A stretch of 64,000 nucleotides of DNA, taken from positions 20,199 to 84,198 of IMG/VR virus record IMGVR_UViG_3300037875_000559; one strand, 5' to 3'. The notes beneath the pieces were generated by a model. That model worked only from the letters and a program-made list of their open reading frames with translations, searched no databases and had not been told where the DNA came from. This document shows positions 1-64,000 of the stretch, piece by piece. Both the position numbers and the translations under genes were made by a program. Positions within the stretch are counted from its first letter, which is position 1, and each line of letters begins with the position of its first letter. The stretch comes from a virus.

Positions 1-305
1 TTTCTATTGATGGGAACTCTAATGTAGTATCCACAGGGAATGGTTTCCTCGTAAAGAAAGAAACTATTAATGTTGCTATTGGTCCACTCACCCAACACAT
101 CATTGCAGATGCAGACTTTCAAAATGTACTCCGAGCCGAAAGTATTATCACTGTAACACTCCAAACCGTAGCAGGTGTAACTGTAGCCACTGCACCTTAT
201 GTTTCAGACATACAACCAGATACAAACTTCACTGTAGGGTTCGATCTCACAAATGGTAATGTTGGGGCAGTTGATATTTTTATTAACTACATGATTGTAG
301 GATAA
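1..305 (+). CDS. C-terminal fragment of a probable virion protein
   Basis: The reading frame is open from base 3 to the TAA at 303-305, giving about 100 codons with the 5' end outside the window. The fragment is rich in beta-branched residues (V, T, I), has few charges and no cysteine, and looks like an all-beta domain such as those of phage structural or fibre proteins. It ends two bases before the next ATG, so it is probably co-transcribed with the nuclease gene. I recognise no named family; the virion role is inferred from composition only. Confidence 0.6.
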   Translation, partial: SIDGNSNVVSTGNGFLVKKETINVAIGPLTQHIIADADFQNVLRAESIITVTLQTVAGVTVATAPYVSDIQPDTNFTVGFDLTNGNVGAVDIFINYMIVG

Positions 306-307
306 CT

Positions 308-676
308 ATGAAATACCTATATCACTATAAAGCTGAAGTCCTTTCCGTATATGATGGAGATACTGTCACCCTCATGATAGATCAAGGCATGAAGCACTTT
401 GCTCGTGTGAAAGTAAGAATGATTGGGATAGACACTCCAGAAATACGAACTAAAGACCTCGAAGAAAAGAAAAGAGGGTATGACGCTAAAGACTACCTCA
501 AGTCTCGCATCGAGGGTAAAACCATCATTGTACAAACACAGAAAAAAGGAAAGTTTGGGCGATGGCTTGGTGTGCTGTGGGAGTATTCTGAAGATTCAGA
601 GGAGCTAGGTGAATCACTCAATGACGAAATGATCCGTATGGGTCATGCCAAAGCGTATGATGGTGGTAAGAGATGA
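308..676 (+). CDS. Staphylococcal nuclease-like (SNase/thermonuclease) protein
   Basis: This 122-residue protein matches the SNase OB-fold. It has DGDT at 16-19 (Asp18 corresponds to the calcium-binding Asp21 of S. aureus nuclease), Arg37, IDTPE at 41-45 (Asp42, Glu45), and FGR at 83-85 (Arg85 corresponds to Arg87). The order and spacing of all key residues are kept, so activity as a calcium-dependent phosphodiesterase on DNA or RNA is likely. No signal peptide is visible, so it acts inside the cell or is carried in the virion. The next gene overlaps its stop by four bases (ATGA), which suggests translational coupling. Confidence 0.88.
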   Translation: MKYLYHYKAEVLSVYDGDTVTLMIDQGMKHFARVKVRMIGIDTPEIRTKDLEEKKRGYDAKDYLKSRIEGKTIIVQTQKKGKFGRWLGVLWEYSEDSEELGESLNDEMIRMGHAKAYDGGKR

Positions 677-1317
677 ATCCTCGTTCCTCTCCTCACGCAA
701 CAAGTCGGGAAGCACTTAGAGTTTGGAAATCTCTAACTCGTAAATATGACAACGAGGACGATGTGCTTGCCATTACACATAGACCACACAATGTAGAGAA
801 AAAGTCAGCGTCTTCAGTCCTTAGAGACTTAGAAATAAGAGTCGCAAGACTTGAAAGACAATCTTCCCCAAGAGTTAGTTTTGAGCGAGAAGAAGAGACC
901 CTACGACTGAATAGGAAATACAACTTAAAGTATATTTATATAATCGCCAAGAATGAAGCAGACGAAGAGATGGGGTTTGTGGCTGCTAAACTAGAGACCA
1001 TAGATTACAGTCGAGATTGTAGTGATGATCTCAAAGCACTACAATCTAAGTATCCTCAACTACAAGAGCGAAAATCTTTAATCTTATACTGGAGTAGTGT
1101 GGCAAAGGAATATCAAGGGCAAGGTATAGGGTCGAAGCTATACTATGAGAGTATAAAAGAAGGATGGCGGGAAAATAAAAATAAACCCTTCATCTTTGTT
1201 CCGCATTACTGCAAACATAATGGGTCTACTAGCGAAGAAGCACTGAGGGTTTGGAACTCACTTGTTCGTAAATATCCCTCCTCTGGTCATTGTATTGCCA
1301 TTCTCAAAAAACCATAA
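673..1317 (+). CDS. GNAT-like acetyltransferase with a duplicated tail fused at its N terminus
   Basis: The 214 residues fall into three parts. Residues 9-38 look like a GNAT C-terminal tail (TSREALRVWKSL, ending in HRP). Residues 46-65 form a short amphipathic helix ending RLERQSS. The rest is a GNAT-like domain with an acetyl-CoA loop QGQGIG at 148-153 and its own tail at 184-214 (TSEEALRVWNSL). The same tail ends the proteins at 36629-37165 and 40923-41441. I infer that the N-terminal part is a remnant of a second gene copy fused in frame. No methionine lies between the tail and the helix to offer a shorter start. The substrate is unknown. Confidence 0.65.
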   Translation: MNPRSSPHATSREALRVWKSLTRKYDNEDDVLAITHRPHNVEKKSASSVLRDLEIRVARLERQSSPRVSFEREEETLRLNRKYNLKYIYIIAKNEADEEMGFVAAKLETIDYSRDCSDDLKALQSKYPQLQERKSLILYWSSVAKEYQGQGIGSKLYYESIKEGWRENKNKPFIFVPHYCKHNGSTSEEALRVWNSLVRKYPSSGHCIAILKKP

Positions 1318-1420
1318 GGGTATGTTTGGCTTCCTACTCTTACACCTTAAGCTTTAATAATTTTCTGATACCTCTTTCTTTCGTAGTCTTCTCAAACACC
1401 ATCCTATAAGGAGAATCTTA

Positions 1421-1762
1421 ATGAACCGATCCGCATCTGAAATAATTCTCAACCTTGAGAACAGGGTTACAAGACTTGAAAATCGGATTGCTAGTGAGGC
1501 CGTAGATCTGCGTTATGTTCACGATCTTGCCAAGCAAAAACTATCAAACAGAAATGTTGTTGATGTGCAAAGAGGGAAGGACCCTACAGGTCGAGAGATG
1601 GTTTCTATCACTCTTTCTAATGGTGTAGAAATAAGCTACTCAAAATACCATAATATTATTATGACAACATCTACGGGTGACGCTTTAGATATTGGAAACC
1701 CGCCTCATGGAATGATGAATGAACAGATGGATTCAGACATAGCTAAATACAGTCGTTTTTGA
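1421..1762 (+). CDS. Small protein with capsid-targeting-like N-terminal helix
   Basis: A 113-residue protein with an AAGGAGA ribosome binding site just upstream. The first 27 residues form a strongly amphipathic helix with the pattern LENRVTRLENR followed by IASEA, closely resembling the N termini of the proteins at 4084 and 29476. The remainder is short, polar and of unknown fold. I infer a head-packaged protein from the shared N-terminal helix. Its 3' end overlaps the convergent GIY-YIG gene by 20 bases. Confidence 0.6.
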   Translation: MNRSASEIILNLENRVTRLENRIASEAVDLRYVHDLAKQKLSNRNVVDVQRGKDPTGREMVSITLSNGVEISYSKYHNIIMTTSTGDALDIGNPPHGMMNEQMDSDIAKYSRF

Positions 1763-2087
1763 GTCCTATTTCTTTACGGCCTCGACACCATTTAGAGTCT
1801 TCAACTGTCCAAAGTAACCTTTTACGTCCTCTTTTGCGTTTAAGAGCTAACTCTGCTTTCATAGCTTCAGATCTGTTAGCGTATGTGCCGTAAGTACACA
1901 TGAGCTTCCAAGGTCTGTGTTTTGAAGTATATTTCCCTCCGCCCTTTATTTCTCCATTATGTTGGCGTAGTCTACGATTAACATCGGTAGTACAACCGAC
2001 ATAAAAGAAGCCTTCAAGTTGTTTTCCTGTCTTTGCTGACTTTCTTAATTGTTGGCTTTGTATGACGTATACGACCCATTCACTCAT
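1743..2087 (-). CDS. GIY-YIG family endonuclease
   Basis: A 114-residue single-domain protein. It shows VYVIQ near residue 6, then FFYVGCTTDVNRRLRQHN, the usual GIY-YIG strand plus the Arg-containing helix, and later TSKHRPWKL, a signature seen in the UPF0213/SLX1-like branch. The second element reads FYVG rather than YIG. Such proteins are small structure-specific or homing-type DNA nucleases. It stands alone on the minus strand between plus-strand genes, which fits a mobile homing-type insertion, though no interrupted host gene is visible. Confidence 0.85.
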   Translation of the reverse strand: MSEWVVYVIQSQQLRKSAKTGKQLEGFFYVGCTTDVNRRLRQHNGEIKGGGKYTSKHRPWKLMCTYGTYANRSEAMKAELALKRKRGRKRLLWTVEDSKWCRGRKEIGLKNDCI

Positions 2088-2138
2088 CTCTGTAGTTCCT
2101 TTATCTAATCTCTTACATATATATTATAGGAGAGTCTC

Positions 2139-2189
2139 ATGGATGTAATCCGAAAAATCGCAACATTACACATACAAGCGAAAAGCTAA
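2139..2189 (+). CDS. 16-residue leader peptide resembling a capsid-targeting sequence
   Basis: A 16-codon reading frame with a good site (TAGGAGAG, spacing about 5) reads MDVIRKIATLHIQAKS. Its stop overlaps the next ATG as TAATG, so it is translationally coupled to the 588-residue gene. The peptide strongly resembles the first residues of the protein at 4084 (KIATL) and other N-terminal helices here. It may be a coupling leader, or a remnant of a packaging signal cut off from a former fusion. Confidence 0.5.
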   Translation: MDVIRKIATLHIQAKS

Positions 2190-3955
2190 TGGGAAGTCTA
2201 GCTCAAAGGGTTGCCTACACCTATTTAAAAATAGCTGAAGAGAAATCTTTAAATCTTAAAATAGATGAGAAGTTTAAAACGTGGAAAGGGAAGAGTCCTG
2301 TAACGGAGAATGAAGTAGGTTATTGGACTGTTAAAGGTTGGTTGCAAATAAAAAAGCCAAACAAAAACCAAACAGGGCTTAAAGAATATGCGGAGGAGGT
2401 GTTTGAGAAATTCCGAGAAGCAATAGAAGAGGATGAGGAGTCTGAAAGTGATTCCTCCTCACATGGATCTTTCAAAGGTGAGAAAAAAGCTCCTGGACTA
2501 GATGGAAAAAGTCAGAAAATCTTAGAGGATGCACAAGAGGCTTTGGGGAAGGAGAACTTTGGTCTTCCAAAAAATGTTTTTGAGAAGAATAAATTTGTTC
2601 TCACCTCCGCTTCAAAAGTGGAGCGTAAGGAAGTAGAGAAATTTGCCAAAGATATAAGGGATACCTTTAAGACTCCGGGATATAGTCGTGGGGCTATAAA
2701 ACAAAATCTTGATGTTTTGGGGAAGGATGAATGGCTCAAGCGTCATCTTTCAATGGTGGCAAAGCCTATCCAAGCGGCTATTGCTACAATGGGGCCTAAA
2801 GGGGATTTAAAGAAAGAAATGGGAGAGATTTTAGAAAGTAACCCTGAAGTAGCGGGAGCAGCTAAGAATTTAGCATCTAATTGGACACAAAGCACTGTTA
2901 TACCTATGGTGACAGGCACAACGAGTCTTGCAGGTTTAGCAGGGAAAGCGGTGACAGGGGCTATAGGAAAAACTGTTCTTGCTACTATACCTGTTCTTGG
3001 GTCGCCCATTACAGTGGCTACTATTGCTTCTGCTGTTGTAGGTACTATTGCGTATAAGACTCTTTTTCATGGGAGATCAAAAAAAGCCAAGGGAAAACTA
3101 TTTTCTGTCAGCTCAGATTTACCTGATTCATATGATAGCTTAACTTCCGATGTATATGCAGGATATGCCACACCTGAGAGTGTAGAGGCAGAGTACAATA
3201 AAAAGCTTGATGAAGTGCTTGAAGATCAGACTTTAGGTGCAGAGGGGCTTCGGGAGAAGGTTTTAAAACTACATAAAGAGTTCGAGGACAATGCCCGACC
3301 TGCCATAGATAAGGCTTTATATCAGTTGGGTAAAACTGAAGGTTCAGGTATGTTTTCTTTCTTGAAGCGAGGCGTAGAAGAAAAGAAAGGTGCTCCTGTA
3401 CTCATTAAGCTTCTTAAATTAAAAGATCAATTTGATGCACAAGATCAAATTGCAGATTATATAGAGAATAACTCAGAAGAAGTTGGAGAGCTAATTAAGA
3501 GAGTGCTTCAAGGAGATGAAGAAATACCTCCTGAAGTGATGGATGCACTTAAAGGTAAATGTGATACTGAGTCTTCTTCTGTAGAAGAAGCTCCTTCTAA
3601 GAAAGATAGAAAGGCTTCAAAAATGGATCGAGCTTTTGAAAAAAGCATAAAGGAATTTAAAGATCTTGAAAAGTTCTTACCCGTAAGAAAGATTATACCT
3701 CTAGTTGAAAACCAAATTAGGGATTTCATAAAGAGGTGTAACAGTTTAGATCCTATTGAAGATGTAGAAGTCTTTAAAAAAGCTGTTACAAGAGAGCATT
3801 ATCAGAAGAGAATAAACTTCTTGAAGAACTGGCTTTTAGAGCAAGGTTATTCTTATGATGTAAGAAGAAAGAAAGTCACTCCACTTTCAAGAGAAGAATC
3901 TAAAAGAAGGGTCTTAAGAGTAGCCTGTTTCAGGCTTTTCAGATCAAAATCGTGA
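2189..3955 (+). CDS. 588-residue probable packaged protein with a hydrophobic hairpin
   Basis: No known family is recognised. The N terminus (RVAYTYLKIAEEKS) follows the amphipathic pattern seen in other putative packaged proteins of this window. Around residues 255-295 there is a long Gly/Ala/Val/Ile-rich hydrophobic stretch, enough for two membrane-spanning helices in a hairpin, followed by KTLFHGRSKK. The flanking regions are highly charged, helical and lysine/glutamate rich. I infer a head-internal protein that could insert into a membrane on injection. Translation is coupled to the 16-residue leader. Confidence 0.55.
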   Translation: MGSLAQRVAYTYLKIAEEKSLNLKIDEKFKTWKGKSPVTENEVGYWTVKGWLQIKKPNKNQTGLKEYAEEVFEKFREAIEEDEESESDSSSHGSFKGEKKAPGLDGKSQKILEDAQEALGKENFGLPKNVFEKNKFVLTSASKVERKEVEKFAKDIRDTFKTPGYSRGAIKQNLDVLGKDEWLKRHLSMVAKPIQAAIATMGPKGDLKKEMGEILESNPEVAGAAKNLASNWTQSTVIPMVTGTTSLAGLAGKAVTGAIGKTVLATIPVLGSPITVATIASAVVGTIAYKTLFHGRSKKAKGKLFSVSSDLPDSYDSLTSDVYAGYATPESVEAEYNKKLDEVLEDQTLGAEGLREKVLKLHKEFEDNARPAIDKALYQLGKTEGSGMFSFLKRGVEEKKGAPVLIKLLKLKDQFDAQDQIADYIENNSEEVGELIKRVLQGDEEIPPEVMDALKGKCDTESSSVEEAPSKKDRKASKMDRAFEKSIKEFKDLEKFLPVRKIIPLVENQIRDFIKRCNSLDPIEDVEVFKKAVTREHYQKRINFLKNWLLEQGYSYDVRRKKVTPLSREESKRRVLRVACFRLFRSKS

Positions 3956-4083
3956 ATTTCTATTTCGCAGATGGATCTATACTTATAAGGCTTTTTATTT
4001 TAAACTTTTGAATGAAGTTAAATAGTTTTTTTATGTCTCTTTTCTTGTAGTGGTTTTTTTTAATATTCAAACAGGAGTGCCAG

Positions 4084-4818
4084 ATGAGCCTAACACAAAA
4101 AATTGCAACTTTAATGGGTCGCATTGAGCGTCTTGAGCGTTCTGCAAAGGTCAACTTTGATCGTGACATTAATACGCTTAAGCGTAAGAAATCTATTTCT
4201 CAACTTTTTGAACTTGCGGAGGAGGTTCTTCTAATCGCCAGAAATAAAGGGTTTATGGGAACGAAAATCCAAGAAGATGGGGACTTACCTGTGGTTGTTC
4301 TTGGGAGAGGAATGTACATTTTCTTGCGACCTACAGAATATGTTTTTGAATCAAATGGTTCTTCTCGAAGTTATCAACATTGGGGAGATCTCATCAGTCG
4401 TCTGAGCCAAGAGCAAGGTGCTTTTGGTAACGAAGAGGCTATGATGGAAGCCACTGACATCATGTCTACAACCCAAGACGTTCTTTCTATTCTCCAAGGA
4501 GCAAGAAACGGTGACGGATTTATGGGAGAGCGTTGGATGCTTTCTTCAGATAATGGGAAGAAAGCTACTTTCACCACAGGTTCAGGATCAATGAGTCTTT
4601 CTGTAGTACTAACGGCTCGTGGCATTAAGTATTCTCTTACAGGCCCTTATGTGAAGCCTAATCAGCCTATGGCTACCTTAAATGGCTTCATTCGAGAAGA
4701 AGGTCGGGCGATGCAACTCAATATGCTTGCATATAAGCTAGATGATATAGTACAAAAAGCAGGTAAGCGTGTTCGCAAAACACGAATGAATGCGATGAAA
4801 GAGCTGAAACTCGTATAG
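4084..4818 (+). CDS. Probable head-packaged protein, unknown function
   Basis: A 244-residue protein preceded by AGGAG at good spacing. It starts with a clear amphipathic helix (MSLTQKIATLMGRIERLERSAKV), the best example of the N-terminal motif shared by a dozen proteins here. The body is of mixed alpha/beta composition and matches no family I know. It ends one base before the stop of the convergent gene on the minus strand. Packaging is inferred only from the N-terminal motif. Confidence 0.55.
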   Translation: MSLTQKIATLMGRIERLERSAKVNFDRDINTLKRKKSISQLFELAEEVLLIARNKGFMGTKIQEDGDLPVVVLGRGMYIFLRPTEYVFESNGSSRSYQHWGDLISRLSQEQGAFGNEEAMMEATDIMSTTQDVLSILQGARNGDGFMGERWMLSSDNGKKATFTTGSGSMSLSVVLTARGIKYSLTGPYVKPNQPMATLNGFIREEGRAMQLNMLAYKLDDIVQKAGKRVRKTRMNAMKELKLV

Positions 4819-4819
4819 T

Positions 4820-5923
4820 TCACCAGACTTGGAAAAGCAATCCCAAGCTCAGATTATTTCTTTCGCTAGAAAATAAATAAGAAACATTCGGAGCAAAGTT
4901 TAAGTACTTACCTCCAAGTTTAGGGTGGTAAGAAATAGAGAGTCCTGCTCCAAAGTAGGTGTTGGAAATATAACCTACTCCTCCCATTCTTAGTTTAGCG
5001 TCTAATAAGTTTAAGAAGCTCCCCCCCACTTGAACGCCCATGTCGTACTCTTGGTTTGGGAGTGTGCTTAATCCTGCGTAGTAGGCAGGCTCAAAGGTCT
5101 TATATTTCTTTGAGTGTCCATAAGGCACAGTAGGTACATAGAAGAACTTAGGGTCTAGGTTTGGGTCGCCTTCTAGCATTTTGTCTTCTACTAGAGTGAT
5201 GAACTCCCCACTTTCAGAGAAATATCCTGCTTTTATATACACGCCTTGGTTTTGAACACCGCCACTACCTAAACTATCTTGGTTTTCACCATAAGTGACG
5301 ACATCAATTTTAAAAGCTAGATTGAGGTCTAAGTTTCCAAAATCAGATAGCCACAAGTTCTCTGTTCTAAAAGCCCCTACAGGTTTCCCTCCATTTTTAT
5401 AGTTTGTTTCCCAAGAATAAGAAATACTAGGGCACTTATCAGGGTCATAGTAGTGTACACAGGTTAAGAAATCATCTGCATCTATACCGTTCCATTCTGA
5501 GGTTGGTGCTTTTATTTCTTCTGTTGTTTTTTGACCTGTGATTTGGACTTTTATTTTCCCACCTTTCAGAGTTTTTTCGATCCTAGAGAAACGCTGTGAA
5601 TAAGAGAGGATCTTGGAGTCTGTTTCATTGAGGTGTTTTTCAAGAGCTTCTGTCTTATTTCCTATTTGTGAGATAATGTCTTCCGTTCTGTTCTCCATGT
5701 CAGAGTATGAGATCATCTTTGACTTTGCAGAGTTTATGTTTTCTTGTAACTCAGAGATCTTGGTAGCATTTGCAGTCAACACACCTTCAAGTTGCAAAGA
5801 AATAGTATCTTCTAGCTTTTGTTGTTTATAATTGTTCCAAATCTGTAGTCCTGTTGAGAGAAATAGAGCCAAAGCTAATAAATATTTCGGAAGTTCTGCA
5901 TAAGCTAGTATATCTTTCCACAT
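4820..5923 (-). CDS. Membrane-anchored coiled-coil protein with beta-rich C-terminal domain
   Basis: Starting at ATG 5923 (GAAAGG upstream) gives 367 residues; an in-frame ATG at 5968 would add 15 but lacks a ribosome site. An N-terminal hydrophobic segment (YLLALALFLSTGLQI) is followed by a coiled coil of about 100 residues. The C-terminal 230 residues have alternating polar and hydrophobic strands and end ...LGLLFQVW, an aromatic end like that of outer-membrane beta barrels. Architecture suggests a protein spanning from inner membrane towards the envelope. A role in lysis (spanin-like) or exclusion is possible but unproven. Confidence 0.55.
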   Translation of the reverse strand: MWKDILAYAELPKYLLALALFLSTGLQIWNNYKQQKLEDTISLQLEGVLTANATKISELQENINSAKSKMISYSDMENRTEDIISQIGNKTEALEKHLNETDSKILSYSQRFSRIEKTLKGGKIKVQITGQKTTEEIKAPTSEWNGIDADDFLTCVHYYDPDKCPSISYSWETNYKNGGKPVGAFRTENLWLSDFGNLDLNLAFKIDVVTYGENQDSLGSGGVQNQGVYIKAGYFSESGEFITLVEDKMLEGDPNLDPKFFYVPTVPYGHSKKYKTFEPAYYAGLSTLPNQEYDMGVQVGGSFLNLLDAKLRMGGVGYISNTYFGAGLSISYHPKLGGKYLNFAPNVSYLFSSERNNLSLGLLFQVW

Positions 5924-6090
5924 AAGTCTGAACCTTTCGTAATAATGTAGAGACAAGATACTAGACATTATAAAAGAGAAATAAGCTAGTGTAGACCTCT
6001 ATTAATAAAACTTTTAAGGGGGGCTGGACTTAAACCCCTCTAAAAAGTATATAGAACACTTACCCTCCCTAACATAAAGGAAAAAAGCGT

Positions 6091-7632
6091 ATGTTGTACT
6101 CTTGTGCAGTTGTTCTAGTAGGTGGAGAGAAGACCTATGCCAGTCAATTTAAACTAAAAGCCATGAAGCATGGCATCTATTTAAACATTGTGTCTCATAT
6201 ACATTGGGATCAGAAAGTGAAAACACTACCGACTAGTGGTGTAGACGCTGTTATTGTCCTTAAAGATATATGTAACCATAACCTCAGAGATTGGGCTTCA
6301 GCCGAAGCAAAAAAACATGGGATGAAGTTCTGTGAGATCAGTCAGAAGATCTCCATTGGGATTGCAAGATTAAGAATCGTCTTGGGTATGGATTTCACAC
6401 CTATCGGGTTGGACTTAGAAGACGAAGGTCTTATGGCTACAGGAGTTAAGTCCGAGGTGTCGACTCTTCATGATATAATAGAAGCCAACCCTGAGTTTCT
6501 ACTACCTAAAAACAGAGCATCGCTTTCTTCAAAAAAGAAGTATGTGTCTTATATTTGTAAGAATTTCATATCTTACTTGAGGGCTGTTGAAGAAACGAAT
6601 CCCTTTGATCAATTTCCAAAAGAGGTGCTGACCCACACTCGCTTTAAAGAGCAATCATTACACTGCTTCCATGAACTAAGAAAAATATATGGCTCTGCTC
6701 TCCATCATAAAAAAAATGGGTTTTTAGAGGTCAACGAAATTGCCAAACAAGTCATAGTGTTGATGTGTTTGGATAAGAAGTGGAGTGCTTTCGACATAAA
6801 GAGGACCCTTAGCTTTGGTTTAGGGTATGTACTTACAAAAGAAGAAATGGATACTATAAAAATGACTCTTACTGCTGTTGACGAAGATAAGGATACCTTG
6901 TCATTGATATTGCGTCATGCTGTCTTGTTAAATCCTGTACGAGCTTTCGGGTTTCATTCAGACCAAGAATCTCGTAGAGATTGTTTCAACACTTTCACAC
7001 AAGACTACTCTGAGGGTGTAGACCAAGATGATTCTATCATGGGGAAATTTAAATTTCCTGTCTTGGATGAAGCTAAATACCAAGAGCTTGAAGATAGAAT
7101 CCACACCGTCAGTCGAGATCGAAAACAGAAATCAGACTTGAAGAGAGCCTTAATCGTTGCAAGAGAGGAGTGGTCAAGACACTACCTGTCTCTTAGAGAA
7201 CAAGGAACGCTTGCTTTCAGTAATCGAGAGTTCGCTCGTTGTCATAAAGAAACATGGGGCAGTCGTGTATCAGACTCTTTAAGAAAAGAGCTTCACCAAG
7301 TGACAGAAGAAGTCCAAGTGACAGAAGAAGTTCAAGTGACAGAAGAAGTCCAAGTGACAGAAGAAGTTCAAGTGGCTGAAGAAGTTCAAGTGGCTGAAGA
7401 AGTTCAAGTGGCTGAAGAAGTTCAAGTGGCTGAAGAAGTCCAAGAGAAAATAGAAGCTCTTGGTCAGTGTCTTTCGAGAATAATAATTGGAGATCTAGAG
7501 ATGGTACTCGAAGGCTCTCTCTATATCGAAGAAGTTTCTATGGGTACACAAATTAAGATTTTAGAGGGACAGAGAAAAATCACGATTGATTCTTTTGATG
7601 GTTCTTCTCTTAAAGGGGTGTCTATTCGGTAG
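6091..7632 (+). CDS. DUF2325-like protein with VxEEVQ hexapeptide repeats
   Basis: The first 90 residues match the DUF2325 layout: a strand ending in VLVGGEK, a second block with VDAVIVLKDICNHN, and a helix with ASAEAKKHGMKFCEI. The middle (about 100-400) is helical and unrecognised. Residues 404-451 are eight copies of a hexapeptide, four VTEEVQ and four VAEEVQ, encoded by an 18-bp tandem array. A final domain of about 60 residues follows. DUF2325 is a small Rossmann-like domain of unclear role found in bacteria. Finding it on a 513-residue phage protein is unusual. AAGGAAAA precedes the start. Confidence 0.6.
   Translation: MLYSCAVVLVGGEKTYASQFKLKAMKHGIYLNIVSHIHWDQKVKTLPTSGVDAVIVLKDICNHNLRDWASAEAKKHGMKFCEISQKISIGIARLRIVLGMDFTPIGLDLEDEGLMATGVKSEVSTLHDIIEANPEFLLPKNRASLSSKKKYVSYICKNFISYLRAVEETNPFDQFPKEVLTHTRFKEQSLHCFHELRKIYGSALHHKKNGFLEVNEIAKQVIVLMCLDKKWSAFDIKRTLSFGLGYVLTKEEMDTIKMTLTAVDEDKDTLSLILRHAVLLNPVRAFGFHSDQESRRDCFNTFTQDYSEGVDQDDSIMGKFKFPVLDEAKYQELEDRIHTVSRDRKQKSDLKRALIVAREEWSRHYLSLREQGTLAFSNREFARCHKETWGSRVSDSLRKELHQVTEEVQVTEEVQVTEEVQVTEEVQVAEEVQVAEEVQVAEEVQVAEEVQEKIEALGQCLSRIIIGDLEMVLEGSLYIEEVSMGTQIKILEGQRKITIDSFDGSSLKGVSIR
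7300..7443 (+). repeat. Eight 18-bp tandem repeats inside a coding region
   Basis: Eight consecutive 18-bp units encode VTEEVQ (first four) and VAEEVQ (last four). Units differ at one or two bases, mainly GTGACA versus GTGGCT and GTC versus GTT. The array is in frame and a multiple of three, so copy-number change by slippage would only alter linker length. Confidence 0.95.
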
Positions 7633-7776
7633 TTTCTACCATTGGGGTTCAGCTTCTAAAAATCCCACTGAACCTCTATTTATACTTTTTTATGACTTCA
7701 CGTTTTTAATTTATATTTAAATGCTCTTCTAAGTTGGTAGTGTTTACTACTATCTAAAGAGAATGAGGAGCTGAAA

Positions 7777-8355
7777 ATGAAGATAAGCGTAGAGGGTTTA
7801 ATTGGGGTTGGGAAGTCTACATTCGTAAAGCATTTTTGCGAGATGACTTCTTACTCCCCTTTGTATGAGTCTGTTTCAGACAATCCTTTTTTGAATCTGT
7901 TTTATGAAGACCAAAGCAGATGGGCATTTACCCTCCAAATGTATTTCTTGTATGATCGTTGCAAGAACCACATGGTAGAGGGCAATACTCTCCTTGACCG
8001 CTCTATCTATGGAGATATTTGTTTTGCGAACATTCTCCGAGACCAAAAAACAATGGACATACAAGAATTTGAATCTTATATGAGTCATTTCAGTTTGGTT
8101 GAATCTTTCATTCCAAAGCTGGACGTGTGTATTCACCTTCATATTTCAGAAGAAGAAGCTATGGGTCGCATAGCCAAGAGAAATAGAAGTTTTGAGTCCA
8201 ACATACCTTTGGATTACTTACAAAGACTACAGGAACAGCTTCAGAGTTTGCCTGAGTATCTCCCAAAACAAACAAAATACATAAGAATAAATTGGGGGGA
8301 TATGTCAGAGAGCGAGATCCGAGAGGAAATAAAGGGCGTTATTTCTACCCTTTAG
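7777..8355 (+). CDS. Deoxynucleoside kinase
   Basis: A 192-residue kinase of the deoxyadenosine/deoxyguanosine/thymidine kinase (dNK) family. The P-loop EGLIGVGKST lies at 6-15. LLDRSIYGD carries the DRS motif that contacts the nucleoside, and a lid region follows (AMGRIAKRNRS). Length and motif order are normal for the family. It would phosphorylate deoxynucleosides to monophosphates with ATP and raise dNTP supply for phage replication. GAGGAG at about 6 bases upstream sets the start. Its end overlaps the convergent gene by 11 bases. Confidence 0.9.
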   Translation: MKISVEGLIGVGKSTFVKHFCEMTSYSPLYESVSDNPFLNLFYEDQSRWAFTLQMYFLYDRCKNHMVEGNTLLDRSIYGDICFANILRDQKTMDIQEFESYMSHFSLVESFIPKLDVCIHLHISEEEAMGRIAKRNRSFESNIPLDYLQRLQEQLQSLPEYLPKQTKYIRINWGDMSESEIREEIKGVISTL

Positions 8356-9208
8356 TGTTTGCAGGAGTTTGCCACTTCTTTGGATATGGTTTCATTTTCT
8401 TAGGGTCTTTTTGACCTTGGTTCATGAGGTAGTATCTCTTATTTCTTTCGCAATGATCGCTGTTTGGCTCTTTGTATTTGCAGTATATGCTCCAAGCTAA
8501 TGCCCAAGCCTTTGAAGTCTCGTAATCTTCTTCTTCTTCAAAGTAGTGTGCTTTTTCAGTGACATACTTAGGGACATCTCTTTCTTTTTTTTCAGCGACG
8601 AACATCTTTTCTGCATTTCTTGTAGGTAGGGAATGAGTTGAATATCCTCCCCAGGCTTTCTCATAGGAATTGAATGCTAGTTTAAGACTGTCCACATTTC
8701 CTGCAAGGATGGTGTGGTTATTATCTTTTATCCACTGTCCAATAGCCCTCAAATACTCCATATCCCTTTTCTGGTCTCGTATTTCTTGTACCTCTTCTTG
8801 CCATTTGAAGAAGAGGACTGTGGCTTTATTTATCTTTCTCACTTGTGACCCGTAGATAGTACCGTAGGGTTCTGCGAGAAAACCTGAATCATTCAAAAAT
8901 GCTTTTTGACTTCCCGGTAAGTAAATGCGAGCTAAGAAACCTTGACCTGTTTGTTTTGTCCATAGGTTGTGTTTCTGCCCAACTTTCGTTAAGAGTGATG
9001 AGAGCTTCTCTATATTCTCGATGCTTTCCTCTTTCTCCCACTCTTTATTTCTTTTACTCTCATTCAGCTTCCACTTCTTATATTCAGGGGACTTTCGGAA
9101 CTTGTACTCTAAAAACTCTTTACTGTCTGAATCCGTTAGATCAAAGGTATGCCCTGATCTCTTCAGATAAGCGTTTCTGACTATTTTTCTTATTTCTCTC
9201 TTATACAT
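8345..9208 (-). CDS. Probable packaged phage protein with WSIYCKYK motif
   Basis: A 287-residue basic protein starting MYKREIRKIVRNAYLKRSG, again a positively charged amphipathic N-terminal helix. The C-terminal region has a conserved-looking block, ETSKAWALAWSIYCKYKEP followed by HCERNKRYY. I recall similar blocks at the ends of uncharacterised proteins in other large phages but cannot name a family. AAGGAAC lies upstream of the ATG, and TATAAATA (9230-9237, minus strand) sits about 22 bases before it. Confidence 0.55.
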   Translation of the reverse strand: MYKREIRKIVRNAYLKRSGHTFDLTDSDSKEFLEYKFRKSPEYKKWKLNESKRNKEWEKEESIENIEKLSSLLTKVGQKHNLWTKQTGQGFLARIYLPGSQKAFLNDSGFLAEPYGTIYGSQVRKINKATVLFFKWQEEVQEIRDQKRDMEYLRAIGQWIKDNNHTILAGNVDSLKLAFNSYEKAWGGYSTHSLPTRNAEKMFVAEKKERDVPKYVTEKAHYFEEEEDYETSKAWALAWSIYCKYKEPNSDHCERNKRYYLMNQGQKDPKKMKPYPKKWQTPANTKG

Positions 9209-9286
9209 TGTGTGTTCCTTTTAATAGTATATTTATAGTCTTTCTATGTTTGTGACTATTAAGATTCTATGAAAAGGAGAGAAGAT

Positions 9287-10117
9287 ATGGCTAATACTGA
9301 CTCAACCCCCGCAAATGGAGCACAAGGCTCTAGCCACATTTACGATTACAACTCAAGTCCAAACACTAGGGCGGCTATTTCTCAGAAGGTGAGGATTCTT
9401 ACTCCTGTGTATAAGCCAGGTCAAGAACAGAACAACTTACTTTATCAGTTAGGTGTGTGTTCTTCTTTCTCTGCTGATTTCAATAGGAGTGTAGAGGACA
9501 TTCGTGGTATTGGCTTTGGCGATCAGATTGCAGAGCGAGTTCCAGGTGTTTCTGATCCTGTGGATGTTTCTATAGAAAGAACTCTTATGTATCTTTCTAA
9601 CGGACACCAAGCGTTTGGTTTTGCTGGTGGTGTAGATGGCCCTGTTAGAACTCTTCAACATCACAGATGGCCTTTTGACATTGAGCAACAGTTGGTTTTC
9701 TCATCTATTGCAGATACTGAAACACCTACCGCAGTTTTTGAGAATCAGCAGGGCTTAAGAGATATTGACTTTAGTGGTCAAAGTGTGACAGGTGCTTCTG
9801 ATTACTATACCGAGCAAAAACACAAGGCTATAATCACTTATTTCGAGGCTTGTTGGATGACTTCCATAAGTGGAGCGAATCCAACTGCTGACTCTTCACT
9901 TATGGCTCAGAGTATTTCAGCAGCAGCTCAAGATGTACACGATCTGTTCTCAACTTATGGTGAGTTCTTACCAAGCGGTAATGACCCTACTATCGGTCAG
10001 AACGCCACTATTCGCCACAACAATGTAAGTGTTGCTTCAGGTAACGACGCTCTTTCGAGATCAGGAGCTGAAGATGTTGAAGGATCTAGTGGTGGTGTTG
10101 CAGATGGTGGTCTTTAA
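9287..10117 (+). CDS. Probable tail tube protein
   Basis: The start at 9287 is preferred because AAGGAGAG lies just upstream; an ATG at 9269 would place that site inside the gene. The product has 276 residues, is low in cysteine and lysine and rich in beta strands, with a Gly/Ser-rich tail. It lies directly before a chaperone-like gene and a tape-measure gene, the standard place for the major tail tube protein. Assignment rests on position and composition; no sheath gene is seen next to it in the window. Confidence 0.6.
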   Translation: MANTDSTPANGAQGSSHIYDYNSSPNTRAAISQKVRILTPVYKPGQEQNNLLYQLGVCSSFSADFNRSVEDIRGIGFGDQIAERVPGVSDPVDVSIERTLMYLSNGHQAFGFAGGVDGPVRTLQHHRWPFDIEQQLVFSSIADTETPTAVFENQQGLRDIDFSGQSVTGASDYYTEQKHKAIITYFEACWMTSISGANPTADSSLMAQSISAAAQDVHDLFSTYGEFLPSGNDPTIGQNATIRHNNVSVASGNDALSRSGAEDVEGSSGGVADGGL

Positions 10118-10193
10118 TACCTAAAGAAATAGAAGTCTTTGGGTATTATAGGGTAGCCGTACCCTCTAAACAAACGGACAGGATTAAAAAATA

Positions 10194-10784
10194 ATGATTA
10201 CATTAAAAGATTTAGAGAGTGCTTTTGCACCTCTTTCAGAAATAGGTCACAAAGAAAAAGTCTTTGATCTTTTTGGTATGAAGATCACTCTCTCCACTCT
10301 TACTCCTTCACAAGAGTCTGCTGTACAACGTGCTGTCTCAGATAGTCAAGAAGACACAGATGCTCTTGCTTTAGAGTTTGTAGATAAGTTTCGCTCCGAA
10401 ACATTAAGTCGTTGTATTGCTCAGATAAACGACTTTGATCTAAGATCTTCTCATGTTCTTACAGGAGAAGTCTTAGATAATGGTGTTGGAGTTAGAATAA
10501 CAAAAGAGGAGGCAGTATTTGGTATTATTTCTTCTTGGAGTAGAGCAGTTATTTCTCAAGTTTTTAACTCGTATGCTCTTCTCGTAGAAGAAGTTGAAAA
10601 AGAGCTAGACGCTAAGTTTGATCTAAAGAAACTTGATGTTGAAGACGAAAAAGAAAACCTTCAAAACAGACTTAAGATAATTGAGAGTGCCGAAGCTGTT
10701 GAAGAAGTTTCAGACACTCCAAAAGAAAACATAGAGGTGGCAAAGTCTGAATACTCAGATGCCTTAAAGGGTATGGGGCAATGA
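10194..10784 (+). CDS. Probable tail assembly chaperone
   Basis: A 196-residue acidic protein between the tube and tape-measure genes, the usual location of tail assembly chaperones. The first 150 residues form a compact domain (FDLFGMKITLSTLTPSQES) resembling phage chaperones that recognise the tape measure; the end is charged and helical. The next gene is in the same frame after TGA TAG, so this is not a -1 frameshift pair as in lambda gpG/gpGT. Confidence 0.55.
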   Translation: MITLKDLESAFAPLSEIGHKEKVFDLFGMKITLSTLTPSQESAVQRAVSDSQEDTDALALEFVDKFRSETLSRCIAQINDFDLRSSHVLTGEVLDNGVGVRITKEEAVFGIISSWSRAVISQVFNSYALLVEEVEKELDAKFDLKKLDVEDEKENLQNRLKIIESAEAVEEVSDTPKENIEVAKSEYSDALKGMGQ

Positions 10785-10787
10785 TAG

Positions 10788-11912
10788 ATGTCCGACCCAT
10801 ATCAAGAAATAAGACACCTCATATATGATGGGTTCTTACAGAACCATATAATTATTTCTGAGGGTGATTTCTTTTTGAAACTTAGAAATCCTTCTAATGA
10901 AGATTTAGATTGGGTTTCAGAGTATTCTCCCACTTTAATGTGGAAGAAAGAAATAGCCTTGGTTGGCAGGAGTATACATTCTGTCAATGGTAGGAAGATT
11001 GACAGAGAAAACATATTTGATCTGATACGTTTTTTCTCCACTTTTAATACTCAAACGATTAGTCGTATTTCTTCCATAACCTATCGTCTTATGGAATCCG
11101 CAAAAAACGCTCACCGCTACCTGGAAGCGTACTGCTATGAAGACGAGTCTAGGTCTTTGTGGAATATGTGGATGGCTAATCAAAAGTTTGGCTATTCTCC
11201 TATAATAAATCAGACTAAGCTCAATGAACTACAAACCTCTTGGGTGAATTGGAACTTAGCTGAAGATGACCGTAAGTCTTCTCGGAGAGATTGGGATCAG
11301 TCTCTCTTGATCACATCTAGTATGAACCACAAGGGTGCTAAAGAAATAAGCTCTAAATGGGAAGCTACTGATAAACGAGAAGAAGAATATCGTCAAAATA
11401 TAAAGAAATCCGCTAAAGAAGGACATCTAAATAAAGAGTCCGTATCTAAGTTAAGAAATAATCTCGATACTTTTGATGACCTCAAAGAAGAAATGCGAAA
11501 ATGGGTGGCAGGGGAAGAAGACGACCATGATCGTATTGTTAGAGAATATAAAGAGTCGATGTACCGCAAAATCGAGGATAGTAAACTAAGAGCTGAAAAC
11601 ATAAGAAGAGACAATGAAGAGCGGAGAAAAGATTTATCAATATTTAATGATCCTTCCTATAGAAGCAGTCCAGTAGTTGCACTATCAGATGAAGAAGTTA
11701 AGAAAATGGTATCTTCCACAAAGAAATATAAAATCTCAGATGACCACGAAGAAAAGTTTGAACACGTTAAAGATCGTTATATTACGGCACATCAAACAAG
11801 TGGTCATTTGAAGATAGACGAAGATGGAAATATTGTAGACACTAAAAAATCTGAAAAGCAATCTTTGATGAGTCAGCTAAAGAAACGGCCTACCGTATTA
11901 GGAGATAGATGA
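10788..11912 (+). CDS. Tail protein of unknown role between chaperone and tape measure
   Basis: A 374-residue protein, helical and highly charged, with a long predicted coiled coil from about 200 to 300 rich in Glu, Lys and Arg. Its start lies three bases after the chaperone stop in the same frame, and its end overlaps the tape-measure start (ATGATG). It may be a second chaperone or a tail-length accessory protein. No family recognised. Confidence 0.55.
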   Translation: MSDPYQEIRHLIYDGFLQNHIIISEGDFFLKLRNPSNEDLDWVSEYSPTLMWKKEIALVGRSIHSVNGRKIDRENIFDLIRFFSTFNTQTISRISSITYRLMESAKNAHRYLEAYCYEDESRSLWNMWMANQKFGYSPIINQTKLNELQTSWVNWNLAEDDRKSSRRDWDQSLLITSSMNHKGAKEISSKWEATDKREEEYRQNIKKSAKEGHLNKESVSKLRNNLDTFDDLKEEMRKWVAGEEDDHDRIVREYKESMYRKIEDSKLRAENIRRDNEERRKDLSIFNDPSYRSSPVVALSDEEVKKMVSSTKKYKISDDHEEKFEHVKDRYITAHQTSGHLKIDEDGNIVDTKKSEKQSLMSQLKKRPTVLGDR

Positions 11913-14900
11913 TGGCTAGTGAAAGTGCAAAAGTAGCAGAAATAGGAAACAACTTAGACGCTGTTATTTCCAACCTGCAAAAAGCAGGGAAGATGGACAT
12001 CATCGGTGCAGGTGATCTCCAACGTATGAAGGCTATGGAGAAGCTTTCAAAAGATGTGTCCAAGACATTAGTTGAAGGTGGGGCTAAGAATTATAGACTC
12101 ATGACTCAAAACTTGGAGGCTATTTCTCATAGAATAGGTGGGCTTCAAAAAGAGCAGATGAAATACCTGACCATATATGACAAAGCAGTCAAGTCAGGTA
12201 ATGAGAACATGATCAAGCTCGCTGAGAAAAGACTCAAATTAGCTAACAAACAAATGGAAGCGAGGCAGAAAGAAATAGAGCTTGAGCAAAAAAACTACAC
12301 ATACGAATATCAGAAGCTCAAAGACCTAAAGAAAGAATTAGAGTTCGCAGGGTCTAATATGCAGGGTACGATGTTCGACCCCGACCTTAACTTCAGAAAT
12401 ATAGATAAAGTTGCAGAGTACGCAGAAGGTCAGTTTGATCATGTAGCCGGTGCTTTTGGCGATGCGATGAGTGGGAGTCTTGATAATGTTGCAAGTAGAG
12501 GTATTGGGATTACAAGAGGTATTTCTAAAAGACTAAGAATTGCAGGTCAGCAGATTGAGGCTAGGGATGAGAAAAGTGGAGGACACTCCAAACTAGGAGG
12601 TATGATTACCAAGCTAGGTAAAGGTTTAGCTGTTTTTGGTGGTATCGCCGCAGGTTTATTCGCTGTAGCTAAAGCCATGCAAGCTGTTGAGGAAGCACAG
12701 AAAGGTGCGAACAAAGAACTCTTAGACTCTGTGGGTGGCACAGACCTAATGGTCTCTGGTACAAACAATCTTTATGACGCAGTAAATACACTGAGGAAAA
12801 GTTTATCAGACGGTTCGTTTGCTAACTCAATGGGTATGTCTCTCGATGAAGTAAGAGGGTTAGTAGGTGAGCTTCATAGTGTAGATATCACTATGAGAAG
12901 TCTCCAAGGAAATACTTATGCTCTTAAAGACATTATGAAGGATTTCCAAGGTAATGCTAAAATGCTTGGTGTTTCTTTTGCAGACGTTGCTGATTATTCT
13001 AATAACTTTAGAATGGAACTCGGCTATGCCGCTCAGGATGCGTCTTTCTTAGAAAGAATGGCAGATCAGTTCAATACTATTAGAGATTTAGCCCTCCAAT
13101 CTGGTTATAATACTAACAAGTTCTTTCAGACTGTGAAGAAACTTACGGATGGCGTAGACAACATGAACTATCGTGTAGGTCAAGCAGGTAAATTATTTCT
13201 GAATCTCTCTAAAGTGTTAGGGCCTAAAGCTGCTGAAGCATTTGCAGAAGGCTTGGCAGGTGGCTTCAAAGGTGAGGGTGTTGTCGATAGATACAAAAGA
13301 ATAATTCTTACAGGTGGAAAGAAATCGAAGAAAATTATTAAGAGCGTAGCTGAATCGGCAGCCGCTAACTTCAAGAAAACTTTCCAAGGGTCGGGAGAAG
13401 ATGACTTTAGTAAAGAGAAAGAAATACTTCAGAAATACGGTATTAACGTAGAAGGAGACAAGAGATCAATAGTGCAGGCTCTAGCGAGCAAGTCAGATAA
13501 AGAACGTCAGATGATAATGGGAGAGTTGCAGACTACAGGAGGTAAGGGTCAAGGTATGTCTCGTCAACTTATGGGCATGTTTGACTTGGCTAAAGGCTCA
13601 AAAGGTGGTCTTTCTAATATGGCGATGGCTCTTGGTCAAATGGACATGATGGGCAGTATGCAAATGCAAATGGCTCAAGTGAACGCATTTCTTGGGGATA
13701 AGGGTTTTGCAGGAGCAAGTGCTACACAACTCGAAGCTCTCTCACAGTACACAGGGAAGAGCATGGAAGAACTTGAGAATATGCGTCAGATTGACTTTAT
13801 GATGAGAGGTCAATTCATGGAGCTTGAGAAAATAAGGCAAGGTACAGGAGATGATGCAACCAAAAAGGCGGAACTAGAAAAGAAGGGCTTCAAAGGTCTG
13901 ACAGTCAAAGACGGCAAGATACTTACAGACACAGGAGAAGAAATAACGAATCTTAATGAATATATGGCTTCTCAAGGTTCTGTAATGGAAGACATGAAGA
14001 TGGACACAACAACTCAGAATCAACTTTTGAGAGATCAAACAGATGCAACTCTTACTTCGGCACAAATGATTAACAATCATTTAGGTGGAATCATGCAGAA
14101 CGCCACAGATGTTTTGGGGCAGATGCTACGCCATCAAACAAAAGACGATGACATCGCTCAATACCAACAACAATATATAGCGGAAACACAGGCTCAAATA
14201 ACAGAGCAAAAGAAGCTACTTGAAAAAGAAACATCTAAAGGTAAAAAAGAACTAAATGAACTTATCTCTTCCAAAGAGGGGGTTAAAGATGCCAACGCTC
14301 TCAGAGAAATAAACAGCAAGATAAAAGAAAAGAGATCACAGATCGAAGGAGGTTCAAGCCAAAGAAAACAAACTTTGGCGAGATTACGAGCACGAAAAAG
14401 AGGGCTATCCGGTTCTTCTGGCTATGCGATGTTGGAGAGTTTACAAAAACAGGGTGGTGGAGATGTTAGTAACTTTGATGAAAAGGGTTTAGATAATGTT
14501 TCAAAAGAAGACTTGATTAAGAAATATGGCTATTCTCCCGAAGAAGCTAATCAGATGGTGGCTCGTAGGGCTTTAAGAAAAGCAGGCGGAACTCTAAAGG
14601 GTCAGATAACAACCAAAGAGCAAGCAGATAAGGTTCTTAAAGATTATGAGCAACAAGATGGTCATTTATCAAGAGCTGGGGGTAAAGGGGCAGAATCCGA
14701 GCGTATTAGGAAAGCAACAAGCTCGTGGGGGCCCGGGGGTGCGACACAATATAGTGACGTTATGAGTAGTGTAGGGTCTGCTTTGAGAGGTGCAGGGGTT
14801 GAGAGAAAAAGAGAAGGTGCTTTTAATAGATCAGGGGGTACAAGTAGTTTGGTTGCAGAAGATGGAACTGTAATAAGCAGATCTAAAAGCAAAGGGAGAA

Positions 14901-15550
14901 ATACGGGTGTGCTTCAAACTAAAGAATTAAAAACCGAAGATGCGAAACAAAAAGAGCTAAGAGAAGGAAATGCTCAAAAAATCGCTGATGAAATCAGTAC
15001 TTTAAAAGATAAAATGACCAATGAGACCGATGAGAAGAAGAAAGAAAAAATACGTCAAGAAATGTTCGCTAAGAATAAGAAATTGAAAGATTTCTATGCA
15101 GATGCAGCCGTTCTCGCACAAAGGAAAATAGCAAGAGAGAGAGGTGAGGGTGTTGTTAAGAACATTTTAGGTCAAGACACTAAGCTCGACTCTAAAAACA
15201 GACGTGATCAAGCGATGAAAAAGCTTCAACGTCAGCTGGCAGACCCATCTTTAGATGATCAAGGCAGAACTAGAATACAAACAGCGATGGATGCTTTAGG
15301 TGCAAATGAAGTGTTCTATAGTACAGACTCAAGAAGTGCTTCAACTAGCAACAAACCTATGCTCTTTAGGAGAGGTACTCTTACGGTAGGTCAACCATAC
15401 GATCAAGTCGATATGTACGACCCAAGAGGAGGAGGAGGTAGTGGAGGAGGTGCTTCTCCTGTCATTAATATTTACGGAGGAGATGAAAAGAGAGTCTTTG
15501 ATGTCGTTAAAAGAGCAATGAAAGCTCAGTCTAATACTATGATGGGATAA
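11909..15550 (+). CDS. Tape measure protein
   Basis: 1213 residues, the longest gene of the tail block and placed after the tube and chaperone genes. It is mostly alpha-helical with long coiled coils (about 20-150, 740-830 and 1020-1090) and one short hydrophobic Gly/Ala segment near 235-260 (LGKGLAVFGGIAAGLFAVAKAM), as is common in tape measures. The end is Gly/Ser rich. Tape measures set tail length and act in DNA delivery. At about 1.5 angstrom per helical residue this would give a tail of up to roughly 180 nm. Confidence 0.85.
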   Translation: MMASESAKVAEIGNNLDAVISNLQKAGKMDIIGAGDLQRMKAMEKLSKDVSKTLVEGGAKNYRLMTQNLEAISHRIGGLQKEQMKYLTIYDKAVKSGNENMIKLAEKRLKLANKQMEARQKEIELEQKNYTYEYQKLKDLKKELEFAGSNMQGTMFDPDLNFRNIDKVAEYAEGQFDHVAGAFGDAMSGSLDNVASRGIGITRGISKRLRIAGQQIEARDEKSGGHSKLGGMITKLGKGLAVFGGIAAGLFAVAKAMQAVEEAQKGANKELLDSVGGTDLMVSGTNNLYDAVNTLRKSLSDGSFANSMGMSLDEVRGLVGELHSVDITMRSLQGNTYALKDIMKDFQGNAKMLGVSFADVADYSNNFRMELGYAAQDASFLERMADQFNTIRDLALQSGYNTNKFFQTVKKLTDGVDNMNYRVGQAGKLFLNLSKVLGPKAAEAFAEGLAGGFKGEGVVDRYKRIILTGGKKSKKIIKSVAESAAANFKKTFQGSGEDDFSKEKEILQKYGINVEGDKRSIVQALASKSDKERQMIMGELQTTGGKGQGMSRQLMGMFDLAKGSKGGLSNMAMALGQMDMMGSMQMQMAQVNAFLGDKGFAGASATQLEALSQYTGKSMEELENMRQIDFMMRGQFMELEKIRQGTGDDATKKAELEKKGFKGLTVKDGKILTDTGEEITNLNEYMASQGSVMEDMKMDTTTQNQLLRDQTDATLTSAQMINNHLGGIMQNATDVLGQMLRHQTKDDDIAQYQQQYIAETQAQITEQKKLLEKETSKGKKELNELISSKEGVKDANALREINSKIKEKRSQIEGGSSQRKQTLARLRARKRGLSGSSGYAMLESLQKQGGGDVSNFDEKGLDNVSKEDLIKKYGYSPEEANQMVARRALRKAGGTLKGQITTKEQADKVLKDYEQQDGHLSRAGGKGAESERIRKATSSWGPGGATQYSDVMSSVGSALRGAGVERKREGAFNRSGGTSSLVAEDGTVISRSKSKGRNTGVLQTKELKTEDAKQKELREGNAQKIADEISTLKDKMTNETDEKKKEKIRQEMFAKNKKLKDFYADAAVLAQRKIARERGEGVVKNILGQDTKLDSKNRRDQAMKKLQRQLADPSLDDQGRTRIQTAMDALGANEVFYSTDSRSASTSNKPMLFRRGTLTVGQPYDQVDMYDPRGGGGSGGGASPVINIYGGDEKRVFDVVKRAMKAQSNTMMG

Positions 15551-15556
15551 AGAAAT

Positions 15557-16195
15557 ATGGCTAAGATTATTAAAACACCATTTCGATCTCATGAAGATCA
15601 GTTTTTAAATCAGAATAAGCGACCTGTTGTTTTTGACATCATAGCCCCTGACGGTAGAGATACTATGCTCCCCGATGGGATAAAATTAGTATGTCATTCC
15701 AATCCGAAAGACTTAAATTTCAGCTATACAAAGAAAGTCTCACGCTCTCCAACAATTGGTGGTTGGGTTGAAACTTATTGGGGCGAAGAACCCTACACTA
15801 TTTCTTTATCTCTTTCTTCGGGAGGCTTTATTCGACTTGGTTCTGGTTTGTCTAATGTTACTGGTTCAGTTCAGACTCAGGGAAGTAAACTCGACTCTAA
15901 AGAAACTTTTGGAGAAAACTTAGGTGGAAATAGGCGAGAGACGATTACTTATGACAAGTATTTAGACCTTCTCTCACTTTTTCACAACAACGGTTCTATC
16001 TATGACGAGCAAGGCTTCATAGCTTTACAAGGCTCTATTAAGATGTCTTATGATGGAGGTACTTGGTATGGGTGGTTTCAGAGTTTCTCGGTGAGCGAAG
16101 CCGCTGAAAAGCCTTTCACTTTCGATATGAGTTGTGTTTTCCAAGTAGAAAGAGAAATACATGGAGTAAGAACACAAGGGGGAGTATTCAAATGA
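15557..16195 (+). CDS. Baseplate or distal-tail protein (paralogue 1)
   Basis: A 212-residue beta-rich protein six bases after the tape measure. It has the blocks WGEEPYTISLSLSSGGFI and YDGGTWYGWFQSFSVSE, both recurring in the next gene (RWGEELPELTLSCRVGGFI and YDGQTWEGRINTFSYSE). I infer that the two arose by duplication and form part of the tail-baseplate junction. The next gene starts inside its end (ATGA overlap). Confidence 0.55.
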   Translation: MAKIIKTPFRSHEDQFLNQNKRPVVFDIIAPDGRDTMLPDGIKLVCHSNPKDLNFSYTKKVSRSPTIGGWVETYWGEEPYTISLSLSSGGFIRLGSGLSNVTGSVQTQGSKLDSKETFGENLGGNRRETITYDKYLDLLSLFHNNGSIYDEQGFIALQGSIKMSYDGGTWYGWFQSFSVSEAAEKPFTFDMSCVFQVEREIHGVRTQGGVFK

Positions 16196-17187
16196 AGGGG
16201 ACTACAGCTACATTTCCTTATGTCAATCTGCCGACAGATGAAGACTTCATATTATTTCCTGAAGACAACATAGGCACTATACCCATAGACGGTAGTCATC
16301 AGAATCTTAGAAGGTTTTCACCCTTTATCTTAGAAGTCATACCTCCTAAGATAAACGATCCTAGTACAGGGCAAGAGCGTGTTATCAACTATGGTCTAGT
16401 TTCAAGAGTAGATGAAAGAAATAAGCCTTTTTCTTCTCCTCTCAGACAAGTCACACAGAGTCGCCCTTCAAGAAGTCCTCATATTTCTCCTAATCTTTCT
16501 TCTTTGGCTTCACAACCTGTAGGTGGAACTAGAACAAGAGCACAAGGAGATGATTTTGTAACTATTTCAGATTCTCTAGGTTCTAAGTTTACAGATAGAA
16601 ATAATCTTTTAGAAGTAGCAAGACAGACTTTCACTTTAGATTTCTTACCTCCGATAGTATTTCTCATCAATCCTGCAAGTTTAGATGTCGCTTATAACGC
16701 TATTCAGAATTTCTCTGAGCAGACAAGATATGGTTTCATCTTTCAAAGGTGGGGTGAAGAACTGCCTGAACTAACTCTAAGTTGTCGTGTTGGGGGTTTT
16801 ATTGCAGGTAGAGCCCAGAGTGAGTCTGCTGATGAGAATGGGAATCTAAGAGGCGTTTCAGGTCTTCAAATGGCAAGTAAGAAAGACAGTGCTTCTTACA
16901 GACAGTTGATGTCTTTGCTTGCTATTTATAAGAATGGTTCAGCCCTTGTAGATACTGTAAGTAGGTCGAGAGCTTACTATGCTGTAGGTAGGCAAGCTAT
17001 TCACTATGATGGACAGACATGGGAAGGTAGAATAAATACTTTCTCATATTCAGAAGATGAGAACTCTATACATGGTGGTCTTACTTTAGACATCGGGTTT
17101 ACTGTTTATAAGCATTATTGGCACGATCAAGGTAAAGGGAATATCGAACCACATTTAACCAACGTGGCTAAGAAAGAGGGGGGTTGA
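16192..17187 (+). CDS. Baseplate or distal-tail protein (paralogue 2)
   Basis: Start taken at ATG 16192, preceded by GGGGGAG and overlapping the stop of the upstream gene; an in-frame ATG 60 bases upstream has no site. The 331-residue product has an N-terminal extension of about 150 residues and then the same beta domain as the preceding protein. The spacing of the conserved WGEE and YDG-TW blocks supports paralogy. Likely a ring or adaptor at the tube end. Confidence 0.55.
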   Translation: MKGTTATFPYVNLPTDEDFILFPEDNIGTIPIDGSHQNLRRFSPFILEVIPPKINDPSTGQERVINYGLVSRVDERNKPFSSPLRQVTQSRPSRSPHISPNLSSLASQPVGGTRTRAQGDDFVTISDSLGSKFTDRNNLLEVARQTFTLDFLPPIVFLINPASLDVAYNAIQNFSEQTRYGFIFQRWGEELPELTLSCRVGGFIAGRAQSESADENGNLRGVSGLQMASKKDSASYRQLMSLLAIYKNGSALVDTVSRSRAYYAVGRQAIHYDGQTWEGRINTFSYSEDENSIHGGLTLDIGFTVYKHYWHDQGKGNIEPHLTNVAKKEGG

Positions 17188-17188
17188 T

Positions 17189-20100
17189 ATGTCTGTAGAT
17201 AAAAGACCATATGCAGGGAATTGGTCACCTGACATTCTTAATTATAAGAGGAAATACACGACTTGGACACCCGATGCGATTGTTCTTTTCAATGGAGACA
17301 CTAAGTTACCGGGCTGTAATGAGTGTAAGAATAAAATAGATTTCCAAGCTTTTATTACAAGTGTCAACTGTAGTGGAGGCACAGACTCAGGCTCTTCTTC
17401 CGCAGATATTTCTTTAGCAATACCTTCTCATTATGGAGACAGTATTTTTAAAGATGGAGAATTTCTCTTCCAAACGGGAGTTGAGGTCAACATTTACTAC
17501 CGAGGTTTCTTTGAAGTTAGTGGTTTACGTCCTGAAGGAGAGACCGTTTCAGAGAATATAGGTGGGGAGCAAGTTGAGTTTGATCTTAACAAAGTAGAAA
17601 TGCGTCCTTACTACCCTGTATTTCATGGAGTAGTCACATCTGTGAGTTACAGCTTTTCGGGTGGTTTTTATTCCGCTTCTCTTTCCTGTGCAAACATTCT
17701 TCATTTTTGGAACAATCAAAAGATAAGCACATCCGCCGCATATCTGGCTGCAAAACCCTCTGCGAGTCGTGGGTCTGTAAGATTTAATGGTCATGTCTAC
17801 ACGAATATGACACCACATCAGATTATCTATGACTTATATAGAGACTCCTCTGGTTCAGCCGATGGTGTAGGGTGGACATTCTCTAGGAAATCCAATATGA
17901 CAGGAAAGACACAACTAGAGGGTAGGTCTGAAAGTCTTTATTCTCTTTCTTTGTTGTATTGGAACAGTCGCTTTGCACAAGGAGCTTATTCTTTAAGAAT
18001 GTACGGAGCATCGGGGGCAGTATATACAGGGCTTCAAACAACGTACTTGGGAAATAAGATAGCTACTTCTAAGAAGCTACAGAAGTTGAGTACATCGGCA
18101 AAGAAATCTAACGCCGCTCAAGAGTTTCAAACTGAGTATGCAATCAAACTTTCGGAGAGAGATGAGAAGCTCAGAGTATTGAGACAACCTGATGGTGATT
18201 ATCTCCCTGCACTCCCTGGTTCTAAAACAGGTGTTTCCGTAGCAGATCAGAAATCTTTTATTACAGATATTTCTGCAATGGGTAGCTTTGAGTTGTTCGA
18301 TACTCAATATGACACGAAATTAGGAATTGCAAGTCAAGTCGCAGACAAAGCAGGTTATGAGTTTTATCAAGATGTAGATGGGTCTTTGGTATTCAAGCCC
18401 CCCTTCTATAACCTAGATACGAGTTCTAGTCGTGTATATAGAATAGAGAATGAGGATATTCTTGATATTTCTTTTGAAAACCAAGAGCCTGAGTATACAT
18501 ATGCAGTGTGTAAGGGAGGCTTATTCAGAAATACCGCAGGGCTTGGTATGGAAGGTACTTGGGGTGTTAAGAGCACCTATGTCGATTATAGGCTTGTTGC
18601 GAAATATGGTTGGAAAGCTTTAGAGTTTGACACGACTTTCTTTAATAACAAGACAGCAGCTTACTATGCGGCAGTTGTGGAGCTAGAGAAATCGAATGTA
18701 AATGTGAATGGGTGTAGTGTAACTATTCCTTTAAGACCAGAGATGAGACCCGGCTATCCTGTTTACATCCCCTACATAGATTGCTTTTATTATGTTACGG
18801 CAATAAGTCATTCTTTCTCTTTTGGTTCAGACTGTACGACAAGTTTAACTTTGACAGCTCGAAGAAAGAAGTTCCATGCTCCTGCAACTTCATCTAAAAA
18901 TGGAATAGAAAGTGTAGACTTAGGTAACCCTGCTCTACCTCCCAAGAGACTCATTTTTAAAGATCAGAGAGGGCATTATAATACAATAGGTTTTCCTAAT
19001 GTAGTTATGGCTCTCGACCCAACTAAAGTGAATCCAAACCATTCTTTCTTTAGGTTTGATTTCCATGAGGGGCTTGTCTCTAACAACAGTAAACTTAGAA
19101 GAGCATTTAAGAATGCTCTTATTTTGCAAGCGTATGAGATGAAGATACTAACTCTTTCAAGCTCGGCTAGTGCTGATCCAAATGACGATGGTTTCTTTAA
19201 TGGTCCTTGGACTTTGAGTATAGAGGGCGAAAATGGTGGGGCAGAGACAATTAAACTTGGAAGAGAAGTTAGGAGAGTACCTATTTATAAAAAAAACCAA
19301 GCGGGGAAAAAAGTAAAATCAGGAAGGTCTAAAACAGTTGGAGTGGATATTAAAGGCACTTCAGCACTAAGGGGACTCGCTCAGGCAAGAGACAAAAAGA
19401 TTTCAGACGCTATGAAAAATAGAAATAAAGCAGACTTTGGTGAAGTAGATAAAGAAGCTAGAGAAGCATATTATAAAGCAAGAAATGATCTTAAAGGGGG
19501 AGATAATTTTACAGTAATAGACTTAATCGACCTTGTTCAAGATAGTAATCCAAGTGGGGGTCAACCTGACAGTGATAATTCTGCAAGCACTGCTAATATT
19601 CTTAAGTTGTTGGACGACAAGAAATCTTCTTTCAACCCCAATGTGCCAGGCTACTATCGCTATTACTCTAGTTCACACCCGAAACCTGAACATCAAGCTC
19701 CACTTGATATGGTAGTAGACCCAGAAACTAATAAACTTACGAGTTTAGACCCACAACTCTTGGTTGATGGGGTAGAAGGTTTTGTAATAAAGGATAAGAA
19801 GACTACCCCCGCATTACCTGACGAAGTTGTAGTACAGAAAGAGACTATCAAGAGAGGTTTTAAAACTAAGACTAAGTATTCTAAGGCAGAGCCAGAAATA
19901 GTCCCTACGAAAGACATCCTTCATCTTTCTTTCCAATATCATGGTGCTTACAAGAAGAAGGGGATTTATACTGACGCTATTAAAGTGAAGCGTAGTCCTA
20001 AGAGTATAATAAGAGACATTAGAAAGGCAGTTACAAGCGGAGTAAATAGGGCTTTCAAGGGAAAGAAATCTATTCTATCTAGTGCTTTAGTGCTGAGTGT

Positions 20101-21163
20101 ATTTCCTAATACAGGCCAAAAAAGTCAAGCTCTAGGAAACCAGTTGAAAACCGCTCAAGTTCGATTTAAGGATGAGCATATCTCTATTACGGATAAACAC
20201 AAAACTGTTGTTCCTAAAGACAAGAGAGGGATTATTTCTCAAACTATTAAAGGGGTAGTCGCAGGAGTTAAATCCGACCATGCACCTATTTTCATAAATA
20301 TGAAAAATCTTACAGAAGCACAGTATAAAACAGAGGTAAACAAGATTGTTCTAGACCTAACTCTAATCTTTGGGGTAACAAACATAAAAGGTTCAAAAGG
20401 TATTTCGGGGAAATCCAGAGTAGGAGAGACCAATAAGTTTAATGGTTATGTCTCACCCATATTTCCTATTTCTGATGAAAAAGGTTATGAGGTTTTCGGG
20501 GCATATCAATATGGTAGAGGTTTGGACATAATCCCCAATGGGGAGTTTGATTCACTCTTAAAAAGAGATGCTACTTTGCTTCTCACAAATACTGAGTCAG
20601 ACCAACTTCTTGAGGGGGTGAAAGAAGGGAATGGACGATTCGCCTATCTTACCGTAGCAGGAGCTGTTTACAAGAGACTCAATGGAGACGGTGCATCAAT
20701 AGGGCAGGAGTTAAAAGACGTTTATTTCAGACTGACAGGAAAAGAGGCTCCAGGTGAAAAAAAGAACTTAATTAGAGGTATTGCTACTGCCTTAGAAAAA
20801 TCGGATCGTGGAGATCAAATTGTAGTGAACACACCGACAAGGTTGAGAGATCTACGACCTTTATTACAAGAGAAAGAGGCGTGTGATTGTCGTGCAGATA
20901 ACGCAGACATTCAGATTATTTTGGCAGAGGAGTTCCTTCAACCTGTTGAAGGAGAGGAACAAGAGAGTGCAATCGTAAGAGCACAGAAAGCCAAGATAGA
21001 GAGCAAAGTAAAAGATTGGTCAGACAGACAAGCTTCTCTTCAAGGAGAAACAGAGTCTTCTTCTTCAGCTTTACCTACAAACATTGGTAGTAGAATAGAG
21101 GGGGCGATTAAAGACTTTAAGTCTCTGAGTGATTTCCCATTACCTAAGCCACCAAAGGATTAA
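17189..21163 (+). CDS. Large baseplate hub protein
   Basis: 1324 residues. The first 600 resemble phage hub proteins (gpD / T4 gp27 type): beta-rich, with a block ending IPLRPEMRPGYPVYIPYID and YYVTAISHSFSFGSDCTTSLTLTARR, typical of the domain where the hub forms its ring. The rest is a lysine-rich extension of about 700 residues that I cannot assign and that is absent from ordinary hub proteins. It lies between the tail-end paralogues and the OB-fold spike gene. A CDCR motif (about 1230) is of unknown meaning. Confidence 0.65.
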   Translation: MSVDKRPYAGNWSPDILNYKRKYTTWTPDAIVLFNGDTKLPGCNECKNKIDFQAFITSVNCSGGTDSGSSSADISLAIPSHYGDSIFKDGEFLFQTGVEVNIYYRGFFEVSGLRPEGETVSENIGGEQVEFDLNKVEMRPYYPVFHGVVTSVSYSFSGGFYSASLSCANILHFWNNQKISTSAAYLAAKPSASRGSVRFNGHVYTNMTPHQIIYDLYRDSSGSADGVGWTFSRKSNMTGKTQLEGRSESLYSLSLLYWNSRFAQGAYSLRMYGASGAVYTGLQTTYLGNKIATSKKLQKLSTSAKKSNAAQEFQTEYAIKLSERDEKLRVLRQPDGDYLPALPGSKTGVSVADQKSFITDISAMGSFELFDTQYDTKLGIASQVADKAGYEFYQDVDGSLVFKPPFYNLDTSSSRVYRIENEDILDISFENQEPEYTYAVCKGGLFRNTAGLGMEGTWGVKSTYVDYRLVAKYGWKALEFDTTFFNNKTAAYYAAVVELEKSNVNVNGCSVTIPLRPEMRPGYPVYIPYIDCFYYVTAISHSFSFGSDCTTSLTLTARRKKFHAPATSSKNGIESVDLGNPALPPKRLIFKDQRGHYNTIGFPNVVMALDPTKVNPNHSFFRFDFHEGLVSNNSKLRRAFKNALILQAYEMKILTLSSSASADPNDDGFFNGPWTLSIEGENGGAETIKLGREVRRVPIYKKNQAGKKVKSGRSKTVGVDIKGTSALRGLAQARDKKISDAMKNRNKADFGEVDKEAREAYYKARNDLKGGDNFTVIDLIDLVQDSNPSGGQPDSDNSASTANILKLLDDKKSSFNPNVPGYYRYYSSSHPKPEHQAPLDMVVDPETNKLTSLDPQLLVDGVEGFVIKDKKTTPALPDEVVVQKETIKRGFKTKTKYSKAEPEIVPTKDILHLSFQYHGAYKKKGIYTDAIKVKRSPKSIIRDIRKAVTSGVNRAFKGKKSILSSALVLSVFPNTGQKSQALGNQLKTAQVRFKDEHISITDKHKTVVPKDKRGIISQTIKGVVAGVKSDHAPIFINMKNLTEAQYKTEVNKIVLDLTLIFGVTNIKGSKGISGKSRVGETNKFNGYVSPIFPISDEKGYEVFGAYQYGRGLDIIPNGEFDSLLKRDATLLLTNTESDQLLEGVKEGNGRFAYLTVAGAVYKRLNGDGASIGQELKDVYFRLTGKEAPGEKKNLIRGIATALEKSDRGDQIVVNTPTRLRDLRPLLQEKEACDCRADNADIQIILAEEFLQPVEGEEQESAIVRAQKAKIESKVKDWSDRQASLQGETESSSSALPTNIGSRIEGAIKDFKSLSDFPLPKPPKD

Positions 21164-21168
21164 GAAAT

Positions 21169-23481
21169 ATGAGTCCAAAAAATCCTGTTAGCAGAGCTAA
21201 AATGTCAGCCAATGAGCTGAACTTAGAAATAAAAACAAGAGCACCTAGAAGTAAAGATCCAGGAAATAACTTTGGTTTAGCTATAGCGAGAATTACACAT
21301 GTCTATTGGGAAGAAATGCGTGTTTCCATAGAGACTGTATTCGGAGATTCTGATAGGACACCTTATAATGGTGTAGAAATAACTCAAGCTTCTATTGGGT
21401 CTAGACATTTCTTAGGGGCAATGCCCGAAATAGGGGATTTCTGCGTTGTGGGTTGGTTTGGAGCTAATACAGGAGGCGGAGCAGGAAAGAAATCGCCTGC
21501 TATTCTTTCTTGGATGCCTAGACCTTCTTATTTCGGCTATGATTGGCTTCCTGTTCAAGACTATGGCTCTGATGAGGGTGTGATGGAAACACCTGCTCAA
21601 AGAGAAGAAATAGAGTCTCATGCAAATCGCTTAAGGTTTAAGATGAGACATTGGGAGCCAGGGATGGTGGGTGCGAGTTCATCTCAAGGTTCAGATTTAG
21701 TATTAGACGAGAGTGTCTTACTGACAAACCGAAGAGCAAATGAAATCTTACTTAGAGATCAAGACCAAGCGATTGTAATGAGGTCTCTTCAACAGTTTCA
21801 TGCTATGTCAGGAGCTAGGATTTATGGTGGCATGGTACAGAGAGATGCTCAAATGCTTCCTAAAGAAATGGTGTATGAAGATACTCTTTGGGATATCAAA
21901 GAAGTCTTAGACGAAGATGGGTTTCCTGCTGAGAACACAGATACAGACCAAGATAAAATAGGACACCTGAATCCACACCCATTATTTCTTAAAGGTACAG
22001 ATGGTAAGACAGACATAGAGAGAGAGCGAGGGGATACACTCCCTTCTACAATCGACCCATATTCTTTCTTTCTTGATGCGGGGGTTATTTCTTCTGATGG
22101 ACAAGTTCTTTTCGATTACGACAAGGGTGTAGTCTATGGGGGCAAATCTATCCTCAGAATAAACAAGGTCGGGGATTCAGCAACTACAGAGTCTTTGACA
22201 GAATATCGTGTTGAGCTTTCCCATACTTCTAAAGGTACACTACCTGTAACAGAGGAGACAGATGGCTTTGATGTAGATAAGCAGGAAGACAAAGAGCGAT
22301 ACATTGAAAATGTGTTAGGTTCTGTCGTAGGTAATGACCCTTTCGGAGATGAATCTGAGCTATATGGCATACCACTAAAAGCAGTGGTGGATGATGAGGG
22401 TGCTAGAATTGAAGCCGAGACTTCGGAACTAGGAGATCAAAGTGCTACTTTGTTCAGATTATTTCCGATAGATGAGCCGGAACAGTCTGCGACTTTCACA
22501 TCTTTCAAAAAAGATGGTTCGTTTATAGCAAGTATAGGTTCGCTATCTTCTGAAGCAGTGAACATAAATGTTGAGGGTGGTTTAAAAGTACGCTCAAGGA
22601 CTACTACAGAAATAAAAGCATCTAAAGTTAGTCTTGTCGGTGGAGTAGACGAGGGAGACGGGGTGGAGATTTCATCGGGTCAAGGTGTAGTTGTAATCAA
22701 AGGTGAGGGCAGTCAAGAAATAGGGGGTCAAGGTTTAGGTTCAGATTTAAAGAAGACTAGTATTTCTTTGCAAGCGAAAAAGAGTATTTCTTTACAGTCT
22801 AGTACTGCGATAGTAATGGATGCTCCGATGGTTGACTTTTCAAACGTGAAGAGTTTCAACTTTTCAGCTCAAGACCAAATGGCTTTAAAAGGCGGAAGAC
22901 AAGTAAAGATAGACACCGAGAACTTGCTTGTGAACTCATCAGGACCAAAAAGAGAACTTATTTCTGGCCCAAGCCAAGGTATACCGATAAACGATCAGGG
23001 TGAGAGTAAGATAATCGCTTGTTCTCCTGCTACGGGTTCTGTAGGTGGTGTTGTTAAGAATACGACACTTGTAGCAGGCGATGAGCTAAAGACTCAGATA
23101 GGTCCGGGAAACAACACTACGTTGATGAGTGCAGGTACACATTCAACTGCGGTTGGGACAGGGGCTATTTCTCAAACTGTGGGTGTGAATAATACACTAA
23201 CGAGTCCTGTGGGTGTGGTTCAGACTTTAGGAGCAGGCAACTCGATAGTGAATGTGTCTACAGGAGCACACAGTGTGAACTCAACTGTTGCAATAGGTAT
23301 GCGAACAGTAGGTGTGGCTAATCTTTCGGGAGCGTCTTTAGTTTTAGAAGCTACTGCAAGCCCGTCTGTTGTAGGCCCTATAATGTGTGGTTCAGATATC
23401 CACCCTTTGATAGGACTACCTTATGCCGCTCTAGGTATGTTGCCTAGATCCCAGGTTTTAGCACCGAAGGTTGCCCCTTAA
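21169..23481 (+). CDS. Baseplate spike protein with gp5/gpV-type OB fold
   Basis: 770 residues. Residues 30-110 resemble the OB domain of phage spike proteins (gp5, gpV, VgrG): NFGLAIARITHVYW, MPEIGDFCVVGWFG and KKSPAILSWMP. The last 200 residues are Gly/Val/Thr/Ser rich with short imperfect repeats (GAGNSIVNVSTGAHS), consistent with a trimeric beta-helix needle. It follows the hub gene, as in many contractile-tailed phages. No lysozyme domain is visible between OB and needle. Confidence 0.7.
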   Translation: MSPKNPVSRAKMSANELNLEIKTRAPRSKDPGNNFGLAIARITHVYWEEMRVSIETVFGDSDRTPYNGVEITQASIGSRHFLGAMPEIGDFCVVGWFGANTGGGAGKKSPAILSWMPRPSYFGYDWLPVQDYGSDEGVMETPAQREEIESHANRLRFKMRHWEPGMVGASSSQGSDLVLDESVLLTNRRANEILLRDQDQAIVMRSLQQFHAMSGARIYGGMVQRDAQMLPKEMVYEDTLWDIKEVLDEDGFPAENTDTDQDKIGHLNPHPLFLKGTDGKTDIERERGDTLPSTIDPYSFFLDAGVISSDGQVLFDYDKGVVYGGKSILRINKVGDSATTESLTEYRVELSHTSKGTLPVTEETDGFDVDKQEDKERYIENVLGSVVGNDPFGDESELYGIPLKAVVDDEGARIEAETSELGDQSATLFRLFPIDEPEQSATFTSFKKDGSFIASIGSLSSEAVNINVEGGLKVRSRTTTEIKASKVSLVGGVDEGDGVEISSGQGVVVIKGEGSQEIGGQGLGSDLKKTSISLQAKKSISLQSSTAIVMDAPMVDFSNVKSFNFSAQDQMALKGGRQVKIDTENLLVNSSGPKRELISGPSQGIPINDQGESKIIACSPATGSVGGVVKNTTLVAGDELKTQIGPGNNTTLMSAGTHSTAVGTGAISQTVGVNNTLTSPVGVVQTLGAGNSIVNVSTGAHSVNSTVAIGMRTVGVANLSGASLVLEATASPSVVGPIMCGSDIHPLIGLPYAALGMLPRSQVLAPKVAP

Positions 23482-23491
23482 TAGCCTTCTT

Positions 23492-23758
23492 TTATATCAA
23501 GTCTTGGTACATCTCTCTTAAAGTCTCGACTATTTCTCTAAAGTCATTCGTCTTAGTTTCAAAAGCAGGCACTTTTATTTCATATTCTCCGTTTATTTCG
23601 CAGTAAACAACTACATCGTCAGGAAACTGATCTTCTTTGAGAAGGAGTTGGTATTTCATACCTGTGAGAGTTTTGGAATCAAACTCAAGTTTAATTCCAA
23701 AACCACTCGATGAGAGTATTTGGTCAGAGATTATATTTGCTTTTTCTTTTGCTTGCAT
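23492..23758 (-). CDS. Small hypothetical protein
   Basis: An 88-residue acidic alpha/beta protein of unknown function, the last gene of a short minus-strand run (25819 to 23492), ending ten bases from the convergent spike gene. Composition and placement support a real gene, but I see no motif. Confidence 0.45.
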   Translation of the reverse strand: MQAKEKANIISDQILSSSGFGIKLEFDSKTLTGMKYQLLLKEDQFPDDVVVYCEINGEYEIKVPAFETKTNDFREIVETLREMYQDLI

Positions 23759-23775
23759 ACCTTCGTATATTTCTT

Positions 23776-24282
23776 TCAGATTGAGGATAAGATCGAAGCT
23801 TCTTCATTGTCCCAAAGGATTTCTCCTTGAGATAACTTGGCGTGAAGAAGTTTAAGCCTGGCATCGCTTTGGAATCGGGGGCTTGAAGAAATAGCTGACA
23901 TCCACTTGGTCTTATACAGATCACGATCAGCGATCTTTTCGTAGAATGTGTGCTTACTCATATACTCTTTTTTCCAATGAGAAATACCTTCCGCCCAAGT
24001 GGTCTTCCAATTAGTAGTCCTCTTGAAGTGCTTTCGATCTCTCGCCTTTCGATTAAGAGTCCAACCATTGACTCTACTAACGAGAGTCAAGTTCATGGAA
24101 GCGAACCCCTTCGTAACGCAGTTGTCGTTTTTGGTTTGAGTAGAAGAAAGTTTGATAGCCACTTTGGGGCTAAGGACAATAAAATAGATTCCTTGCTTAT
24201 CTAAATCTCTTGTCCAAGAATAATTCTTGGCGTTGAGCCACGTTTCAAGTTCAGTTCGGCTAATATTAGTGTACGACATCAT
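23776..24282 (-). CDS. Hypothetical basic protein
   Basis: 168 residues, basic, rich in Trp, Lys and Ser. Two adjacent ATGs follow GGAG; the second (24279) has the better spacing. The body has several Trp/Lys pairs (WKTTWAEGISHWKKEYMS) but no recognised domain. Same orientation and tight spacing with both neighbours suggests one transcript. Confidence 0.45.
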   Translation of the reverse strand: MMSYTNISRTELETWLNAKNYSWTRDLDKQGIYFIVLSPKVAIKLSSTQTKNDNCVTKGFASMNLTLVSRVNGWTLNRKARDRKHFKRTTNWKTTWAEGISHWKKEYMSKHTFYEKIADRDLYKTKWMSAISSSPRFQSDARLKLLHAKLSQGEILWDNEEASILSSI

Positions 24283-24303
24283 TACGCTCCATTTGTTTGG
24301 TGT

Positions 24304-25206
24304 TTAGAGGTTTTCTAGGAAATCATCAAAGTTATCAGACACATTGTCTTGTTCTACATTCTTCACGGGGGGTGTGGAGTCCAGGTTTTTTTCCTTTTTC
24401 CACTTTAAGAATTGATCTCGGTTATCTTCATATTCTTTAAAGAGAGCAAAGTTCTCTTTGTCCATAGCGTTTATGGACCAGTACTCTCTAGTCTCTTCAC
24501 CTTCGGGACAAACTTTGGCTTGTTTTTTAGTGTTGTGTAGATCTTCGGGGAGAAGACAAGTCCAATATCCCTCTTTATTAGAAAGAGGCACAGCATATAC
24601 TGAAACATGGACTTCGGTGATCTCTACTTGTTTGACAGATTGGTCTGCACATTTAGCCCAAAATACATCTCCTTTTCTTGGTATTTCTGTTTCTTTAGAA
24701 ATAACACTACCCTTTATGTTTTTAGGTTGAGTCACATTTATTTTAACAAGACCAGAACCTGAAACATAGTCATCGGGATAGAAGCCCTTCTTATCTCTCT
24801 TGGGTTCTCTGACTGTCTCAGGCACGACTTCTTTTGTTTGAGATGGAGTTTGACTTTTGCTCTGTTTCTTTGTGTCTTTTTGATATGCTTCGTTTAAGCC
24901 TAGTACTTTACTTTCACCAAGAGCGTTATTGAGTAGCTCCACTTCAATATTCAAATCCATGATAGAGGTTTGTTTTTTAGAGCCTGCGACAAGAATGGTT
25001 TTTGATGCGAGAGCTTTATCGTCTCTATGGAATACCCCTAGTTTTTCTCCATGTTCTAAGAGTAAGTTCCAACGAGCATTTCCCATTTTTTTAATGCCCA
25101 ATGCCTTACACGCATATTTCTTCCAATGGTCTGCTTTTTTTCTTTTCCCTTTGTCACTCTTCAGTGCGTCTAAAACTGCATTGCAGGCTTTTGTTTGTAT
25201 GTCCAT
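24304..25206 (-). CDS. Hypothetical protein with helical N-terminal domain
   Basis: Start taken at ATG 25206 (AAGGAG about 10 bases upstream), giving 300 residues; an upstream in-frame start would overlap the previous gene much further. The first 80 residues are basic and helical, perhaps nucleic-acid binding (KKADHWKKYACKALGIKKMG). A low-complexity Lys/Ser/Gln linker follows, then a beta-rich domain, and an acidic tail DNFDDFLENL. The tail resembles clamp- or polymerase-binding acidic tails but this is weak. Unknown function. Confidence 0.5.
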   Translation of the reverse strand: MDIQTKACNAVLDALKSDKGKRKKADHWKKYACKALGIKKMGNARWNLLLEHGEKLGVFHRDDKALASKTILVAGSKKQTSIMDLNIEVELLNNALGESKVLGLNEAYQKDTKKQSKSQTPSQTKEVVPETVREPKRDKKGFYPDDYVSGSGLVKINVTQPKNIKGSVISKETEIPRKGDVFWAKCADQSVKQVEITEVHVSVYAVPLSNKEGYWTCLLPEDLHNTKKQAKVCPEGEETREYWSINAMDKENFALFKEYEDNRDQFLKWKKEKNLDSTPPVKNVEQDNVSDNFDDFLENL

Positions 25207-25819
25207 ATGTTGGTGTCTCCTTGTGTGAGAAAATAAAAAGATGACTTTCGTCTTCGACAATATGTGTAGCATCTCTAAACATAGACGTATCTTTGTAGCC
25301 TATTTCTGTGAGTCTGTACTCTACACCTAGAATTTTATATACGAGTACTTGGTTTGTGGTTTGTGCCTGTTCTTCAGAGTAGAAGCCACATTGTATTGGA
25401 CTCTCTAAAATACGAGCGTGGGTCTTGTCTGATTTTAAGCCGATGTCTTTTCTATTTTTGAAAGGACAATAGCCACAGACATTGTACAAGTATTCTATAT
25501 TCTTTTCGGAGGGATCTTGATCCAGATTTAAATCGAGACTTTTTTCTTGTGTCTCCCAATGTAAGGGTGGGGACACAGGTTGAGCAGACAACTTAAGGTA
25601 ATGGTTTAAGAATTTACGATAGAGTTCTTCTTCGCTCATAAACTTAGTTCTACCAGAATAGTCAGAAGCCATGTATTTCCTCTCATATGAAGAGAAGGAA
25701 CTATTTCCATGAAAGACTAAGTTGTAAAAACTAGTGTCGTTTTCTATTAGAGAACACACAGGTCGTGTGTACCCTAGATTTCTAATAATTCTTAAATCAG
25801 TAGGGTTGATGTATAACAT
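25154..25819 (-). CDS. Hypothetical protein with paired cysteines
   Basis: 221 residues, first gene of the minus run. AGGAG lies 6 bases before the ATG, within a small palindrome AGGAGTCTCCT. Cysteines are grouped as CGYC and CGFY around residues 115-145, a possible metal site. Its end overlaps the next gene by 53 bases in another frame. No family recognised. Confidence 0.5.
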   Translation of the reverse strand: MLYINPTDLRIIRNLGYTRPVCSLIENDTSFYNLVFHGNSSFSSYERKYMASDYSGRTKFMSEEELYRKFLNHYLKLSAQPVSPPLHWETQEKSLDLNLDQDPSEKNIEYLYNVCGYCPFKNRKDIGLKSDKTHARILESPIQCGFYSEEQAQTTNQVLVYKILGVEYRLTEIGYKDTSMFRDATHIVEDESHLFIFSHKETPTYGHTNKSLQCSFRRTEE

Positions 25820-25870
25820 AGGAGACTCCTAAAGTTTTGTTTACTAACATATCTCGTAAAAGGTTTTAAA

Positions 25871-27823
25871 ATGAGCGTAGACCCAGATAAACTCTCTTCT
25901 TTCTTTCGGGACTTATTTAAACGCCCGACATACCGTATGTCCTTATTTGGGCTTTATAATATTGACCGCAATGGAGACATTGAAGAAATAAAGAATGAAA
26001 TTAATGGTTTCATAGACCCTGTTTCTTTGGCAAAAAGAGGATATGCGGGTTTTGTGTGGGATCTTAAAGATTTGGGAAAAAAAGAAATAGTTTTCAAGGG
26101 TCAATCTGCTAGTCCAGGAGACGAGTTGAGTTTGTCTCTCAAAAATAACCAAAAGGCGGGGCTTTTTGCCTCACTAGAAGACCTCAAAGCTATTTTCAAC
26201 TTATTGCGTGTTCGATTTCCTCAGAAATTGGACAATATGCTAAAAACAGCAAAAGCTAATGTGAATCCTATTAGGCAACGATCACAATTCACTTGTGTAA
26301 CAACTTCGACCTGCATGGCATTAAATGCTTTAGGTGTTCAATGTTCAGAAGATGATGTGAACAAGGTCATAGGGGCGAAGCCTATGCAGGGTGCCAGATG
26401 GGAAGAAGTGTTAGCTTGTGCTCAGTATTTTGGAGCAAGAGCAACTTTGACGACACCTGCTACTTTAACACAGGTGAAAGAGTGGACAGACGCAGGTAAA
26501 CCCGTTCTTATCGCATGGAATCCTGAAGGTAGGGAGTGGAGTCATGCTAGTCTTATCTTTGATGTTACAGGTGAGAAGGGGAGCTATTTAGTACATATCG
26601 CAGACCCCAATATACCTAACCCTGATAAAACGGTAAGACTCGTAGAAGAAGATGAGTTCTATTCTAAATGGTTTGAAAAATGGCCTAACTATTTAGTGCG
26701 AAGACCTGCTCTGATGTTAGATAGAGAAATAACATCTGACGGAAGACAAGTGATGGCAAGCCAAGAAAAAGAAGCAAGTGCAAGAGACAAACCTCGAACT
26801 CTTAAAGGGGGTACGATTAAAGTACCCATTAGAGGGGGTCATGTCCTTATTTCTCAGTGGGTTTTAGATCATGTAATGCACCACAACGAAGTTGGCTCTG
26901 GTTCTGTGTTTTCAAGTGCTATGGATGAGCGAACTTTGATCAAGTTGGCTCAGAAAGCTCCGATCAAAGGCGACGGAGGGCTACACACTATGAAAGCCAA
27001 TGGAGTTGGCTATGACTTAGTTATGTCTATAGAGGAAGCACTTTCTTTACCCGACGCAGTTCAGACTGAGGTAGTAAAGGAGGAGCGAGGTAGGAAAGTG
27101 ACTGTTCCTGCTGTTGAAACATCAGCACCTCTCAGATCATTTCAGACTGACGTAGTTACTTTGATTGTCAAACCTAGTAACCCGAAGTTTTTGCCCGATG
27201 ATGCTAAACGTATACCTGCTATTCTTAAAGATGTTCAAGATGGCAGGTCTTATTCAGTTCTCACTGCATTTCCCGGAGACCCCGATGTGCCTGTGGCTTC
27301 TCAGTGGGGGGGACGTTTTGCAGTTGTGATTCCAAACACTCAAGGTAGAATGGCTTCAGAGAAACCTAACTTCTTTTCTGTGGTAAAAGAAATGACTTCT
27401 ACAGTGAGGCATCTCGGCTATCTTATGACTTTTGATAGAGGTTCTTCAAAAATATGCACGAAAGAGCCTTATCTTGTGTTTAAAATCTCAGTTCCAGGTA
27501 TCGGACACTATTCGTTAGACTTTGAAAGAAATAATGTTTCTCTCTATGAGGGAGGAGAGCTTCTAAAATCTTTCACAGATGTTAAAGACTTTCCTGATAT
27601 TTTAAGATTTCTTCCTAAACAGCTTGCTGACATGAGTTTAAAACCTCAAGTAAAAGAAATGACAGTCGTAGATGGACACACAGTAGAAGAAATAACTGAC
27701 CTATTAAACTCAGACTTACCTAAGCGAGAGAAAGCACATGAGCTTCAAGATCTTATTCCGTCAACAAAAGACAGATTGAGTAAGACAGATCGAGCGTTAA
27801 GAGAGATGAACAAGATTCTTTAG
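25871..27823 (+). CDS. C39-like cysteine peptidase domain in a 650-residue protein
   Basis: Residues 130-275 match the papain-like C39 fold: RQRSQFTCVTTS with Cys142 after Gln136, a WSHASLIFDV block with His225, and HIADPN with Asp245, giving the Cys-His-Asp triad in the right order. The N-terminal 120 residues and the C-terminal 370 residues are unassigned. C39-like domains in phages may process virion proteins or cleave peptide cross-links. No signal peptide is seen. Stop bases are shared with the convergent gene (TTAG). Confidence 0.7.
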   Translation: MSVDPDKLSSFFRDLFKRPTYRMSLFGLYNIDRNGDIEEIKNEINGFIDPVSLAKRGYAGFVWDLKDLGKKEIVFKGQSASPGDELSLSLKNNQKAGLFASLEDLKAIFNLLRVRFPQKLDNMLKTAKANVNPIRQRSQFTCVTTSTCMALNALGVQCSEDDVNKVIGAKPMQGARWEEVLACAQYFGARATLTTPATLTQVKEWTDAGKPVLIAWNPEGREWSHASLIFDVTGEKGSYLVHIADPNIPNPDKTVRLVEEDEFYSKWFEKWPNYLVRRPALMLDREITSDGRQVMASQEKEASARDKPRTLKGGTIKVPIRGGHVLISQWVLDHVMHHNEVGSGSVFSSAMDERTLIKLAQKAPIKGDGGLHTMKANGVGYDLVMSIEEALSLPDAVQTEVVKEERGRKVTVPAVETSAPLRSFQTDVVTLIVKPSNPKFLPDDAKRIPAILKDVQDGRSYSVLTAFPGDPDVPVASQWGGRFAVVIPNTQGRMASEKPNFFSVVKEMTSTVRHLGYLMTFDRGSSKICTKEPYLVFKISVPGIGHYSLDFERNNVSLYEGGELLKSFTDVKDFPDILRFLPKQLADMSLKPQVKEMTVVDGHTVEEITDLLNSDLPKREKAHELQDLIPSTKDRLSKTDRALREMNKIL

Positions 27824-28140
27824 TAGGAAATAACCCCAAAGTATTTCTTCCCTACTATTTCTAACGGGGAGTTTTGGGTTCTTTGTATTGTCCATTCAAC
27901 ATAGTATTCTCCCATTGTCATTGAAGTGGGGATAGCTTCGTTGACATAGTGCCTACCTTCAGAGAATCTAGTGGGAATCCTGTTAGGAAGCCCGACTCTC
28001 CATTTTCCTCTAGTGTTGCTATTTCCGTAGATAGTATAAGAAATAGCGTAGGGGTCAAAAGGATTCCCTTGTTCATCTTTGAACGTGACAAACAAATCCT
28101 TTTCATTGAGTTGTTGTAGTTGTTGGAATGCGACAGCCAT
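27820..28140 (-). CDS. Small Ig-like beta protein, probable virion component
   Basis: 106 residues, all-beta pattern with blocks EKDLFVTFKDEQGNPFDPYAI and MGEYYVEWTIQ. Similar in size and pattern to its upstream neighbour (PFQVSWVDPYGRPL), so both could be immunoglobulin-like decoration or fibre-attached domains. Inference from pattern only. Confidence 0.5.
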   Translation of the reverse strand: MAVAFQQLQQLNEKDLFVTFKDEQGNPFDPYAISYTIYGNSNTRGKWRVGLPNRIPTRFSEGRHYVNEAIPTSMTMGEYYVEWTIQRTQNSPLEIVGKKYFGVISY

Positions 28141-28149
28141 TTTATTTCC

Positions 28150-28494
28150 TTAGAAAGAAGTGTAGAATCTTTGTGTGTCTATAGCACCATTAACTACAAC
28201 CACTTGGTTGGAAGTAATCGTAGTTTGATCGTCTGAGAATGTCGCAGAAAACTCACAGAATACTATTTCTCCTTCAAGTCCTTCTGTTATTTCTACTCTA
28301 GTAATGAATCTGTGGTTTTGGTCTGTAGCAACCATAGGGACATCTGCATTCCCTATTAGAGTCTTAACCCCTCCCACATAATAGAATATATTGGCGATGA
28401 CGTTCTCTACGTTGAGAGGTCTTCCATAAGGGTCTACCCATGATACTTGAAATGGGTGTGAGTCTCCTACTCTTGCTGTAGTTGTATATGTCAT
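28150..28494 (-). CDS. Small Ig-like beta protein, probable virion component
   Basis: 114 residues, beta-rich, with SHPFQVSWVDPYGRPLNVENV and a later GEIVFCEFSATFSDDQTT. It sits nine bases before its smaller neighbour and looks like a diverged duplicate of it. A role as a bacterial-Ig-like virion protein is plausible. No signal peptide. Confidence 0.5.
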   Translation of the reverse strand: MTYTTTARVGDSHPFQVSWVDPYGRPLNVENVIANIFYYVGGVKTLIGNADVPMVATDQNHRFITRVEITEGLEGEIVFCEFSATFSDDQTTITSNQVVVVNGAIDTQRFYTSF

Positions 28495-28610
28495 GTCTCG
28501 TATCCCTTTCTTTTTAGAAATAACAATCAGATAAACATTCTATAATACTTTCTTTATTATAAGTACGTTTTAGCTAAGATTTCACATTGGAAAAACATAG
28601 GACAATGAAT

Positions 28611-29471
28611 ATGGACATTTTCGACAAGATTGCAGACGATTTCATCAGTAAAAAAGCTTCTCTCTCGCAACCTCTCAGATTAAGAAGAGACTATGGCGAG
28701 GAAGAAATCACTAAAGAAGCTCAGATGACTAAAGAGAAGTTTGCAGAGCGTATGGAGAATGATCCTGAGTTCGCTGAGAAATGGAACGCTAACAAGAAGA
28801 CTAAGAAGCAGGCAGGCGAGGATGAGATTGACCGCATTTCTTCAGAGTTTATTTCTGAGCGTGTAGCTTACGCTAAAGGCTCTAAAGGTTCTAAGGACTT
28901 CAAGAAATATCATGGCTCGAACAAAGATTTTGCCGAAACTTGGGATGGTCAGATCGAAGCGAATAAAGATATGATTAAGTCAAAGGGCAAGAGCGACAGT
29001 AAAAAAATCGACCTCTCTAGTAAGCCAAAGGGTAAGTCTAAAGGTCCTGATATTTCCGCTATGGGTCGTTTAGCGACCGAGAGTGATATTGATCGTATTG
29101 TTTCAGAGTTTATTTCTGAGAGAGTCGCTTATGCTAAAGGCGAAGAAGGTCGCAAGCAACTTGAGGAGAAAAAGAAGAATGATCCTGAGTTCGCTGAGAA
29201 ATGGGAAGAGAATACCGTCCACTCTAAAGAGGAGATGGACGAGAAGATGGGTAAGTCAGCAGGCCATCATGATCACCACAGAGGTTCTTACATGAGTGTA
29301 CAGCATCTAGCTGAGATGCAAGACCTTATCGCAGGTATTTCTGATATGGTACATCGTGATGAAGAGCTTCCTAATTGGGTGGATTCCAAAATCGCTCATA
29401 TACATCAAAATCTCTTAGATCTTGTTGGTTATTTCCAATATGGTAATGGCTACCACACACACGAGGATTGA
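28611..29471 (+). CDS. Probable head core protein with three capsid-targeting-like motifs
   Basis: The start at 28611 puts AGGA about 8 bases upstream and gives MDIFDKIADDFISKKAS as N terminus; earlier in-frame ATGs are badly spaced. The helix motif recurs inside the protein as DRISSEFISERVAYAKG and DRIVSEFISERVAYAKG, and a second block NDPEFAEKW occurs twice. The rest is lysine rich. The C-terminal 60 residues (LPNWVDSKIAHIHQNLLDLV) form a separate helical unit seen in other large phages. I infer a scaffold or internal core protein possibly cut by a prohead protease. Confidence 0.6.
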   Translation: MDIFDKIADDFISKKASLSQPLRLRRDYGEEEITKEAQMTKEKFAERMENDPEFAEKWNANKKTKKQAGEDEIDRISSEFISERVAYAKGSKGSKDFKKYHGSNKDFAETWDGQIEANKDMIKSKGKSDSKKIDLSSKPKGKSKGPDISAMGRLATESDIDRIVSEFISERVAYAKGEEGRKQLEEKKKNDPEFAEKWEENTVHSKEEMDEKMGKSAGHHDHHRGSYMSVQHLAEMQDLIAGISDMVHRDEELPNWVDSKIAHIHQNLLDLVGYFQYGNGYHTHED

Positions 29472-29475
29472 AAAA

Positions 29476-30252
29476 ATGAGCTTCCAACTCGAACAACTAG
29501 AAAGGCGAGTCGCTCTCTTAGAAAAGAGAGCTTCTATGTCTCGTGTAGCTTCAATTCAGAAAATCGCAGGCAAGGCATACTTGTTTGATGAGGGTCTGAC
29601 GAAAGCTAAGGTCGGTTCTGGTGAGGGTGCGATGCTTTACAAGATTGATAAAGGCAAGAATCAATCTAAGTATTACGAGATGTTGATTACACCTGTTCGA
29701 GATTCGTATGGACTCCCCAAGTTTCAACTAAAGAAGCAATGGGGTCGTTTAGGTCCTCGCAATCAGAATAAGGTGGTGACTTTTGACACACTTAGGAGTG
29801 CAAAACAAGCTCTTGCTATTGTTTTAGCAAACAAGGTCAGAGGAGGGTACGTTTCAACGTATGATGCCTCAGTACATAAAACGATTGGAGGTCAGCTTAA
29901 GAGTGGTCAATATCCGATAGGATTGAACGCAAAAGCAGGCCCTTGGAGAAACCAAGAAGTTTCCTCAGAAATAAAGACTTTGCGAAAGCTAAGAAATAGT
30001 ATCAGCGAAACTTTGGATTTACTAGAAGATGGCGTAATGCCTTCAAAAGTTTTAAAGGATTTAGAAAAAGTACACTCTGCGACAGAAAGTTTCGATGAGT
30101 CTCTCACTAGAGAAATAAGAAAAAGACTCAGACCGCCTATGGAAAGATTGAGAGGTACAAATAAGAGATTTGTACGATGCCCAAAGAAGACAGTTCGTGA
30201 GTTGAGGTCGCTTCATAACTATTTAAAAACTCAACTTAGTGTAATCTCTTAA
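29476..30252 (+). CDS. WGR-domain protein, probably head-packaged
   Basis: Start at ATG 29476 (AGGA upstream, four bases after the previous stop), 258 residues. The N terminus LEQLERRVALLEKRAS is a charged amphipathic helix of the shared type. Residues 65-125 match the WGR domain known from PARPs: YYEMLITPV, KKQWGRLG with Trp89-Gly90-Arg91, a conserved Gln, TFDTLRSAKQA, and VRGGYV. WGR domains bind broken or 5'-phosphorylated DNA ends and pass the signal to a catalytic domain. No PARP catalytic domain is present here; the C-terminal 130 residues are basic and helical. Confidence 0.8.
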   Translation: MSFQLEQLERRVALLEKRASMSRVASIQKIAGKAYLFDEGLTKAKVGSGEGAMLYKIDKGKNQSKYYEMLITPVRDSYGLPKFQLKKQWGRLGPRNQNKVVTFDTLRSAKQALAIVLANKVRGGYVSTYDASVHKTIGGQLKSGQYPIGLNAKAGPWRNQEVSSEIKTLRKLRNSISETLDLLEDGVMPSKVLKDLEKVHSATESFDESLTREIRKRLRPPMERLRGTNKRFVRCPKKTVRELRSLHNYLKTQLSVIS

Positions 30253-30280
30253 ACTTTATAAAAAATAACTTTCATGTTGG

Positions 30281-30286
30281 TATAAT
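30281..30286 (+). promoter_or_regulatory. Possible -10 element TATAAT
   Basis: TATAAT lies about 64 bases before the start of the 67-residue gene and after the stop of the WGR gene. No clear TTGACA-like -35 is present at 17 bases upstream. Weak candidate only. Confidence 0.25.
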
Positions 30287-30349
30287 AGGTCTGAGTAGTA
30301 ATTGTTCTGCTCAGTCCCCAACACACACACACATGAAAGGTTACTTCCT

Positions 30350-30553
30350 ATGGGCGACAATAATAAGAATGGTTATGAGATCCGAGAGTCTCTACTTGGT
30401 ATGGCTATCGGCATTCTCTCCGAAAGAGACACTAAAGAACGTGAGAATGAATACTTAAAACCTGAAGGCACTCGTAAGCCTGTTTTGGGTTACGATGTGA
30501 AGGAGGTTCTCGAAACTGCGGAACGACTCTATGAGTTCGTAAACCGTAAGTAA
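30350..30553 (+). CDS. Small conserved phage protein
   Basis: 67 residues from ATG 30350, with AAGG about 10 bases upstream; the longer in-frame version would begin in a CA-repeat leader. The sequence has NGYEIRESLLGMA, a middle loop, and a final helix AERLYEFVNRK. I recall similar short proteins in T4-like marine phages, of unknown function. It is followed by a strong hairpin. Confidence 0.6.
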   Translation: MGDNNKNGYEIRESLLGMAIGILSERDTKERENEYLKPEGTRKPVLGYDVKEVLETAERLYEFVNRK

Positions 30554-30570
30554 ACTTGTTTTTTTAGTGC

Positions 30571-30614
30571 TTCTAACACTAACCTATTCCTCCAAAAGAA
30601 TAGGTTAGTGTTAG
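30571..30614. terminator. Perfect 18-bp hairpin between convergent genes
   Basis: The arms TCTAACACTAACCTATTC and its exact complement are separated by eight bases (CTCCAAAA). The hairpin lies between the convergent small gene and the lipoprotein gene, so it could end transcription from both sides. No long T run follows on either strand, so it may act with Rho or as an mRNA-stabilising end instead. It is the only strong hairpin I noticed between convergent genes in the window. Confidence 0.75.
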
Positions 30615-30659
30615 AATTACATAAATTATGTAGCGGTTGCTCAACCTGTGGGGTTCAGA

Positions 30660-31025
30660 TTAACCTTCTTCTCCGCCCATTGAGCCACCTGAAACACCCA
30701 TGTCAGACATCTCAGTTCCTGCCATACTCATGTCAGACATCTCAGCACCTGCTTCAGTAGATTCTCCACCCATCTCAGTTCCTGCTTCGACAGATTCTCC
30801 ACCCATCTCAGTTCCTGCTTCAGTAGATTCTCCACCCATCTCAGTTCCTGCTTCGACAGATTCTCCTCCCATCTCAGTCCCTGCTTCGACAGATTCTCCT
30901 CCCATCATCTCAGCTCCCGCTGAAGAACCTGCCATACCCATGTCAGAGGTTGTTGAGCTAGTTTCTTTGTCTTTTCCACAGGAGGCTAAGACAAAGATAA
31001 GAGTAATAGTAATAAGTTTTCTCAT
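30660..31025 (-). CDS. Lipoprotein with five 11-residue repeats
   Basis: 121 residues. A typical signal peptide (MRKLITITLIFVLASC) has the lipobox LASC with Cys16 as the lipidated residue. Residues 42-96 are five copies of GGESVEAGTEM-type repeats, with further Ser/Gly/Met-rich sequence to the end. The mature protein would be acidic and unstructured, anchored in a membrane facing the periplasm or surface. Phage lipoproteins of this kind often cause superinfection exclusion, as T5 Llp does; that role is inferred. Confidence 0.75.
   Translation of the reverse strand: MRKLITITLIFVLASCGKDKETSSTTSDMGMAGSSAGAEMMGGESVEAGTEMGGESVEAGTEMGGESTEAGTEMGGESVEAGTEMGGESTEAGAEMSDMSMAGTEMSDMGVSGGSMGGEEG
30738..30902 (-). 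repeat. Five 33-bp tandem repeats in the lipoprotein gene
   Basis: Five in-frame 33-bp units encode GGESVEAGTEM or GGESTEAGTEM/AEM. Units alternate between V and T at position five, which suggests expansion by duplication of pairs. Length change would not shift the frame. Confidence 0.9.
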
Positions 31026-31097
31026 AAGAAGACCTTTCTAGGTAATGTTTGTTTGCATGGTGTTTAACATACTAGTTAAAAATAGTAAATAGAGATA

Positions 31098-31724
31098 CTA
31101 TTGAAACCTATATATATTCATAGGTTTTTGCTCTATAAACCATTTGTAGTCTTCTTCTAATAACCCCTGAGTAGGTGGTTCTATATTAACGAGGTGTCCA
31201 TAGAAAGGCATTTCTAGACTTTGGCAAACTTCCTTATAAGCATTGATGTTTTGCTGATTATCTTCCCAAAGATGTACACTTGTAACATTTTTGAGAGTAT
31301 TTATCTTTTTGAGCAATACGCTTACTTTATATTCGATAGTCTCTAAATGTCTTTCTCTTAAGAAGACTTCATCGAAATCTAGATTTCTTGCAGAGAGTAT
31401 TTCTGCGATTCTATATCTCAGACCGCCATTATCTTCTCTTGCAGTACACAAGATAGCCCATGTGTTTTGTGAGCTAATGGATTTTTCAGCTTCTTTTACT
31501 GTTTGGGGGATCCAGTGTCTTGCAGATTGAGGGAAATCTGGGATAAAGGGTCTGCCTAAAGAAATAGCTTCTGACTCCCATTCTCCATATTTCTCATCCT
31601 CCCACCATATGGGTTTAGGAGGGCTCTTGAAAAGAGTCCAATCAAAATCATAGACGTGGAGACTCAGATTTTGAGAAGACTTCTTTAAAAACTTGGTAGC
31701 AACTCTAGCTGTCTTATTTCTCAT
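31098..31724 (-). CDS. HAD-superfamily phosphatase-like protein (HAD_SAK-like)
   Basis: 208 residues. YDFDWTLFKSP (Asp26, Asp28) is the HAD nucleophile motif in the form seen in Swiss-Army-Knife RNA-repair-like HAD proteins. WAILCTARE gives the second motif, and LWEDNQQN a late acidic motif. The N terminus RVATKFLKKSSQ repeats the amphipathic helix shared by other putative packaged proteins. It might remove 5' or 3' phosphates from nucleic acid ends or nucleotides; substrate not shown. Confidence 0.75.
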   Translation of the reverse strand: MRNKTARVATKFLKKSSQNLSLHVYDFDWTLFKSPPKPIWWEDEKYGEWESEAISLGRPFIPDFPQSARHWIPQTVKEAEKSISSQNTWAILCTAREDNGGLRYRIAEILSARNLDFDEVFLRERHLETIEYKVSVLLKKINTLKNVTSVHLWEDNQQNINAYKEVCQSLEMPFYGHLVNIEPPTQGLLEEDYKWFIEQKPMNIYRFQ

Positions 31725-31806
31725 ATACCTCTCCTTTTTCTATTCTCTACACATAGAATAAAAACAAAAAGGAGCGTTTTCTAGAGTCTACAGGAGCGAA
31801 CTTTAA

Positions 31807-31989
31807 TTATTTCTCTCTTGCTTCAAGTACCGCTTTTCGGATTTCCTTACACTCAGCAATCACTTCTTGCATCGTCTTTCTAATACGAGTGCCAGCAGAT
31901 TTGTTGCCTTTGTCGCATTTCCCGGCATCTTCTTGAGATTCAGTTAGAAGTTTAGTTAGCTTTTCCATTTTCTCTGTAATAGTACTCAT
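31807..31989 (-). CDS. Histone H1-like (Hc1-type) small protein
   Basis: 60 residues, helical. The block KCDKGNKSAGTRIRKTMQEV is very close to the core of chlamydial Hc1 and related bacterial H1-like proteins (AERGNKAAAQRVRTD). The basic AKKP tail usual for Hc1 is missing, so this is only the helical core and is not strongly basic. It may bind or bend DNA, or act as a partner of a host protein. Located upstream of the small-gene run before the polymerase. Confidence 0.65.
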   Translation of the reverse strand: MSTITEKMEKLTKLLTESQEDAGKCDKGNKSAGTRIRKTMQEVIAECKEIRKAVLEAREK

Positions 31990-32044
31990 AGGTGAGTCCT
32001 TTCTATTTTAAATTGGGTTCTGAACTTCAGACTATACCAACTCG

Positions 32045-32410
32045 TCAAAGAGGTTTTTCTATTTTTTTCAGCTCTTGTAATATTTTTTTCTTATTAGTGC
32101 CGATTTTTTTCAATATTTCTGAGTCCATTTTAGAGATTGCACACCTAGCATATAGGTCTCTCAGATGTGGCTCACTTTCTTCCATCATGTAAAGAACACC
32201 ATCGTCTGAAACCCAAACTTTTTCTGCACCTTTGGCGATATTTTGAGCAAACAGAATAGTTAGACCATGCTCTTCTATCCATTTCTTTGCTTTTACTATC
32301 GCTTCAGGTTTTTTTTGTAGGAAATCTTCTAATATATCTAAAGGCAATCTACTTTGAGGTTTTACTCTTCGCCAAGAAAGCTCTCCAAATTTGTTTTTCT
32401 TGCTCATCAA
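32045..32410 (-). CDS. Hypothetical protein
   Basis: 121 residues, basic, starting MMSKKNKFGELSWRRVKPQ. A middle block (EKVWVSDDGVLYMMEESEPHL) looks like a small alpha/beta fold. Overlaps the upstream gene by 62 bases in another frame. No known family. Confidence 0.45.
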   Translation of the reverse strand: MMSKKNKFGELSWRRVKPQSRLPLDILEDFLQKKPEAIVKAKKWIEEHGLTILFAQNIAKGAEKVWVSDDGVLYMMEESEPHLRDLYARCAISKMDSEILKKIGTNKKKILQELKKIEKPL

Positions 32411-32582
32411 AGCTCCCTAGCTTTACAATTTGTTTACCCTCATCTCCTTTTTTTATTTGTTGTGGGTGTGTATAGACCCCTTCCAAAGCAAAAGCGGTTA
32501 AGTGGAGTTTGATTAAATCTTTCTTACCTAAAGCGACTATTCTACCTTTGAGTATTTCCGCTACTATTTCTACTTCTAACAT
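32349..32582 (-). CDS. Small hypothetical protein
   Basis: 77 residues, N-terminal half beta-like (EVEIVAEILKGRIVALG), C-terminal helix. Its ATG overlaps the stop of the upstream gene and its end runs 62 bases into the downstream gene, as in a tightly coupled operon. Function unknown. Confidence 0.45.
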   Translation of the reverse strand: MLEVEIVAEILKGRIVALGKKDLIKLHLTAFALEGVYTHPQQIKKGDEGKQIVKLGSFDEQEKQIWRAFLAKSKTSK

Positions 32583-33091
32583 TAGTTGTCTCCCATTTTG
32601 AATACCCCCCCAACTTTAACTTCATTTTTAGAAGCTACAGCCCAAGGGTCAGATACCGGCTTTCGTTCTACATTACCACCAACAATGATACTTTGAGCAG
32701 GTACATTAAAACTTTTTATGTTGGTGGGTTGAGCTTCTTGTGGTGTTTCACTCTTTATTTCTAAAATGACCTTTTTTTCTTCAGAAATGGTTTGAGTAGG
32801 AGGGGGTGTCTCAACAGGATTCTTATTTTCAGAACCCCAAACTTCTACCACTCCAGTATATTCTAATGTCTCAAGGTCTGAAATACCCTCCCAACGAGAG
32901 CTTTCCTCTTTCTTTACAATGTTAGGGTTCACTAGCATACGATCTTCTTGGGTTCTTATTCTTTTGTCCCAAGAAGAGAAAGCCCAATCTGCACGAAAAC
33001 ATTCTCTGTTTTTACACCTATCGCAGAAGGTCTGTTTAAACTCTTTTTCAGACAAACCCATATCGTTGCACTCTACATAAAGGTCTTTCAT
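32582..33091 (-). CDS. Zinc-motif phage protein in the polymerase operon
   Basis: 169 residues. The N-terminal 55 residues hold FCDRCKNRECFRADW with three to four cysteines, then SWDKRIRTQEDRMLVNP, a layout I have seen in small conserved proteins of several phage groups. The rest is a Pro/Thr/Glu-rich linker and a short C-terminal segment. It starts nine bases after the polymerase stop, so it is probably co-expressed with it. Role unknown. Confidence 0.55.
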   Translation of the reverse strand: MKDLYVECNDMGLSEKEFKQTFCDRCKNRECFRADWAFSSWDKRIRTQEDRMLVNPNIVKKEESSRWEGISDLETLEYTGVVEVWGSENKNPVETPPPTQTISEEKKVILEIKSETPQEAQPTNIKSFNVPAQSIIVGGNVERKPVSDPWAVASKNEVKVGGVFKMGDN

Positions 33092-33099
33092 CTTTTATC

Positions 33100-35835
33100 T
33101 CACAGCAAAGTGTTTATATTTCTTCCTTCAAAAAAGACCTGTGTCTTTTTATCCTTGTTTTCATTTAACCACAAAGCTAGTGCTTCTGCTTCTTTTTTTG
33201 TCAGCTCTTTGATTTCGTATCTCTCTGTAGATTCAGAAATAGTGGTTTTTTCAGTAGCTTCCGTTGTCACTATTTCTTCTTTTTCACTTTCTTTAAATAT
33301 AGAATAAAGCTCATCTACTTCATTTTGTGTGGTTTGTCTCTCTTCAGCAGAGTACTTGTAATCTGTATTATGACTATCACATTCTTTACATATAGCTTCA
33401 GAAATAGTGGTTTTGATTTTACCTGTCTCGCCACAATCTAAGCACTTAAATCCTTTAAGTATTTTCTCACCTGCGGTTCGCTCTTTGATGTCTTTTACAT
33501 CGTAAGGTACATCCCAACGCTTACCTAGTTCCACATCTACTAGAAGAGGCACAGCCCAATTTTGTGAAGCTATCGCTTTATTTCTAGCCATGATCTTAGA
33601 AATTATTACGATGGCTTCTTCTAGTATAGAAGAATGTATTTCAAACACGATCTCGTCATGTACTGTAAGAATCATGTGGAGTTTGTCGAACCAATTCTTC
33701 TGCTTAACTGCTTTGTAGATCAAGCTCATAGCAAGTTTGGTTATGTCTGCGGATGTTCCTTGAATCGGGCCATTTACCGCTTTTCTCTCGTCTTTAGATT
33801 TCCTTCTAAAATCTTCAGATTTAATCTCAGGTAAAGGTTGTACTCTACCAAAAGCAGTTCTGACGTAGCCTTGTTTTCTCCCTAGTTTGTGTTGATGACT
33901 CCACCAACCTGTGAGAGTCTTATAAGTAGATGTAAACTTTCGGAACTTTTCTTCTCCCTCTTCGGCAGTACAACCTTCAATGGATCTTTGTACTGCTTTA
34001 CCAGTACCTCCGTAAGAAAGTGCAAAGTTACAACGCTTACCATGCCCTCTCAAGGCTTTCCAACGAGGGTCTTTCTTAGCTTGCTCTCCGTAGAAAGCAA
34101 CTGCTGTGATTGTGTGTAGATCCCCAATCTTGTCAGATCCACACTTTGGACAAAAAGGGGGTGTCTCGATGGGTAAATTGTTTTCTACTATTTCTTGGGG
34201 TAGCTCATATCCACACTCAGAACATTGGTAAAATGCTTTGATCCATTTAGGTTCATTGGAGAGGTTTGTTACAAGTCTTAACTCCACTCCTGCATAGTCT
34301 ATGGCTACAAGCCAATTTTCTTTATTTCTCACATCAACACAGCTTCGCATTTGGTTGACTATGCGAGGCTTATTTGAGTCATATGAAGACGGGATTCCTT
34401 GAAAGGGTACACGACACCCTCCGTCTTTGGTCTTTTGTGGGTCTTTTGTAGTCTTACAGCTAAAGCGACCTGTGTCAGCAGAAAACTGCTTAAACGAAGG
34501 TTTGAGCGTACCGTCTCTCCCTACGTCTTCTAAGAATGGTATGAGATACTGATTTAAGGCTCTACTGATATTTCTTAGTCTTTTCATTTTAGCCATAAAG
34601 GGGAACTCTTTATAGGACTTCTCGATCACGTCATCGAGAACATCAGCCCCTGTTTTAACCTGCCCCGACTTTTCAGATAATTGTAAGTTGGGGATATTAA
34701 GCTCACGAAATAGCAAACCTAACTGTTGTGGGGACATAATGTCATATACGAGAGGGAACTCGATATTTTCAGTACCCTCTCTTCCCACATAATTCACTGT
34801 TTTTTGGGTTGTTTGTTTGGGGTCGGGGTATAAGCGTTTTGCTTCTTTACGAGCTTCGTCTAAGATTATCTTATAAAACAAACCGCTCTCAATCTTCTCG
34901 GTATTGAAATGGTTCTCGCCTTTCAACTCGCCTTTCATAAGTCTAAGAAAGGAGGGGGTGATGTCTCTTTTGAGTATATCTTTAGCACCACGATATACTT
35001 CTAGTAACGAATCCCACCATTCTTGGTGTCCCTCTAAAATAAACTCTTTTGTTTTTACAGGATCTACATGGACACGACAACGGTGCATCCAACGCACTGA
35101 AACAGCACACGATTTCTCTAAGTTATACATGGAGTCCGAATGCTCAGGGAGTTCAACATATTTCTTTCTCTGTATGTTGAATACTCTTAGCGTACATAGT
35201 GGGTCTGCTCCTGCATATAAAACACTTGGTCGCCATGAGGGGTCTAGTGTGGAGTAGTCTTTAACCTTTGTTTCGGGCAACAGTTCCTTAAGCTCGATCA
35301 TTTCCATCCCACAAAGATTTTTAGAAAGAGCTTTGAGTCCACGACCTCCTTTTTCTCGTGGGTTGAGAAGATAAGTCAGAATAAGAGTGTCTTCCCATTT
35401 TCTCCCGCTGTTAAATCTTTCTCTTCCTAAGTTGAAGAATCCATTATAGTCGAGAAACTCTAAGTCAAAGTTAGCGTTGTGGAATACAGGGTTGGCTTCA
35501 ACTTCAGTTGAGAATAAGCGAGCGAACTCCATCCCTAAGACAGACCAAGGAAGATTATGTTCAGAGCCTTGTTTATGTCCTACAGGGAAATAATAGGCTT
35601 TGTCTTCTGTAGGAGCGATACCGATCCCTACAATAGAGTCTATGGTTCTCCCCCCATAGACTCTGCTGTCTAGTCCTGTAGTCTCTATGTCACACCCATA
35701 ATAATCTGAAGCAATACACTCATCTATTGCTTGAGAGATGTTTTCTTTTGTTCCAAGTATTAGCTCTACGTCTGCCATCCAGTCTTTCGGCTTAATGTCG
35801 GGTCGTCTTATTTCTTCTAAAAAATCAGAAAACAT
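33100..35835 (-). CDS. polA: Family A DNA polymerase with 3'-5' exonuclease and two zinc ribbons
   Basis: 911 residues. Exonuclease: DIE at 49-51, NFD with Asp124, YAGAD with Tyr207 and Asp211. Polymerase: motif A IDYAGVELR (Asp513), motif B R596 to Y608-G609 with Lys600 and Phe604, motif C VHDE (His726-Asp727). Two additions stand out. A CxxC...CxxC ribbon (Cys538, 541, 562, 565) is inserted between motif A and the DLHT strand where E. coli Pol I has none. A second ribbon (Cys798, 801, 816, 819) follows the polymerase domain, with an acidic linker to the end. Replicates the phage genome. Confidence 0.95.
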   Translation of the reverse strand: MFSDFLEEIRRPDIKPKDWMADVELILGTKENISQAIDECIASDYYGCDIETTGLDSRVYGGRTIDSIVGIGIAPTEDKAYYFPVGHKQGSEHNLPWSVLGMEFARLFSTEVEANPVFHNANFDLEFLDYNGFFNLGRERFNSGRKWEDTLILTYLLNPREKGGRGLKALSKNLCGMEMIELKELLPETKVKDYSTLDPSWRPSVLYAGADPLCTLRVFNIQRKKYVELPEHSDSMYNLEKSCAVSVRWMHRCRVHVDPVKTKEFILEGHQEWWDSLLEVYRGAKDILKRDITPSFLRLMKGELKGENHFNTEKIESGLFYKIILDEARKEAKRLYPDPKQTTQKTVNYVGREGTENIEFPLVYDIMSPQQLGLLFRELNIPNLQLSEKSGQVKTGADVLDDVIEKSYKEFPFMAKMKRLRNISRALNQYLIPFLEDVGRDGTLKPSFKQFSADTGRFSCKTTKDPQKTKDGGCRVPFQGIPSSYDSNKPRIVNQMRSCVDVRNKENWLVAIDYAGVELRLVTNLSNEPKWIKAFYQCSECGYELPQEIVENNLPIETPPFCPKCGSDKIGDLHTITAVAFYGEQAKKDPRWKALRGHGKRCNFALSYGGTGKAVQRSIEGCTAEEGEEKFRKFTSTYKTLTGWWSHQHKLGRKQGYVRTAFGRVQPLPEIKSEDFRRKSKDERKAVNGPIQGTSADITKLAMSLIYKAVKQKNWFDKLHMILTVHDEIVFEIHSSILEEAIVIISKIMARNKAIASQNWAVPLLVDVELGKRWDVPYDVKDIKERTAGEKILKGFKCLDCGETGKIKTTISEAICKECDSHNTDYKYSAEERQTTQNEVDELYSIFKESEKEEIVTTEATEKTTISESTERYEIKELTKKEAEALALWLNENKDKKTQVFFEGRNINTLL

Positions 35836-35899
35836 ACACTCTCCTGTTAATATGTTTATATTGCTTCTATGTATATATAGCTAAAAGGAGAAAAGTCAC

Positions 35900-36247
35900 A
35901 TGGCTAATTTTTGGATAAATAAGGAAGGACAGAACACGCTTAAAGGTAGTCACACGAACCCTTCTAATCGTATTTATTTGCCCGACCATCTGATTGCTGA
36001 GTTCCTATTGGACTACCCATATTCAAGAGCGGATTTTTGGAATCTATTTAAGACCATGTTACCAGAAGAGCAGTTTAGGCTACAAGAAATAATAGATGCG
36101 TACCCAAGTTTGCTTGTAGATCGAGAAGAATACCAACAGGCAGAGGATACTTTTCAAAGTAGAGCAAATAAACAGCGAGTTAACACTATTTCTAAGATTA
36201 AGCCGAAAGAAGATACGCCTAAAAAAACATTGCGAGTGAACAGATAG
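35900..36247 (+). CDS. Hypothetical protein
   Basis: 115 residues with a good AAAAGGAG site. Helical middle section (AEFLLDYPYSRADFWNLFKTMLP), Lys/Arg-rich end. No family recognised. It opens a plus-strand run that continues to 39316. Confidence 0.5.
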   Translation: MANFWINKEGQNTLKGSHTNPSNRIYLPDHLIAEFLLDYPYSRADFWNLFKTMLPEEQFRLQEIIDAYPSLLVDREEYQQAEDTFQSRANKQRVNTISKIKPKEDTPKKTLRVNR

Positions 36248-36297
36248 TTTATTTATCATTTAGTTAAGATAAGAAATAAAATTAAAGGAGAACTCTC

Positions 36298-36642
36298 ATG
36301 TCTCAAGACCCAACACAGCTCGATAAACTACCTCTCAAAAGCAAAAAGTTCCTAGCGTATTTGATTGCTGACATAGGATGGAAGATCCTCATGTTTTATG
36401 TAATATGGGAGTACCAAACTAAGATTGAGCATTATGCTTTTATGGTTCTTGTTACTATGATCGTAACAAGCGGCTTCATTCAGATCGGCTATATTTTAGG
36501 GCAAGCTGCTCTTGATAAATATACAACCGTTGCTGTTTCTGCTCTCGATAGAGAGGGTAAAAGTCCAACACCACCTTCATCACCTCAGAAAAAGAAAGAG
36601 GGTGCTTCTGAAGAAGGTGGAGACTTTGATGGGACTCTTTAA
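36298..36642 (+). CDS. Two-helix membrane protein, possible holin
   Basis: 114 residues with two hydrophobic segments (KFLAYLIADIGWKILMFYVIW and FMVLVTMIVTSGFIQIGYIL) joined by a short charged turn, then a charged, Pro/Lys-rich tail. Size and layout fit class II holins, with both ends in the cytoplasm, but no endolysin gene is adjacent. An AAAGGAG site precedes the start. Confidence 0.5.
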   Translation: MSQDPTQLDKLPLKSKKFLAYLIADIGWKILMFYVIWEYQTKIEHYAFMVLVTMIVTSGFIQIGYILGQAALDKYTTVAVSALDREGKSPTPPSSPQKKKEGASEEGGDFDGTL

Positions 36643-37165
36643 AGAAAGAAATAATGCATCTGCAAAAAGAGTAGCGGAGAAGTTTTCTTCTTCGATTAAG
36701 AATAAAAACTTCACTCTTCCAATACAATACGAAAAGGATTTAACAGTAAGTCCTTTTGGGATTAGTCTTGTTTTAAATTTGCAGTATGAGGGTGGAGATG
36801 TAGGGTTTATCTCAGGCTATATAGATCCGATAAAACAGACTGGTGTCTCTGCATATCAGTGTGCTTCAGATATTCGGAGTTTGTCCCAACAACACCCCTC
36901 TGTTAATACCAAGAAAGGTGAGATTAGGCTTGTTGCGGTCGGTCAGTCTGAACTATACAAACCATATAGAGGTGTGGGTTTAGGGGTTCAGATGTACACA
37001 GAATTCCTCCGCTCTGTTTGGGACAAGGTTAGAAAGCCTTTCATATTTATTCCAGATGCTTGTGATGTAGGTAGGACTTCAGACGACGCAAGAAGGGTTT
37101 GGAAGTCTTTAGCTAGAAATAAACCCTCTTCTAATCTTTGTATTACGATCTTGAACCGACCATAA
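36629..37165 (+). CDS. GNAT-like acetyltransferase, probably packaged
   Basis: Start at ATG 36629 with GGTGGAG at good spacing, overlapping the membrane gene by 14 bases; an earlier start would run far into that gene. 178 residues: N-terminal helix ASAKRVAEKFSSS, GNAT core with the acetyl-CoA loop RGVGLG (114-119), and the family tail TSDDARRVWKSLARN. It is a paralogue of the proteins at 673 and 40923. Substrate unknown. Confidence 0.65.
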   Translation: MGLFKERNNASAKRVAEKFSSSIKNKNFTLPIQYEKDLTVSPFGISLVLNLQYEGGDVGFISGYIDPIKQTGVSAYQCASDIRSLSQQHPSVNTKKGEIRLVAVGQSELYKPYRGVGLGVQMYTEFLRSVWDKVRKPFIFIPDACDVGRTSDDARRVWKSLARNKPSSNLCITILNRP

Positions 37166-37177
37166 GGAGAAATAGGA

Positions 37178-38533
37178 ATGCCTAAGTACAATTTAAATTT
37201 AGTACAACAAAGAGAGCAAGCCCGTCATGTTACTCAAGCTCTAAGTGCATATACTCGTTTAGCTAGAGAAGTTGTGAGTATGGGTGCTTCAGCGAAAGCA
37301 GACTCTAATCCAAAAAGAAGATTTACACAGCTTGCTAGATCCTCTTCAAAGGTGTCTGCTTTTTTAGATGCTTTTATAGGGCAACCTACAGACTATTCTG
37401 TGGCATATAGTTTTCGTGAGAAATGTATATATGCTCTTAGAGATCAGCTCTTAGGTTTAAAAACACAGGCTGAAGCCGAAGAAATAATTACTAAGAATGC
37501 AGAGAAGTCCTACATACAAATGTCTGTCTCTTCTGCTCAGAAGAACTTGAGAGGTCTTTTACCACCTGAAATAAAGGCGTTCTTACCTGAGAACATTGTG
37601 ATTGAGACTGACGATGACGGGTCTATTACAAGTATGACGGATGTTTTTGGTAATGAGAAAGACGACCTTCAAACTAAAGTCAATTTAGTTCGTAAAATTG
37701 TGACTGATTACAATAAGATTGTGAAACAGGTGAAGAAAGATCTAGCTTCAAAGAATGAGCGTACTAAGTTCAAGGCAATAGTGACTTCTATTCTTATGGA
37801 AACAGGAATCCGACCTGGACGAGAAGGAAATGCGTCTAAAGTAGCAGGGGTGCTAATAGAGACATTCGGGGCTGTAACTTTAGCTCCCGAACACATTACT
37901 TTTGTAAAAAGTAACCTTGCTGAGTTGAAGTTCGTGGGGAAGGCAGGGACTGTGAATGTTGCGTCTCTTTCAGATAATGCTGTGATTAGAGAACTCAAAA
38001 ACTACGCATTAAAAGCTTTAAAAGGTAAATTGAAGCGTGTTTTTGTAGATAGAAATGGTATTTCACTATCTCATGTAGAGATAAACTACTATTTCCAAGA
38101 ATACTTTGGGTCTATCCGACCTTCTGACTTGAGAAAATATAAAGCTACAGAGCAGATGTTTGAAGCATTGAAAGAAGAGCAACAGAAGTTACAGGCGAAT
38201 ATCTTAAAATTCGTAGATGAAGAGGCTGAAGACTTAAAAGAGCGAGTTCTGTCCGAAATAGTGAACACTTTGAATCTTGCAGTCGAGCGAGCGAAATCGT
38301 CTCTGAGTCATTTATCAGGAGCAGATACCGTTGGGTATTATATTAATCCCGATGTCGTCTTGTCTTTTCTCTCACAAGGATTTGTTGACGCAGACTTGAA
38401 GAGTGCGATCATTAAGAATGACCGTACTCTTTCTTTTGATGTGGATGTTTTTGTACAGCATGCACTTTCTAAGAGAGGTTCTTCTTCTCACAATCTGCTT
38501 TCTATTTTCACAGAAATCGAAAATATGTTTTAA
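37178..38533 (+). CDS. DNA topoisomerase IB
   Basis: 451 residues. The C-terminal half carries the complete type IB catalytic set in order and close to vaccinia spacing: Arg212 (TGIRPGREGN), Lys255 (KFVGKAG), Arg319 (DLRKY), His378 and the nucleophile Tyr387 (nine residues after the His, as in vaccinia His265-Tyr274). About 110 N-terminal residues precede a DNA-grip-like region; the first 40 are an amphipathic, basic helix. It would relax supercoils by nicking one strand through a 3'-phosphotyrosine. Ribosome site AAGGAG. Confidence 0.85.
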   Translation: MPKYNLNLVQQREQARHVTQALSAYTRLAREVVSMGASAKADSNPKRRFTQLARSSSKVSAFLDAFIGQPTDYSVAYSFREKCIYALRDQLLGLKTQAEAEEIITKNAEKSYIQMSVSSAQKNLRGLLPPEIKAFLPENIVIETDDDGSITSMTDVFGNEKDDLQTKVNLVRKIVTDYNKIVKQVKKDLASKNERTKFKAIVTSILMETGIRPGREGNASKVAGVLIETFGAVTLAPEHITFVKSNLAELKFVGKAGTVNVASLSDNAVIRELKNYALKALKGKLKRVFVDRNGISLSHVEINYYFQEYFGSIRPSDLRKYKATEQMFEALKEEQQKLQANILKFVDEEAEDLKERVLSEIVNTLNLAVERAKSSLSHLSGADTVGYYINPDVVLSFLSQGFVDADLKSAIIKNDRTLSFDVDVFVQHALSKRGSSSHNLLSIFTEIENMF

Positions 38534-38576
38534 TCTTCGGTATGCTCCTTTATACAAAGACGAAGGAGGTGTTGTT

Positions 38577-38717
38577 TTGAAGCTGTCTGTTTTTTATTTA
38601 GTTCTGATTCTTATCTTTATTTCTGTTCTCTCTTTTGATGCCGGTTCTGAAACTAGCCAACCCCAAGAAATTCTTGAGGGTTCTGAGGATTACGAAGACT
38701 ATGGGTGTTTTAAATGA
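38577..38717 (+). CDS. Small membrane or secreted peptide with TTG start
   Basis: No ATG is available, but a perfect AAGGAGG lies 7 bases before TTG 38577. The 46-residue product begins with KLSVFYLVLILIFISVLSFDAGS, a signal-peptide or anchor-like helix, and ends in an acidic tail (EGSEDYEDYG). Its stop overlaps the next ATG (ATGA), so translation is coupled. Function unknown; size fits small phage envelope proteins. Confidence 0.6.
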   Translation: MKLSVFYLVLILIFISVLSFDAGSETSQPQEILEGSEDYEDYGCFK

Positions 38718-39316
38718 AAGATAAAAACGATTTTGGTGGTGGAAATAAAAACTCTTTGTACATACCTATGTCAGAGATAGAGCAAGAGTTCATACAAAGG
38801 TTAGTTGAAACACAGAGCTTTAGACTTGTTATCCATGATTGGGGCTATGTGGAAGAGCCAAGAGTGACCTTTGGAGATAAGAATCTTCATGTGTTCTTTA
38901 AACTGTGTTTTGATCGTCCTGAGAACCCAATGCCTGTACATTATTTTGATTTGGAACTTCAGACAAGATCGGGTGTGACTCTCTCCAAGCAAAGGATGAA
39001 CACTGAATATGGAGGACAGCCTATTTTAGTGAAACAAGGTCTTGATCTTGATATGGTTTGGGATATAGCGATCAAACACATAGATCCTAAACTCTTAAAG
39101 TCTCTTATGCCTTCTGTTACAGGGCTTACTTCAAGACTTCAGGATAGAGATAACCATGAGTTTACAGTTTTCGGTAATATGCGATTAAACAGAGACTTGA
39201 AAGATAAGGCTCTTAAATTAAACCAAGCAGAGAAGAACTTGAAAAGTGTTGAGGCTCAGATCAGAGCAGATGCAAGAAAGAACCCTAGAAATATGTTTGA
39301 AAAAGTTGAGGATTAA
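38714..39316 (+). CDS. Hypothetical protein, possibly virion-associated
   Basis: 200 residues, beta-rich in the middle (RLVIHDWGYVEEPRVTFG), coiled coil in the last 60 residues. Its stop shares bases with the convergent gene (TTAA). No family recognised. Confidence 0.5.
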   Translation: MKDKNDFGGGNKNSLYIPMSEIEQEFIQRLVETQSFRLVIHDWGYVEEPRVTFGDKNLHVFFKLCFDRPENPMPVHYFDLELQTRSGVTLSKQRMNTEYGGQPILVKQGLDLDMVWDIAIKHIDPKLLKSLMPSVTGLTSRLQDRDNHEFTVFGNMRLNRDLKDKALKLNQAEKNLKSVEAQIRADARKNPRNMFEKVED

Positions 39317-39588
39317 GCTACTTCAAAAGAATGGTCTTTTTCCTTCTCTAAGAGAATACGGATGTCTGACATTATGCAGTACACTGCTTCAGACTTTCTC
39401 TTGTGTAAGTAAAAGCTAGGTATCCACCATTTATCGTATCTCTGATCTCCTTGCTCTACTATCTGTGTTAAAAACCCTATGTATTTCTCTTTTCTCTTTT
39501 CATCTTCCAACCCGAAGATCATTATTTTTGTGGTGTGTAAGATAATAAAATATCTTGTCTTGTATTTTTTGTTCAGATTTTTAATCAT
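39313..39588 (-). CDS. Small hypothetical protein
   Basis: 91 residues, basic and rich in Tyr and Ile, last gene of the minus run from 40853. Overlaps the upstream gene by eight bases. No motif seen. Confidence 0.4.
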   Translation of the reverse strand: MIKNLNKKYKTRYFIILHTTKIMIFGLEDEKRKEKYIGFLTQIVEQGDQRYDKWWIPSFYLHKRKSEAVYCIMSDIRILLEKEKDHSFEVA

Positions 39589-40003
39589 TCGATACTCTCA
39601 CAAGGTTATAATTCTCTCTCCAAGCAGAGATTATTATATAGTTTAATGTAGAATTTTCGATTGAAAAACAATCTGGCATTTTTTTATGGTCTATCTTGCA
39701 ATAACTCTTATGAAAAGAAGCACACTCTTTAGAAGACGCACATATTTTATTTACAGGAGCTAGTTTTAAGCATCCTTTTGGATCTCTCACTTCCCTCATT
39801 AGAGGTGTGGTATCTCCATGTATTGCTCTGTCTAAAAGACTTTCAGAAATAAGAGGAATGAGGTTTTCCCATTCTGATCCCTCTAGCTCCTTAAACACCC
39901 CCCAAGGGTCTTCGTTTACGGGCATTATTCTAGCTATTTTTGGGTTTGACCATATTTTGTCTTTGAGGGTCATAAATACTATCCCGTCTCTTTTGTAAAT
40001 CAA
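39581..40003 (-). CDS. Cysteine-rich hypothetical protein
   Basis: Starting at TTG 40003, which has AAGGAG at seven bases and overlaps the preceding stop (TTGA), gives 140 residues; ATG 39973 is an alternative. A cluster of five cysteines (CLKL...CASSKECASFHKSYC...DCF) suggests a zinc or iron-sulfur site. Function unknown. Confidence 0.45.
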   Translation of the reverse strand: MIYKRDGIVFMTLKDKIWSNPKIARIMPVNEDPWGVFKELEGSEWENLIPLISESLLDRAIHGDTTPLMREVRDPKGCLKLAPVNKICASSKECASFHKSYCKIDHKKMPDCFSIENSTLNYIIISAWRENYNLVRVSND

Positions 40004-40317
40004 TGGACTTCTCCTTTCCTTTTTTCAATGTCTCCTAGTATTTTTTCTACTACCTCATCGTTCATTGTTTCTTCAGAACTTAAATACTCAACCACCTCTT
40101 CTGAAGCAGACCCTATCAGAGCTAGTATTTCTCTCCGTTGCCCCTCCTCTTCAGAGTGTACTATTACTTTTAAGTGTGGAAAATAGTATTCTATTCCAAG
40201 TTTCATCCCTATATTTATCCAAATTCGGATTAGCTCCTCTGAAGTTTCTGCTTCAGAAGTTAATGCCGATATCGTTCTATCGAATAAACTCTTAAGTTCT
40301 TCGTTTGTAAAATCCAT
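40000..40317 (-). CDS. Acidic helical hypothetical protein
   Basis: 105 residues, strongly acidic and helical, lying between the primase-domain gene and the cysteine-rich gene with overlaps of a few bases on one side. No motif recognised; may be a partner of a neighbour. Confidence 0.45.
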   Translation of the reverse strand: MDFTNEELKSLFDRTISALTSEAETSEELIRIWINIGMKLGIEYYFPHLKVIVHSEEEGQRREILALIGSASEEVVEYLSSEETMNDEVVEKILGDIEKRKGEVH

Positions 40318-40328
40318 GTTTTTTTACC

Positions 40329-40853
40329 TCAAGGTATTTTCTTTAAAAGCGTATACCAATGTTTAGACGATTGAAGATCTAATGATTTTATCAAGTCGAA
40401 TGCTTCCCATAGTTTGATTGCAGTCGAGAGTTCTATTTCTCTCTTTGTCGTTTTGTCTTTTAATATCTGATGTGTTCTTTTAGCGAGGTTTTCTATTTCT
40501 ATTGTGTTTGGGTTTTTGTCCGTATTTTCTTCAACATAGAGATCTTTCTTTCTCGTCTGAACCCAACCACTCAAGCCATACTTCTTCTCTAAGAGAGTGC
40601 AGGATTCAGAAAAAGAGAGACCTTCTTTTTCTAATACTGTTGAAATTGCATCTCTACTTTTCCCACAAGCAAAACAAAACCAACTGCTTGTTTGAGGGTA
40701 AACTCTAGCGGAAGGTGCATTGTCCTGCCCATCTCCATGCAGATCGCACCTAAACTGTTGCTCTCCTCCTCCTTCATAAACATCGTACCCATACCCTTGA
40801 AGTACGGACTCTATGCTTATTTCTTCTTTGATTCTATCTGCTCTTTTGTTCAT
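40329..40853 (-). CDS. Stand-alone DnaG-type CHC2 zinc-binding domain
   Basis: 174 residues. Residues 35-90 match the CHC2 zinc domain of DnaG primases: FRCDLHGDGQDNAPSARV, then SSWFCFACGKSRDAI, giving the Cys-His-Cys-Cys ligands, followed by the usual GLSFSESCTLLEKKYG helix. No TOPRIM or polymerase core follows, so this is only the template-recognition part of a primase. The rest may be encoded elsewhere or supplied by the host. Confidence 0.8.
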   Translation of the reverse strand: MNKRADRIKEEISIESVLQGYGYDVYEGGGEQQFRCDLHGDGQDNAPSARVYPQTSSWFCFACGKSRDAISTVLEKEGLSFSESCTLLEKKYGLSGWVQTRKKDLYVEENTDKNPNTIEIENLAKRTHQILKDKTTKREIELSTAIKLWEAFDLIKSLDLQSSKHWYTLLKKIP

Positions 40854-40922
40854 TTCTACTTCCTTTGTTTTTCTTTTATCTCTCTATATCGTTACTAAGA
40901 GAAGAAAAGATGGAGATTAATT

Positions 40923-41441
40923 ATGAAGTCTGTAGAGTCTTACACTTATGATGGAGTGTTACAGTATGAAGAGTACTCTAGGGGTCTAGATGTTGGTGTT
41001 ACACTATACGCTAATGATAGTGAAATAGGCTACATTCGGGGGCAGAAACTCAATTATAATAACTTTGAGAGCTTACAAAAAGCTAAGACTTGCTACAAGG
41101 ATGTTATCCATCTTGCAGGTCTGGGTGGGAAATCTGTGTGCGATACGGTAAAAGGTACTTCTTGCCTTTTACCTAGAGTTTTTATGATTACAGATGTAGA
41201 ATTAGAGAGTTATGACGACCAAGGAGTGAAGCTTAGAGGTCTTGGTCTTGGTAAGATTCTCTATGAGGTTATTTTTACAGAGTTTTTTGAGGAGAATGGG
41301 GATTTCATTGCAGTTCCAATGAAATGTATTTTCGGAAGAGATAATACTTCTCCTGACGCACAAAGAGTGTGGGACTCTCTTGCTAGAAATCTGGAATCTT
41401 CTTCGGATCTAGTTCTTGTAGATAGGGCTTTGCACTTTTAG
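40923..41441 (+). CDS. GNAT-like acetyltransferase
   Basis: 172 residues, third member of the local GNAT-like family. Acetyl-CoA loop RGLGLGKIL and the family tail TSPDAQRVWDSLARN are clear. It lacks the N-terminal amphipathic helix of its two paralogues and is isolated on the plus strand inside a minus-strand block. Stop bases are shared with the convergent gene (TTAG). Substrate unknown. Confidence 0.65.
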   Translation: MKSVESYTYDGVLQYEEYSRGLDVGVTLYANDSEIGYIRGQKLNYNNFESLQKAKTCYKDVIHLAGLGGKSVCDTVKGTSCLLPRVFMITDVELESYDDQGVKLRGLGLGKILYEVIFTEFFEENGDFIAVPMKCIFGRDNTSPDAQRVWDSLARNLESSSDLVLVDRALHF

Positions 41442-41782
41442 TCTTTCTCCCACCAATCGTCAAAACTGCCAAAAGGGATAAGGTCGTATATTTCTACAGG
41501 TATGCTACCAACACAATCATAGCTGAACCACTCACCACTCCCTCTCCACCTTTTAAGTGTCTCATGAAGTTCCTTTTCTCTCCACCCTAATCCTTCCAAA
41601 GATATAATTATTTTCAGAGTGTTAGGGTTACCTGTTTGTAAGTTCTTCAACCTTTTCTGAGGGTGCTTAGACCTGCCTATCTTTATTTCTCCTGTCTTTG
41701 ATGATTGTATGAAATAAAGACAGTCGCCTTTTCTTTTCAGTTTGCTTTTTTTGTAACTAACTATTAGATCATCGTAGTTCAT
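41438..41782 (-). CDS. T5orf172/MUG113-type GIY-YIG nuclease
   Basis: 114 residues. LYFIQSSKTGEIKIGRSKHPQKRL contains the YxI...IKIG strand pair and Arg helix of the T5orf172 branch of GIY-YIG nucleases. A later REKELHETLKRWRGSGEWF has the usual Glu-His helix and ends in the family EWF block. Last gene of the modification operon, two bases after the ABC-GNAT gene. It may cut unmodified DNA or act as a homing-like nuclease. Confidence 0.75.
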   Translation of the reverse strand: MNYDDLIVSYKKSKLKRKGDCLYFIQSSKTGEIKIGRSKHPQKRLKNLQTGNPNTLKIIISLEGLGWREKELHETLKRWRGSGEWFSYDCVGSIPVEIYDLIPFGSFDDWWEKD

Positions 41783-41784
41783 TC

Positions 41785-42936
41785 TTATACTCCAAAGAAG
41801 TTGTCTTGTTTTTTGGAACGGTCTTCTTGTCCTTTTAAAAGTCTAGTCCCATCTCCAATATATTCGTGAGAATAGCAGAGTCGATCAGCATGGGCTTCAT
41901 AGTCAAAGCTTGTGTAAGCACCACGCTTTTTGGAGTTATTAGAACCCATTCCTTGATAACTGTTCTTTCTACTCACTTTATTCATGCTTGTTGGCTTCCA
42001 TATTTCAGAGTTATTTCTATGTTCCCCTAGCTTTGGGTGAGCTGTTTTAGAGAAATAACGGCAACCCCTATCATAAAACATCTTTGCTACTGCATTTGAG
42101 AGCTTAGATCCTAGTCCCATCCCTTGAAAATCTGGTAAGATCACAGTCCTATGCTCTCTCCAAGCATTTCTCAAATCTCTGCTAGGGAAAGGGATAGCCG
42201 ATCCAAACCCACAAATCGTGTCATGCTCATTAACAAGCAACCAACAGTGAGCCGACTTATTTATTTCAGAGCTTAAATAGTGATGGTCGCAGAAGACTGA
42301 CCACGCTTCGGTCGAGCAAGGTAGGACTCTAAAATCTGAAGAGAGCCTTTCCGACCTCCCTTCTACGAGCCGTCTCGTTAACGTGTTAGCCACCCAATCA
42401 GGCTCTAACCAATTAATAACATCTTCGTGACAGGTGGCAATGACTACATTTCTATAGCCATAGTGGTCTATTACGTTTCTTACACCTACAGAAATAGAGT
42501 GAGCTAAGTCTCTATTACACACAGATGTAAACTCATCTATCACACAGCCGTCTTTCAGACTTATGGCTATCTCCGCTCTGTGTTTTTCTCCTGTAGAGAG
42601 GACATGGTAAGGTCTGCAAAGAGAGGGTATGGAAGATAATCCTATTTTCATAAGTAGATTGGGTTCTACTTGTGAAGCTATAGCTAAGTTCCCCTTCCAA
42701 ACTATTTCTTTCACCCCTCCCATTTCTTTAAGGAGAGTTGATTTACCGCTTCCACTAGGGCCGAAAATAACTCCAAGTGAGAAATCTTGAGGTACTTTAA
42801 AAGTAGGTACTGTGAAAGAGCTTTCTCCATTAAACCTATAGTCTGAAACTTCGGCTACTCTCTGAATGGTAGGTTCTAGGTCTACTTTTGAGGTGAGGGT
42901 TTGCCCTCCTATTTTTCTATAATTAAATAAGTCCAA
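41785..42936 (-). CDS. ABC-ATPase/GNAT fusion, putative DNA-modification enzyme
   Basis: 383 residues. N-terminal ABC ATPase: Walker A GPSGSGKST (59-67), signature LSTGE (113-117), Walker B CVIDE (131-135), H-loop His170. There are no membrane segments, so it is not a transporter. C-terminal GNAT domain: FCDHHYLSSEINKSAHCW (215-232) and acetyl-CoA loop PDFQGMGLG. This GNAT group is related in layout to phage Mu Mom, which modifies adenine in DNA. The protein ends QDNFFGV, a clamp-binding-like tail also seen in its neighbours. It lies two bases from the methyltransferase genes. Confidence 0.75.
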   Translation of the reverse strand: MDLFNYRKIGGQTLTSKVDLEPTIQRVAEVSDYRFNGESSFTVPTFKVPQDFSLGVIFGPSGSGKSTLLKEMGGVKEIVWKGNLAIASQVEPNLLMKIGLSSIPSLCRPYHVLSTGEKHRAEIAISLKDGCVIDEFTSVCNRDLAHSISVGVRNVIDHYGYRNVVIATCHEDVINWLEPDWVANTLTRRLVEGRSERLSSDFRVLPCSTEAWSVFCDHHYLSSEINKSAHCWLLVNEHDTICGFGSAIPFPSRDLRNAWREHRTVILPDFQGMGLGSKLSNAVAKMFYDRGCRYFSKTAHPKLGEHRNNSEIWKPTSMNKVSRKNSYQGMGSNNSKKRGAYTSFDYEAHADRLCYSHEYIGDGTRLLKGQEDRSKKQDNFFGV

Positions 42937-42938
42937 TT

Positions 42939-44120
42939 TTAAACTCCAAAAAAGTTCTCAGTTTTATATTTAGGTTCAGGAGCTACACCTTTACTCCAAA
43001 TCCAAATTGGTTCGCCAAAAGGCTTTGTTGTTTTTTGCCCCCCACGCTGATAAAGCTCGTAGCCGATTACACCTTCGTAATGAGCGTTAAGATTTTCCAT
43101 ATGTTTGAGCATCGGCTCACATAGGTTTATGTTTTTTTTGTCGTTGATATTAATACACATACGACCACCTTCAGATAAATGCTTCCAACACTTTGTTAGG
43201 GTTGGAAATAGAAAACCCTCTAGCCATTTTTCAGGTGTCGTGTATCGCTTCCAACTTTGTGTCTCTTCTTCACTATATCGTTCAATGTTGAAATAAGGAG
43301 GAGAGGTAAATACAAAATCAAACTCTCTCTCTCCAAGATCAACATCTTCAGCAGGAGAACAGATAAACTCTGTTTTCTTTTTTGTGTTACAGAAATCAGA
43401 AATAGCTTCATATTTCTCATGGAGTTTAGTGTTTGGATCTATGCCTACATAAGAAATAGCGTTTGAAGCATGGAAGCCTACGAGCCGATCTCCCCATCCT
43501 GCTGAGAAATCGAGAACATTCTTAGCATCAAAGAACTCGTATATCCATTTCGCAACTACAGGTCTAAACTGTTGAGCCATATAAGAATGGCTCATGATAG
43601 CTCTCCTTAAAGTCTGGCTGTTTATGCCACCTCTAGTGTAAGGTTCATCGCTTCTAAACCCAAAGAACCCTCTGAGGAAGTTGTTTTTCTTATCTGAGTT
43701 CTCCCACTCATATATAGGAGACTTACTTGAATGATAACCACAGCCCATTCTTATTATTTGTGTGAATTGATCTGAGACTGTCTTGCCTCTGTTATTTCCA
43801 AAGACTAAAAGAGGTTGGTCTGAGAACTTACAATCTAAGCCTTTTACTTGTCGTGGGTTTTCCCACTCTATGTTTTTTATTTCTATTTCTGCCTGTTTTA
43901 GTTTCAGCCAGTCTTTTTTAACTTCGTTTATTTCATATTCTCGTAAAGGGAATGGTAGCTTTTTTATTTCTTCTGATAGGTGTGTTTTTATTTCTTCTTC
44001 AGAGAAATAGTGAAGTAAGTTATCCCATTCTTTTGTAGAAATATAAAGACGATCTTCTATTACGGTAGAGTACTCCGTTATTTCTTTTTTAGGATCTCGT
44101 TCTAAATCAAAGAACATCAA
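42939..44120 (-). CDS. DNA methyltransferase, duplicated copy 1
   Basis: 393 residues. An N-terminal domain of about 195 residues is likely for target recognition. The Rossmann domain has motif I VLDFSAGWGDRLVGF (202-216) and motif IV FTSPPYF (271-277). SPPY is more usual for N4-cytosine enzymes, but N6-adenine cannot be excluded. It shares long nearly identical stretches with the 398-residue protein at 45599. The C terminus KTENFFGV has a clamp-binding-like form. The next gene upstream overlaps its start by four bases. Confidence 0.8.
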   Translation of the reverse strand: MMFFDLERDPKKEITEYSTVIEDRLYISTKEWDNLLHYFSEEEIKTHLSEEIKKLPFPLREYEINEVKKDWLKLKQAEIEIKNIEWENPRQVKGLDCKFSDQPLLVFGNNRGKTVSDQFTQIIRMGCGYHSSKSPIYEWENSDKKNNFLRGFFGFRSDEPYTRGGINSQTLRRAIMSHSYMAQQFRPVVAKWIYEFFDAKNVLDFSAGWGDRLVGFHASNAISYVGIDPNTKLHEKYEAISDFCNTKKKTEFICSPAEDVDLGEREFDFVFTSPPYFNIERYSEEETQSWKRYTTPEKWLEGFLFPTLTKCWKHLSEGGRMCININDKKNINLCEPMLKHMENLNAHYEGVIGYELYQRGGQKTTKPFGEPIWIWSKGVAPEPKYKTENFFGV

Positions 44121-44130
44121 AAGAAATACT
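43381..44130. repeat. Dense cluster of the over-represented heptamer AGAAATA/TATTTCT
   Basis: By eye I count 11 copies of the heptamer in about 750 bases, in both orientations (for example a tandem pair at about 43877-43890), where roughly 0.2 would be expected from base composition. It is the densest patch I checked; the word is frequent throughout the window. Confidence 0.7.
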
Positions 44131-44881
44131 CCTGTGTTTGACTCAATCTCTTTTGAGCTATCTTGAAATAATCTTCGTTAATCTCCGACCCTATGTATTT
44201 CCTTTTAGTAAGTTTAGCCATCTTAGCCGTAGTTCCTGAACCTAAGAATGGGTCATAAACTACGTCTTCTTCATAGGAGTAGTAAGAAATAACTTTAGCA
44301 GGGAGTTCTTCTGGGAAGGGAGCTGAATGTTTACTGTGTGTTTCGGGGTTCATTTTCCAAACATTAGTTCGCTCGAAATACTCACTAATCGTTGAACCCT
44401 CTTTCGTGTAGTGTTCTATGTTCTTACTTGCATTAGTTTTGAATACTAATATGTACTCGGTAATGATATTTGGTTTGTAAGTGTAAGGTCTTCTATTAAG
44501 AGAAAAAGAGTGACCTAATCTGTTGAAAACCGCACCTTCGGGTTTGATCCAAATAATGTCTTCCATAAACTTAAACCCTATTTCTTCCATCATAGGTACA
44601 AAGTAATATGGGAGAGGTATGCGACTACTTTCTTTATTTCTGTTCTCTCTAGCTACAATGACAGGGGATATGTTGACTACACAAAATCGGCACTCTTTAA
44701 GAGTTCTCTCGACTTCTGTGAATATATTTCTCATGGTTTCCATGTAGCTTTTCACAGTTTTATATTGAGAGTATTCTCTAGCATTAAAATAAGGTGGGCT
44801 AGTAACTACTAAGTCTATTGAGTTATCTTTCATTCTGCTCATGGTGTCTAAGCAGGACTCATTAAATATCGTATTTTTCAT
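44117..44881 (-). CDS. Beta-class DNA methyltransferase
   Basis: 254 residues with the order typical of beta-class N4/N6 enzymes: catalytic TSPPYF near residue 27-32 first, then the SAM loop YDPFLGSGTT near 210 close to the C terminus. No recognition insert of note, so the target is probably short. The C terminus SQTQEYFF ends in QEYFF, another clamp-like tail. Tight spacing on both sides. Confidence 0.88.
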   Translation of the reverse strand: MKNTIFNESCLDTMSRMKDNSIDLVVTSPPYFNAREYSQYKTVKSYMETMRNIFTEVERTLKECRFCVVNISPVIVARENRNKESSRIPLPYYFVPMMEEIGFKFMEDIIWIKPEGAVFNRLGHSFSLNRRPYTYKPNIITEYILVFKTNASKNIEHYTKEGSTISEYFERTNVWKMNPETHSKHSAPFPEELPAKVISYYSYEEDVVYDPFLGSGTTAKMAKLTKRKYIGSEINEDYFKIAQKRLSQTQEYFF

Positions 44882-44884
44882 TTC

Positions 44885-45595
44885 TTAAATTCCAAATAAA
44901 TCTACTTGTTTATCAATCTTCATATTTTTAAGCCAAACTGCTTCTTGGAAGTTTTCTGCTTTTAACCCTTTCACTTCTGTAAGAGGTTCAAAAGGTAGCC
45001 ACGAAGCACCCTGTTTCTCACAAACAATTACCTCACCCACACGCTCTTGACACCAATCTGAAAGGTGTTGGAAATCTATGTTCTTTGAACTGTGTCTGTA
45101 ATATATCCCTGCTTCTTCATAAGGGGGGTCAATGAACCAAGTGGCTTCTAGGTTCTCTATTTCTCCATAAGACTTGCACTCGATTTTCCAATGCTTGATC
45201 TTGTAGAGATTAGAAGATATGAGCTTCTTTTTGTAGTTTTGTGTGTTCGGTCTTATTTCTGTTTTCCATTTAGAAGGAGATTTCTTAGGTTGTGTTGCTC
45301 CTCCTGTAATAATAAACCCGACAAGATGAGACGCTTCTTTACAATCCCAAGTAAAGTCATCTACGTTGTCTCCGACTTTCAATTCGGGTAGAGACAAGAT
45401 GTCTTTTGGGCTACATTGTTGTAGCCATTTCCAAATATTTACAATCACTTCATACTTGTCGTATATTTCTATATCTCGATCAAAGTATTTCAGAGCATAT
45501 TGAGCCGTACCTGCGAAGGGTTCAATAATCTTGTCTTTTGTAGGCTTCGGGTATTTCTCTATGATCTTAGATTTTGAACCATAATACCCCCACAT
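44885..45595 (-). CDS. Dam-like (D12 class) adenine methyltransferase
   Basis: 236 residues. N-terminal WGYYGSKSK and EPFAGTAQYALKYF form the SAM site of alpha/D12-class enzymes, and WFIDPPYE gives the DPPY motif of N6-adenine methyltransferases. The C terminus KQVDLFGI contains QVDLF, which matches the bacterial sliding-clamp consensus Qx[D/S]LF closely. Part of the same operon. Confidence 0.85.
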   Translation of the reverse strand: MWGYYGSKSKIIEKYPKPTKDKIIEPFAGTAQYALKYFDRDIEIYDKYEVIVNIWKWLQQCSPKDILSLPELKVGDNVDDFTWDCKEASHLVGFIITGGATQPKKSPSKWKTEIRPNTQNYKKKLISSNLYKIKHWKIECKSYGEIENLEATWFIDPPYEEAGIYYRHSSKNIDFQHLSDWCQERVGEVIVCEKQGASWLPFEPLTEVKGLKAENFQEAVWLKNMKIDKQVDLFGI

Positions 45596-45598
45596 ACA

Positions 45599-46795
45599 CT
45601 AAACCCCAAAGAAATTGTCAGATTTGTACTTTGGTTCGGGAGCTTCACCTTTACTCCATACCCAAATTGGCTCACAGAACATAAGACTTGAGTCGCCCAT
45701 GTTTTTCCCTGGTCTCGCACCCATCTCATACCCAATTAATCCTTCGTATGTAGCTCCAAGAGACTCCATGTGTTTCAACATCGGCAGACATATTTCTTCT
45801 CTTTCTCCCTTTGTATACGCATCTGCAATGTTCACACAGATACGTCCTCCTTCAGATAAATGACTCCAACACTTCGTTAGGGTTGGAAATAGAAATCCCT
45901 CTAACCATTTTTCCATTTTAGGGTATCGCTTCCAACTCTGTGTCTCTTCTTTAGAGTATCTCTCCAAAGTGAAATAGGGAGGAGAGGTAAATACAAAGTC
46001 AAACTCAAGACCCGTCAAGTCAGCGTCTTCAGCAGGAGAACAGATAAACTCAGCTTTTTTTCCCGTATTACAGAAATCAGAAATAGCTTCATATTTCTCA
46101 TGGAGTTTTGAGTTAGGATCTATACCAACATAGCTTTCAGCATTTGAAGCATGGAAGCCTACAAGTCGATCTCCCCATCCTGCTGAGAAATCGAGAACAT
46201 TCTTAGCATCGAAGAAATTGTAAACCAACTTAGCTGACTGAGGTTTGAACTGTGAAGCAATGTATGATCTCATTGCCAAAGCACTTTTAAGAGCTTTAGG
46301 TGTCACATCTTTGTCAAACATAACGGGGTTGAGTAAGTATTTAATGAACGACTTCTTTCTACTTGTCCATGCAGACCAAGGAGATAAGAATCTCTCATGT
46401 CCTACTTCCATCCTTTCTTCTTGAGTGAAGAAATCTGACACAGGAGAGCCTAACCTCAACCCTTGTGCAACATATAAAGATCTACCTTTATATGTTGTGG
46501 CTATTTCTGAAGAGATACGCTTGCAAGACCAAGAGTCTTCACTCATTTGTGGTTCTCTACTACACAGTAAACTGAATTCGTTTCTTATTTCTTGTGTGTT
46601 GTATTCTCGATATGGAAACTTGATTTTTCCGTCCTCAATTAAATCTCTCATTCTTTGGTGTATTTCTTCTTTTGTGTATGAAGAAATAATGCTTTGCCAC
46701 AATCCTCTCGGTATGAACAAATCACCATTTAAATCGAAAATCTCTTCTTCTTTTAGAAGGTTTGGCTTTTCTATTTCTAAATCATCAAATAACAT
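45599..46795 (-). CDS. DNA methyltransferase, duplicated copy 2
   Basis: 398 residues, paralogue of the protein at 42939. The SAM loop DFSAGWGDRLVGF and FTSPPYF are kept, and the 120 residues around them are almost identical, whereas the N-terminal 190 residues differ strongly, which suggests different target recognition. It ends KSDNFFGV. Its ATG directly follows the helicase stop. Confidence 0.8.
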   Translation of the reverse strand: MLFDDLEIEKPNLLKEEEIFDLNGDLFIPRGLWQSIISSYTKEEIHQRMRDLIEDGKIKFPYREYNTQEIRNEFSLLCSREPQMSEDSWSCKRISSEIATTYKGRSLYVAQGLRLGSPVSDFFTQEERMEVGHERFLSPWSAWTSRKKSFIKYLLNPVMFDKDVTPKALKSALAMRSYIASQFKPQSAKLVYNFFDAKNVLDFSAGWGDRLVGFHASNAESYVGIDPNSKLHEKYEAISDFCNTGKKAEFICSPAEDADLTGLEFDFVFTSPPYFTLERYSKEETQSWKRYPKMEKWLEGFLFPTLTKCWSHLSEGGRICVNIADAYTKGEREEICLPMLKHMESLGATYEGLIGYEMGARPGKNMGDSSLMFCEPIWVWSKGEAPEPKYKSDNFFGV

Positions 46796-48310
46796 TTACA
46801 TATCCAATACATCAGCGAGAGGGTCTTTTGTCTGTGTTCCTTTTTTGCCTTTATATGTAGGCAAGGAGTGCATGGGCATATTGAGAATACGACCTGAAGG
46901 CCAAGCAGGTTTTGCTTCAAACGCTTCAAAACCAGCCCCTTGTCTAACTTTCAGACATTGGTACTTTATTGTACCTTTCTCTCTCATCTCATCCCCATAC
47001 CAAGCAGAAATAACAACATCGCTAGAACGCTCTGCTTCATTAGCATAACTCAAGTGTGTGAGGTTATATGACCCTCCGTTCTTTTCAGCCGCTTTAAAGC
47101 CTTCACGAGAAATCTGAAAGAGACAGACAAGAGGAATACCCTCTCCTCTGTTGAAAGAAAGAGCGAGTTTTTTCAAATCTCGTATGACTTCGTTTAGTCT
47201 TTCGGTGGTGGAAGCTACCCATCTTCTTGAGGACACAAGCAGAGCGTGGTCTACAACTAGCACCTTTGCAGGTTTTCTTTGATGTAAGACCTCTGCTTTA
47301 GTCTTAATGTCTTCCACAGTGATGTCCATAGAGTCGGGGTCGGCTATTTCAAACTGAATTGAGCCATACTCTCCACTCTCTACACCCTCTCTTAAATCTT
47401 TTACGACATCTTTAAGTAGGTCGATCTCGTCTTCTGTTAATTTACCATTCTTAATAGAGTCTGGGTCAATACCTACATCGGGATTCTGTTGTTTTTGGAT
47501 TCCTAGTGCCATTCTTTTTGAACGGAACTTTTTGTGCATAGAATGAAAGGCATATATTGTTTCTCTACATTGTTCATAGTGCATTTCTAGTTGGAAATAA
47601 ATGCTGTTCAGACTTTGATATACAGCCATGTTGTATATCCAGTTCATCGTTGTTTTGGATTTCATGTGTGCAGTAAATCCTGCTACCATATAAAGTTCTT
47701 TCTTACGAAACCCTCCGATAGCGTCATCTATATACTGAAGACCTGTTTTTGGTAAGACTCCTACATCGGTATCTACTGTTTTTTGGTAGTGTTCCCAAAA
47801 AGCGTCTTCGTCATTGAGAACATCGCCACCGATCTTCGCTCCAAAAGTAGGTGTGAGTAAATCAGAGAGTTGCTTTGACAAATATTTTGTCGCATCTCTC
47901 ACACCTTTCAAAGTAAATTTCTTTCTACCTTCTTTTATTTCTAAACCTTGACGAGCAATCGTTTTTGTAGAAGAAAGAGCATCCGCTAAAGCCATGTGAC
48001 GAGCGTCTTCCACATTCTTTTCTATTTCAAGAATAAAGTCGCCTCGATAAATCACAGACATACTTGAGATTTGACGGATACGGTCTGCTTCATCAAAATC
48101 ATTATTTGAATCAAAATATTGGATGACGACATCTTGTTCGGGCAGATGTCCATGTGTTGAAGCAAAAGTCTTAATAAACTCAAAAATCTTTATATCTGTC
48201 GGCAAATCGAACAGAAATATACTTTCTCTGAGAGAAATATAGTTTTGATACATCAAGTCATCTTTGTCGCCCACTCTAGTGTCTGGGAGAATAGATCTGA
48301 GTATTTTCAA
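46796..48310 (-). CDS. Replicative DNA helicase (DnaB-like, RecA fold)
   Basis: 504 residues. An N-terminal helical domain (about 1-180) precedes the RecA-like core: TGLQYIDDAIGGFRKKELYMVAG leads into P-loop GFTAHMKSKT (211-220), then SIYFQLEM with the catalytic Glu, Walker B VLVVDHALLVSS, and a later QISREGFK block. The usual P-loop Gly before Lys is Met216, a rare form. It would be the hexameric helicase at the fork. The loader-like gene overlaps its start by four bases and the methyltransferase run follows directly. Confidence 0.88.
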   Translation of the reverse strand: MKILRSILPDTRVGDKDDLMYQNYISLRESIFLFDLPTDIKIFEFIKTFASTHGHLPEQDVVIQYFDSNNDFDEADRIRQISSMSVIYRGDFILEIEKNVEDARHMALADALSSTKTIARQGLEIKEGRKKFTLKGVRDATKYLSKQLSDLLTPTFGAKIGGDVLNDEDAFWEHYQKTVDTDVGVLPKTGLQYIDDAIGGFRKKELYMVAGFTAHMKSKTTMNWIYNMAVYQSLNSIYFQLEMHYEQCRETIYAFHSMHKKFRSKRMALGIQKQQNPDVGIDPDSIKNGKLTEDEIDLLKDVVKDLREGVESGEYGSIQFEIADPDSMDITVEDIKTKAEVLHQRKPAKVLVVDHALLVSSRRWVASTTERLNEVIRDLKKLALSFNRGEGIPLVCLFQISREGFKAAEKNGGSYNLTHLSYANEAERSSDVVISAWYGDEMREKGTIKYQCLKVRQGAGFEAFEAKPAWPSGRILNMPMHSLPTYKGKKGTQTKDPLADVLDM

Positions 48311-48975
48311 AGCTTCATACTCCTCGGCTTTTTGCTGTTTTGAGTTTTTTGGATTGCCATAAGGTTAATGCGTTCCCATCCTTCAATGCTTTCATCTACG
48401 GCTCTAGACCAAGAGAGGTGTCCTTCAGAAAGAGGTCTATTAGGCTCTTCTATAATCCATGTAGGTTTGGAAAGGTGTGCTCTTAACTCGATTGTCTCTA
48501 CTAAGACTTCAGGCATTGCACTATTTCTTGCCATTTTGACTCCGAGTCTAACAATTAAGAGTGATGGAGACTCGGCTAAGTCCTCTAAAGACTGAACACG
48601 AATATCTCTTTGAAAGTCAGGGTCTATTATTTCTGACTGTGCATATTGGAGATTACTCAGCCAAGCACTCATAAGAGTAGCGTCAGACACTACTTTGACG
48701 AACTCTTCCGGTTTCTTTCGGTGGGCTAAGGAACTTCTCAGATTAACCATAAGTTCATGCTTGTTGCCTATGAGGACACAGTTTTCAGAAATCTTGGATT
48801 TTAATACCGATGTTCTTTTGAGTTGGACATCAGACATTCCTTTCCAAGCCCTCTCCGCTTGGATATTTAGAGCTTTTTTTACAGTACAAATACATGAGAT
48901 AGCGTAGGGCATTCCCATGTAACCATCGTCTTTTTGGAGGTAACCCGCACCTCCACATTTTTTACACATAGACAC
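48307..48975 (-). CDS. Degenerate DnaC-like AAA+ helicase-loader protein
   Basis: The best start is GTG 48975 (GGAGG at six bases); ATG 48969 or 48981 are alternatives. The N-terminal zinc motif CKKCGGAGYL...CIC matches phage and Gram-positive helicase loaders. The AAA+ core is recognisable by its frame: CVLIGNKHELMVNLRSSLA sits at Walker A without GKT, and LLIVRLGVKMARNSAMPEVLVET at Walker B without the acidic pair, followed by RAHLSKPTWIIEEPN. Both ATP motifs are lost, so I infer a non-hydrolysing loader. Overlaps the helicase start by four bases. Confidence 0.65.
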   Translation of the reverse strand: MSMCKKCGGAGYLQKDDGYMGMPYAISCICTVKKALNIQAERAWKGMSDVQLKRTSVLKSKISENCVLIGNKHELMVNLRSSLAHRKKPEEFVKVVSDATLMSAWLSNLQYAQSEIIDPDFQRDIRVQSLEDLAESPSLLIVRLGVKMARNSAMPEVLVETIELRAHLSKPTWIIEEPNRPLSEGHLSWSRAVDESIEGWERINLMAIQKTQNSKKPRSMKL

Positions 48976-50554
48976 GAGCATCCTCCAACAAACCGTCAAA
49001 CAGTTCAGCAACTTCTGATGTACCTACCTCTATTATATCGGAATCTTCGTCATTTTTGAGTCGTTTTCCTAAAACACTTTCAATCAGTTTCATTTTGCTT
49101 TTCAGAGTTTTCATAACTCTGTCGTCTATCGTTTTCGGGGCTACCATATGATATGCAAATACCTTGTCATGTATACTACCGATACGAATCATTCGACCAA
49201 CAATCTGAAGATAGTCTCCTGCCGACCAGGGCGTGTCATAGAAAATAACAGCTTTGGCGAGCTGTAGATTCACACCTTCAGCCGCAGCCATTGTGATAAG
49301 ACAAATTTTCACTTCTGATTTTTCATCTTGGAAATGTTTCTGTGAGGTTATACGCTCATCTCCACTTTCAGAACCTGTGATGCGACAGGTTTTTATACCT
49401 TTGCCCTCTATTTCTGCCTCAAGAATATCAACCATAGATCTGAACCGAGAGAATATGATTACTTTCTCTCCATCTAAATCTGTAGAAATAGTTTCAATCA
49501 GAGCGTCTAGTTTCCCACTATCTCCGTCTGAGTTAATTAAAGCAGGGTGATTTACAATTTGTTGGCAAACTGTAACTGCTGTCAACTTAGTTACTTCTCT
49601 TTCTATTATTTCTCCTGTTTCAGGGTCTGTTGACTCTAAGAATCCTTCGAGTGCTTCTTTGTACTTAGCCTTTTGTGGTTTTGTAAGATCACATTTAATA
49701 ACTTTAGTTGTGAGAGGTGGCAACTCTTTAGCTACCTCATGTTTGGGTCTCCCTAAGAAATAAGGGTCTATTATCCCCCTAAACGCTTCGATGTCTGACT
49801 TTCGATGTCCTACTACAACAGGTATCCTACGTCTTCCTCCGGGTAAGATTTGATCTCTTGTGATACAGAAGTTTCTCATAAAAGCACTTTTAGTAGTGAA
49901 TAGGTGCGGTACAGTAACCTTATATATAGCCCACGCTTCCATTAGCCTATTCTTAATGATAGTAGCCGATAAAGACCAAACACGCTCTGCTGACCCTGCT
50001 AAGTGCTTACATACTTGGTGGACTTGAGACTTGTCATTCTTAAACGCTGTTGCCTCATCGAACACCATAACGTGTCCTGTAATAGTTCTAATGATATCAA
50101 AATCTTGGCAAGCTGTCCTATAGCCCATAACGATGGCTTTAGGTCCGTTGTTGTATTTCTGAAACTCATCATGGATTTTGAGTCGTTTCTTTTTAGTGCC
50201 TAAACACTTAAAAACTTCCACCCCTTCTGTAAATTTCTCGAACTCTGACTCCCATTGCCCTACGGCTGATTTGGTGGTGAGAATAATAGCAGGAATGTCG
50301 GGTCGCTTATCCCACAAATAGGCTAAGGTCGCTATGACTTGTAGGGTTTTTCCTAAACCCGTATCATCTCCTAGAACAAATCGAGGCATTGCGAGAAGGT
50401 GTAAGACACCTTGTACTTGATACTGTCTCAGAGTAAGTGGGACATCCTCTTTTATCTCTGTCTTTAGGATAGTGCTTGGAGGGGCTTTTAAGTCCTCTTT
50501 GGCTCTTACCTTTCGGAGCTTTTCGATTGTCAGTGCGAGTTTTTCTTCTATCAT
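48962..50554 (-). CDS. SNF2-family DNA helicase/translocase
   Basis: 530 residues with a full superfamily-2 set: Q-like RQYQ, motif I DDTGLGKTLQ, Ia TTKSAVGQWE, DEAT box VFDEATAFKN, SAT at SLSATIIKN, then VIIFSRFRSMVD and QIVGRMIRIGS in the second RecA lobe. The pattern is that of SNF2/SMARCAL1-like annealing or fork-remodelling enzymes, comparable in role to T4 UvsW. First large gene of the minus-strand replication block. Confidence 0.9.
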   Translation of the reverse strand: MIEEKLALTIEKLRKVRAKEDLKAPPSTILKTEIKEDVPLTLRQYQVQGVLHLLAMPRFVLGDDTGLGKTLQVIATLAYLWDKRPDIPAIILTTKSAVGQWESEFEKFTEGVEVFKCLGTKKKRLKIHDEFQKYNNGPKAIVMGYRTACQDFDIIRTITGHVMVFDEATAFKNDKSQVHQVCKHLAGSAERVWSLSATIIKNRLMEAWAIYKVTVPHLFTTKSAFMRNFCITRDQILPGGRRRIPVVVGHRKSDIEAFRGIIDPYFLGRPKHEVAKELPPLTTKVIKCDLTKPQKAKYKEALEGFLESTDPETGEIIEREVTKLTAVTVCQQIVNHPALINSDGDSGKLDALIETISTDLDGEKVIIFSRFRSMVDILEAEIEGKGIKTCRITGSESGDERITSQKHFQDEKSEVKICLITMAAAEGVNLQLAKAVIFYDTPWSAGDYLQIVGRMIRIGSIHDKVFAYHMVAPKTIDDRVMKTLKSKMKLIESVLGKRLKNDEDSDIIEVGTSEVAELFDGLLEDARVYV

Positions 50555-50606
50555 TAAAATACCCCTTTTTGGTTAGTATGAGGTATATAATATTAAGGAG
50601 TTTTTT

Positions 50607-51092
50607 TTACACCTCCGGTAAACTTTGCAACATTATTTTTATTAGTCTTCTGTATGGCATACCGTTGGTAAGTCTGAGGTACTTGTGCTTAAGGAGTGCA
50701 AAAGCAACATCATCTAATGCTTTCTTGTTTTTAACTTTCATGTAAAGTTTTGCTGTAACCGCAGAACTCCAATGTGTGTAAACCCACAACGCTGCCTTCC
50801 TGTGTAGCAGGTTTATTTCTAATTTCTGCTCGGTTGTAAGCATACTCCCCAGATCTCTGGAGTAAGATTTGTCTTTACTTTGGTTTTTGTATATTTCTCC
50901 GAGTATTGAAAACTCGATTCCTACTTTGAGTAGCCTAGAAGAAATACCGTAGTTGTGTTTCCATCTGCGGATAGCAATGATTTTTACTAGAGGGTCTTTA
51001 GTGTCTGAAAGGACATTTAATATTTCTAAGATTGCTAAGTTACACGCTTTTTCCAGAATTTTGACGATGTTTCTCGTGTTTTGTACACTCAT
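50607..51092 (-). CDS. Hypothetical helical protein
   Basis: Start taken at ATG 51092 with GAGG upstream, 161 residues; a TTG start ten codons earlier has no site. Helical and basic throughout, with WKHNYGISSRLLKVGIE and a Lys/Arg-rich end. First gene of the replication run. No family recognised. Confidence 0.5.
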   Translation of the reverse strand: MSVQNTRNIVKILEKACNLAILEILNVLSDTKDPLVKIIAIRRWKHNYGISSRLLKVGIEFSILGEIYKNQSKDKSYSRDLGSMLTTEQKLEINLLHRKAALWVYTHWSSAVTAKLYMKVKNKKALDDVAFALLKHKYLRLTNGMPYRRLIKIMLQSLPEV

Positions 51093-51165
51093 AGTTTTTA
51101 TATCCTCTATCTTTTTTCTCAAGTATATACTTGAACTCGTATAAACTTACTATTGGAGAAGGTTC

Positions 51166-51567
51166 ATGCTTAAACATTTAAAGCCGATTTTCATAGAGAA
51201 CTCAAAAGTTCCTGTTATTCTGAGTAAACTCGCCCCGATAGAAATAAGTGCAATCACTCTTTTCTGTCTTGTTTTTTCAAGAGGAGAAATAAGTGAGAAG
51301 ACAAAACGACATGAAACCATCCATTTCCAACAATACCTAGAGACTTTTGTTGTTGGGTTTCTTTTGGTCTATGTTTTCGACTACCTCTATTCAGCGACCA
51401 TCAAGAAGAAAGGGTTCACTCGCGATTCTTATCTTGCGATCAGATTTGAACAGGAAGCTTGGGAGTGTGATGACTTTACTAACTACTTAGAGTCAAGAAA
51501 GAGATTTTCTTGGTTGGATTATCCTTTGGGGGGAGAAGAATACCCTCCCCCTAATGGTGGTGGATAA
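51166..51567 (+). CDS. Membrane protein with HExxH metallopeptidase motif
   Basis: 133 residues. RHETIHFQQYLE contains HETIH (49-53), the zinc-binding HExxH pattern, followed by a membrane helix (VVGFLLVYVFDYLYS) and a downstream acidic block FEQEAWE that could supply the third ligand. An N-terminal hydrophobic region is also present. It resembles small membrane zinc-protease-like proteins found in phages and bacteria. A Pro/Gly tail ends the protein. Confidence 0.6.
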   Translation: MLKHLKPIFIENSKVPVILSKLAPIEISAITLFCLVFSRGEISEKTKRHETIHFQQYLETFVVGFLLVYVFDYLYSATIKKKGFTRDSYLAIRFEQEAWECDDFTNYLESRKRFSWLDYPLGGEEYPPPNGGG

Positions 51568-51573
51568 TTAAAG

Positions 51574-51699
51574 ATGTCTAAGATTTACATAGGTTGGAAG
51601 CACCACACTCAAGAGATGCCTGACTTTCTCATCCTTCCTCTTTTGGTGCTTTTAATGGTTCTGTCTATTTTAGTTTACTTCTTAATCAAGGGCAAATGA
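51574..51699 (+). CDS. 41-residue single-pass membrane peptide
   Basis: Short frame starting ATG 51574 and ending TGA 51697-51699, just one base before the next ATG. The sequence has a short polar N terminus (SKIYIGWKHHTQEM) and one strong hydrophobic helix of about 22 residues (FLILPLLVLLMVLSILVYFLI) then KGK. The ribosome site is weak (GTGG), but placement between two coupled genes supports translation. Function unknown. Confidence 0.5.
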   Translation: MSKIYIGWKHHTQEMPDFLILPLLVLLMVLSILVYFLIKGK

Positions 51700-51700
51700 C

Positions 51701-52543
51701 ATGAAGATACTTATTGGTGGCGACATTTCTTTCGGCAGAACCCATAAAGGGGGGTTTATTTCTTATTCTGTTGAGGGTTGTTTAGACTCTTTAGCTCGTA
51801 TTCCAAGAGATTACAGCATAGTTAATTTAGAGTCACCCATATGTAGCTCACCTCTTACGGGAAAGAAAGCCGAGAACTATGACGGTGTTTTATTGTATGC
51901 AGAACCACAAGCAGTTCGCCACTTAGTTAAGGCAGGTATAGACTATGTTTCTCTAGGTAATAATCACGCTTTAGATCATGGTCTTAAGGGTATTTCTGAA
52001 ACAACGTATTACTTGGAAAGAGAAGGGGTCTCTTATTCAGGTGTTGGTACTGATTATTATTATCCACATATAGATGAAAAATTAAACTTAGCGATCTTCA
52101 GTATTGATTTAGTCGAGTCTTCTTACAAAACACGAGATTTGGTGTTTTGCCGAGAAGATTTACCTCTCTTGTTAAAGGGTGTCACCGACACTAGAAGAAT
52201 ATATCCCGACTATATTATCTGTGTGTGTATTCATTGGGGGTTAGAGTACAAGATCCAACCTGAGTCCTATCAAATAAAGTTAGGTAGATTCTTAGTCGAT
52301 TTAGGTGCAGATCTCATTGTTGGTTCACACCCTCATGTTCTCCAACCGATGGAGATATATAAAGGTAAGCCTATTTTTTATAGTCTTGGGAATCTTTATT
52401 TTACACACCATAACAAGAAGTACGACAACATGAAAGAGACACATCAAGCTCTTATTTCTGTAGTTGATTTTCAAGGTCGAGAAGTGAGAGATATTGAGGA
52501 TTATGAGGGGTATATTCAGAGTGGTGAAAAGGTGCTCTTTTAG
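51701..52543 (+). CDS. CapA/PgsA-type metallophosphoesterase-like protein
   Basis: 280 residues matching the CapA family: GGDISF near the start (Asp8), NLESPI (42-47), SLGNNHALDHG (85-94), IHWGLEY near 177, GSHPHVLQP near 208, and YSLGN near 227. These supply the metal-binding Asp, Asn and His set of the calcineurin-like fold. CapA proteins are linked to poly-gamma-glutamate capsule production in bacteria. No signal peptide is present, so a cytoplasmic phosphatase or transferase role is more likely here. Natural in bacteria, unusual in a phage. Confidence 0.8.
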   Translation: MKILIGGDISFGRTHKGGFISYSVEGCLDSLARIPRDYSIVNLESPICSSPLTGKKAENYDGVLLYAEPQAVRHLVKAGIDYVSLGNNHALDHGLKGISETTYYLEREGVSYSGVGTDYYYPHIDEKLNLAIFSIDLVESSYKTRDLVFCREDLPLLLKGVTDTRRIYPDYIICVCIHWGLEYKIQPESYQIKLGRFLVDLGADLIVGSHPHVLQPMEIYKGKPIFYSLGNLYFTHHNKKYDNMKETHQALISVVDFQGREVRDIEDYEGYIQSGEKVLF

Positions 52544-52606
52544 TTCATTTATGTAATTGAGAGTCTTGCTCAAGAACAAGACGAAAATGAAGGTGGATGG
52601 TAAACC

Positions 52607-52957
52607 TTAGTCTAAGAAATACTTGAGTGAGTAATAATCTTTGGGGTGTATTTCTAGGTTGAAAAGTTCAGAAATACTAACCCAAGCCCAATCTATACTC
52701 TCTTCATTTATTACAGGTATGAACGGTTCTTCTAAAATACCATAGTATAGTGTGTATGGTTTAGTGTGGTAGTGGTCTACTATTTTCAGACTTTCAGGCA
52801 CATTGAGTATTTCTTCATTCATCTCTCGGATAGCGGTTTGAAATCTAGTTTCACCTTTTTCTGTAGACCCTCCTGCACAGTTCCACTTATAGTCTTTAGA
52901 GCGTTTCAAAAGAAGTACTCTATTCTTACTTGTAATCATAACTCCAGCTCCCATCAT
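52607..52957 (-). CDS. Nudix hydrolase
   Basis: 116 residues. The Nudix box runs from Gly30 with Glu36, then REMNEE at 44-49, with Leu in place of the last Gly. A GGAG at six bases fixes the start. Nudix enzymes split nucleoside diphosphates linked to another group; in phages they clear damaged or signalling nucleotides or remove NAD caps. Lone minus-strand gene between plus-strand ones. Confidence 0.88.
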   Translation of the reverse strand: MMGAGVMITSKNRVLLLKRSKDYKWNCAGGSTEKGETRFQTAIREMNEEILNVPESLKIVDHYHTKPYTLYYGILEEPFIPVINEESIDWAWVSISELFNLEIHPKDYYSLKYFLD

Positions 52958-53021
52958 TCTATACTCCTTTTATGTATTGTATTGTTTTGAGATTAAACAC
53001 ACAGGATAGAGGACATAAAAG

Positions 53022-53393
53022 ATGTACGATAAAAGAGCTTCTGCAAAGAAAATAAGTCAGAGACATATAGAGTCTAGGTTTTTTGGGATGATGAAAGACT
53101 TCATTGGAAATCAACAACTAAGTCGGGTTGTAAAGAGACTTGAATGGATGTTTAAGAAAGGCCAACATACTGTGAGATCTTATGTAGACAGGTCAAACAC
53201 CTACAAGCACATCGAAGTTAACGCACTAGGATCTAGTGCTAAGATAGAAGGTGTTTTGGTCAACCCTAAAGGTGGTTTTTCCTATGCTAATCTTGTCGTA
53301 GATATAGACGGTTCAAAGACTAAAATAAGTGACTTTGACCAAGCTGTTGAGCTTATCTATCAGCATTTCTCAGACTTGGGTTTGAAGGGTTAG
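53022..53393 (+). CDS. Small basic protein, probable packaged
   Basis: 123 residues starting KRASAKKISQRHIESRFFGMM, a charged amphipathic helix like those in the putative packaged proteins. The body alternates beta strands (VRSYVDRSNTYKHIEVNAL) and helices. Its stop shares bases with the convergent sigma-like gene (TTAG). No family recognised. Confidence 0.5.
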   Translation: MYDKRASAKKISQRHIESRFFGMMKDFIGNQQLSRVVKRLEWMFKKGQHTVRSYVDRSNTYKHIEVNALGSSAKIEGVLVNPKGGFSYANLVVDIDGSKTKISDFDQAVELIYQHFSDLGLKG

Positions 53394-54268
53394 ACCACAA
53401 GATTCTTTCTTAATGCTCTCTTCATCTGCGTTTTTTGGTTTCTAAGGTCTTTAAGGGGGATGCCGAGAGTTTGAGCCCAAGTCGTATCTGAGTGTCTCTT
53501 TAGGTTGAAAACCTTGGTTTCAACGAAACCTTTTAGCAACTCCGTCCAAAGTGTATGCTTATCCGCATTGTCTTGACATTCAACTCGGATTATTTCTTCG
53601 AGAGACTGGATTAAAGTCTTAAACTCTAACTCATCAAGCTGAGAAGTTTGGTTGGGGTCATACAACTCCTTTTCAAACAAACCTTCTTCTATTTCGATGT
53701 TGACGAAAGCATATGTTTGTGCTGGGCAATTGCTTTCTCCTTTTTTTTGATCTCTCAGAGTTCTATTTCTACTGTCCATTCGCTGATCCGCCTGTTTACC
53801 TAGTTTTTCTCTTTTTCGAGACATCCACTGAGAAAACATGACAGCTCTGATCCAAGGTAGTCGTTTCTCGTCACAATAACCTGCAAATTTATTTTTCTTT
53901 GCACACTCAGTTAGGAAGTCAGAAGCGAGATCATACGCCTCATCTTTAACTTGATAAGAGGGTTTGTAGTCTACACCACTAACATATTTCTTCCTTATGG
54001 CATAAGCTTGGAGTTTTTTCACCCATAAATTATACACTTTCGCACCGTCTTTAAATAAGAATATGCTTGTTTCTTCGGGGTCTGACTTTACTTCAAGGCA
54101 GATTTGATCTAACTCTTCAAAAAGAAGACCGTAAGCGTCATTTGAGATGTTATCTGGGAAGGCTTGATCTAACTCTTTGAGGAAATCTTCTACTTTACTC
54201 TCTTCTGTGGGTTTTATTTCAGAGAGAAAGCCCGTAGATTCCTTATCACACAATAATTGGTCTTGCAT
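53390..54268 (-). CDS. Diverged sigma-70-like factor (tentative)
   Basis: Start at ATG 54268, which has AGGAG at about six bases; an upstream ATG (54382) lacks a site. 292 residues. The region DEAYDLASDFLTEC...LPWIRAVMFSQWMSRKRE resembles sigma region 2 (a helix entering DNA-binding WIR/W residues), and the end (LKRHSDTTWAQTLGIPLKDLRNQKTQMKRAL) has the layout of a region 4 helix-turn-helix. Similar weakly conserved sigma factors direct late transcription in large phages. The match is by layout, so moderate confidence. Confidence 0.5.
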   Translation of the reverse strand: MQDQLLCDKESTGFLSEIKPTEESKVEDFLKELDQAFPDNISNDAYGLLFEELDQICLEVKSDPEETSIFLFKDGAKVYNLWVKKLQAYAIRKKYVSGVDYKPSYQVKDEAYDLASDFLTECAKKNKFAGYCDEKRLPWIRAVMFSQWMSRKREKLGKQADQRMDSRNRTLRDQKKGESNCPAQTYAFVNIEIEEGLFEKELYDPNQTSQLDELEFKTLIQSLEEIIRVECQDNADKHTLWTELLKGFVETKVFNLKRHSDTTWAQTLGIPLKDLRNQKTQMKRALRKNLVV

Positions 54269-54457
54269 AAAGACTCCTGTTGTTGTTACTCCCGAATCGG
54301 GGTTTATGGCTAAAGACCCTTGTGACTGAATCGGTCTTTGGGTCTGGTGGTTAGTTCTACTACAGACACCCACCTTGATCAAGTCTTTTTTTTTATTTTT
54401 TTATCTTTTATTATAGTCATCATATAACGAGATGTATAACGTCTACTTTGGAGAAGA

Positions 54458-57400
54458 ATGAACATGAATACAGAAGCAATTTTACAACTTTGTGTAGATA
54501 GAGCCACAAACCTCTATCTTCTTCACGTTATGGGTATTAGACTTGAAGCAGTACAAGGGGCTAACCGACAAAAGCTTGTAGAGACAAATGACTCTAAGAT
54601 TTTTGCTCGTGTTTGTGCGAATGTACACCATCAAGGCGACGAGGGTTTTGTTCTGATGGATGACTTCTTCAGACTGTGCGAGTGTCCTACGTTTAATTTA
54701 TATGAGGATCTCGTAGGTTTGAATCAGTTGGCTTCTGAAAAAGAAAAGAAAGAGTTTATAGAGTCAAAAAACCTCTTAGCTCGTAGAAAAAAACAAATGA
54801 AGTTTCTGAAGAAACTCCACTCCACTACTAGGGCTTATTTCAATGCTTATTTTAATAAGTTTGTTGGAGGGCTGATAAAGCAAGACATCACTCAGATCCA
54901 AGGTGTGCCTTCTGACGAGTATTTCGTAGGAAAAATCCTAGAACTTGTTTCTACAGGGAGAAATAACGACGAGATTCTAAATCAGAGTTATGCCACTGAG
55001 TTTATCCAAGACCTTCCTGATCTATCAGGCCCTTTAAAAGGGGGGCTATTAAAGAAGCTGAGATTTAAAGGGAAAGCTACAATCTACGCTAAGACTTGGA
55101 AGTTTTATAATAATCGTAGGATGAGAGGCACACAATTCGTTGGTATTAAAGGTCTTAGAATGAAGGTTCTTAAAGACGCTAAGTACTTTAACAACCAGAT
55201 TAAAGTTTATGCCCATGATGAGCTTACTCGTTATGTAGACCGTAACTTCATTGGTGAAAACATGGAGCGGGAAATAACAGACGCTTCAGAGAACCAAGAG
55301 ATTTTTCGGTCTATTGTCAAGGAGACAGACTCTACCTTTAACTTGATAGAAAGCTCCAAAGAGTCCGAGAGAAGCTATAAACGTAGCAAGCGAGAAAAGT
55401 TAAAGATCGCCAAGAAAGATATTAACAGATCGACTTCGATAGAAGAGCGTAAAGAAATATTAGAAGCTCGTGAAGACTTTATAGGGAGCGTAGTGAACGC
55501 TATACAGTTTAAAGACGTTGCAAAAAGCGATTTGAAATTTATTTCACGCACTCTTCTAAGAGAGACTACATCTTCTTTGGGGGGTATAACAGAGAAGGAT
55601 AAGAATCAGCTAAAGCAAATAATAAATATGCTACAAGATGAAGAACAAATTCTCGAAGTTGTAGGAGAAAAAGAGTATCTTGATCAGATCCAAGAAATAC
55701 TAGAGAGAGTCTTAATCCAATATCCTGATTCTATTACTCTTATAACAGAGTTTATTTCTGCTTTGTCTAAAGTGACTAAAGCAACCCAAAAAGCGATGAA
55801 GAGCATTTCTGAAAACATTGAGGTTATCAATAAAGCAATAGATCAGTCTTCTGAGCAGTTTCAGCCTTCAGAGTTTGAGTCCGTCAGACGACTTTTATAT
55901 TCGAGAAGAATGAATCAAGGAGATCTTGATGTTCCAGAGATCCTAGAGCTTTCTGATTCTGATCGAAAATCTTACCTTGGTGCTTTAGCAAACGACTCCT
56001 CTAGTGACTACAGAAAAAGAGAGAAAGACGTTGAAACATATGTTTTAGCTCGTCTTGGTAATGTGGATAAACTAGACGAGTGGAGAAATCTCCATAACTC
56101 TTCAGATACTTCAAGCAAAGAGAAAGCAGATAAGATTTTTGAGGAGTTTAAAGAGAAATTGGAAATAGAATTTTCAACAAGGGCAAGAGGCAGACAACCA
56201 AAACCTCGTCAAGAAGTACAGGAGAATTCAGCTAAAGACCTCCTCGCTCCAAAAGATGAGTGGGTTAGTTCGAGAAGTAAAGACAAAGACAATAACTTCC
56301 CATATCAAACTGCATCTGTCCCTCCTCTTAAAGCTCTGAAAGACGCTATTTCTTCTGTTAGATCGGATCTCTCTACTAGAGAGATTGGAAATAAAGCGAA
56401 AGAAATACTAAAGAGCCAAGAGAAAGTGCTTCTAATTGACGGTAAGATTACAGAAAGTAGTACTAAAACCGCCATCAAAAATGTACTTGAAACAATGCTT
56501 TCTATAGAAGATCGTGGTGTTTGGTTTAAGGATAGGGATGCTCTTCTTAGAAAAGTGAAAATGGATGCTGTTAAAGAACTTTCTACACAAAGATCTCTTG
56601 AAGATTTGATTGACGAAAATTCAGAGAAAGCTCTTATTGAAGCAGGGGTAGCTACTGAGTCTAACTTTTCCAACATGGAGTTTCGTACTGTAAAAAGAAA
56701 CATCGAGCAGATGGGCGGAGAAGACAGCAAGAGAGAAGCTCTTTTAAAGGCACATGGAGAAGCGTTCAGAAATAGGGCGGTGTCTTATTCTGCTTCTGAT
56801 TTAGATCGTGAACTTCATGACTACGATCAGAAGAACAACTATGGATCTAAGAAAGAAGCTTGGTCAAAAGCTGTTTCAAACAAGGAAGAAGACGCTTTGA
56901 AAATTCTCAAAGCGATGGGTGTTACTCTTTCTAGCGATGAGTTGGATCTGTTAATCTTAGATAGTGAAGTACCTAGTCGTTCTGACACTAATCTTGCTGA
57001 AGCCCAATATGCGAAAGCGAAAAAGAAACTTATTTCTGTCTATGTGGATCTGAAAAGATTAGATGGTTCAGAAGGTGTCGATACTCTTGCCGAAGATTAT
57101 CGTGAAGAAAGAAGAGATCGGAAATATTTCTTAGAGGGTCTTAAAGATAAATATCGAAATAGCCCCGCTATGGAGTCAATAAGACAAGAGCTTTCTGAAG
57201 CGGAAGAAAAGACAAAAGCCGACACCTCAAAAGAGATTGAGAAAGCTCTTGGAGCTCTCTTAAAAGGTGGGGGAGAGTTCAATGCAAAAAGAAAAAGAAG
57301 GATTATGCAAAGCGGGGCTCTACGGAGTAAGATTTATTCAGACATAAATGAGAAGATAACAGAAGCTGACCGTAAACTTGGTGCGAAGAATGTTAAAGAC

Positions 57401-58303
57401 ATCCTTCGATCTTCTAAGATTTTAGACCTCTCTTTAGAGCAACAAGAAGAACTTCTTGATTTGTCAGAATGTTTCCCAAGTGCTCCTGCTCTAGCCGACA
57501 AGGATAAGACCATAGCAAAAATGTATCTGAAAGCAACAGACAGCGGTCTGCCTGTTTTTGCCGATCTCAGTGCTTCTGTATATCAGTCTTCAGATTTGAA
57601 GTTCCCAAATGACTTCTTTAGTGCATCCGTAGGTATGGCACTCATGAAGAATTTTAGGCTCGGTCTTAGAGCGAAATATTCTCCAAGAATGGCTGACCAT
57701 ATTGGGTTCTTTGGTGTGGATGCTACGGGGAAAATGGTAGCTCCTGACAACTCCTTCACCACTACAGAACTAGAGCCACTGTTAAATGTAAATAAGAGCG
57801 TTGACTCTGGGATAGGCTCTATACCAGAAACTTTTTTTGCAGGAGAATACGCTTCTATTTTAGAACTAATTAAGTATTCAGATGATCGAGCCACTGTGAA
57901 AGTTAAAGGGGATGTAATGACTTTCACAGATGAAGAGGGTGACAAGCACACTCATTCTATCTCAAAGATCCAATCTGAGTTGAAAGATGTTATGATTGGT
58001 CAAATGGCTTCAGATTTTGGTATTTCTTCTCAACATGCAGAAGCTATCCTTGATACGTTTCTCAATAAAAGTTTAAAAACCGATGGTGGGGTTTCTTATG
58101 GTAGAGCAACGAGAGTATATGAGTGGTTTAGGTCTGCGGTTGTAGATCTAGGTTATATTTCTTCCGTTTGGGCTTTAGAAATGGCTACAGGTAATCTTGA
58201 AGATGTTGGTCTTAATGAAGACTGTTTGGACTTCATGGATAGGGTCGCTACAGATGGAGATAAGAAAAAGACAGCTAAAAAGGTCAAGAAGGCACTTCGT
58301 TAA
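54458..58303 (+). CDS. 1281-residue protein of unknown function
   Basis: Start ATG 54458 (or 54464), with GGAGAAG upstream. No domain recognised. The first 250 residues form a compact domain, the next 800 are charged, helical and coiled-coil-like (long Glu/Lys/Arg runs), and the last 230 return to a mixed fold with many Phe and Gly. It stands before the baseplate wedge genes, so it may be a large virion or injected protein. The shared N-terminal motif is not clear here. Confidence 0.5.
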   Translation: MNMNTEAILQLCVDRATNLYLLHVMGIRLEAVQGANRQKLVETNDSKIFARVCANVHHQGDEGFVLMDDFFRLCECPTFNLYEDLVGLNQLASEKEKKEFIESKNLLARRKKQMKFLKKLHSTTRAYFNAYFNKFVGGLIKQDITQIQGVPSDEYFVGKILELVSTGRNNDEILNQSYATEFIQDLPDLSGPLKGGLLKKLRFKGKATIYAKTWKFYNNRRMRGTQFVGIKGLRMKVLKDAKYFNNQIKVYAHDELTRYVDRNFIGENMEREITDASENQEIFRSIVKETDSTFNLIESSKESERSYKRSKREKLKIAKKDINRSTSIEERKEILEAREDFIGSVVNAIQFKDVAKSDLKFISRTLLRETTSSLGGITEKDKNQLKQIINMLQDEEQILEVVGEKEYLDQIQEILERVLIQYPDSITLITEFISALSKVTKATQKAMKSISENIEVINKAIDQSSEQFQPSEFESVRRLLYSRRMNQGDLDVPEILELSDSDRKSYLGALANDSSSDYRKREKDVETYVLARLGNVDKLDEWRNLHNSSDTSSKEKADKIFEEFKEKLEIEFSTRARGRQPKPRQEVQENSAKDLLAPKDEWVSSRSKDKDNNFPYQTASVPPLKALKDAISSVRSDLSTREIGNKAKEILKSQEKVLLIDGKITESSTKTAIKNVLETMLSIEDRGVWFKDRDALLRKVKMDAVKELSTQRSLEDLIDENSEKALIEAGVATESNFSNMEFRTVKRNIEQMGGEDSKREALLKAHGEAFRNRAVSYSASDLDRELHDYDQKNNYGSKKEAWSKAVSNKEEDALKILKAMGVTLSSDELDLLILDSEVPSRSDTNLAEAQYAKAKKKLISVYVDLKRLDGSEGVDTLAEDYREERRDRKYFLEGLKDKYRNSPAMESIRQELSEAEEKTKADTSKEIEKALGALLKGGGEFNAKRKRRIMQSGALRSKIYSDINEKITEADRKLGAKNVKDILRSSKILDLSLEQQEELLDLSECFPSAPALADKDKTIAKMYLKATDSGLPVFADLSASVYQSSDLKFPNDFFSASVGMALMKNFRLGLRAKYSPRMADHIGFFGVDATGKMVAPDNSFTTTELEPLLNVNKSVDSGIGSIPETFFAGEYASILELIKYSDDRATVKVKGDVMTFTDEEGDKHTHSISKIQSELKDVMIGQMASDFGISSQHAEAILDTFLNKSLKTDGGVSYGRATRVYEWFRSAVVDLGYISSVWALEMATGNLEDVGLNEDCLDFMDRVATDGDKKKTAKKVKKALR

Positions 58304-58373
58304 GATTTTAATAAATAGTTTATTCACATAGACTGATGTGAGAGAATATTAACGTCAGTCTAGGAGAATAAAT

Positions 58374-59417
58374 ATGAGCAAAGATGCTCTATTAGCACAC
58401 GCTTGCCCCCACTTTATACGATATGAGAGGGCAAGTATTGTTGGAGAGAGAGAAATAATAACACGCTCTCCTATTTCTTCTAGTAATCTTCTTTTGTTAA
58501 GATTCAATGGAGAAGAAATACCAAAAGAGGGTCTACTTCTCGCCTCAGAGACGGTGTTCCCTTCTTCCGCCCCTTATCGTTTTACGAACGACACTGCAAC
58601 CCTTTCTGTAAGCTCAGATGGGGTTGAAAAAGCTATTTCTTTCCCCACTTCAAAAATCTTCACACAACAAGAAGTGGTTTTATTTTTAAACAAAAACCTA
58701 CCTTTCCCGATATTTGCAGAGCCTTACGAGTCTTCTATTAAGCTGACTAATCAAAAAAATAGTAGTGGTTTAGTGTTAAAAGGTAGCTCCCTCAAAAAGC
58801 TAGGTTACAAAACATCAAAGATTTCTATAAAAAATAAGAAGACCGTAGGTGCTTGGAACTTAGCAAAGTTGTTTGGTGGAGGCTTTAAAGTGTTTTTCAA
58901 AGAAGAAGAATACTTTAAAGGGGTCGTAGATATCTCTTATCTTACCGAAAAAAGATTTTGTCGGAGGTGCGTAAGTACTGGTGTCGAGAACGATTTCAGA
59001 TTTAACACTAAAGGCGAAATAGAGACGATCCAAGACCACAATTTGCTTTATCAGTCTTTATCCAAAATGCTTCTCACAGAAATAACTTCAAACCCATACC
59101 ACAATTGGTATGGTTCTAATGCCATGACCTTGATTGGTCGAAAAGTGAGTGCTTCTGTCGTACAGTCATTAAGAGGCTCTGTCCGTGATGCTTTGACAAC
59201 TTTTAAGAGTGTACAAGACCGACAAGCTTCAATACAGAGTATGTCTTTGAAAGAAAGACTTCGTAGAGTTGTGGGTATTGATGTTTCTACTATTGGAGAA
59301 GATGAGACTAGTTACTTAGTTTCAATAGTTGCTGAGAGTATGTCTTCAGAAGAAGTAAACATTAACATTATATTCGCAGTTCCCGGCTCGTTCTCATTAG
59401 ACGGAGATTTGACATGA
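58374..59417 (+). CDS. gp25-like baseplate wedge protein with N-terminal extension
   Basis: 347 residues. The last 140 residues follow the gp25/W-like baseplate pattern: NLLYQSLSKMLLTE, NPYHNWYGSNAM, a long helix, LKERLRRVVGID, and a final pair of strands. The first 200 residues are an added beta domain with CRRC at about 197. The next gene, baseplate J-like, overlaps by four bases. In T4, gp25 and gp6 likewise interact in the wedge. Confidence 0.65.
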   Translation: MSKDALLAHACPHFIRYERASIVGEREIITRSPISSSNLLLLRFNGEEIPKEGLLLASETVFPSSAPYRFTNDTATLSVSSDGVEKAISFPTSKIFTQQEVVLFLNKNLPFPIFAEPYESSIKLTNQKNSSGLVLKGSSLKKLGYKTSKISIKNKKTVGAWNLAKLFGGGFKVFFKEEEYFKGVVDISYLTEKRFCRRCVSTGVENDFRFNTKGEIETIQDHNLLYQSLSKMLLTEITSNPYHNWYGSNAMTLIGRKVSASVVQSLRGSVRDALTTFKSVQDRQASIQSMSLKERLRRVVGIDVSTIGEDETSYLVSIVAESMSSEEVNINIIFAVPGSFSLDGDLT

Positions 59418-62400
59418 TTAAAATAGTAAAGCCGGACGGAAATAGTGCAGAGACTCCTGTTTATTTTAGTACAGGAGTCCAAACAATTTACATTAAGGGT
59501 CTTATTTCAACCGAAATAAACCACGTTACCATAGAGTACCTGGGAAATAAATTTAGCGATCCCGATGATGTTTATGTGGGTGGAGGGGAGTTTACTTTCC
59601 CCAACCCAAACTCATTTTCTGAAGGTATTGATCTCTCAACGGGGCTGAATGTCTTTAAGGTTTCTGCTTTCAAAGATGATATTTCTTATGGTCTTTTAGA
59701 GTTGAATGTTATTTTTTCTGCTGACGTTGTAGGTTTAGTGAATCCTCCTAGTGGGATTATAGTTAGTAGGTCTAGCAACTCCGTAGAAGTTTCTTTCGAC
59801 CATCTTGATAGTGAGGTTGTATATTACAACATTTACGCTAGTGCTTTATCTGGGGGTGTGGTTAGCAACTATTTTAAGATAAACCACGAGCCACTCAGCC
59901 CTAATAAATATGGCTCAAGAGAGGAAATAGTAAACGCTCTAAAAGAAACAAGTACCGATATTAGTTTAGAAGACGAAGATCCGCTTTTTTTAGAGACAAC
60001 AAGCACTCAAAAAGACCATTCGGATGTAGTTTTGTCTTCTCAGACTCTAAATACCTTTGAAGTTGCTGAAACCGTTAAAAGGATTCGTATTTCTTCGACC
60101 TTTCAGAGTATCGCATTAAAGACAAGGGTTGCTTTTCGTCATGTTAGAAATGCTTCCCTTATTTCTACTCCTCCTACTATTTCTGTAGGTGCATTAAGTT
60201 CAGTCTCCTCAAACAAGCCTCTGTATTATGTGGTGACTTCAGTTAAAGTTATTGCAGGAGTTGAAATAGAAAGCCCTCTCTCTGTAGAAGTTTCTGGGAT
60301 GCCCATTCAAGTTACGAATACCACTTTATCTCTACCTGTTGTCGGCAGAGATCAGATGGCTACAGATATGATTCAGAGTATCTTTCTCTCACAACCAAAT
60401 ATCGCTATACAGGCAGGGTCTGTAGTCCGAGATATAATCATAGACCCCTTCTTATCTGAGATGGAGAGAGTCAGATTTCTGTTGGACTTTTGCTACAGGT
60501 CTTCCTCTTTTTCAGGTCTTTTAAGTATAGACGACCCTTTAAACGAAGGCTCTTCAATCTCTGTAGTTGAGAGTCAATATAAAACAGTTCTTACACAAGC
60601 TCTTTTTGTACAAGAGGACGAAGTTCAAGTATTCATAGATTCTGCTTTTGAGAAGTTGGCTTCTAACTTTGGTGTGAGAAGAAGTATCGGCAAACAAGCG
60701 ACAGGAGAAGTTAGTTTTTTTACAACAAATGCACCCTCCTCTTCTATTTCTATACCCGCAGGTACAGTATTATCTTCTTCTACTACAAATTTCATCACTA
60801 CACTTTCCGTTGTCCTTAATGTTGACCAGTTAAGTCAGTATTATAACCCCACCACTAAGAAATACTCTATTGTAGTACCTGTTCAAGCAAGAGATGCAGG
60901 GGTCAGTGGGAATCTCACATCGGATCAGATAACTAAAGGGTCTCCTTTTGGGCTGAAAGTGACAAACCAAGCTCCTACTTTTGGAGGGACAGATACAGAA
61001 ACCAATTCAGAATTGGCTTCGAGAGCTATTTCTGTTTTATCTTCAGTGGACATAAGTACGAAAGCAGGACTTGAAAGGGTATCTAGGGAGATCTCTGGTG
61101 TAATCAACTCGTTTGTAGTAGACAGTGAAAGCCCTTATATGCAACGAGATGACGAGCTTGGTGGGAAGGTTGACATATGGATTAGAGGTGAGAGTCTCGC
61201 TACAGTTTCTGACGTATATGCTCCAAGCTATCAATCCTACTTTGAAAGTAGATTCATCCCTGTTTCTTCGCCAAATGCTTATATCTTCAGAAATATGGAG
61301 GCGACAATAGAAACGCCTTTGTCCGAAATGATAAATAGAGGTAGCCTTGGATATGGTTTAAGGAATTTAACAACGAATCAGACATTTGACTTAACGAATG
61401 TTGTGATTTTAGATTATCGCACAATACAGTTAGATTCTTCTATTTCTCAACCGACCTATAGTGTAGCTGACAACATTATAGGCGAATGGAGATCTGGGAT
61501 AACAAATAAAATCATTTTGAAGAGACAGCCTGTAAGAGAAATAAAATCTGTTTCTTATGCAGACGGTACTGCTATTTCAGACTATTCTTTTTATGATAAT
61601 GAAGACGCTCTGCAACTAGGTCGGTCTTCTGGGTCTTCAAATTATGTGTTAATACCCAATAACACCGAAAGAAATAAGATACTGATTATAGAAGATGAAT
61701 CTCATACTATTATCGGTTTTTATCCAGAGCGACTGAACAATCTAGGTGTCGATCAGCTTTCTCTTGTAGTGACAGATGTGGCAGGTACAACGATATATAA
61801 GAGTCCATTCTTATCTCAAAGTGCAGACTACATTATTTCTAAAGATGAAAACGATAACTGTTATATACAGCGAACTTCAGACAGTGCAATTAAGGATGGG
61901 GATATTATCCATATCTCCTATGAGTACTTAGAAAATATCGTTGTAAATTATGACATAAACTTAGTTGTCAATAACACACAGACAGGTGTGGACGGGAATA
62001 AGAATATTTTTGCGGATATTGTTGTTAAAGAAGCAATAGGCTGTTCTGTAGACGTGAAAGCTACGGTGGTGTTAGATCGAGGAGTAGATAGTACATTAGT
62101 AGATTCCGAAATCCGCTATTCGTTGACCTCTTTTATTAATGAATCTTCTTTAGGCGGGTCGATCCGACATTCAGAAATAGTGACGGTTCTGAACAATGTA
62201 GATGGAGTCAACCACATTATATTGCCACTCACACAAATGTCTTTTGCTCAAGACACCTATATTCTCAGAGAAACTATTTCTTTGAGTGCAAGTGGTTTCA
62301 ATCGTGTTGCTTCTCTTTCAAACTCAAGAGTGAATGTTTATAGCATAGATTCAGAGCTTCTAAATAAAACACAAGATTTAGGTGGGTTAAGAGGTCGAGT

Positions 62401-62695
62401 TTTCATTGGGAAAGAAGAGATGGGAATCTTAGATACACTAGACAGAAACAACGCTTCTTCTTGGGGGCATAAAGTAGCTACAATTGTAAATGATGTCGGC
62501 TTGGGTATAGAAGGTGTAAAAACAAACAATCGCATACTGTTTGCCCTTAATATTGGAGAAAGCCCTTCAGACTATACTTATTATGTAGACTATAATGTCG
62601 AGGGTACAATAGAAACGGTGTCTGAGTTGAAGTTGAATGGGTTTTCATTCTTTAAAACAGGCAGCTTGGCTTTCACATATGAAGAGGTGCAATAA
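59414..62695 (+). CDS. Baseplate J / T4 gp6-like wedge protein
   Basis: 1093 residues. The block at about 410-560 is characteristic of baseplate J proteins: KQATGEVSFFTTN, SISIPAGTVLSSS, QARDAGVSGNLTSDQI and FGGTDTETNSELASRA. The flanking parts are beta-rich Ig-like domains, with a fibronectin-like segment near 110-220. It sits directly after the gp25-like gene, matching contractile-tailed phage order. Forms the ring of the wedge that contracts with the sheath. Confidence 0.8.
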   Translation: MIKIVKPDGNSAETPVYFSTGVQTIYIKGLISTEINHVTIEYLGNKFSDPDDVYVGGGEFTFPNPNSFSEGIDLSTGLNVFKVSAFKDDISYGLLELNVIFSADVVGLVNPPSGIIVSRSSNSVEVSFDHLDSEVVYYNIYASALSGGVVSNYFKINHEPLSPNKYGSREEIVNALKETSTDISLEDEDPLFLETTSTQKDHSDVVLSSQTLNTFEVAETVKRIRISSTFQSIALKTRVAFRHVRNASLISTPPTISVGALSSVSSNKPLYYVVTSVKVIAGVEIESPLSVEVSGMPIQVTNTTLSLPVVGRDQMATDMIQSIFLSQPNIAIQAGSVVRDIIIDPFLSEMERVRFLLDFCYRSSSFSGLLSIDDPLNEGSSISVVESQYKTVLTQALFVQEDEVQVFIDSAFEKLASNFGVRRSIGKQATGEVSFFTTNAPSSSISIPAGTVLSSSTTNFITTLSVVLNVDQLSQYYNPTTKKYSIVVPVQARDAGVSGNLTSDQITKGSPFGLKVTNQAPTFGGTDTETNSELASRAISVLSSVDISTKAGLERVSREISGVINSFVVDSESPYMQRDDELGGKVDIWIRGESLATVSDVYAPSYQSYFESRFIPVSSPNAYIFRNMEATIETPLSEMINRGSLGYGLRNLTTNQTFDLTNVVILDYRTIQLDSSISQPTYSVADNIIGEWRSGITNKIILKRQPVREIKSVSYADGTAISDYSFYDNEDALQLGRSSGSSNYVLIPNNTERNKILIIEDESHTIIGFYPERLNNLGVDQLSLVVTDVAGTTIYKSPFLSQSADYIISKDENDNCYIQRTSDSAIKDGDIIHISYEYLENIVVNYDINLVVNNTQTGVDGNKNIFADIVVKEAIGCSVDVKATVVLDRGVDSTLVDSEIRYSLTSFINESSLGGSIRHSEIVTVLNNVDGVNHIILPLTQMSFAQDTYILRETISLSASGFNRVASLSNSRVNVYSIDSELLNKTQDLGGLRGRVFIGKEEMGILDTLDRNNASSWGHKVATIVNDVGLGIEGVKTNNRILFALNIGESPSDYTYYVDYNVEGTIETVSELKLNGFSFFKTGSLAFTYEEVQ

Positions 62696-64000
62696 TGAAG
62701 TTTCTCAACGATCTTCGTCAAGGCAAAGATCCTCTAGGGTCTTCTTCTCAGAGTAAGACTAACTTTATAGACTATATCTCAGAGCAAGTCTCTCTCAACT
62801 TAGCTAACGCCACAGCTTCTAACTATAATTTTCAGCACTATGGCTCTAATCAAAGAATATTTTTTGAGGCAGTGGCTAAAATCATTGCAGAAGTATTTAT
62901 AGATATTTCAGATCTCCAAGACGACTCTTCTTTCTCAGACTTAAGACCTGAGTTTATTTATTCAAAACTCCTGTCTTTGATCTTTGAAGATGAGAACATC
63001 CCTAATATTTCAGACACCGTAAAATTAAAGAACCTTTGTGAAGAAATAGTACAAAGTCTTCTTTCAGGTTCTACAGAAGAAAGTATTTCCAAAGCTTTAG
63101 AGAGTACAAAGGATGGGGATCTGATAGAGCTGAGAAAAATAAGTCAGCATATTATTTCTATTTATTCTTCTACTATCAGATACACAGAAAACCCTACAGA
63201 CCAGACTACTGTCAAACATAGACACATTGTCTATGCTCAGTCTAAAGGGTTGGGGTCTACTTCTGCTCCAATCGGTAAGAGTTGGGGCGAAGGACTCCAC
63301 TACCATGAAGTAATAGATGGAGTAGTTCAACCTTATAAGGGACATACACATTCTTTGGAACTTGGTATTTCTTCAAGTTCTCTTGAAGAGCAAGAGAACC
63401 TAAGAAAAGTTCTCAAGACAACTAAACCTGCCCATCTAAAAATAGGGGAGATTTCTTCTGTTCTTGAAGAAAATATCTCTAAGCCAAGTGGGACTACTCT
63501 TAACTTTAAAAAAGAGGATGGTGTAGTTTCTGAAATAATCCCACAGAATGAAGAGAGTTTTATTTTTTCTTTGGGGAGTTCCCACCAAGAAAACATGAGA
63601 AAAGTAAGAGCAGGTACTTGGGAGAACGTACTTCTTTGTTATTATAACAATCAAAAAGTCAGAATATCTCAAGCTCTCGTGTCTGTTTTAGACAGTGTTT
63701 CTATTGGAGGAAAACGGAGAACCGTAAAGAGTATAGAAGACGTGACAGCTCCGGATGGCGTGTACGATGTAAACATAGTCAGACATAATAGGATTGGGTC
63801 TTATACCATTACAAATGGGTTTATTTCTTTAGATGAAAGAATCGGAAATAACGAGGTTCTTATAATAGAGGGACAAGCTTATTTCTCGGACAAGAGGGCA
63901 AAAAATCTTTATTACTTGAGAGCCTCAGAAATCACACTTGATTCTGCTATAGGTGTCCAAGCAGGACTGCAAGAAATAACTTTTTTAGAGTATAGCTGGA
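62695..64000 (+). CDS. Baseplate or tail protein, runs off window end
   Basis: ATG 62695 overlaps the previous stop (TAATG); the frame stays open for 435 codons to the window end. The N-terminal 150 residues are helical with repeated aromatic pairs, followed by a basic segment at about 160-190 (KHRHIVYAQSKG) and beta-rich sequence. Position after the gp6-like gene suggests another baseplate wedge component, perhaps gp7-like, though no family match is clear. Confidence 0.6.
   Translation, partial: MKFLNDLRQGKDPLGSSSQSKTNFIDYISEQVSLNLANATASNYNFQHYGSNQRIFFEAVAKIIAEVFIDISDLQDDSSFSDLRPEFIYSKLLSLIFEDENIPNISDTVKLKNLCEEIVQSLLSGSTEESISKALESTKDGDLIELRKISQHIISIYSSTIRYTENPTDQTTVKHRHIVYAQSKGLGSTSAPIGKSWGEGLHYHEVIDGVVQPYKGHTHSLELGISSSSLEEQENLRKVLKTTKPAHLKIGEISSVLEENISKPSGTTLNFKKEDGVVSEIIPQNEESFIFSLGSSHQENMRKVRAGTWENVLLCYYNNQKVRISQALVSVLDSVSIGGKRRTVKSIEDVTAPDGVYDVNIVRHNRIGSYTITNGFISLDERIGNNEVLIIEGQAYFSDKRAKNLYYLRASEITLDSAIGVQAGLQEITFLEYSW

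Follow-up and report, generated by a model that had tools for sequence, protein, structure and literature searches.

The window analysed here is a stretch of 64,000 nucleotides that forms part of an IMG/VR virus record of 84,198 bp (IMGVR_UViG_3300037875_000559, positions 20,199 to 84,198). On the minus strand, which was not specified in the original prediction, an open reading frame (48975-48307) encodes a protein of 222 amino acids, referred to below, from its proposed role, as the loader. The gene begins with a GTG codon at 48975, about 6 nt past a GGAGG sequence, and its stop codon ends at 48307. It is overlapped by 14 bp by the end of the upstream SNF2-type helicase gene, the start codon of the loader being included in this overlap. 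At the other end, it shares 4 bp (48307-48310) with the start of the DnaB-like gene, in agreement with the coupling by overlap that had been proposed for these two genes. The features of the locus are listed in Table 1.

Table 1. Position of the loader gene, of its motifs and of the adjacent helicase genes in the window.
Feature	Position	Strand	Evidence
Putative pseudo-ATPase DnaC-type helicase loader, 222 aa	48307..48975	minus	ORF; AF2 model; PDB/BFVD fold matches to DnaC/IstB/phage G gp225; hhalign to intact loaders
N-terminal zinc domain CxxC...CxC (C4, C7, C28, C30) and long helix; probable helicase-binding domain	48847..48975	minus	Cys conservation; motif in intact phage loaders; hhalign
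Former Walker A loop and start of helix 1, residues 68-81, LIGNKHELMVNLRS	48733..48774	minus	hhalign to DnaC GKPGTGKNHL; column counts
Former Walker B strand and next loop, residues 139-151, LLIVRLGVKMARN	48523..48561	minus	hhalign; column counts
Former sensor-1 strand, residues 170-178, KPTWIIEEP	48442..48468	minus	hhalign; column counts
DnaC Arg-coupler/Arg-finger region, residues 185-191, GHLSWSR, now a conserved His motif	48403..48423	minus	hhalign; column counts
DnaB-like replicative helicase, 504 aa, TTG start	46796..48310	minus	Pfam DnaB_C 5e-19; phrog_19 4.8e-34
Variant P-loop of the partner helicase, AGFTAHMKS	47657..47683	minus	Pattern [AG][FYW][TVPS][GA]xxK[STC]
SNF2-type helicase gene directly upstream of the loader	48962..50554	minus	Pfam SNF2-rel_dom 6.2e-39

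Two groups of paralogous genes were also observed in the window. Just downstream of the helicase, two paralogous methyltransferase-like genes (42939-44120 and 45599-46795), both containing AKNVLDFSAGWGDRLVGFHASNA, flank two more methyltransferase genes; one relative of this locus (L002) likewise contains two copies of the paralogous gene. Three paralogous small acetyltransferase-like proteins (673-1317, 36512-37165 and 40923-41441) display by eye the common C-terminal motif VWxSLxRxxxSS.

The sequence searches against Pfam, PHROGs and the PDB detected no homologue of the loader and did not recognise it as DnaC, so an annotation based on sequence alone would leave this gene nameless. For 28 family members, the matches included neither the IstB/DnaC model PF01695 nor phrog_50, which is matched by gp225 of Bacillus phage G at 6.5e-39, and the family members gave no match with the DciA domain DUF721 (PF05258). 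The link with DnaC is visible only by profile-profile or structure comparison. The AlphaFold2 model obtained from 28 family sequences (pLDDT 85.4, pTM 0.80) is composed, in this order, of zinc strands, a long helix and the alternating strands and helices of an ASCE core, and this core is of the AAA+ type, related to DnaC, IstB and DnaA; the non-AAA+ fold that would have contradicted the original prediction was not seen. The best Foldseek matches in the PDB are IstB (8q4d, E 1.2e-4), E. coli DnaC in the DnaBC complex (6qem, 3.7e-4) and DnaA (1l8q, 8.1e-4), with DnaI and Hda at lower ranks. Among the viral models, the best match is gp225 of phage G (4.9e-8), and further matches bear the names DnaC or replicative helicase. 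The TM-scores of the leading matches are about 0.4-0.57, indicating that the similarity is remote; with solved loaders they lie at 0.4-0.5. A distant family member modelled on its own (pLDDT 90.1, pTM 0.84) matches the cores of DnaA, DnaC and KaiC at similar scores.

The profile alignment (hhalign) of the family with the intact phage loaders spans 189 columns, beginning at the zinc motif and ending with the last strand, with a score of 51.1 and a probability of 90.5%. Among 40 column-shuffled controls the highest score was 20.8, and reversing the alignment gave 18.6. With the DnaC set, the score is 36.2 (shuffled maximum 18.4). In the genome of phage G, the A3 profile finds gp225 weakly, through the zinc region (E 0.008). 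The modest TM-scores and the lack of significant Pfam or PHROG matches would suit an unrelated zinc-binding replication protein with a superficial likeness to AAA+ loaders, but we regard this as extremely improbable, given the agreement of the AlphaFold2 fold, the top Foldseek matches, a profile homology far above the shuffled controls, the zinc motif and the gene order. Other candidate relatives were discarded: tblastn matches in Vibrio phages (E about 5) are located in internal core proteins and are due to chance, and reading the genes around DnaB in Microbacterium phage Magritte, Tunturiibacter phage Tunturi_5 and Streptomyces phage Kela revealed no loader of this family (by eye, Magritte gp47 is sigma-factor-like).

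Relatives were collected from the single sequence (4), from the first five members aligned together (35 loci) and through the partner helicase (80 loci). After removal of near-duplicates, 63 representatives were retained, with a median pairwise identity of 34% and a minimum of 17%. Every family member was found on a viral contig or in a phage record, and many of these sequences measure 100 to 618 kb; in the annotated collections, one record, the 485-kb uncultured phage LR745208, contains a member. No relatives were found in the bacterial genome contigs and plasmids searched, and 13 phage records carrying the family contain one convincing member each. Walker A and the Walker B Asp are missing in 63/63 representatives, and each of the four zinc cysteines (C4, C7, C28 and C30) is kept in 62 or 63 of them. 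Between close pairs where dS is not badly saturated, dN/dS is about 0.08-0.19, so the loader is under purifying selection; these values and the conservation throughout the clade led us to reject gene decay. The peptide blocks quoted in the original prediction are all present in the chain, and the reading frame is real and not a product of chance, since the 28 aligned and the 63 non-redundant relatives have the zinc motif and lack the same catalytic residues, and the position of the gene is kept in 79/79 contigs.

These contigs belong to a set of 80, the best 80 of 116 confirmed matches, which were found through the helicase and consequently were not selected for the loader. Among them, the loader gene is directly upstream of the DnaB-like gene in each of the 79 contigs that include the upstream region, the eightieth beginning inside DnaB. 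A SNF2-type helicase gene precedes the loader in 26 of the 27 family loci tested. In the same best 80 of 116 matches, the P-loop pattern [AG][FYW][TVPS][GA]xxK[STC] is present in 80/80 partner helicases and GxxxxGK[ST] in none, and Leu or Met precedes the Walker Lys in 75/80, where Gly is expected. The Walker Lys itself is kept, as is the following Ser/Thr where no insertion intervenes. The partner is probably an active ATPase, judging from its sequence, because the Walker B Asp and the H3 Gln appear to be retained in the helicases examined. A review of jumbo phages (PMC7824862) notes gp59-type loaders and, in PhiKZ-type phages, a divergent DnaB with a modified Walker B; DnaC is not among the proteins it mentions.

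In several relatives, the partner helicases (DnaB and SNF2) contain large in-frame insertions that resemble inteins. They were located in the DnaB of L006 (6870-9722) and in the SNF2 helicases of L005 (1443-4541) and L006 (2990-5983), in all three cases directly after the P-loop Lys. Insertions are probable in the DnaB of L028, L032, L036 and L040 from oversized ORFs only; L036 reads LKC at the P-loop.

The residues of the family were mapped by profile alignment (hhalign) to E. coli DnaC and counted over the 63 representatives. No conserved counterpart was found for Gly109, Gly111 and Lys112 (Walker A), Asp169 and Glu170 (Walker B), Asn203 (sensor 1) nor for Arg216 and Arg220, which are named as Arg coupler and finger in DnaC (PMC8213410) and whose positions are unconserved as Arg in the family. 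The former Walker A, aligned with GKPGTGKNHL of DnaC, retains the length of the loop without its Gly, Lys and Thr. The position of Asp169 is occupied by Arg in 42/63 sequences (R or K in 46/63), the catalytic Glu170 falls in a one-residue deletion, and the TN of sensor 1 is replaced by [DE][QE]. The loss of GKT in Walker A and of the acidic pair in Walker B, as originally predicted, is thus borne out both by the motif scan of the chain and by the family columns, and intact motifs are not hidden elsewhere, neither GxxxxGK[ST] nor hhhh[DE][DE] being present anywhere in the protein.

Other positions of the core are maintained: the His-Leu after the P-loop (H78 in 59/63), the Gly of the Walker B turn (G145 in 63/63) and the Arg of helix 3 (R165 in 63/63, aligned with Arg191 of DnaC). 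The residues N151, E160, W173 and H186 are newly invariant or near-invariant, N151 being invariant among the 63 representatives and H186, conserved in 61/63, lying in the Arg-coupler/Arg-finger region of DnaC. A conserved basic loop, GxKxxRN, follows the former Walker B strand. Its residues Lys147, Arg150 and Asn151 are at or beside the DnaC loop that contains Ser177 and Tyr179, which contact ssDNA (PMC8213410), with an alignment possibly off by one residue in this loop. This location suggests that contact with DNA may have been retained while the ATP chemistry was dropped. Basic residues are also enriched in the former ATP pocket, where many relatives display [RK]xHL[RK] at the start of the former Walker A helix. 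Position 76, the former Walker Lys, is [RK] in 34/63 and position 80 is [RK] in 59/63; with H78 and the R/K at the Walker B Asp position, these residues could indicate that the pocket was rebuilt for another ligand, such as a nucleic acid phosphate or another nucleotide, the protein still being switched by a ligand, though without canonical ATP chemistry. We find this most unlikely as the main explanation, for position 76 varies (L, M, A and Q are also found) and is Met in the window protein. Non-canonical nucleotide binding by the loader is possible, given the Arg or Lys that about half of the members have at this position.

At the C-terminus (48307-48345), the window loader ends with KKPRSMKL, without linker. 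Most relatives have a short basic tail (e.g. PRRKKPWKKRK), often behind an acidic or low-complexity linker; this tail possibly contacts DNA or the helicase.

The loader resembles DnaC and DnaI in having an N-terminal domain followed by an AAA+ core that matches position by position at Walker A, Walker B, sensor 1 and the helix 3 Arg, but differs from them by the absence of all the ATPase residues and by escaping the IstB/DnaC Pfam model. IstB, the AAA+ regulator of IS21 transposition, is its best PDB fold match; however, IstB is an active ATPase that partners the transposase IstA, and no transposase gene adjoins the window loader. The phage G protein gp225 combines, as does the window loader, a zinc motif (CPKCKGLG...CSC, i.e. 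CxxCxGxG...CxC) with an AAA+ core, but it keeps the P-loop GQQGRGKS and the sequence LLIVDNIG, both lost in the window family. Its gene directly precedes that of DnaB (gp226), with the primase gp229 close downstream, so the loader-DnaB order is the same as in the window. A loader annotated DnaC-like or IstB-like also lies directly upstream of DnaB, with the primase close behind, in Mycobacterium phages Darko and Phabba and in Eggerthella phage LE2-3, where the gene at the DnaB position is annotated "DNA helicase". These intact phage loaders (gp225 and those of the mycobacteriophages and the Eggerthella phage) keep GxxxxGK[ST] and the Walker B Asp, in contrast to the window family, which also lacks the approximately 30 extra residues found before strand 1 of the intact core. 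The loaders of Staphylococcus phage 37 and Paenibacillus phage Lilo have the same zinc motif as the window family. The likeness of the N-terminal domain to other loaders is limited to this motif, and the domain is probably the helicase-binding domain. The DnaC-type assignment made originally is therefore supported by the fold, by homology to the phage G-type loaders and by a shared gene order.

Helicase loading without ATP hydrolysis by the loader is known from T4 gp59, and both DciA and T4 gp59 have folds unrelated to AAA+ loaders. The role proposed here would resemble that of DciA, which loads the helicase without loader ATP hydrolysis (PMC8213410), but unlike DciA and gp59 the window family would owe its ATP independence to the decay of an ATPase. 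Such loading is plausible, because the helicase-binding domain of DnaC, when isolated, retains about half of the wild-type DnaB loading, and in vitro loading by DnaC requires neither ATP binding nor the AAA+ domain (PMC8213410).

Other loaders were searched in 13 phage records carrying the family, whose completeness is uncertified, so that they may contain a second, unrecognised loader. In these records PF01695 gave nothing above the cut-off, DciA had no match and phrog_50 matched only weak P-loop fragments; the same phrog_50 search detected the loaders of phage G (4e-39) and LE2-3 (1.5e-41). Two points favour a loader role over that of an inhibitor or adaptor: the search of these phages revealed no other loader, and the DnaC helicase-binding domain loads without the ATPase. 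ATPase-defective DnaC mutants are nevertheless substantially poorer at activating DnaB unwinding than the wild type or the helicase-binding domain alone (PMC8213410); a catalytically dead loader might therefore likewise restrain the helicase, and the loss of the motor could favour this function. The protein would then be an adaptor or negative regulator that keeps the phage DnaB inactive or recruits it to a site, while loading would be ensured by the host, which has a loader of its own, by a phage protein that escaped recognition or by the helicase without help. We judge this unlikely: the gene is constantly linked to the divergent DnaB of the phage and occupies the same position as intact loaders, which points to the ancestral role, and no DnaC/DciA-type loader was detected in the 13 records.

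In our reading, the family is probably an ancient lineage of pseudo-ATPases within the DnaC/DnaI loaders. We infer that its members work with their own helicase, either loading it independently of ATP or helping to open its ring. The zinc/helix N-terminal domain would dock on the phage DnaB hexamer and, without use of ATP, the docked loader would open the ring or hold it open for the entry of ssDNA. The AAA+ core would serve as a passive scaffold, in which the loop GxKxxRN may guide the ssDNA in. Release would be driven by the ATP cycle of the helicase, by ssDNA or by the primase, and not by ATP hydrolysis in the loader. More tentatively, a clade of large phages might have given up ATP-driven loading in favour of a DnaC that is catalytically dead yet intact in structure, whose ATP pocket became a basic site binding DNA or anions and which co-evolved with a DnaB whose P-loop lacks the Gly in front of the Lys, leaving ring opening and closing under the sole control of the helicase.

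A search of open-licence papers revealed no publication on a helicase loader with lost ATP motifs, nor on an inactive or degenerate phage helicase loader. An unannotated gene of the replication operon of large phages gains a name and a likely role. In vitro, DnaC-type loaders can dispense with their ATPase for loading, which raises the mechanistic question of why they have one. An ancient and strongly conserved family, always paired with its helicase, in which the loader was kept and the ATPase discarded, represents a natural experiment that makes this question directly testable.
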